Part shown: positions 1 through 26,857 of the stretch, piece by piece
Numbering within the stretch: the stretch's first letter is position 1
Layout: every line of letters begins with the position of its first letter
Virus record (IMG/VR): IMGVR_UViG_3300027714_000101
Location: 1 to 26,857 of that record
Length of the DNA stretch: 26,857 nucleotides
Origin: a virus
Direction: 5' to 3' (one strand)
Notes under the pieces: model-generated
Seen by the model: the letters and a program-made list of their open reading frames with translations, nothing else
Database searches by the model: none
What the model was told of the DNA's origin: nothing
Program-made: the position numbers and the translations under genes

Positions 1-1687
1 CATTTCTTGCATCCTGTGCTGACAAGAATCTTGTTGCAGCTGTCACAGCGTTCGCTTTTAAACCTGTATAATTGCCAGGGTTGTCGATCGAATCTTGCAG
101 CACCATTTTGGCATTAGCCGTCATCCTGGCAATTTCTGCAGATCTCGCAATGATGCCAGCCGTCTTTTCTAGATACGCGGTTTCATCAATAGCTAAATAA
201 TCTCCCAACCCAATTCCCCTCGCAATAGTCTCTGGTAAGGTCGCTGCAAGATTTCGTTTGATATCTTCGACAGATGGAATTAGTCCATAGAGCCATTCAA
301 CAAACTCTTTAATGTTTTGTATAAATGTATTCTTTTCACCATCATCCTCGATGCTAAACACTCTTTTAAGTTCATTAATAATAGCATTGATGGGTGAGAA
401 TACTATATTGGCAAGTGTACCCAATATAGATTTACCCATATTCAAAGGCGACTGTGACCACCAATCATCCCAAGCCTTTTGAGCTTCAGCCTGACCTTCT
501 TCTGTTGTGCCTGTGGCACCAAACAAGTTTCTAATAAAGTCAAGGGATTTGCCAAGCATATCGAATGGGTATTGAATGATGTCTTTTATTATGGTTGTAA
601 ATGAAAAATCTTCAAACCCAGCCATGAAACTTGTAAACGCATTTGTATCATTAAATGTGCCATCAGCGTTTAGCCATGCAGCCGGCACAAATTGTTTAAT
701 GATGTATCCAGGAATTGCTTTAATGAAGTCGAGCATTTCACCAAAGAAGGAAGACAAAGCACCACTGAGGAAGCCACCAAGACCGCCGCCAATCCACTTG
801 TCCATTTTACCTTCACGGTCTTCCATCTCAGCCTGAGCTTCGCCCACACCATCAAACACAGATAGAATAACAGCAATAGGTCTCAATACTTTCAAAAAGG
901 TCTTGAGCCATTTGTTATCTTTTAGAGCCTGCATTGCCTTACTGATGAAGCCCTCTTTACCAATACCCTTAGTCAACTCAGCATTTGCTGCAAGGTTTGC
1001 CGCGTTGTTAGGCAGTCCATCTTCAACTGCCTTGAGGTTCTTTCCTAGGTCTTCTACGTATTTTGTTACGTTAGCAAAACCAACATACTTCTTGGATATT
1101 GCATCCACAAATCTGTTAGACTTTGGATCAAACTTATATTTGTCACCAATTAATTTGTCAATTGCTTTCATGTTTGCTGGGATATTGTCAAACATTCTTA
1201 GCGCTTTAGCACCCTTATCAGCCTTAGCCCACGCAGGTAACTTGAACGCTGCCATAGTGTTTTTAAGGAACCCTGTGTAGCCAGTGAACGCTCCTTTTAA
1301 GCGCCTTAGGTCTTTCATGTTAGGCCCAAGACCCTCAGTAGCAGCAACAAAGCCTGCCATGGTCGCTGTAATGGTTGCAACCGCACCACCAACCGCTGCT
1401 ATTAAGCCAGCGCCTGGCAACCCTGCAAGGAACATGCGGCGAGTGGAACTGTCGCTACTGCCACCAGAGGATGAAGAACTCCCTGCGCTGGAACGGGTTG
1501 CTGCTCTTCTAGCTTCAATGTCAGCTTCAAGCTGACGCTTTCTATCCAACTCTCCTTGTTCAAGAAAGGCCTTCATAGATTTAGTCAATGAAGCAACAGC
1601 CGCAGTAGTATCCTTCTGCGCCTTGACCTGATCTCTGTTAGAGTCTGCCAATGCTTTTGTTACATTGGATAGAGTAGCTTCAGCCAT
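1..1687 (-). CDS. Probable tail tape-measure protein (partial, C-terminus beyond the left edge)
   Basis: An uninterrupted minus-strand frame runs from an ATG at 1685-1687 to the window edge, giving the first 562 residues. The N-terminus is charged and helical (about 1-65), followed by a Ser/Gly-rich linker (about 67-82) and an Ala/Gly-rich membrane-like segment (about 86-116). More hydrophobic stretches lie near 268-282, 300-335 and 420-435. A helical protein with internal hydrophobic segments, encoded directly after the gp26 and tube-like genes, fits the tape measure, which sets tail length inside the tube and is ejected at infection. T4's tape measure gp29 is about 590 residues, so little may be missing. 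I do not recognise a gp29 signature; the call rests on composition and gene order. Its ATG lies inside the end of the -1 frame extension of gp26, suggesting translational coupling. Confidence 0.65.
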   Translation of the reverse strand, partial: MAEATLSNVTKALADSNRDQVKAQKDTTAAVASLTKSMKAFLEQGELDRKRQLEADIEARRAATRSSAGSSSSSGGSSDSSTRRMFLAGLPGAGLIAAVGGAVATITATMAGFVAATEGLGPNMKDLRRLKGAFTGYTGFLKNTMAAFKLPAWAKADKGAKALRMFDNIPANMKAIDKLIGDKYKFDPKSNRFVDAISKKYVGFANVTKYVEDLGKNLKAVEDGLPNNAANLAANAELTKGIGKEGFISKAMQALKDNKWLKTFLKVLRPIAVILSVFDGVGEAQAEMEDREGKMDKWIGGGLGGFLSGALSSFFGEMLDFIKAIPGYIIKQFVPAAWLNADGTFNDTNAFTSFMAGFEDFSFTTIIKDIIQYPFDMLGKSLDFIRNLFGATGTTEEGQAEAQKAWDDWWSQSPLNMGKSILGTLANIVFSPINAIINELKRVFSIEDDGEKNTFIQNIKEFVEWLYGLIPSVEDIKRNLAATLPETIARGIGLGDYLAIDETAYLEKTAGIIARSAEIARMTANAKMVLQDSIDNPGNYTGLKANAVTAATRFLSAQDARN

Positions 1688-1874
1688 GTTTCATATTCCT
1701 TGCTCGAGCAGCTTCGTTTTGTTCTTTGATATGATCTGTCAATAATGTAAGGTACACTTCCCTTTCCCAAGGCATCATATTGCCAATTTCGCTTAGTGAA
1801 TAGTGATGATGTTGCATCAGTTGGAAGTTAGTATTATAATGGTTCGCTAAGCTATCATGAGAAAGGCATACTAA
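1680..1874 (-). CDS. -1 frame extension of gp26 (probable frameshifted part of a tail assembly chaperone)
   Basis: The -1 frame relative to gp26 is open from the T-run at the gp26 stop down to a TGA at 1680-1682 and encodes 64 residues. It contains an HHHYSLSEI motif, an MMPWERE motif, an amphipathic helix and a charged C-terminus, so it reads as protein rather than noise. A slip by one base at the T-run would give a fusion of 233 + 64 = 297 residues. It ends 8 nt inside the tape-measure gene. The only ATG giving most of it alone (1815-1817, 45 residues) has no Shine-Dalgarno sequence, which favours frameshifting over independent initiation. Known precedents are lambda gpG/gpGT and P2 gpE/E', at the same genomic position. 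That this phage does it is inference. Confidence 0.6.
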   Translation of the reverse strand, partial: LVCLSHDSLANHYNTNFQLMQHHHYSLSEIGNMMPWEREVYLTLLTDHIKEQNEAARARNMKHG

Positions 1875-1880
1875 AAAAAA
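1871..1880 (-). other. Candidate -1 slippery site at the gp26 stop codon
   Basis: On the minus strand the last gp26 codons read GAT TTT TTT TAG, giving eight consecutive T's ending in the stop codon. This contains a T TTT TTT heptamer that fits the X XXY YYZ slippery pattern, with the stop immediately after it, where a paused ribosome could slip. After a -1 slip the next codons are TTA GTA TGC and the frame stays open for 64 codons. Transcript slippage adding one U would have the same result. I did not identify a downstream pseudoknot. Confidence 0.55.
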
Positions 1881-2572
1881 TCAGTCATTCCTTGTAGTGT
1901 GCGTGTGTTCACCTCTTCACAGCGTTCACATTCGAAATAAATATCGTGGGTTAATTTGGGCATCTGTTCAACATAAGCACTTAACATCCCAAATTGTGTA
2001 CTTGTCATAGACTCAATAAAATCAACAATCTCTTTATTAGAGACATCCTTTACAAGTGTGCGTTCTTCATCAGACACAATAGCCTCAATGCACTTACCAA
2101 TTAGATCAAAGCCAATAGATGTGCTGGACCCCAGCGCTTCAATCTCAATAATCTGCTTGTATGTTGGCCACTTCATTTCAATAGAAATCTCATCAGTTAG
2201 TTGAACAACATTATTAATCTCGGGGACATCGACAACAACAGAGCTGACATCTACTGCAACCTCGTTATCATGCTCACATTTAGAACACTTCATACCAAGT
2301 TTGGCATTCTCGCCCACAGACTTCGAGCGAATCTGAGTAAACATATACTCGACATCAAAGATTGCGAGAGCAGATGTGTTAATCTCATCTTGCACACAAG
2401 CAGCAATTGTATCAACAACTGCACTCAATGTAGCCTTGGAGTCTTGTGTCTCCATTGCCATCATTAAGATTTTTTCTTCTTTTACCAGGTATGGCCTGTA
2501 ATTTACCTTCTGTTTTGTTGAAGGAATAATCAATTCATACTTTGGAGAGTCATTCAGTTTAGGCAGTGCCAT
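1871..2572 (-). CDS. 26: T4 gp26-like baseplate hub / tail assembly protein
   Basis: The 233-residue protein has the typical T4 gp26 family (T4_baseplate) beginning: MALPKLN, then YELIIPST and YRPYLVKEEKILMMAME. Two CxxC pairs (C96/C99 and C215/C218) probably form a zinc-binding site. T4 gp26 is needed for hub assembly but, as far as I recall, has not been located in the finished baseplate, which suits a chaperone. The ATG is preceded by AAGGATG overlapping the stop of the upstream tube-like gene (11 nt gap). The gene lies between a tube-like gene and the tape measure, the normal slot for a tail assembly chaperone, and ends in a T-run with an open -1 frame. Confidence 0.85.
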   Translation of the reverse strand: MALPKLNDSPKYELIIPSTKQKVNYRPYLVKEEKILMMAMETQDSKATLSAVVDTIAACVQDEINTSALAIFDVEYMFTQIRSKSVGENAKLGMKCSKCEHDNEVAVDVSSVVVDVPEINNVVQLTDEISIEMKWPTYKQIIEIEALGSSTSIGFDLIGKCIEAIVSDEERTLVKDVSNKEIVDFIESMTSTQFGMLSAYVEQMPKLTHDIYFECERCEEVNTRTLQGMTDFF

Positions 2573-2583
2573 TCATTTCATCC

Positions 2584-3291
2584 TTAGAATAATTTAGTTA
2601 ATAATGTACCAATCTGTGACTTTGCAAAGTCAAGACCAGGTGTTGCTTGTTTTGTTTCTGATGTCCATTTGGTATATGACATAGCAACAGTCAATTCCAT
2701 TAGACCTTCTTGATCGTTAGCTAGCTCTACAGCCATCATAGTTGTTGGGAATGCTTCAAATAGCGTGCAAGTATATACTACTTGGTCGCCCGTGAGAAAA
2801 TTAAGATCAAACTGCCCTTGAGCAAAGTCAAACGGTCCAATCTTAGGCAATCTGTTTTGGATCTCAGAAGGAAGTTTGGGAATACCCAACGCTGTTGAAT
2901 ATACCGGTAAGCCTACACCCTTACGAAGTTGCTCAACTTGGATTGTAAATGAGTATTCATTCTTATACCCAAGCTCATAGGTGTCAGTATTAACAGCAAG
3001 GCTCTGCCATGTTTCAAAATACTTCTTAATGCCATAATCATTTAATAACAGAAATGACATGGTTATATCATCGTGTACAAACCCGTACGCAATCTTCTCA
3101 CGCTTCATACCGATCTCTCGGTCGTATGTTAGTACTTGCTTACCTGGTAAGTTGACTTTAGTGCACAGCAAGTTGACTTCAGTCGCAGATGCTCCTGGCA
3201 ATGATGGTAGCTTTACTCTGAATATATTTCCTCGGGCGATCCCGCCTTTGGCAGATATCTGACCTTTTAGTTGATCTACGCCATAGCTCAT
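2584..3291 (-). CDS. 54: Tail-tube-fold protein, probably baseplate tail tube initiator (gp54-like)
   Basis: This 235-residue protein looks like the gp19/gp54 tube family of T4-like phages. It starts MSYGVDQLKG, then has GGIARGNIFRVKLPSL, VNLPGKQ, and a conserved middle with YGIKKYFETWQ and YSFTIQV, ending in a hydrophobic C-terminus after MSYTKWTSE. The tube fold stacks as hexameric rings through which DNA passes; gp54 makes the first ring on the baseplate and gp19 the rest. Position beside gp26, with gp48 just across the divergent promoter, favours gp54. The major tube protein gp19 is the alternative, because the tube - chaperone - tape measure order fits it equally well. Its ATG overlaps the stop of the preceding gene (ATGA). 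Confidence 0.68.
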   Translation of the reverse strand: MSYGVDQLKGQISAKGGIARGNIFRVKLPSLPGASATEVNLLCTKVNLPGKQVLTYDREIGMKREKIAYGFVHDDITMSFLLLNDYGIKKYFETWQSLAVNTDTYELGYKNEYSFTIQVEQLRKGVGLPVYSTALGIPKLPSEIQNRLPKIGPFDFAQGQFDLNFLTGDQVVYTCTLFEAFPTTMMAVELANDQEGLMELTVAMSYTKWTSETKQATPGLDFAKSQIGTLLTKLF

Positions 3292-3881
3292 GAATTCATT
3301 TTCCTTCTAGAGTCTGCATAGACTGCCGATTGACTTGCTTTTTGGAAATCAGCAGTAGGAAGGAATGTCGCAATTTCCCATTCGGGAGCTGGGACAAACG
3401 CAAACTTACTTCTGACATGTGAAGTTAAGTAGTGTTTAATACAGGGCTTAAAGTACTTGAACTTTGCTGATCTTTGCAACACGTCGTATGTAGCTTCAAA
3501 TTGTGTGGTATCGTCGTATTTTTTATTATTGGTGACTTCCAATAGCGCGTCTAAGAACTTAGCTCTTAATACTGGTGGTAGGTAATGAAGATTCAATCCT
3601 AAGAAACCACCAGTAGCTGGCTTCAGAACAATTACCAAGGGAAAGCTATCGTAAAACGGAAGTGTGGCTTTTCCCTTAGGATCATAAAAGAACATCATCA
3701 TACTACCAAGAATCTGTCTGCCCTTTAGTTGAATAGGATCTTCTTTCATCAGCGAGCCCCTGCTGACATTTTTGCCCATGGCGGCGGCCTTCTTACGGAA
3801 CCACTCGCGTGATTGAGCAGAACGCGGAGTGATACCGTTTCTGAATGCTTCGTACTCTAGGTTTTTAAATAATTGACTCAT
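3288..3881 (-). CDS. Conserved T4-like structural-region protein of unknown function
   Basis: The 197-residue protein resembles a family common in T4-like phages that I cannot name with certainty. Visible blocks are a basic N-terminus with SREWFRKKA (about 24-32), then FYDPKGKATLPFYDSFPLV (about 65-83), LGLNLHYLPPVLRAKFLDAL (about 94-113), NNKKYDD, KYFKPCIKHYL and a C-terminal ADSRRKM. There is no signal peptide or membrane segment. It sits between gp4 and the tube-like gene and shares an ATGA overlap with the latter, so a role in tail or head completion is likely from context only. The start codon lacks a Shine-Dalgarno sequence, and a late-promoter motif ends only 5 nt upstream, so the mRNA may be leaderless. 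T4 gene 2 lies next to gene 4 in T4, but I see no gp2 signature. Confidence 0.7.
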   Translation of the reverse strand: MSQLFKNLEYEAFRNGITPRSAQSREWFRKKAAAMGKNVSRGSLMKEDPIQLKGRQILGSMMMFFYDPKGKATLPFYDSFPLVIVLKPATGGFLGLNLHYLPPVLRAKFLDALLEVTNNKKYDDTTQFEATYDVLQRSAKFKYFKPCIKHYLTSHVRSKFAFVPAPEWEIATFLPTADFQKASQSAVYADSRRKMNS

Positions 3882-3886
3882 GCCGG

Positions 3887-3894
3887 TATTTATA
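3887..3894 (-). promoter_or_regulatory. Late promoter (TATAAATA) on the minus strand
   Basis: An exact T4-type late promoter core, TATAAATA, reads on the minus strand in the 83-nt gap before the 197-residue gene. With the usual T4 geometry (core at about -13 to -6) transcription would start at 3881, the A of the ATG. The promoter would drive the unknown protein, the gp54-like protein, gp26 and the tape measure. Confidence 0.6.
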
Positions 3895-3964
3895 TCTTTT
3901 TCCGTTGCCTTTTTTCATAATCAGGTGTATAATCATATAGCGGGTTATGAGGGGCAGCTAAGAG

Positions 3965-4468
3965 TTACTTCTTCTTCTTAATTGGTTTTTTAAATGGCTT
4001 TAGAGGCTTCAATGGTTTTAAGGCTCTGCTTGACTTGGGAAGTATACCCATCTTCTCCAATGTATGTTCTGTCCATATCTCAAACCCCCAGTTCCTATCT
4101 TTTGCATATTCTCTAGCAGCGGTCCACTTGTTTTCATTCTTAATATAAGTCAGGGCTTCATTAAGATATCTTTTAGTTTTATCTGGTCGTTTAGGAGGAG
4201 CCGTTTCTTTTGCTGGTTTGATCTCAACAAGAACGGTTCTACCATCCTTATAAGTAATCTTGAGATCCATAAAGTATCTATGGTACTTTTTATCAACATC
4301 ATAATAATATGGGATAACAACCTCTTCAGATGACCACTCCTTCACTTGTGAGTTTCCCTCACACCAACTGAAGCAATTTTTCTCCCAAAGAGATCTATAG
4401 ATCACCTTAGTGTGATCGCCTTTATACTTAGATGGGTTTTTGACAATGTACTTACCTGAATAGGCCAT
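3965..4468 (-). CDS. 4: Head completion nuclease gp4 (T4 gp4/gp50 family)
   Basis: The 167-residue protein matches the T4 head-completion protein gp4: AYSGKYIVKNPSKYKGD, YRSLWEKNCFSWCEGN, W-SEEVVIPY, HRYFMDLKI and VLVEIKP. These fit a TnsA-like PD-(D/E)xK nuclease with probable active-site residues D68, E82 and K84. SEE (47-49) may supply another acidic residue. A C-terminal block (KWTAAREYAKDRNW...FEIWTE) matches the end of the same fold. In T4, gp4 acts on packaged heads before tail joining. The last 20 residues are an unusually basic, LKP-repeated tail. It is the first gene of the minus-strand operon, 49 nt from the divergent gp48 gene. I see no strong Shine-Dalgarno sequence or exact late promoter for it. 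Confidence 0.87.
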   Translation of the reverse strand: MAYSGKYIVKNPSKYKGDHTKVIYRSLWEKNCFSWCEGNSQVKEWSSEEVVIPYYYDVDKKYHRYFMDLKITYKDGRTVLVEIKPAKETAPPKRPDKTKRYLNEALTYIKNENKWTAAREYAKDRNWGFEIWTEHTLEKMGILPKSSRALKPLKPLKPFKKPIKKKK

Positions 4469-4475
4469 TTTTATG

Positions 4476-4483
4476 TATAAATA
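4476..4483 (+). promoter_or_regulatory. Late promoter (TATAAATA) for the baseplate operon
   Basis: An exact TATAAATA lies in the 49-nt divergent spacer between gp4 and gp48, on the plus strand, with 34 nt between the motif and the gp48 ATG. That leaves a short leader holding a weak TTGGAA ribosome site. It probably starts the plus-strand baseplate transcript. Confidence 0.72.
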
Positions 4484-4517
4484 CCTTTAACAATTCTTAA
4501 TACTTATTGGAAATATA

Positions 4518-5489
4518 ATGGCCACATATACGTATCCACTAGAACGTCAAGATGACTACAAGGGTAGAATCACATTTCGTCCTATTGTATATAGTCCTCC
4601 AGAAGTTAATACTTCAGGGCTTGGCGGTTTCTTCCGGCGTGGATCTGGCGAAGGTTTAGCAAGCAGGTTCACAGAAACTGGTGCATTTGAAGCAATTCAG
4701 ACGGCAGAGCCCTTCGGTGGGCGTGGTCCAGATATTGATATAGAACCCGTTGGTGACCAGATTATACAAGCAAGTAATGAGTTTACAGATCGAAGTAAAG
4801 GTGTGATTCTATACTTGCCCACTGCATTTATTGTTAATGATCAAATGAATTACGAACAACTGAACTTAGGTCCAATTGGTGCCACAGCAGAAGCTGGCAT
4901 GAAAGCTGGCCAAGGAGCTATGGGCGCACTTGCCCGAGGTGCTGGCCAAGCTGCGAGCAGCATGGTTGGACTTTTGACAGGATCGGTTACTGATCAAAGA
5001 GCGGCTCGTTTAGCTGCTGTACGACTAGCGCAGGCCGCACCAATAGGAGAAACTGGAGCTAATGCTGTTGGGTCAGCGTTGGGTGTTGCGGTCAATCCTA
5101 ACACAAGAGCCTTATTTAGATCTGTGGGTCTCAGAGAGTTTTCTTTTTCATTCCAATTGATTGCTTCTTCGGCTAATGAAGCCGATGAGATTGAACGCAT
5201 TGTAAAATTCTTTAGAGAAGAAATGTATCCAGACACTATCAATATTCCAGGTGGTTTGAATGTGCCTGTTGGATATGAATTCCCAAATAAATTTGAAATT
5301 GTAATTGATTATAATAATACACAGGTCGGTACTAGAATACTTCCTTCATTTTTACGGAGTGCACAGGTTACTTACAATCCCAACAATATGGGATATCACA
5401 GAGACGGTAAACCTTCTGAAGTGTCAATGACTCTGTCGTTCGGTGAATCAAAAACATTGACAAAACAAGATATCAGAGATGGATACTAA
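4518..5489 (+). CDS. 48: Baseplate tail tube cap gp48
   Basis: The 323-residue protein has the marine T4-like gp48 layout: an N-terminal ATYTYPLERQDDYKGRITFR, a Gly/Ala-rich variable middle (about 30-190), and a conserved C-terminal half with LFRSVGLREFSFSFQLI, SSANEADEIERIVKFFREEM, LPSFLRSAQVTYNPN and MTLSFGESKTLTKQDI. In T4, gp48 sits on the hub and connects it to gp54 at the base of the tube; its C-terminal fold is related to the tube protein. T4 gp48 is 364 residues, so this one is slightly short. It is the first gene after the late promoter, and gp53 follows after 2 nt. Confidence 0.88.
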   Translation: MATYTYPLERQDDYKGRITFRPIVYSPPEVNTSGLGGFFRRGSGEGLASRFTETGAFEAIQTAEPFGGRGPDIDIEPVGDQIIQASNEFTDRSKGVILYLPTAFIVNDQMNYEQLNLGPIGATAEAGMKAGQGAMGALARGAGQAASSMVGLLTGSVTDQRAARLAAVRLAQAAPIGETGANAVGSALGVAVNPNTRALFRSVGLREFSFSFQLIASSANEADEIERIVKFFREEMYPDTINIPGGLNVPVGYEFPNKFEIVIDYNNTQVGTRILPSFLRSAQVTYNPNNMGYHRDGKPSEVSMTLSFGESKTLTKQDIRDGY

Positions 5490-5491
5490 GA

Positions 5492-6220
5492 ATGTTTTTT
5501 AAGAATTATCCTCAGACGCTTTATAAGTTTGGCAATGAAATAAGTCAGACGGCCATTCAAGATCTATCAGCATATGTTGATCTGATCGATCAAGTGAAAG
5601 ACAATATCAACTTTTACCAAAAGTATACAATACTTGACGGAGACAGACCAGATACACTTTCATTGAAGCTGTATGGGTCTGTAGCATATTACTGGACATT
5701 CTTTTTGTTGAACGATTCTATTAGACAACAAGGCTGGCCTTTGACAGCACAAGATATCCGTGTTAAGGCTGCTGTTGATTATCCTAATACAATACTTACA
5801 ACAAGAGACATGGATGCGGTATTAGCATACTTTCAGGTTGGCAGTACAGTTACTGGCCAATCATCTGCGGCAAGTGGAACTGTACTTAAACGTAACATTG
5901 ATCTGGGTCAAATATTTGTGTCTGGCGCTGGCGGATTTTTAGCAAGTGAGGTTATATCAGACACTTCAAATCCTGAATTACCTCAGTTTCTTGAAATTGT
6001 ATCAGCGGCCAAAGAGCACTTGGGAATTCATCATTACACAAATTCTGATGGCTATGCTGACATTGATCCTAGATCAGCACCTGGTGCGACATTAGCAGCT
6101 GTTAGCTATCTTGATAGGTATGTGTCGTCAAATGACACTCTAAAAGAAATAAAAGTAATAAAACCATCAGCTATAGGTGAGATCTTCTCAGCTTATCAAG
6201 AAGCGCTGAGAACAGTCTAA
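5492..6220 (+). CDS. 53: Baseplate wedge protein gp53
   Basis: The first about 100 residues of this 242-residue protein match gp53: FFKNYPQTLYKFGNE, then YTILDGDRPDTLSLKLYG, YYWTFFLLNDS and GWPL. This region resembles the LysM-like fold described for T4 gp53, which clamps adjacent wedges around the hub. Residues about 115-158 form an inserted beta module (VTGQSSAASGTV ... GGFLASEVI) of the same type seen in the gp8-like and DUF4815 proteins. The C-terminus (LKEIKVIKPSAIGEIFSAYQE) is typical of gp53. In T4, gene 53 also follows gene 4, although here gp48 and a strand switch lie between. The stop overlaps the next ATG by one base. Confidence 0.86.
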   Translation: MFFKNYPQTLYKFGNEISQTAIQDLSAYVDLIDQVKDNINFYQKYTILDGDRPDTLSLKLYGSVAYYWTFFLLNDSIRQQGWPLTAQDIRVKAAVDYPNTILTTRDMDAVLAYFQVGSTVTGQSSAASGTVLKRNIDLGQIFVSGAGGFLASEVISDTSNPELPQFLEIVSAAKEHLGIHHYTNSDGYADIDPRSAPGATLAAVSYLDRYVSSNDTLKEIKVIKPSAIGEIFSAYQEALRTV

Positions 6221-7560
6221 TGGCCAACATTGCAAAGAAAGTTGCAGAGTCTCCCTTTGATTATGTTTTAGAAAAAGCAGTAATTGAGTCTGACTCATTT
6301 CCCGAAGGTCGTTTTATTGATATAAAAAATGTTATAACTGACATTGAAATATTTGAACATCTTGATAAACCGTACCTTACAGGAGCTGTAGCATTTGTAG
6401 ATGACGCGGATATCTACAACCTCGCTGACTTTGGCGGTGCTGAAAAAATTACTCTACGATTTAAATTGCCTGGACCTTCTTCTTATCCAAGTGAAAAAGT
6501 ATTTAGAGTGGAAAAGGTTCTAAAAAACATAAAGACAAATGATAGTACAGGTGTTGTTGTTCTTCATTTAATTGAAGAGCACGCTTTTGTATCTAGTCTA
6601 ATTAATGTTAACAAAGCATATACTGGTAAACCCTCAGAGATTATTCAGAACATTATAAAGGATAATCTAGGCCTTGAATTTTCTGGACCAATTGTACCAG
6701 ACGATCAACCAAATATGAGAGTAATTGTTCCAAATCTAACTGCGCTTGCGGCCGCATTGTGGGTTAGGAATAGAACAACATCTAAAGAGGGACTACCTTA
6801 CTATCTATTTTCAACTTTAGCAAATTCTAAGATGCATTTAGTCGATCTGGCTGAGATGTTAAATTCATCTGTTGATCCTACTCCGTATTGGTATTCTCAA
6901 CTATATGCAGCTAATAGTGTTGATAGGTCTGTTGCGGATCAATCATATATAATTCAGAATTACTTTTCGAGAAACACAGATGAGATTCTTCCTTTAATTA
7001 GAAAAGGTCTTGTCGGAGCTAATCATATATTCTATGACAGTATGACAGGATCACCTCACAAACTCAAGTTTAATGTCAACAAAACTTTTGACGAATTAAA
7101 AAGTAGTAGTATAGTCCAATCAAACCAAAATAAAATGAGCTATAAACCCGAGTATAAGTACAACGATACTGCATTTCACGATATGGTATCACATCAAAAA
7201 ACACACATTACAACTACCAATACATATGCTGATGCGGCTAACTATACTGAGTCTAATAATCTTGGATCCCATAAACAGAAGATTATATCTGAAGCGCTAA
7301 GAGACTTTATTGTTAAAGATAGTATAGATGTTGTATTGCCAGGAAGAAACTTTCTTCAAGGCAATTACAGTAACACAATTGGTAACCAACTTAGATTAAG
7401 ATTTTTGAATAATGCCCCAGATGCATCTCAGAAAGACATTGATAATAAGAAGTCTGGTGATTATCTTATATATGCTTGTAAGCATACCTTTAGGAAAGAA
7501 AGATATGATGTAATGGTTAGTGGTGTTAAGCTGGCCAACCTCCAAGATGGAAGAAATTAA
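6220..7560 (+). CDS. Baseplate central hub protein (gp27-like)
   Basis: The 446-residue protein is followed directly by a gp5-type OB-fold protein, as expected for a hub pair. The N-terminus has FIDIKNVITDIEIFEHLDKPYLTG and VFRVEKVLKN, a beta-rich tube-like domain, then GKPSEIIQNIIKDNL (about 137-151), as in gp27/gpD hub proteins. The C-terminus DYLIYACKHTFRKERYDVM is typical of the last hub domain. T4 gp27 (391 residues) forms the trimeric ring joining the six-fold tube to the three-fold spike. Residues about 330-345 are rich in His/Thr/Asn and look like an exposed loop. Start and stop are fused to neighbours (1-base overlap before, 0 nt after), so translation is coupled. Confidence 0.75.
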   Translation: MANIAKKVAESPFDYVLEKAVIESDSFPEGRFIDIKNVITDIEIFEHLDKPYLTGAVAFVDDADIYNLADFGGAEKITLRFKLPGPSSYPSEKVFRVEKVLKNIKTNDSTGVVVLHLIEEHAFVSSLINVNKAYTGKPSEIIQNIIKDNLGLEFSGPIVPDDQPNMRVIVPNLTALAAALWVRNRTTSKEGLPYYLFSTLANSKMHLVDLAEMLNSSVDPTPYWYSQLYAANSVDRSVADQSYIIQNYFSRNTDEILPLIRKGLVGANHIFYDSMTGSPHKLKFNVNKTFDELKSSSIVQSNQNKMSYKPEYKYNDTAFHDMVSHQKTHITTTNTYADAANYTESNNLGSHKQKIISEALRDFIVKDSIDVVLPGRNFLQGNYSNTIGNQLRLRFLNNAPDASQKDIDNKKSGDYLIYACKHTFRKERYDVMVSGVKLANLQDGRN

Positions 7561-8385
7561 ATGAAGGGTTTTTATGGAGATACAAGTAGATTTTTCCTGG
7601 GTATTGTTGTAAACAATGATGACTCTGAATTAAATCTAGGACGAGTGCAAATTAGAATATTTGGTGTCCACGATAACTGGGAAGACATTCCTGATTGGTC
7701 TCTTCCATGGGCTCAGATAGTTTTGCCTACCACAGAAGGTGGTATTAATGGTCTTGGGGCCAATCCAATGATTGAAACTGGGAGTCAAGTTTTTGGTTTC
7801 TTTTTAGACGGTAGAGACTCTCAACTACCCCTGGTACTCGGAACAATTCCAAAAATTATGACCCCCACAGCTTTTCAAGAAAGTAGTTTTACCAATTGCT
7901 CAGCTGCGCTACCACCAACAACAACTCGATCCACTCAAACTGGTGAATCAATTAAAGCCACCCCACAAACAAGTCTTGTTGGGTCAACTAATGCAGAGAA
8001 AGCATTTAACTTTATGGTTATGAATGGCTTTAATGCAAATCAAGCTGCTGCAATGGTAGGAAACTTTGCTGCCAAAAGCGGCATGGAATTGACAACAGGT
8101 TCTTATGGAATTGTTAGTTGGAGCGGGGACAGAGAAAAGGCTCTTACTGAGTATGCAACGGCTATCAATCAACCCATCACCTTGCTAGAAACTCAACTAG
8201 GTTTTGTAATGCAAGAGCTGAAAGGTTATTTTGCTCCAGCAGCGGCGAAGATCAGATCATCTAATGATATTGAGACAGCAACCTTACGTGCAAAACTTCA
8301 TTATTTTGAAGACAAAAGTATAAACGATCCTAGAACTGACCCAATTATTCTGATTGCACGAGATGTGTATGAGAGGTTTGCATAA
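7561..8385 (+). CDS. 5: Baseplate hub OB-fold protein with lysozyme-like domain (gp5 N-terminal equivalent)
   Basis: Residues 1-100 match the gp5/VgrG OB domain: FFLGIVVNNDDSELNLGRVQ, GVHD, LPWAQIVLPTTEGG, GSQVFGFFLDG and LPLVLGTIPK. A Thr/Ser-rich linker (about 101-143) leads to a tail-lysozyme domain (Phage_lysozyme2 type, about 144-274) with NAEKAFNFMVMNGFNANQAAAMVGN, SYGIVSWSGDREKAL and a TQLGFVMQEL helix. Where the family normally has GN-x-x-x-ESG, this protein reads GNFAAKSG, so the expected catalytic Glu is Lys172. The domain may be inactive and only structural. Unlike T4 gp5 there is no beta-helix in this polypeptide; that is encoded two genes downstream. It abuts the gp27-like gene, its presumed ring partner. 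Confidence 0.78.
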   Translation: MKGFYGDTSRFFLGIVVNNDDSELNLGRVQIRIFGVHDNWEDIPDWSLPWAQIVLPTTEGGINGLGANPMIETGSQVFGFFLDGRDSQLPLVLGTIPKIMTPTAFQESSFTNCSAALPPTTTRSTQTGESIKATPQTSLVGSTNAEKAFNFMVMNGFNANQAAAMVGNFAAKSGMELTTGSYGIVSWSGDREKALTEYATAINQPITLLETQLGFVMQELKGYFAPAAAKIRSSNDIETATLRAKLHYFEDKSINDPRTDPIILIARDVYERFA

Positions 8386-9953
8386 TGATTACTAAAAAAA
8401 CATTGAACAATTCTTTATCTTCTTTAAAGAACAGAATCAACTTTGACACAATTGCTAATGCTGCAACAACTGCTATTGCGGAATTGCAATCGACATTTAC
8501 AACCACTCTAGGTTCAAGTGTTGGTAGTGAAGTCGGTGGGTTTCAATCCCTCACTCAAGAAATAGATGGTGCTGTGAATAGCAATGAAGTTGTGGGTGGC
8601 GGGGTAAGTTTAATTACAAAAAACCCATCGGGAGTCAATCTTGTCGAAGAGATATCTAGCTCTGTTATTGCAGAGCTGACAGCAATTGCTGGATTGGATG
8701 TTGTGAGTGGGATCAACAAGACCATTGTATCTGCGTCTACACCCGAAGCGATTGGCGCAACTGTAAGTGCGGTGGCCAACAAAGATATTGATGATGTCCT
8801 GCCAGCTATTATAGCAGTCTCTCCAAGCAGATTGCAGTCATCGGCTGGATCAGCGGTAGTAAAAGAACTTAAAGGTGGAGGTATTGGCAATTCGTTTGTA
8901 TCCACGTCTAACATAAGTTTGGCGGCTGTAAAACGCTATCTTGATAAAGGAATGAACCAACCTGTTAAAGACTTAATTGAAGAAGTAGACCAAACAGTCA
9001 AATCGGTAATTATAAATCTGACTCAATCGACAGGTAAGCTAATTCCTGTAAAAGTAATACAACAAGCAACTGGTCTCATAGATAACAAGCGATATAAAAC
9101 TGCGGCAGAATTAATTGCGGGTTATTCTAGCCTGTCTGTAATTGATATAGAAACAGAACTTGCAAAAATTAGCACTAGTGTAAAAGACTCAGTGCAGCCA
9201 ACAAATACCGCTTTTAACAAGTTGGGAACATCTACTGCACCTACTTGTGTTATTTCTCAATACGATTCGTACTGGAATGGTGCTGATACAAGTATAAAGA
9301 ATCCTGGAGGGTCTACTGGTCAATCATATGCATTTTCATATGTTTCTTCTCTTGAAGAACTGGAAGCGGAGCTAAGATCTGCGACGAGAGAAATTACAGA
9401 AACCGTTATTCATTGGACTGCCCATTATACAAACCAAGCCTCTGTAGGGGCTGAAGAAGTTCACAAGATGCATAAACAACGAGGGTTTAGTGGGATTGGA
9501 TATCATTACATTATCAGGCGCGATGGTAGAATCCAAAGAGGGCGACCCATTAATCAACAAGGTGCTCATGCAAGAGACTTTGGTCATAATAGAAAAAGTA
9601 TTGGGATCTCTCACGTAGCTGGATATAATTGTGTTTCTGGGACGCCAAATCCTGATCAATATATATCAGCCGCTTCTATTAATACTGCTCAATGGAAAGC
9701 TCAGAAAGATTTCCTTACTGCATTCTATAGAGTGTTTCCTGGCGGACAAGTGATAGGTCACTATCAATGCACAACAACTGGTAAAGCCGACCCTGGATTT
9801 GATGTAGACGCTTATATAAAGAATACATTTAATAAAACAAATGCGATAGCATATGCTAATAGCCAAGGTCCTTTAACTAGACAACAATTGATTACGCAAA
9901 GAGGCACTAACCAAGCTCCTTTAACTAGCCTTCGCCCCATAACTAGACCGTAA
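8385..9953 (+). CDS. Baseplate-associated N-acetylmuramoyl-L-alanine amidase (PGRP/Amidase_2)
   Basis: Residues about 1-330 of this 522-residue protein are Ala/Ser/Val-rich and unrecognised, probably a helical or structural domain. Residues about 335-483 form a T7-lysozyme/PGRP-type zinc amidase that cuts the amide bond between muramic acid and the stem peptide. The probable zinc ligands are H343 (VIHWTA), H459 (GHYQC) and D469 (KADPGFDVDAY); Y373 and K467 correspond to catalytic Tyr and Lys in T7 lysozyme. Other matches are GYHYIIRRDGRI and GAHARDFGHNRKSIGI. The C-terminal 30 residues carry PLTR/PLTS repeats. It lies between the OB-fold hub gene and the spike gene, so it is probably virion-borne and used to locally open peptidoglycan at entry rather than as an endolysin. 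It overlaps the previous stop by one base. Confidence 0.85.
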   Translation: MITKKTLNNSLSSLKNRINFDTIANAATTAIAELQSTFTTTLGSSVGSEVGGFQSLTQEIDGAVNSNEVVGGGVSLITKNPSGVNLVEEISSSVIAELTAIAGLDVVSGINKTIVSASTPEAIGATVSAVANKDIDDVLPAIIAVSPSRLQSSAGSAVVKELKGGGIGNSFVSTSNISLAAVKRYLDKGMNQPVKDLIEEVDQTVKSVIINLTQSTGKLIPVKVIQQATGLIDNKRYKTAAELIAGYSSLSVIDIETELAKISTSVKDSVQPTNTAFNKLGTSTAPTCVISQYDSYWNGADTSIKNPGGSTGQSYAFSYVSSLEELEAELRSATREITETVIHWTAHYTNQASVGAEEVHKMHKQRGFSGIGYHYIIRRDGRIQRGRPINQQGAHARDFGHNRKSIGISHVAGYNCVSGTPNPDQYISAASINTAQWKAQKDFLTAFYRVFPGGQVIGHYQCTTTGKADPGFDVDAYIKNTFNKTNAIAYANSQGPLTRQQLITQRGTNQAPLTSLRPITRP

Positions 9954-9963
9954 GAGGTACAGC

Positions 9964-11946
9964 ATGACAACCGAAAACGACGATCTTCAAGATCGCATTG
10001 CGCTATTAGGCCCAGGTCAAGAAACCGAGGGCATGTTGAATGTTAATCAAGCAGATGTGACAGGTCAATTCCCAACTCTTCAATATTGGTACAGTTCTTC
10101 TGTTAACCAAGCAGCGTACGGAACTCAGGCCAATAACCTAACCCTTGGTGGTGGTTTCAGCAATATTAATTTTTCTCTGCCCGAATCTATACCATCTAAT
10201 AACACAAAGAACAGAATAATCCAAACAGGCACAGGCCATTCATTTGAAATGGACGATACTGCAGGCAACGAACGTATCCTTATTAGACACAATAGTGGTA
10301 ATGGAATTGAGCTGAGACCAGACGGAAGTATTGTCATCGCAGCGGCCGATCAAACTGTTTCTGTGACTGGAGATCAAAGAATAGTAATTGAAGGTAATGC
10401 TACTGTCATCTATAATGGCAATGTTGATATGGAAGTTGCCGGCGATTATAATCTAAATGTCAAAGGCGACTATAACGTAAATGTTGGTGAGAACAAAGCA
10501 GAGAACGTAGAAGGGTCGAGTAGAACGACGATAGAAGGTAATGCCGGGCAGACAGTCAAGGGTAGTAAATCAACCACGGTACTGGGGACAGCTACAGCTA
10601 CAATCCTTGGTGATAATAATAATATCACTAAAGGCATAGCAAGGCAAACAGCTGAAGGCAACATGCAAATATCGTCTGGTGACATTATGCATATTAGTGG
10701 TAAGAATAAGTTGTACCAAAGTTCTGACAATATGAACATTGCTGCAACCGATATGTCGATCTTCTCATCTACTGGTGTGATTGGTGGACCTGATGTAATC
10801 ACCCATGTTAAAAATATCTATGCTACATCTGCTACATTTACCGCTGGCGTAACAGCGCCTACATTTACAGGCGACTTGACTGGTAGGGCTGATACTGCAA
10901 TTGCATCTGATACTGCAAATGTGGGTCCGTCAAACGGCACTGCGGCTGGATTTACAAATGTTAATACGGCCACAGATACAACCACAAGAACTGCTCCTTC
11001 AGCCGCCAATGTATCAGATTATCTTACCAAGACAACAGTTGGTGCGGTAGATGTAAAGGTTGATATTGATAATCATTTCTTGAAACTAATTAATAAGTCT
11101 GATGCTACAGGGGGACTATCTACAAAAGATCTTTCGGTAGCAGAGGTCAGATCCAAGACAAGAGACGATGCAAACCTCAGCAACAACACGTTTGTGGGGA
11201 ATGCTGTTGCTAAGGGTGTTCTCAATCCATCATATACCAACACAACACCCAACGAGGTTGGCCGAATATCTGGTAAAGGTACCAACCCCGTTAGAGGATC
11301 GACGCCGATATCCAATGGAGGTTTTGGTGCTGGTCTCAATAAGTTCCAAGCACCTCAAGATAACACATCTACTGTGTTCACTCCTGAATTAATAGTAAGT
11401 GGATCTGTTACTGCGAAGACTCTTTTAGCAAGAAGTGTTCCGTTGGCTACATTTACTACCGGTAAGCTCGTCGAGGTTCTAGAGGCTGACAGACTGCAAA
11501 TTGCTAGGAACCTTCAACCACAAGCGGAACTTCTAAGACGCTTGAGGAATAGAAGCGATGTTGAATTTGCTAATCATCGGTTGGTGGTAGTGGAAGGTTT
11601 GTACACCAAAGGACCAGATGAGACCATTACGCCTAACAGTATTAACTGGTACAAATCAAAAGGTCGGGCGGTTGTATACGAACTTCACAACGAATTGGGC
11701 GCATTAGATATTGAAAAGACGTTTGACCTTGCTGTGATGTTAAAAAACATCTCGTCTTTTGAAAAAATGATCTTAGACTTTGACACATTTGATCCTGCTG
11801 GAGGTATCAATGCTCAACTAGTTATTATCATGCCAAATCTAAATAATCAGTATACTGTCGACGAAGGTTCATTCTTTAGGAATGTTGAGACAAGATTTAA
11901 TGGTAAAGCTATATCTAACTCTGATCTCATAGAAGTATTGAGTTAA
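9964..11946 (+). CDS. Central spike protein with gp5/VgrG-type beta-helix and unusual C-terminal domain
   Basis: A GAGG ribosome site lies 6 nt before the ATG. In this 660-residue protein, residues about 87-122 have the VgrG/gp5 signature (GHSFEMDDTAGNERILI, SGNGIELRPDGSIVI). Residues about 123-245 are short repeats such as VAGDYNLNVKGDYNVNVGEN, matching the T4 gp5 C-terminal triple-stranded beta-helix (octad VxGxxxxx). Next is fibre-like sequence (APTFTGDLTGRADTA) and a Thr/Asn-rich stretch to about 500. The C-terminal domain (about 510-660) has LVVVEGLY, NSINWYKSKGRAVVYEL and FEKMILDFDTFDPAG, faintly like an M15 peptidase fold without the metal ligands. It probably trimerises as the membrane-piercing spike. 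A palindromic late promoter follows it. Confidence 0.75.
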   Translation: MTTENDDLQDRIALLGPGQETEGMLNVNQADVTGQFPTLQYWYSSSVNQAAYGTQANNLTLGGGFSNINFSLPESIPSNNTKNRIIQTGTGHSFEMDDTAGNERILIRHNSGNGIELRPDGSIVIAAADQTVSVTGDQRIVIEGNATVIYNGNVDMEVAGDYNLNVKGDYNVNVGENKAENVEGSSRTTIEGNAGQTVKGSKSTTVLGTATATILGDNNNITKGIARQTAEGNMQISSGDIMHISGKNKLYQSSDNMNIAATDMSIFSSTGVIGGPDVITHVKNIYATSATFTAGVTAPTFTGDLTGRADTAIASDTANVGPSNGTAAGFTNVNTATDTTTRTAPSAANVSDYLTKTTVGAVDVKVDIDNHFLKLINKSDATGGLSTKDLSVAEVRSKTRDDANLSNNTFVGNAVAKGVLNPSYTNTTPNEVGRISGKGTNPVRGSTPISNGGFGAGLNKFQAPQDNTSTVFTPELIVSGSVTAKTLLARSVPLATFTTGKLVEVLEADRLQIARNLQPQAELLRRLRNRSDVEFANHRLVVVEGLYTKGPDETITPNSINWYKSKGRAVVYELHNELGALDIEKTFDLAVMLKNISSFEKMILDFDTFDPAGGINAQLVIIMPNLNNQYTVDEGSFFRNVETRFNGKAISNSDLIEVLS

Positions 11947-11948
11947 AA

Positions 11949-11964
11949 CCATTATAAATAATGG
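11949..11964. repeat. Perfect inverted repeat enclosing a late promoter
   Basis: CCATTAT-AA-ATAATGG is a perfect palindrome with 7-base arms around AA, beginning 2 nt after the spike-gene stop. As RNA it could form a 6-bp stem with a 4-base loop. It contains the TATAAATA motif at 11953-11960. No T-run follows, so a simple terminator is unlikely. Confidence 0.5.
11953..11960 (+). promoter_or_regulatory. Late promoter (TATAAATA) before gp25
   Basis: An exact TATAAATA lies in the 38-nt gap between the spike gene and gp25, leaving 24 nt to the gp25 ATG with an AAGG ribosome site between. It probably boosts the gp25 - gp6 - wedge set. Confidence 0.72.
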
Positions 11965-11984
11965 AAACAAGGTAGAAAAGAATT

Positions 11985-12428
11985 ATGGTCACTAGAGCTT
12001 TTTCAACAGAAGATGGAAATCTAAACGCGCGTAGTATTATTACAACGCGCAATAAGCTGTTTAGTGATATTGATCTGACATTTGCAAAACGACCTAGTGG
12101 TGATGTTTATAAGAAGACGGATGCGGCTGCTGTAAAACAAGCTGTTAAAAATCTGTTGCTTACAAACCTAAATGAAAAGCCATTCCAACCATCTTTTGGA
12201 GGCAACCTTGGTGGATTGTTATTTGAGCTGGTCGATACAAACTCACAATACGAAATAGAAAATGTTATAAAGGATGCAATTAAGAGATATGAGCCCAGAG
12301 CGCTCGTCATATCAGTAGTTGCAAATGTTCAACCCGATGCTAATGACATAAGCGTTACGGTAGAATTCCAAGTTGTTAATACACAAGAAGTTGTTATATT
12401 CCAAACAACTCTAACGAGGTTACGTTAA
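11985..12428 (+). CDS. 25: Baseplate wedge protein gp25 (GPW/gp25 family)
   Basis: The 147-residue protein has the gp25 family features: an N-terminal YKKTDAAAVKQAVKNLLLTN, KPFQPSFGGNLGGLLFEL, and the signature YEPRA with E103-P104-R105. Family length is about 100-150 residues (132 in T4). Gp25 is the sheath-like wedge component conserved across contractile injection systems (P2 gpW, T6SS TssE); it docks the first sheath ring onto the wedge and binds gp6. It is followed 1 nt later by gp6, the same W - J order as in P2. The first about 20 residues (VTRAFSTEDGNL) extend beyond the minimal family. Confidence 0.92.
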   Translation: MVTRAFSTEDGNLNARSIITTRNKLFSDIDLTFAKRPSGDVYKKTDAAAVKQAVKNLLLTNLNEKPFQPSFGGNLGGLLFELVDTNSQYEIENVIKDAIKRYEPRALVISVVANVQPDANDISVTVEFQVVNTQEVVIFQTTLTRLR

Positions 12429-12429
12429 T

Positions 12430-14262
12430 ATGGCTACAAATATTCAATCAACACAACTTGACTTTGATACCATTAAAACAAAGTTAAAGACGTACCTAGC
12501 CCAGCAAACTGAATTTGCTGACTATAACTTTGAAGCCTCGGGTTTGTCAAATATTCTAGATGTGCTTGCATATAATACACATTTCAACGGTCTGACTGCT
12601 AACTTTGCTTTGAATGAAGCCTTTCTTAATACAGCTCAGCTAAGATCGTCAGTCGTGTCTCATGCAGAGGCTTTGGGATACAATCCACGATCAATTACAT
12701 CCGCTATCGCATATGTTAATATATCAATTGTAGTATCAGACTCAGGCCGCCCTGCAACTATTACTCTTCCAAAGTATTCAACATTTAATACATCGGTGGA
12801 TGATATAAATTATACATTCTATACAACGGAAAGTGTAACAGCAACAGATGATGGAACAGGAAACTACTCGTTCTTGAATGCTTTGGGCACAGCTGCCATT
12901 GCTATCCAAGAAGGTGTCATTAAAACAAAAACATTTAATGTGGGTTCTACTACTGATAGACAGATCTTTGTTATCCCTGACCTAACTGTTGACACAACTA
13001 CAGCAACAGTTAATGTTTTTACGTCTTCGTCCTCATCCGATTTTTTATCTTATTCAAAATTGTATGATGCAGTAGCGGTTGATGCAACATCTACTCTTTA
13101 TCAACTAAGAGAATCACCAAATGGTTTTTACGAGTTGGCGTTCAGTGATGGTACTACCACAGGTGTAAAACCTACAGCAGGCAACAAAATTGTTATGACT
13201 TATTTGTCATCAAAGGGTGCCACTGCTAATGGTGGAAGTGGGTTTACTCCAACAAGTACAATCACGGTAAATGCAAGCAGCTATAATCTTAATGTTGTGA
13301 CATCTTCTGCAGCTGCTGGTGGTAAGGATAAGGAAGGCATCGAATCAATTAGGTTCAATGCACCCATTACTTTTGCTGCTCAACAAAGACTCGTTACAGC
13401 TGGTGATTATAAAGCATTGATTCTTTCAAAATACTCTACAGTTGAAGATTGTGTTGCTTGGGGCGGTGAAGATAATATTCCTGCAACATATGGCAAGGTT
13501 TTTATTAGTTTAAAGTTTCCATCTACAGTTTCTGAAGCTGGAAAGACAGTTATAAAAGACAACATTCAAACAAATCTTATTAGGCCATTATCTGTCATGT
13601 CTATAGACTCCACCTTTGTTGATCCAGAGACAACATTTATTGAGTGCAGCACATTCTTTACATTCAATCCAAATAAGACCGGTAGTACAGTTAAAGCAAC
13701 AGAAACTTCTGTTCAAAACGCCGTTAATAATTACTTTAAATTAAATCTTCAAGGTTTTAGTAAGTCATTTAGAAGGTCAAATATACTATCGGATATCGAT
13801 GAATTGAGTGAAGCTATTCTTAACTCGAGAATGAATATTAAACTTCAGCAAAGGTTTACTCCAACTCTGGGAACGTCAGCGTCATATACTCTTAACTTCC
13901 CCGTAGCTCTTGCAGTTCCTGATGATGTAAATCATGTTGTGACATCAAACACATTTAATATTAGTGGTTTAGTTTGTGTTATTCGTAACCAATTGAAAAC
14001 AAATATACTGCAGGTCGTTGATGCGGATAGCAACATTGTTGTTGATAATGTAGGCAACTATACTGCTACGACCGGTGAAGTTAAGATAATAGGCTTTAGT
14101 CCTAGCACCATCGCCGGTGGTCAAACTACAATTAACATCAGCGTGACCCCAGCCTCTCAAAGTACTATACGCCCACTTCGCAATTACATATTAGAAATTG
14201 AAACAAGCAAGTCGTTCTCATCTGGAACGGTCGACTACGACATAACACAAGTTGCTCTATAA
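12430..14262 (+). CDS. 6: Baseplate wedge protein gp6 (gpJ-like)
   Basis: The 610-residue protein begins with the hallmark gp6 region: LDFDTIKTKLKTYLAQQTEF, then LDVLAYNTHFNGLTANFALN, EAFLNTAQLR and EALGYNPRS. The middle is beta-rich and variable (about 100-290). The conserved core continues with GKDKEGIESIRFNAPITFAA, RLVTAGDYKALIL and SDIDELSEAILNS. T4 gp6 (660 residues) dimerises to make the continuous inner ring of the baseplate whose rearrangement triggers sheath contraction. The stop shares one base with the next ATG, and gp25 is immediately upstream, as usual. Confidence 0.92.
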   Translation: MATNIQSTQLDFDTIKTKLKTYLAQQTEFADYNFEASGLSNILDVLAYNTHFNGLTANFALNEAFLNTAQLRSSVVSHAEALGYNPRSITSAIAYVNISIVVSDSGRPATITLPKYSTFNTSVDDINYTFYTTESVTATDDGTGNYSFLNALGTAAIAIQEGVIKTKTFNVGSTTDRQIFVIPDLTVDTTTATVNVFTSSSSSDFLSYSKLYDAVAVDATSTLYQLRESPNGFYELAFSDGTTTGVKPTAGNKIVMTYLSSKGATANGGSGFTPTSTITVNASSYNLNVVTSSAAAGGKDKEGIESIRFNAPITFAAQQRLVTAGDYKALILSKYSTVEDCVAWGGEDNIPATYGKVFISLKFPSTVSEAGKTVIKDNIQTNLIRPLSVMSIDSTFVDPETTFIECSTFFTFNPNKTGSTVKATETSVQNAVNNYFKLNLQGFSKSFRRSNILSDIDELSEAILNSRMNIKLQQRFTPTLGTSASYTLNFPVALAVPDDVNHVVTSNTFNISGLVCVIRNQLKTNILQVVDADSNIVVDNVGNYTATTGEVKIIGFSPSTIAGGQTTINISVTPASQSTIRPLRNYILEIETSKSFSSGTVDYDITQVAL

Positions 14263-15245
14263 TGGCTACCCAAACACTTTTAGACTTTGACCGCAGGGAT
14301 AGAAATTTTGCTGAAAGTAAAGTGCAGGATTTGTTGCCTGAATACTTTACCAGCGATTATCCTAATCTAGTAAAGTTTTTAGAATATTACTATGAGTTCC
14401 AAGACCAAGATAAAAGTCATGGGTTTGACGATAAGCTCCACAACCTTTATAATATTAGAGATTTGGCATCCGCTGATTTAGAATTAGTAGATCAGATTTT
14501 TAAGGAAATAGGCCAAGGGCAAATCAAGGCTTCGTATTTTACGAATCCTAGATATGTAGCGGGGCTATTTGCTAACTACTATAGAATTAAAGGATCGCTT
14601 TACTCAGCTGAAGGTTTTTTCAGATCATTCTTTCAAGAACAACCTCAGGTTCTATATCCAAAGAATGATATGTTTATTGTAGGCCAATCTAAGATTGGTC
14701 CAGAATCATTGAAGTTTATTCAAAATGACGGCATCTATCAAGTACTCTCAGTCTTTATCAGATCTTCTATACCTATCTCTGAGTGGAGAACTTTATATAA
14801 AGCATTTGTCCATCCAGCAGGTTTCCACCTAGCTGGAGAAGTTATTATTGAGGCTCTTGGTAATTTAAATTTACTTAATATGCCTCTGGCTATTCCAGAT
14901 AGTGATGCAGGTGTATTTGGGCTTGATGGTTTTGCAGCATTTAGTAATATCTTAGGGTTTGGGTCCATCACAGCTATCTACCCAGATGGTGGTGATAGTG
15001 ATGCATTGCCAGAGCGTCTCAGCTTAATTGATCGTATTCAAGATTATTCCACGGTCACAGTTGAACAGCTTAATGCAATGTATAATGACATTGAAGATGT
15101 AAGTGACGCAAACTCACCAAGATTCGATGAAGACAGTACTGCTTCAATCAAATCTATTAAGTTCTCTAATGCGTTGGAAACAATGGATCAGGAAATGGTT
15201 GATGGGTACGGTGGCTCTCGCTTTATGGTTGACAGCTCTGCATAA
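14262..15245 (+). CDS. Probable baseplate wedge protein (small gp7/gpI-type)
   Basis: The 327-residue protein belongs to a family seen after gp6 in marine T4-like phages. The N-terminus has NFAESKVQDLLPEYFTSDYP, then LVKFLEYYYEFQDQ, NIRDLASADLELVDQIFKEIG and RIKGSLYSAEGFFRSFF. A later block is LYKAFVHPAGFHLAGEV. The run gp25 - gp6 - this protein mirrors W - J - I in P2 and the TssE - TssF - TssG wedge core, which suggests the gp7/gpI role of wrapping the gp6 dimer. It is much shorter than T4 gp7 (1032 residues), so it would be only the core. The call is from context; I see no decisive gp7 motif. It overlaps gp6 by one base and is the last gene before a late promoter. Confidence 0.55.
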   Translation: MATQTLLDFDRRDRNFAESKVQDLLPEYFTSDYPNLVKFLEYYYEFQDQDKSHGFDDKLHNLYNIRDLASADLELVDQIFKEIGQGQIKASYFTNPRYVAGLFANYYRIKGSLYSAEGFFRSFFQEQPQVLYPKNDMFIVGQSKIGPESLKFIQNDGIYQVLSVFIRSSIPISEWRTLYKAFVHPAGFHLAGEVIIEALGNLNLLNMPLAIPDSDAGVFGLDGFAAFSNILGFGSITAIYPDGGDSDALPERLSLIDRIQDYSTVTVEQLNAMYNDIEDVSDANSPRFDEDSTASIKSIKFSNALETMDQEMVDGYGGSRFMVDSSA

Positions 15246-15282
15246 TTAAACATCGGAACTGAATTATGAGACAAATAAAACA

Positions 15283-15290
15283 TATAAATA
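15283..15290 (+). promoter_or_regulatory. Late promoter (TATAAATA) before the peripheral baseplate genes
   Basis: An exact TATAAATA lies in the 82-nt gap after the gp7-like gene, 37 nt before the next ATG, with TTAGGGAAA as ribosome site in the leader. It separates the wedge core from the peripheral baseplate and fibre genes. Confidence 0.72.
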
Positions 15291-15327
15291 CTTTTAATTA
15301 AACGACATACCGTTAGGGAAAATTGAG

Positions 15328-16314
15328 ATGGCAAGGCAAAATATAGCAACAGGTAGTGCCGCTAATGATGGTACTGGCGATACGCTACGTAGCGCTGGTG
15401 GAAAAATTAACGACAACTTTGTAGAACTTTATTTAAAACTTGGTGGGGACAGTGATGCTCTTTCCGACCAACTCAGCATGACTGTAGGATCACTCGTTTT
15501 TGAAGGTTCGGCTGCTGATGCTCATGAGACATTTCTTCAAGTAGTAAACCCCACAGCAGACAGAATAGTATATGTTCCCAATGCCGGTGGAACCCTAATC
15601 CTCGATTCAGACACACAGACGATGACTAACAAGACTTTGACATCTCCTGTACTTACAACTCCACAAATTAACGACACATCCTCAAATCATCAGTATGTTG
15701 TTGCTGTAAGTGAGCTGGCTGCTGATCGTACTATTACTCTCCCATTGCTAACAGCTGGGGACACATTTCTGTTTGCTACTCATGCTGCAACACTAGAAAA
15801 CAAAACATTAACAAGTCCTGTTGTCAATACCCCAAAGATTGGTACATCTATTAATGATACTAACGGAGCTGAGTTACTAAAACTAACAGCAGCATCTAGT
15901 GCAGTAAACGAATATACTCTTGCAAATGCGGCAAGCGGCAATAAACCAACCCTGTCTGCAACTGGCGGCGATACTAACATTACAACTAAGTTATCTGCAA
16001 AAGGCTCTGGATCGGTAGAAGTTACTAAGGGCGCTGTTACTGCTACAACAAGAACTGCCAATGGAGCAGCGACTCCCAATACGGGATATATAATATGTAA
16101 CAAGGGCTCTGCCTTGGCAGTATCCCTTGCAAATGGTACTGTTGTTGGAGAAACAAAACTATTTACAAATAAAGGTGCCGGGACGGCTACGATCACACCA
16201 GCAAACTTAGCTGGTGGAACAACCGTCACAATTCAGACACACGAAGCAGCGCACTTGATTTGGGACGGTACTAACTGGTTCCTTATTGCTTCATTTAACG
16301 GTGCATTGGCATAA
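15328..16314 (+). CDS. Fibre-like baseplate protein with gp9-like N-terminal attachment motif
   Basis: The 328-residue protein starts with a motif common to marine phage fibres: GSAANDGTGDTLRSAGGKIN followed by DNFVELY. This resembles the start of T4 gp9 (TGD-x-L...GxKINxxF...Y), which docks long tail fibres to the baseplate. Then come two copies of a fibre module (MTNKTLTSPVLTTPQI at about 97-112 and LENKTLTSPVVNTPKI at about 156-171), a block with SAKGSGSVEVTKG, and a beta-rich C-terminus ending HLIWDGTNWFLIASFNG. The composition (Thr, Ala, Gly, Asn) suits a trimeric beta fibre. It is first in the operon behind the late promoter and directly upstream of the gp8-like gene, so it may be a fibre connector or short decoration fibre. 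The precise role is not known. Confidence 0.62.
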   Translation: MARQNIATGSAANDGTGDTLRSAGGKINDNFVELYLKLGGDSDALSDQLSMTVGSLVFEGSAADAHETFLQVVNPTADRIVYVPNAGGTLILDSDTQTMTNKTLTSPVLTTPQINDTSSNHQYVVAVSELAADRTITLPLLTAGDTFLFATHAATLENKTLTSPVVNTPKIGTSINDTNGAELLKLTAASSAVNEYTLANAASGNKPTLSATGGDTNITTKLSAKGSGSVEVTKGAVTATTRTANGAATPNTGYIICNKGSALAVSLANGTVVGETKLFTNKGAGTATITPANLAGGTTVTIQTHEAAHLIWDGTNWFLIASFNGALA

Positions 16315-16326
16315 TAGGATAATAAT

Positions 16327-17673
16327 ATGGCTGGTATTTTAACTGATACACTAAAAAGATTACTGCTCGATAAACTTGTTGCGGATGTTCAAGACGCCGC
16401 ACAGTACTACTATATTGGGATCGGTAACTCTATTGATTGGGACAGCTCTGATACGGCTCCTACACCTCTCAACTCTCAGAGAGAGGATCGCAATCTTCGA
16501 CTACAGCTTCAGTCTATCAAGTCGGGTGAGGACGTATCGTTTGTTATCCCCAGAAACAACTGGACTGCTGGTGCAATTTATGGCGGGTTTGATGACAATT
16601 CTGTAAGCCATCCCACAACACCATACTTTGTTATTACTGATGACAACGCAGTGTATATGTGTATCAAGCAAGGTAGAGATGCCAATGGCGCAGCTGTTGC
16701 ATCCACTGTTAAGCCCAGTGGAGCTTCTGTTAAATCATTCTTGGTAGCGGATGGATATATTTGGAAGTTCCTCTATACACTAACAGCGGGCGATGCTAAT
16801 AAGTTCCTATCTGCCAACTTCATCCCTGTCAAACTTATTGCCTCTACAGACAGTGCATCACCAGCTGCTGATGTTGAGCAAAAGGGTGTTCAGGACGCGG
16901 CCGTATCTGGCCAAATTGGCTCTATTCAAATTATTAGCGGTGGTACGGGATATGCATCAGCCCCGACTGTAACAGTTAGTGGTGATGGTGACAGTTGTAC
17001 TGCAACGGCTATTATTAGCGGCGGCGCAGTAGTAGATATTAAACTTGATTCAGATGGCACTGGTGATGTTAAGCACGGTTCTGGATATACAAAAGCTACA
17101 ATAGTATTCAATAGTGGCGCTGCAACAGCTAGAGTTTCGTTATCACCTAAAAACGGATTTGGGTCTGATCCGAGGCAAGACGTTCGTGCAAAAGCAGTGA
17201 TGTTCAACACCAAGCCCAATGGTATAGAGACAGGGAAGTTCATTGTAGGTAACGATTTCAGACAGATTGCTTTGATCAAGAATCCTTTGATTCCTTCGAC
17301 CGATTCTGACTTCACTCAATCAGCTGGATTTGGTTTATCAGCACTAAAACTTTCAGCAGTGTCGACAGCGTATTCTGCAGACAAGACAATCCTCGGTGGG
17401 TCTTCTGGCGCCAAAGCATATGTCGATACATATGCATCCAACACAATATATTATCACCAAACAGAAACAACAGGTTTTACATCATTTACAGCGGGCGAAG
17501 CACTAACAGAGACTGACGGCTCAGGTAGTGGTACATTGGATAGTGCTTCAACATGGCTCACAGGCGATATAGATATTGTTGGATCAGGCGACATTCTTTA
17601 CGTAGAGAACAGAGCTGCTATTTTACGATCAGCTGACCAAACCGAAGATATAAAAATCGTCATCCAATTATAA
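16327..17673 (+). CDS. 8: Baseplate wedge protein gp8-like
   Basis: The first about 185 residues of this 448-residue protein align with T4 gp8: a start with LLLDKLVADVQDAAQYYYIGIG, VIPRNNWTAGAIYGGFDD (about 72-89), YMCIKQGRDANG and ADGYIWKFLYTLT (about 141-153). The C-terminus (DILYVENRAAILRSADQTED, then IKIVIQL) is the conserved end in marine gp8 relatives. Two insertions enlarge it beyond T4 gp8 (334 residues): GGTGYASAPTVTVSG and GSGYTKATIVFNSG repeats (about 204-265), and an SSGAKAYV ... FTAGEALTE module (about 354-405). T4 gp8 is a dimer on the wedge periphery that contacts gp6, gp7 and gp10. An AGGATAA ribosome site precedes the ATG. Confidence 0.8.
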   Translation: MAGILTDTLKRLLLDKLVADVQDAAQYYYIGIGNSIDWDSSDTAPTPLNSQREDRNLRLQLQSIKSGEDVSFVIPRNNWTAGAIYGGFDDNSVSHPTTPYFVITDDNAVYMCIKQGRDANGAAVASTVKPSGASVKSFLVADGYIWKFLYTLTAGDANKFLSANFIPVKLIASTDSASPAADVEQKGVQDAAVSGQIGSIQIISGGTGYASAPTVTVSGDGDSCTATAIISGGAVVDIKLDSDGTGDVKHGSGYTKATIVFNSGAATARVSLSPKNGFGSDPRQDVRAKAVMFNTKPNGIETGKFIVGNDFRQIALIKNPLIPSTDSDFTQSAGFGLSALKLSAVSTAYSADKTILGGSSGAKAYVDTYASNTIYYHQTETTGFTSFTAGEALTETDGSGSGTLDSASTWLTGDIDIVGSGDILYVENRAAILRSADQTEDIKIVIQL

Positions 17674-17687
17674 GGTATTGAAGACAA

Positions 17688-20600
17688 ATGGTTACCAATA
17701 TAACAAGCACCACATTTAGTCAGTCATACAATGACGATTTTGCTGATAGCGACAACTATCACAGAATATTGTTTAACGATGGTAAAGCTCTACAAGCAAG
17801 AGAATTAACTCAACTTCAAACTATTATTCAGAAAGAAGCTGAGCAACATGCTAGGTTTATGTTTAAAGAAGGCGCCCCGATCCACTCTGGCGGCGCTTCT
17901 GTAAACAACCGTTATGAGTATGCAAAACTAAACACCACCACATACTCACTGCCAGCTACATCTTCTACATTAATCGGTGAAACATTTTCAGGATTAACTT
18001 CAACAGTTAAAGTTCGTATTGTGGAAATTAGTCCAGCCGTTGGGTCAGATCCAGCCACTATTCATATCGAATATGTCAACAACAACTCAGTTACTGGAAC
18101 TACAAGTCCAGTTAGATTGACGGCGGGCGAAGTTCTTAACGGTGATGTTAGTGGGACAAACCTACAAGTACAAACAACCAACACGACTGCTAACCCAGCT
18201 GTAGGTAGAGGTACTCAGCTGACTACCCTACAAAGCACATTCTTTGTCTCTGGGCACTTTGTATTCTCACCTAAGCAATCCATTATTATATCAAAGTATT
18301 CTGATGTCCCCGATGCGACTATTGGTTTCACTGTAACAGAAAGCATTGTAACTGCCGGTGACGATAGTGCTTTGTATGATAACAGCGGGGCTACTCCAAA
18401 CCTTACAGCCCCAGGTGCTGATCGTTATAGGATTACACTCAGTCTTACAAATAAAACATCCGTTGCTGCTGGCACAACATTCATCCCTTCATACACCATT
18501 ACAAATGGTCTGATGGCCCAACAAAAAGCTGCAGGTGATGAAAGTCTAAACATCCTTGGCGACATAATAGCTAAACGGACATTTGAAGAGTCTGGTAGCT
18601 ATACTGTAAGACCTTTTATTGTTAAGACAAAAGACAATGACTCAGATGCAACTAGACTTGATATTACAATTGGTAGTGGCACTGCATATGTAAACGGTCA
18701 TAGATATGAATCGTTATCTCCATCGAAGATTATTATTACCAAGCCTAGAACAACAGAAACTATTAATAACGATGTTGTAGCGGCTGAATACGGCAACTAT
18801 GTTCTTGCTCAGACAATCTTGGGTCTTCCTAATGTCACAACGCTTGCTGCAGTCAATCTAAGATCAGCAGCCACACATGGTGGTTCTACAATTGGTACTG
18901 CTAGAGTAAGATCAGTCGAAAATGTTGGCGCAGGTTCAAACGGTGTTGTTCAATATCGCTTGTACCTTTTTGATGTTGTTATGTCAGGAGCTAATAACTT
19001 TAGCGCTGTAAGAAGTGTTGGGACAAGCACAGTTAATTATGCTGACCTTCTTCTTGTAAACAGTGTTGCTGTGCTACACGATACAGCCAACAATAACCTA
19101 TTCTTTCCTTTACCAAAAGAAAGACCACAATCACTGACAGACATTTCGTTACAAGTACAGAGACTGTTTACTGGCACAACAAGTGGTTCAGCCACAATGC
19201 AGTTCACATTGTCCGCAACTGGCGAGACCTTTGCTAACAGTAATGATTGGTTAATTTCGACAGACAGCTCTGGTGTACACGATACCATTGCAATAACAGC
19301 TGGCGGGAATGGCACAGCTGCTGTAACTCTTGGTACTCTTGCTAAAAGCTCTGCTGTCACAATGGTGGGGTATGTCAATAAAGGTTCCGCAACAGTTAAG
19401 ACTAAAACACTGACTAACGCTACTGCTACTTTGACTCCTGAATCTGACGACAGTGTTGAGCTTGCTAAAGCGGACATCTATAGAATCAATGCTGTAAAAG
19501 ACGCAGTTGTTGGCGGTAATGATATCACACGTTATTACATTCTTGATAATGGCCAACGAGATAACTTCTACGCAGAAGGTAAATTGCTACTGCGTTCTGG
19601 ATTCAGCGCTCCAGCTGGTAATGTATATGTAGACTATGACTTTTTTGTTCATGGTGCATCTGGCGACTTCTTTGCTGCCAACTCTTACACTGGCCAAGTT
19701 GAATATGAAGACATTCCTTCACATAGACAGAAGAATGGTCAAACCATTCAATTGAGAGATCATCTTGACTTTAGATCAAGAAAGGCAAATACTGTCAACG
19801 ACTTTACAAGTACTGGAGCAATCCGAGTAGAGCTTCCGGCCAACACTGACTTGGTTACATCTGATATAAGTTATTATAAAGGACAGGCGTTTAGAATTGT
19901 ACTCAGAGATGATGGTGTGTTTGAAGCTGTAGCAAATACGCCAGCGGTGTATCCGCAATTTCCAAGAGACATTCCAATACATTCTATGGAACTTTATCGT
20001 CTAACAGCAAATCCATACACACTGTCAGAGTCTGATGTTGCGTTGACATATGTCGACAACAGACGCTATACTATGAGAGACATTGCTGATCTTGACACAC
20101 GCGTTTCTAAAATTGAAGAAATAACAACATTAAACATGCTTGAGTTAGAAACAAGTGTGTTGGAAGTATTAGACTCTGCTGGTAATAATCGTCTTAAAGT
20201 AGGTCTAAGCGCAGACAATTTCACAAGTCACTTCCAAAGCGCTACAGAAAGCATAGAGTACAAGGCTTCGACTGATGTATTTGCTAGAGAGCTGAGAACA
20301 CCATTTGTATCTAGATCATCAGAGCTAGTTTATGACAGTGACAACTCTGATCTGGTATCATTAATTGGCGATACAGTGTATCCATTATACACTGAAGAAG
20401 TTTACATTGACAATAGCCAAGCAAATGAAACTGAATCAGTAAACGCTTTTAACTTGGGTGTAACTGTTGGCTCAATCAAACTATCGCCTTCTTCAGACAC
20501 TTGGTTTGACACTGCAAGAGCGCCAGATAGGATTATTGATGGTGGTTTCCTACTTGATACTTCTAATGCTTCTATGTGGAACGATTGGGGATTCAACTGG

Positions 20601-21434
20601 TCTGGTATTACTGAGAGTTCGCTAAAAGATAACTACTCAGCTACTCAGACTAAAAAGGCTGGTAGAACAACTACAACTGTTACTAATAAAATCAGTACCG
20701 AGGAAATGGTTGCCACCTCAATGGGCGATAGTATTCTTTACGAAACATCTATCCAGTATATGAGAAACAGGTTTATCTTCTTCAAGGCTCAAGGACTCAG
20801 ACCTAATACAAGATACTTCCCATTCTTTAATGGGATTGATGTTTCTAGTTGGGTCAATGCTGGTTCTGGTAAGTTTGAATACTTTTCAACATTGGGCACC
20901 GCATCCGACTTCCTTGATCCCGGCCAGAAATATAAAAACAATACAGGGTTTCCGTCAGCGCTTGGTGGAGCAACAGCTTCTATTGTTAGTGACACAGAAG
21001 GCGTGGTCGAAGGTATATTCTTTGTACCAAACAGAGATGACATTAAGTTCTTGACTGGTGACAGACTATTCCAGCTTATAGATATTAGCACAACTAAGCT
21101 AGCAGACGCTACTTCATATGCATCAACAATGTTTACTTCTGCTGGTACACTGCAACATTATCAAGAAGCTATTAAACATACTCGTAAGTATGTTGTCCAA
21201 GGAACTGTTTCAGCCTATACTGAACCTGCACCACAACCAAACGTAAGCTCACCATCTAATAATGATAAAGACCAGTCGTGGACAGTAGGCGGTAACGCAC
21301 ACGAGCCGTTTGGATCAGCATTGAACCCCGATGTACCAAGTAATCCTAATAGACCAAGGCCAAAAGTGTATAAAACTACCAATACTTATCGTCCCAACAC
21401 TGGCATGCATGCCACCGGTGGCGGTGTCCGATGA
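17688..21434 (+). CDS. Large DUF4815-type tail/baseplate protein
   Basis: The 1248-residue protein has the N-terminus typical of DUF4815 proteins of marine T4-like phages: SQSYNDDFADSDNYHRILF, then NDGKALQARELTQLQTIIQ. Other landmarks are FEESGSYTVRPFIV and YVNGHRYE (about 297-345), HRQKNGQTIQLRDHLDFRSR (about 680-700), a helical stretch RVSKIEEITTLNMLELETS (about 806-824), and LRPNTRYFPFFNGIDVSSWV (about 1035-1055). The end is a Pro/Asn-rich tail. Residues about 95-158 hold a beta module also present in gp53 and gp8. DUF4815 proteins are virion components placed with peripheral baseplate genes; exact position is unknown to me. Related proteins often continue into a PIAQTF-type domain, which here begins the next gene. 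Three in-frame stops (TGA, TAG, TAA) lie between the two. Confidence 0.75.
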   Translation: MVTNITSTTFSQSYNDDFADSDNYHRILFNDGKALQARELTQLQTIIQKEAEQHARFMFKEGAPIHSGGASVNNRYEYAKLNTTTYSLPATSSTLIGETFSGLTSTVKVRIVEISPAVGSDPATIHIEYVNNNSVTGTTSPVRLTAGEVLNGDVSGTNLQVQTTNTTANPAVGRGTQLTTLQSTFFVSGHFVFSPKQSIIISKYSDVPDATIGFTVTESIVTAGDDSALYDNSGATPNLTAPGADRYRITLSLTNKTSVAAGTTFIPSYTITNGLMAQQKAAGDESLNILGDIIAKRTFEESGSYTVRPFIVKTKDNDSDATRLDITIGSGTAYVNGHRYESLSPSKIIITKPRTTETINNDVVAAEYGNYVLAQTILGLPNVTTLAAVNLRSAATHGGSTIGTARVRSVENVGAGSNGVVQYRLYLFDVVMSGANNFSAVRSVGTSTVNYADLLLVNSVAVLHDTANNNLFFPLPKERPQSLTDISLQVQRLFTGTTSGSATMQFTLSATGETFANSNDWLISTDSSGVHDTIAITAGGNGTAAVTLGTLAKSSAVTMVGYVNKGSATVKTKTLTNATATLTPESDDSVELAKADIYRINAVKDAVVGGNDITRYYILDNGQRDNFYAEGKLLLRSGFSAPAGNVYVDYDFFVHGASGDFFAANSYTGQVEYEDIPSHRQKNGQTIQLRDHLDFRSRKANTVNDFTSTGAIRVELPANTDLVTSDISYYKGQAFRIVLRDDGVFEAVANTPAVYPQFPRDIPIHSMELYRLTANPYTLSESDVALTYVDNRRYTMRDIADLDTRVSKIEEITTLNMLELETSVLEVLDSAGNNRLKVGLSADNFTSHFQSATESIEYKASTDVFARELRTPFVSRSSELVYDSDNSDLVSLIGDTVYPLYTEEVYIDNSQANETESVNAFNLGVTVGSIKLSPSSDTWFDTARAPDRIIDGGFLLDTSNASMWNDWGFNWSGITESSLKDNYSATQTKKAGRTTTTVTNKISTEEMVATSMGDSILYETSIQYMRNRFIFFKAQGLRPNTRYFPFFNGIDVSSWVNAGSGKFEYFSTLGTASDFLDPGQKYKNNTGFPSALGGATASIVSDTEGVVEGIFFVPNRDDIKFLTGDRLFQLIDISTTKLADATSYASTMFTSAGTLQHYQEAIKHTRKYVVQGTVSAYTEPAPQPNVSSPSNNDKDQSWTVGGNAHEPFGSALNPDVPSNPNRPRPKVYKTTNTYRPNTGMHATGGGVR

Positions 21435-21444
21435 TCGGCGGTGG
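21401..21444. repeat. Cluster of nested GC-rich palindromes at the end of the DUF4815 gene
   Basis: Three overlapping inverted repeats lie in 44 bases: TGGCATGCATGCCA (21401-21414, perfect), CCACCGGTGG (21412-21421, perfect) and CCGAT-G-ATCGG (21428-21438), which holds the TGA stop codon. CCACCG (21412-21417) also pairs with CGGTGG (21439-21444), followed by GTTTTA. This could work as a weak terminator or a recombination spot. It is strikingly GC-rich for the genome. Confidence 0.5.
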
Positions 21445-21476
21445 GTTTTAATGATAAATTTTAGAGAGAATAACAA

Positions 21477-23084
21477 ATGTCAATAAATCAAAATGTGATT
21501 AGTTTAAATCCTATTGCTCAAACTTTTGTTGTTAACAGTGCTTCCGGCGCTTACCTCACAAAGGTCGGACTGTACTTTTCGAGTAAAGCACCATCTGGTG
21601 ATCTTCCTGTACAAATTCATATTCGTCCAGCGTTTGATGGCGCACCAGACTCAACAAAAATTATTGAGAACTCTATTGTTTATAAGGGATCAAGTTCAAT
21701 CACAACTTCGGCCGCTGCGACTGTCGAAACAACTTTTTCATTTGATGAGCCTGTATTTGTCGAGGGTGGAAAACAGTATGCTATTATAATTACTTCGAAT
21801 GCCATTGCTAATGGGTATAAAGTGTGGACATCTAGGCTGGGTGAATTTGAATTGGGAAGCACTACAAAAAGAATCCAAACTGATCCTTATTCCGGAGTAT
21901 TTTTTAAGTCATCAAACGGTTCGCACTTTGAAGCTGATCACACAAAAGACTTAACATTTAAAATTTACAGAGCAAAATTTAATAATGTGTTTGGAAATGT
22001 GCGATTAAACGCTGCACCTCCTGCACCCAAGCTATTGCCATCAGACCCTTTGCTATTTGCTGCTGGCGATGCAACCGTTACCGTATCTCACAGCAACCAC
22101 GGTTTCCAAGTAAATGATACTGTAACAGTATCTTCTGATTCATCAGGCATTAGTCTTACAACAGTTGTCAATGGTGTTCTTGGGGCAAGTATATTGGGCG
22201 CTAGAACTGTCACGCACATTGATGCAACCGGATATCGATTCGAGATGGATAGTGCTGCTGACTCGGCAGTGTTTGGTGGCGGTGGTGGTATCTTGGCTAC
22301 CGAGCAATACATCATGGATGCATTCAAACCCAACATTGAAGTAATGGTGCCCCCCACAACCAATGTTCAATATTCAGCAACTCTAACTAGCTCAAAATCG
22401 TATGCTGGGGGAGAGACTGCTTATGGTACAATTGAAGACGAATTGATATCCAATAAAGAAAACAACTTCATGATTAACCCACAAGTCATTGCGTCTGCTG
22501 TTAGGGACGCAGCGTTGAGCAGAGCATCCACATTCTTTACCGTGGAAACAACATCATATGACGACTTTGTTGCGCCAACAGTAGACTTGCAACGTGCTTC
22601 TATTATTAGTATTCATAACATTATTGATAACCAAGACTCAGCAGCCACATCTGGATTTAACGTCCCGCTATCATGGGTAGATGAAACTACATCTAACTTT
22701 GGGTCAGCCATTGCCAAACATGTTACCAACCCCATCACACTTGCTGAGCCAGCTACAGGCATTAAAATCCTTGTCGATGCAAACAGACCAAACGCTGCTG
22801 GGTTCAGCATGTATTTTAGAACACTTCCTACTGGTGCAGATACACCAATTGAAGATGTTGCATGGGTAAAGGCTTCAAACATTGAACCATCATCGAACTA
22901 TAATAACACTCCTTCAGATAACAATCCAAGCATCTTTAGAGAATACCGATATACGGTTGGCGGCGACTTTATTGGAGCATTGACACCATTCAGTGTATAT
23001 CAAGCAAAGATTGTTATGCTCTCGACATCTTCGACTGATGTACCTAGGTTTAAATCATTGAGAACAATTGCACTGGGAACATAA
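21477..23084 (+). CDS. Tail/baseplate structural protein (PIAQTF-type, probable split C-terminal half of the DUF4815 protein)
   Basis: The 535-residue protein opens with ISLNPIAQTFVVNSASGAYL and TKVGLYFSSKAPSGDLPVQI, then HIRP and FDEPVFVEGGKQYAIIITSN. This is the jelly-roll-like domain I know as the C-terminal part of large marine-phage tail proteins. A later segment TDPYSGVFFKSSNGSHFEAD and the hydrophobic TLTSSKSYAGGET fit a beta-rich capsid-exterior protein. It is in the same reading frame as the DUF4815 gene but separated by three stop codons and 42 nt, with its own AGAGAG ribosome site, so it is a true separate gene. It presumably packs with the DUF4815 product. The stop overlaps the next ATG by one base. 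Confidence 0.68.
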   Translation: MSINQNVISLNPIAQTFVVNSASGAYLTKVGLYFSSKAPSGDLPVQIHIRPAFDGAPDSTKIIENSIVYKGSSSITTSAAATVETTFSFDEPVFVEGGKQYAIIITSNAIANGYKVWTSRLGEFELGSTTKRIQTDPYSGVFFKSSNGSHFEADHTKDLTFKIYRAKFNNVFGNVRLNAAPPAPKLLPSDPLLFAAGDATVTVSHSNHGFQVNDTVTVSSDSSGISLTTVVNGVLGASILGARTVTHIDATGYRFEMDSAADSAVFGGGGGILATEQYIMDAFKPNIEVMVPPTTNVQYSATLTSSKSYAGGETAYGTIEDELISNKENNFMINPQVIASAVRDAALSRASTFFTVETTSYDDFVAPTVDLQRASIISIHNIIDNQDSAATSGFNVPLSWVDETTSNFGSAIAKHVTNPITLAEPATGIKILVDANRPNAAGFSMYFRTLPTGADTPIEDVAWVKASNIEPSSNYNNTPSDNNPSIFREYRYTVGGDFIGALTPFSVYQAKIVMLSTSSTDVPRFKSLRTIALGT

Positions 23085-23299
23085 TGGATTTAATTAAAGT
23101 TGAAGGACACCCAAATCTTGCGAGGGATGTAAAATCGGGCGCAATAATTAATATAAATACAACTGAAGCTGGAAGGATCAAAGAGATGAGATTCCAACAG
23201 CGGGCGTTAAAGAAAACGCAAGAACAAGAGATTAACCAGCTTAAAAGTGATGTATCTGATATCAAGATGATGTTGAGCAAAATAGTAGAGAAGTTATAG
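23084..23299 (+). CDS. Small coiled-coil protein of marine T4-like phages
   Basis: This 71-residue protein starts MDLIKVEGHPNLARDVKSGA, a beginning I associate with small proteins near tail genes in T4-like phages, with no assigned role. The second half (about 33-71) is a predicted coiled coil with heptad-like hydrophobics (INQLKSDVSDIKMMLSKIVE). It overlaps the previous stop by one base and its own stop abuts the next ATG, so it is embedded in the structural operon and probably expressed with it. It may be a linker or an assembly factor for the fibre that follows. Confidence 0.62.
   Translation: MDLIKVEGHPNLARDVKSGAIININTTEAGRIKEMRFQQRALKKTQEQEINQLKSDVSDIKMMLSKIVEKL
23152..23159 (+). promoter_or_regulatory. 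Possible intragenic late promoter (TATAAATA)
   Basis: An exact TATAAATA occurs inside the 71-residue gene, 140 nt before the next ATG (23300). It could give extra transcript for the small fibre-like and repeat-fibre genes. As an AT-rich octamer within codons it may be chance. Confidence 0.25.
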
Positions 23300-23602
23300 A
23301 TGTCACTAATCAATGTAGACCTCTCCGATACCATTGCTAGTTGGAGAAGCAAAACAAACCAACTAGGTAGCAATCTAGGCGATTTAGCCCTGTTGACAAC
23401 ATCTGTCGATTCTGATATAGTGGGAGCAATTAATAGTCTGAAAGCCGCAGACAGCGCTTCTATTACAGCCCTAGATAGTGATATAGGTACGTTAGCTTCG
23501 TTGACTACAACGGACAAATCAGATATAGTATCAGCAGTCAATGAGCTCGATAGAAGATCAATAGATGTTTTCAACGCCGCTGGCGTTTTGCTAAATTCGT
23601 AA
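23300..23602 (+). CDS. Small fibre-base-like protein with a tandem repeat
   Basis: This 100-residue protein contains two similar units: LALLTTSVDSDIVGAINSLK (about 29-48) and LASLTTTDKSDIVSAVNELD (about 65-84), each with an SDIV(G/S)A(I/V)N core. This motif occurs in N-terminal parts of marine phage tail fibres, where it forms short helical bundles. Here it stands alone with no shaft or head, so the protein may be an adapter between the baseplate and the repeat-rich fibre that follows 17 nt later. It begins directly after the previous stop. Confidence 0.62.
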   Translation: MSLINVDLSDTIASWRSKTNQLGSNLGDLALLTTSVDSDIVGAINSLKAADSASITALDSDIGTLASLTTTDKSDIVSAVNELDRRSIDVFNAAGVLLNS

Positions 23603-23619
23603 GATAGGATAGATTAGAT

Positions 23620-24849
23620 ATGGTCGCTACTTTAAAACTTAATGCTACCGATGCTGGTGATGTCAAAGAAATGACCACCACAGAAGAGCAGTATCTTGCT
23701 TATCAGGCTGGACTTCAACTAGCTGCTATGAATGCAAATGGTGTAGGTGCGCTAGACGCTGCTACGGGCGGCACGACAGTGGGTACTTATTCTAACACTT
23801 TCTACAACCAAGCGATTGGTACACACCCTGGTTCGGGTTTGTCTATAGGAACAACAAACACTTCTCTATATCAAAACACTGGTGCAACCGCTGACTATAC
23901 TGACGGTAACTTCCATCGTCCCATCAAGCAGTATAGCAACGTAAATTTTAAAGAATTAACTGATGCTGAAATGAATGAAGTTGTTGATAGACTTTCAACA
24001 TATTTGTATACCAATGACTATCCTGGATCATACTATCTCGCATCTAGTGCGCCTTCTTCTGCCTATGACACTCACTTATCTAATGTATTTGTGGATACGC
24101 AGGCCTCTAACGGTAGCACAATCAACTATAGCATATATCAACGCCAGTCAATTACTGCTCCAACAGCTGTTCTTCCTATCAAGCTAGAGGGTACTGATGG
24201 CACTATCAAACAGATGTCGGCCGCTGAAATTAAAGAGACTTTTGGCCAATGGATGAAAACGAGAGTATCTGTTGCCAACTCTATTGGTAATTACCAACTC
24301 AGAAACTCTGGTGCTGGGGCCCCATCCGCCACAGGTACTTGGGCAGCCAAAGGTACAGCAACAGATACTCGGAAAGCATCGAGTGATGTTAACTACTCTG
24401 CTGCGTACTCTGCTGCGTACTCTGGTGCGTATACATCGAACTATACTCAAGCCTTTACCGGTGATTTTACTGGTAACTTTACCGGTAACTATACAGGCAA
24501 CTATACAGGCAACTATGTCGGGAACTATAACAACCCCACTACACGCCCAGGCTTCTATGCCAGATATAGATATTATCAAGTATCGCCAAGTCAGTTTGGG
24601 TCATATATTGGCTACTATGCGATCACATACTATGGAAATGCTAACTATGTAGGTACATACTCGGCCGATTATTCCGCTGCCTATTCTGCTGACTATACAC
24701 AAAACTTTACCCAAGTGTTCACTGGCGACTTTGTTGGTAACTTTACTGGTGCATATACTGGTAACTACACCGGCAACTATGCTGGTGAAACAATTGCCAG
24801 TAGTAATGCTACAATTGAAACATACACGTTATATGTAAGAGTATCGTAA
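23620..24849 (+). CDS. Repeat-rich tail fibre protein with period-4 aromatic repeats
   Basis: The start of this 409-residue protein (ATLKLNATDAGDVKEMTTTE) is echoed at about 187-204 (IKLEGTDGTIKQMSAAEI), so an attachment module appears duplicated. Residues 259-303 and 343-387 are two blocks of twelve 4-residue units, each with Tyr or Phe every fourth position (YSAA, YTQA, FTGD, FTGN, YTGN). Both blocks run in the same order from YSAx to YTGN. Between them is a Tyr-rich segment (RPGFYARYRYYQ). Such regular repeats suit a solenoid fibre shaft with stacked aromatic rows. Similar YTGN repeats occur in other marine T4-like phages. It is the most likely receptor-binding or fibre-shaft protein in the window and may help set host range. 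AGGATAGATTAGAT precedes the ATG. Confidence 0.75.
   Translation: MVATLKLNATDAGDVKEMTTTEEQYLAYQAGLQLAAMNANGVGALDAATGGTTVGTYSNTFYNQAIGTHPGSGLSIGTTNTSLYQNTGATADYTDGNFHRPIKQYSNVNFKELTDAEMNEVVDRLSTYLYTNDYPGSYYLASSAPSSAYDTHLSNVFVDTQASNGSTINYSIYQRQSITAPTAVLPIKLEGTDGTIKQMSAAEIKETFGQWMKTRVSVANSIGNYQLRNSGAGAPSATGTWAAKGTATDTRKASSDVNYSAAYSAAYSGAYTSNYTQAFTGDFTGNFTGNYTGNYTGNYVGNYNNPTTRPGFYARYRYYQVSPSQFGSYIGYYAITYYGNANYVGTYSADYSAAYSADYTQNFTQVFTGDFVGNFTGAYTGNYTGNYAGETIASSNATIETYTLYVRVS
24391..24534 (+). repeat. Period-12 nucleotide tandem repeat, block 1 of the fibre gene
   Basis: About twelve degenerate 12-base units (for example aactatacaggc, repeated nearly exactly) encode the four-residue aromatic repeats at residues 259-304. 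Codons differ between units, so the repeat is held mainly at protein level. Confidence 0.8.
24634..24786 (+). repeat. Period-12 nucleotide tandem repeat, block 2 of the fibre gene
   Basis: A second set of about twelve 12-base units encodes residues 343-389. The order of unit types matches block 1, although codons have diverged, indicating an old duplication of the whole block. Confidence 0.78.
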
Positions 24850-24878
24850 TTTAAATTATTAAAAACTATGGAGAATGA

Positions 24879-25349
24879 ATGATGACTGAAGCATCTAGAG
24901 TGTGGATGGACAATGCATATTGGGAAAACTATCAGCAAGATAAAGTAAAATGTATTTTAATGATAGTTGATGAGAATGGTGTTACAACAAATCAACAACT
25001 TACATTAACTAAAACCGCGGTAGATGGATCTGAAAATACTGACTGGCTTGAGTTAATGGATCAAGTAGGCGCTGATAAGATTACTGCTAATACCACAGAG
25101 AGAGCAGAACTCAAACAAGATCAGCGAAAAAAAGAAGAGCAAGAAAAGAATGAGAAAGAACGCGCCCAAGCTCTTCACAGATTATTTGAAGCTAAGATCC
25201 AAGCATTTGAAATTGATACTATTAAAAACTCTACCAATAGAGTATTAAAGTCAAAGTTACGCAAAGCACAAAACCTTATTGAAGTGAATGTGTACTCAAT
25301 GATGATTATTATGGAAGATATTAATAATGCAGAATCAGGAACCGACTAA
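24879..25349 (+). CDS. Small charged helical protein, possible fibre assembly factor
   Basis: This 156-residue protein is not recognised with certainty. The N-terminal third is beta-like (VKCILMIVDENGVTTNQQLT), and residues about 74-130 are a strongly charged helix (ERAELKQDQRKKEEQEKNEK) likely to form a coiled coil. There is no signal peptide or membrane segment. Two adjacent ATGs (24879 and 24882) follow a GGAG site at 5 and 8 nt; either is possible, and the second has the more usual spacing. Its place straight after a fibre gene suggests a fibre chaperone or a baseplate accessory. The end overlaps the glycosyltransferase gene by 23 nt, implying coupled translation. Confidence 0.65.
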   Translation: MMTEASRVWMDNAYWENYQQDKVKCILMIVDENGVTTNQQLTLTKTAVDGSENTDWLELMDQVGADKITANTTERAELKQDQRKKEEQEKNEKERAQALHRLFEAKIQAFEIDTIKNSTNRVLKSKLRKAQNLIEVNVYSMMIIMEDINNAESGTD

Positions 25350-26094
25350 AGGTTTTTTAATTGTAGCGTCTATGGAACGTAACTTCTATCTCTACGCTAT
25401 TAATCTCATAGAATCAATAAAAGACCACTACCCAGAAGCACAAATTGCTTTTGGGGTGTCTGAATATTTGTGTGATGGTAGAGAATCTATTGCTGATCAT
25501 ATTTTCTATGTCGGTGATACTCAGCGAGAGAAATTAATCGGATTAACAAAAACTCCCTTTGATCTTACATGTTATCTCGATGCTGACTGTGAAGTGCAGC
25601 ACGAAGATGTGGCTACGGTATTTGATCTACTTGAAGCTAGCGACAGCGATATTTTATTCACGGCGCTGACTAAAGAACGTGAGTATTGCTATAAAGCTCG
25701 AACATTCCCTGGGGGAGAACTCGAGCTTTGCGGTGCAAATTTTGTATATGACAACCGTAAGCAAATTGTTAAAGATCTTATGAATGATTGGAAAGATCTA
25801 TACTGGGCCCAATTTTATGAGAATACTTGGTGGCCCCTAAACGAAGCGGGGAGTCCAGACTTTCAACTATACCCAGAAAGCTATAAACAGTGGGATCAAT
25901 TTACTTTGTGGTGGTTGGTAAATAAAGTTGACAAATACAAAGAATTGAAGTATGATATTATTGAAGACGATGCCCGATGGAATTGGTATGCTTTATATAT
26001 TGAGAGCTTGGTGCCCACGAAAGGCCCACCGATCATTACGCACCATTCTTGGGGCATTGATAAGTACAATAAGACATATGGCAATATAGGATAA
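25327..26094 (+). CDS. GT-A fold glycosyltransferase-like protein
   Basis: In this 255-residue protein the N-terminus GFLIVASMERNFYLYAINLI is the nucleotide-sugar binding start of a GT-A fold. A DxD metal-binding motif (CYLDADCEV, D85 and D87), a WDQFTLWWL block (about 189-197) and a late THHSWG (238-243) that could supply the metal-binding His follow the usual order of GT8-like enzymes. No membrane helices are seen, so it is probably cytoplasmic. The donor sugar and acceptor are unknown; the target might be a fibre protein, another virion protein or a host glycan. It overlaps the upstream gene by 23 nt and lies 4 nt before a 2OG-oxygenase gene, so the two are probably co-expressed. Confidence 0.72.
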   Translation: MQNQEPTKGFLIVASMERNFYLYAINLIESIKDHYPEAQIAFGVSEYLCDGRESIADHIFYVGDTQREKLIGLTKTPFDLTCYLDADCEVQHEDVATVFDLLEASDSDILFTALTKEREYCYKARTFPGGELELCGANFVYDNRKQIVKDLMNDWKDLYWAQFYENTWWPLNEAGSPDFQLYPESYKQWDQFTLWWLVNKVDKYKELKYDIIEDDARWNWYALYIESLVPTKGPPIITHHSWGIDKYNKTYGNIG

Positions 26095-26098
26095 TATT

Positions 26099-26779
26099 AT
26101 GGAAATTATGCGCGACGTTGAGATAAACAATCAAGAGTTGCAAGGCTTGCTCGGTGAATGGACAGACTTTGCTTTTGAGGGTAAACCGTACAATGATTTT
26201 AATGGCGACCGGTTTCTTAATGTCGGTGCTCCTGGTCATGCACAAGAAGGAAATCGTGAGTTTCATATATCAGATGAATATAGAGATCTAATTATGTCAA
26301 AGGGAAGTTCGCATAACGGGTTTCCTGAAACTGGAAAATTCTGGGATATGCGCTCTGGGCATAAACGAATGTCATTGAACCAAAAGGCCGTAGATGGATA
26401 CAAGCGTCTTGATAACGCTATGCAAACAACACTGGCTACTAAGGGAAACGCTTTAGCCAATACATACCCTCCAGGGGGCTTTATTAGTTGGCATAACAAC
26501 GCCAATGCACCGTCTTATAATCTAATTATAACGTGGTCAGAGAATGGTGATGGTTATTGGAAACATGTTAATCCCTATACAGGTGAGACAGAAACTGTTC
26601 AGGACAAGCCTGGTTGGCAATGTAAGGCCTTTTATTTTGGAGCTTATGCTGACCAACAAGAAGACTTGGTATATCACATGGCTTCGACCGATTGTTGGAG
26701 AATGACTCTATCTTATATTTTTGATAGAGTCCACAAACAGTTTTGGGAAGACATCATTGAGGAAATTGAGACTCCATGA
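26099..26779 (+). CDS. 2OG-Fe(II) oxygenase (prolyl hydroxylase-like)
   Basis: The C-terminal half of this 226-residue protein has the cupin-like oxygenase pattern of cyanophage 2OG-Fe(II) enzymes: YPPGGFISWHNNANAPSYNL (iron ligands H132 and perhaps N134), LIITWSENGDGYWKHVNP, DKPGWQCKAFYFG, then VYHMASTDCWRMTLSYIF, with H193 as second His and R201 as probable 2-oxoglutarate anchor. The usual HxD is HNN here, a variation I recall as common in phage members. The substrate is unknown; hydroxylation of a protein or sugar is possible. A GGATAA site precedes the ATG. Its stop overlaps the next start (ATGA), tying it to a following gene that looks like another glycosyltransferase. Confidence 0.75.
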   Translation: MEIMRDVEINNQELQGLLGEWTDFAFEGKPYNDFNGDRFLNVGAPGHAQEGNREFHISDEYRDLIMSKGSSHNGFPETGKFWDMRSGHKRMSLNQKAVDGYKRLDNAMQTTLATKGNALANTYPPGGFISWHNNANAPSYNLIITWSENGDGYWKHVNPYTGETETVQDKPGWQCKAFYFGAYADQQEDLVYHMASTDCWRMTLSYIFDRVHKQFWEDIIEEIETP

Positions 26780-26857
26780 TTGAATACAAAACGATTGACA
26801 TCCCAGTTGATGTTTGTGTTACTCACTTTGGTAACAAGTACAGCTCTAAGTACATTG
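26776..26857 (+). CDS. Start of a further gene, possibly a glycosyltransferase (partial)
   Basis: An ATG overlapping the oxygenase stop (ATGA) opens a frame that continues to the window end, giving 27 residues (MIEYKTIDIPVDVCVTHFG, then NKYSSKYI). The VCVTHFGNKYSSKYI pattern resembles the first strand and helix of some GT-A enzymes, but too little is visible to be sure. It belongs to the same operon as the oxygenase. Confidence 0.5.
   Translation, partial: MIEYKTIDIPVDVCVTHFGNKYSSKYI

Follow-up and report, generated by a model that had tools for sequence, protein, structure and literature searches.

Does the gp26 gene of this uncultivated T4-like phage end where its stop codon stands, or do some ribosomes slip there and continue into a second reading frame? 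In the window, by which we mean the whole 26,857-nucleotide stretch of IMG/VR record IMGVR_UViG_3300027714_000101 that was analysed, gp26 is a minus-strand gene whose last codons are GAT TTT TTT TAG, with a T TTT TTT heptamer (1880..1874) next to the stop (1873..1871). The -1 frame stays open from the heptamer through 64 codons (1874..1683), and its TGA falls 8 nt inside the next gene, giving an 8-nt overlap. Both features had been noted in the first-pass annotation and were confirmed in the sequence. Judged from sequence comparison, the locus very probably encodes a tail assembly chaperone made in two forms from one start through a programmed -1 frameshift. The features that bear on this reading are as follows.

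1871..2572, minus strand: gp26 (TAC-N), 233 codons plus stop TAG, matching PF12322 (T4_baseplate) and PHROG 150
1874..1880, minus strand: slippery heptamer T TTT TTT within the gp26 terminus GAT TTT TTT TAG
1871..1873, minus strand: 0-frame stop TAG of gp26, directly adjoining the heptamer
1680..1874, minus strand: -1 frame extension, the short gp51 or TAC-C domain, 64 codons (1874..1683) plus TGA (1682..1680)
1889..1893, minus strand: Shine-Dalgarno-like AAGGA, 8 nt 5' of the heptamer; a possible stimulator, suggestive only
2..1687, minus strand: next gene, 562 codons, ATG at 1687, running off the window; a tape measure by position only
2584..3291, minus strand: tail tube gene upstream of gp26, matching PHROG 45 (E 3.6e-30)

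Identity of the two reading frames and their neighbours

The gp26 product belongs to a recognised family, with matches to PF12322 at E 1.9e-56 and to PHROG 150 at E 7.2e-58. The 64-codon piece, which the first-pass annotation had treated as unnamed, matches PHROG 634, 'baseplate hub assembly catalyst' (E 1.7e-25); a further match is to the C-terminal end of PHROG 150. These two matches identify it as the short gp51 of marine T4-like phages, a protein that already has a name. Following a slip, the -1 frame reads FF|LVCLSHDSL...ARARNMKHG* over 64 codons, and the long form, ...MTDFF-LVCLSHDSLANHYNTNFQLMQHHHYSLSEIGNMMPWEREVYLTLLTDHIKEQNEAARARNMKHG, would total 297 residues.

The gene order was confirmed upstream, where the tail tube gene precedes gp26. 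Downstream, the extension had been placed just before the tape measure; a large gene does follow it, but one with no recognisable tape-measure homology. Gene 2-1687 gave no relevant PHROG match and no Pfam match above the cut-off, and tblastn against 50,697 phage records found no relative; the name 'tape measure' therefore rests on position. In Pelagibacter, Methylophilales and rhizobial relatives, gp51 is separated from the large downstream gene by one or two additional small genes (L003 1386-1788, L004 1419-1748, L089 2694-3113 and L092 2669-3088). Elsewhere in the window, 7561-9953 on the plus strand holds a gp5-like hub protein with a baseplate hub/tail lysozyme N-terminal match; the gene after it has an amidase domain at residues 332-488.

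Conservation of the heptamer and the -1 frame

The locus was compared with 85 close relatives, comprising 80 IMG/VR loci and 5 phage records, among which 44 representatives are less than 90% identical to each other. The first-pass annotation had suggested looking in such relatives for a conserved slippery run and an open -1 frame, and both recur. T TTT TT(T/C/A) is present in the gp26 register in 85/85, its last base being T in 44, C in 35 and A in 6. The first six T's are invariant in a 37-row DNA alignment, and they stay constant while the 0-frame residues they encode vary (FF or FL). Elsewhere in the gp26 bodies there is only one other in-frame T TTT TT(T/C/A), in 10,149 codon positions. 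The codon before the heptamer is NNT in 44/44 representatives, compared with a T-ending share of 69-74% for the Asp, Asn, Ser (AGY) and Gly (GGY) codons of gp26 bodies.

The -1 frame is homologous among relatives from the FF of the heptamer onward. Over 55 codons it contains no stop in 80/80 usable loci, that is, relatives that are long enough and with L079 set aside, while the other two frames average 6.3 and 5.8 stops over the same codons. In L079 the conserved -1 frame is lost after about 20 residues, with a stop at 30; its start matches that of L057, and a contig error is therefore probable. Pairwise pN/pS in the -1 frame is 0.17 over residues 3-20, upstream of the usual first ATG, and 0.15 after that ATG. 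The ratio at the gp26 end is 0.36, and the alternative frames give ratios above 1. The pair counts behind these ratios are not phylogenetically independent, and the pattern does not hinge on a p-value. The -1 frame is under purifying selection even upstream of the usual first ATG, and the combination of an in-register heptamer with an open -1 frame is far beyond chance.

GenBank records read the same region as a separate small gene, with gp51 initiated on its own or by reinitiation after the gp26 stop. Many do annotate a stand-alone 'baseplate hub assembly catalyst', and in S-PM2 residue 6 of the -1 frame is an ATG. In the window, however, the first possible start in that frame is residue 22, without a Shine-Dalgarno-like sequence; the anti-SD energy there is +1.8 kcal/mol, compared with -5.8 at the gp26 start and -5.4 at the start of the next gene. 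In 76/80 loci, the stretch from the preceding -1 stop to the slip contains no ATG, GTG or TTG. The residues before the first start are conserved (pN/pS 0.17), and separate initiation would leave the heptamer without a reason for its conservation. We consider a separately initiated gp51 very unlikely.

The eight consecutive T's of the window could instead cause RNA polymerase to slip, adding a U to some mRNAs, which would then encode the long form. Six T's is short for transcriptional slippage, and because 19/43 representatives have only six (another 7/43 have seven) this origin is extremely improbable. The -1 relation is identical in relatives with 6, 7 or 8 T's, and what is conserved is a T TTT TTN heptamer placed in register with the codons. 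Homopolymer runs are also prone to sequencing or assembly error, and a true run of nine T's would make one plain gene. Against this, contig IMGVR_UViG_3300027686_000282 has the same 8-T run, differing from the window by 13 mismatches in 3,699 nt, and the 85 relatives keep the frame break with several different heptamers. Since the second contig agrees and relatives with runs of 6, 7 or 8 T's keep the same frame relation, an error in the run is barely conceivable. A programmed -1 frameshift that would yield short and long chaperones is, on this comparison, very well supported.

A predicted chaperone in two forms

According to this model of programmed frameshifting, most ribosomes would end at the TAG after gp26 and release a 233-residue short form (TAC-N). 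A minority would slip back one base with both tRNA-Phe moving simultaneously on T TTT TTT, bypass the stop and read 64 more codons (gp51, TAC-C), giving a 297-residue long form (TAC-NC). We infer both the slip and its efficiency from these sequence features. By analogy with lambda gpG/gpGT, the short form may coat the tape measure protein and the C-terminal part of the long form may recruit tube subunits, and the ratio of short to long would therefore matter.

Our search for stimulators of the slip did not point downstream. A stimulatory RNA structure was rejected, as RNAalifold on 37 sequences found no conserved pair downstream of the heptamer; folding of single sequences gave z values from +0.8 to -7.2, with the window at +0.68. 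Upstream, a Shine-Dalgarno-like stretch is strongest in 8-mers ending about 8 nt 5' of the heptamer. Its mean anti-SD energy is -5.9, compared with -4.3 in synonymous recodings, and 0/2000 recodings reach it. The slip-less T4-type genes that offered an FF-like anchor for scoring gave -3.2 to -7.5, which we attribute to a conserved Gly codon, and most of the distant frameshift phages have a weaker element. As slip-less relatives also show some of this signal, the element is only suggestive, and we put forward tentatively, as a somewhat doubtful possibility, that in these marine T4-like phages a stretch about 8-10 nt before the heptamer stimulates the slip in a dnaX-like manner, in place of a downstream structure.

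The AlphaFold model of gp26 has a mean pLDDT of 88.3. When its predicted N-terminal domain was compared with 678 PDB chains, the best match was 3fgx (Z 8.3) and the second was the HK97 tail assembly chaperone 2ob9 (Z 7.3, 85 residues aligned), followed by a third at Z 4.5. Foldseek alone gave E 1.2 and nothing at E ≤ 0.001 for the gp26 model against the PDB, and a sequence search with the gp26 profile among solved structures found no relative. The N-terminal domain is predicted to have a TAC-like fold, with the matches at Z 7-8 being moderate support. At 233 residues gp26 is much longer than the HK97 chain (107 residues modelled in 2ob9) and, unlike it, has a CxxC-containing region beyond the TAC-like domain. 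The two CxxC pairs, C96/C99 and C215/C218, are invariant in a 34-row alignment and could form one zinc ribbon joining the middle of the protein to its C-terminus just before the slip site.

The first-pass proposal that gp26 is a tail assembly chaperone with 233- and 297-residue forms arising through a -1 slip accordingly finds strong support in conservation and selection and moderate support in the predicted fold. The arrangement resembles that of lambda gpG/gpGT in lying between the tail tube gene and a large gene and in shifting by -1 close to where the short ORF ends, with the long form extending the short. The lambda slippery sequence is G GGA AAG, which differs from the T TTT TTT found here, and P2 gpE/E', in a tail gene of a myovirus, has a -1 site of the poly-T type, the same kind as in the window. 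By analogy with lambda, in which the chaperone role is known (reviewed in PMC5009743), gp26 probably acts as a chaperone.

gp26 and gp51 across T4-like phages

Sites of this kind extend beyond the close relatives. Seven more distant T4-like phages (Sinorhizobium phiM12, Desulfovibrio 7757, Stenotrophomonas Yut2, Rhizobium N34, Vibrio ValKK3, Ochrobactrum OC and Aeromonas 65.2) have T TTT TT(T/C/G) and a -1 ORF of the same kind. Where genes 26 and 51 are separate (T4 and 10 other phages), gp26 lacks the heptamer in 11/11, and most slip-less gp26 genes retain FF or F-x residues, often encoded as GAA/GAG TTC TTT. Both T4 gp51 and T4 gp26 match PF12322, and their PHROG 150 matches span residues 13-280 and 14-235, respectively; these matches indicate that T4 gp51 is a gp26 relative with the C-terminal part in frame. 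Judged from this homology, T4 makes the same two forms with a gene for each, 26 and 51. Vladimirov, Gautam and Davidson reportedly place T4 itself, with genes 26 and 51, in the group of T4-like phages that use two genes.

The first-pass annotation knew of no such frameshift in the T4 gp26 family, yet one has been described. As cited in the PRFect paper (PMC10885494) and the phage Adele paper (PMC12846349), Vladimirov, Gautam and Davidson (Virology 566:9, 2022) reported poly-T -1 frameshift signals in T4-like TAC-N genes and, in some T4-like phages, a short gene with a longer fused gene instead, an alternative also seen here. An older view held the tail chaperone frameshift to be conserved 'except T4' (PMC5009743). 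The window shares with the system described in 2022, as represented in those two papers, the kind of protein, the poly-T -1 signal in TAC-N and the short and long output; the phage here is uncultivated, and we found no difference in mechanism from what they relate. As far as these citing papers go, this type of frameshift is already reported for T4-like phages, and the window is a new uncultivated member. The TAC of the Vandenendeviridae phage Adele likewise combines a conserved -1 open frame with a poly-T motif at the end of TAC-N, and the ORF that follows is generally given a gene annotation of its own, as here; Adele differs in belonging to another phage family and in its motif, GTTTTT (PMC12846349).

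Annotation of gp51 is uneven among the phage records compared (L001, L002, L003, L005 and L105). The GenBank starts lie at different internal codons, giving proteins of about 34 aa in C48C1, 44 aa in Mosig and 57 aa in S-PM2, and the region is left unannotated in S-MbCM7 and Aeromonas 65.2. These uneven starts and missing annotations look like artefacts of the frameshift being ignored. In marine T4-like phages, the product labelled 'gp51, baseplate hub assembly catalyst' almost certainly does not exist on its own and instead forms the C-terminal part of the frameshifted long form of gp26. This corrects a widespread annotation error, in that database gp51 entries starting inside the conserved domain would be truncated. 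It also provides a clear case in which the same two-protein output would be reached either through a frameshift or, in T4, through two separate genes.
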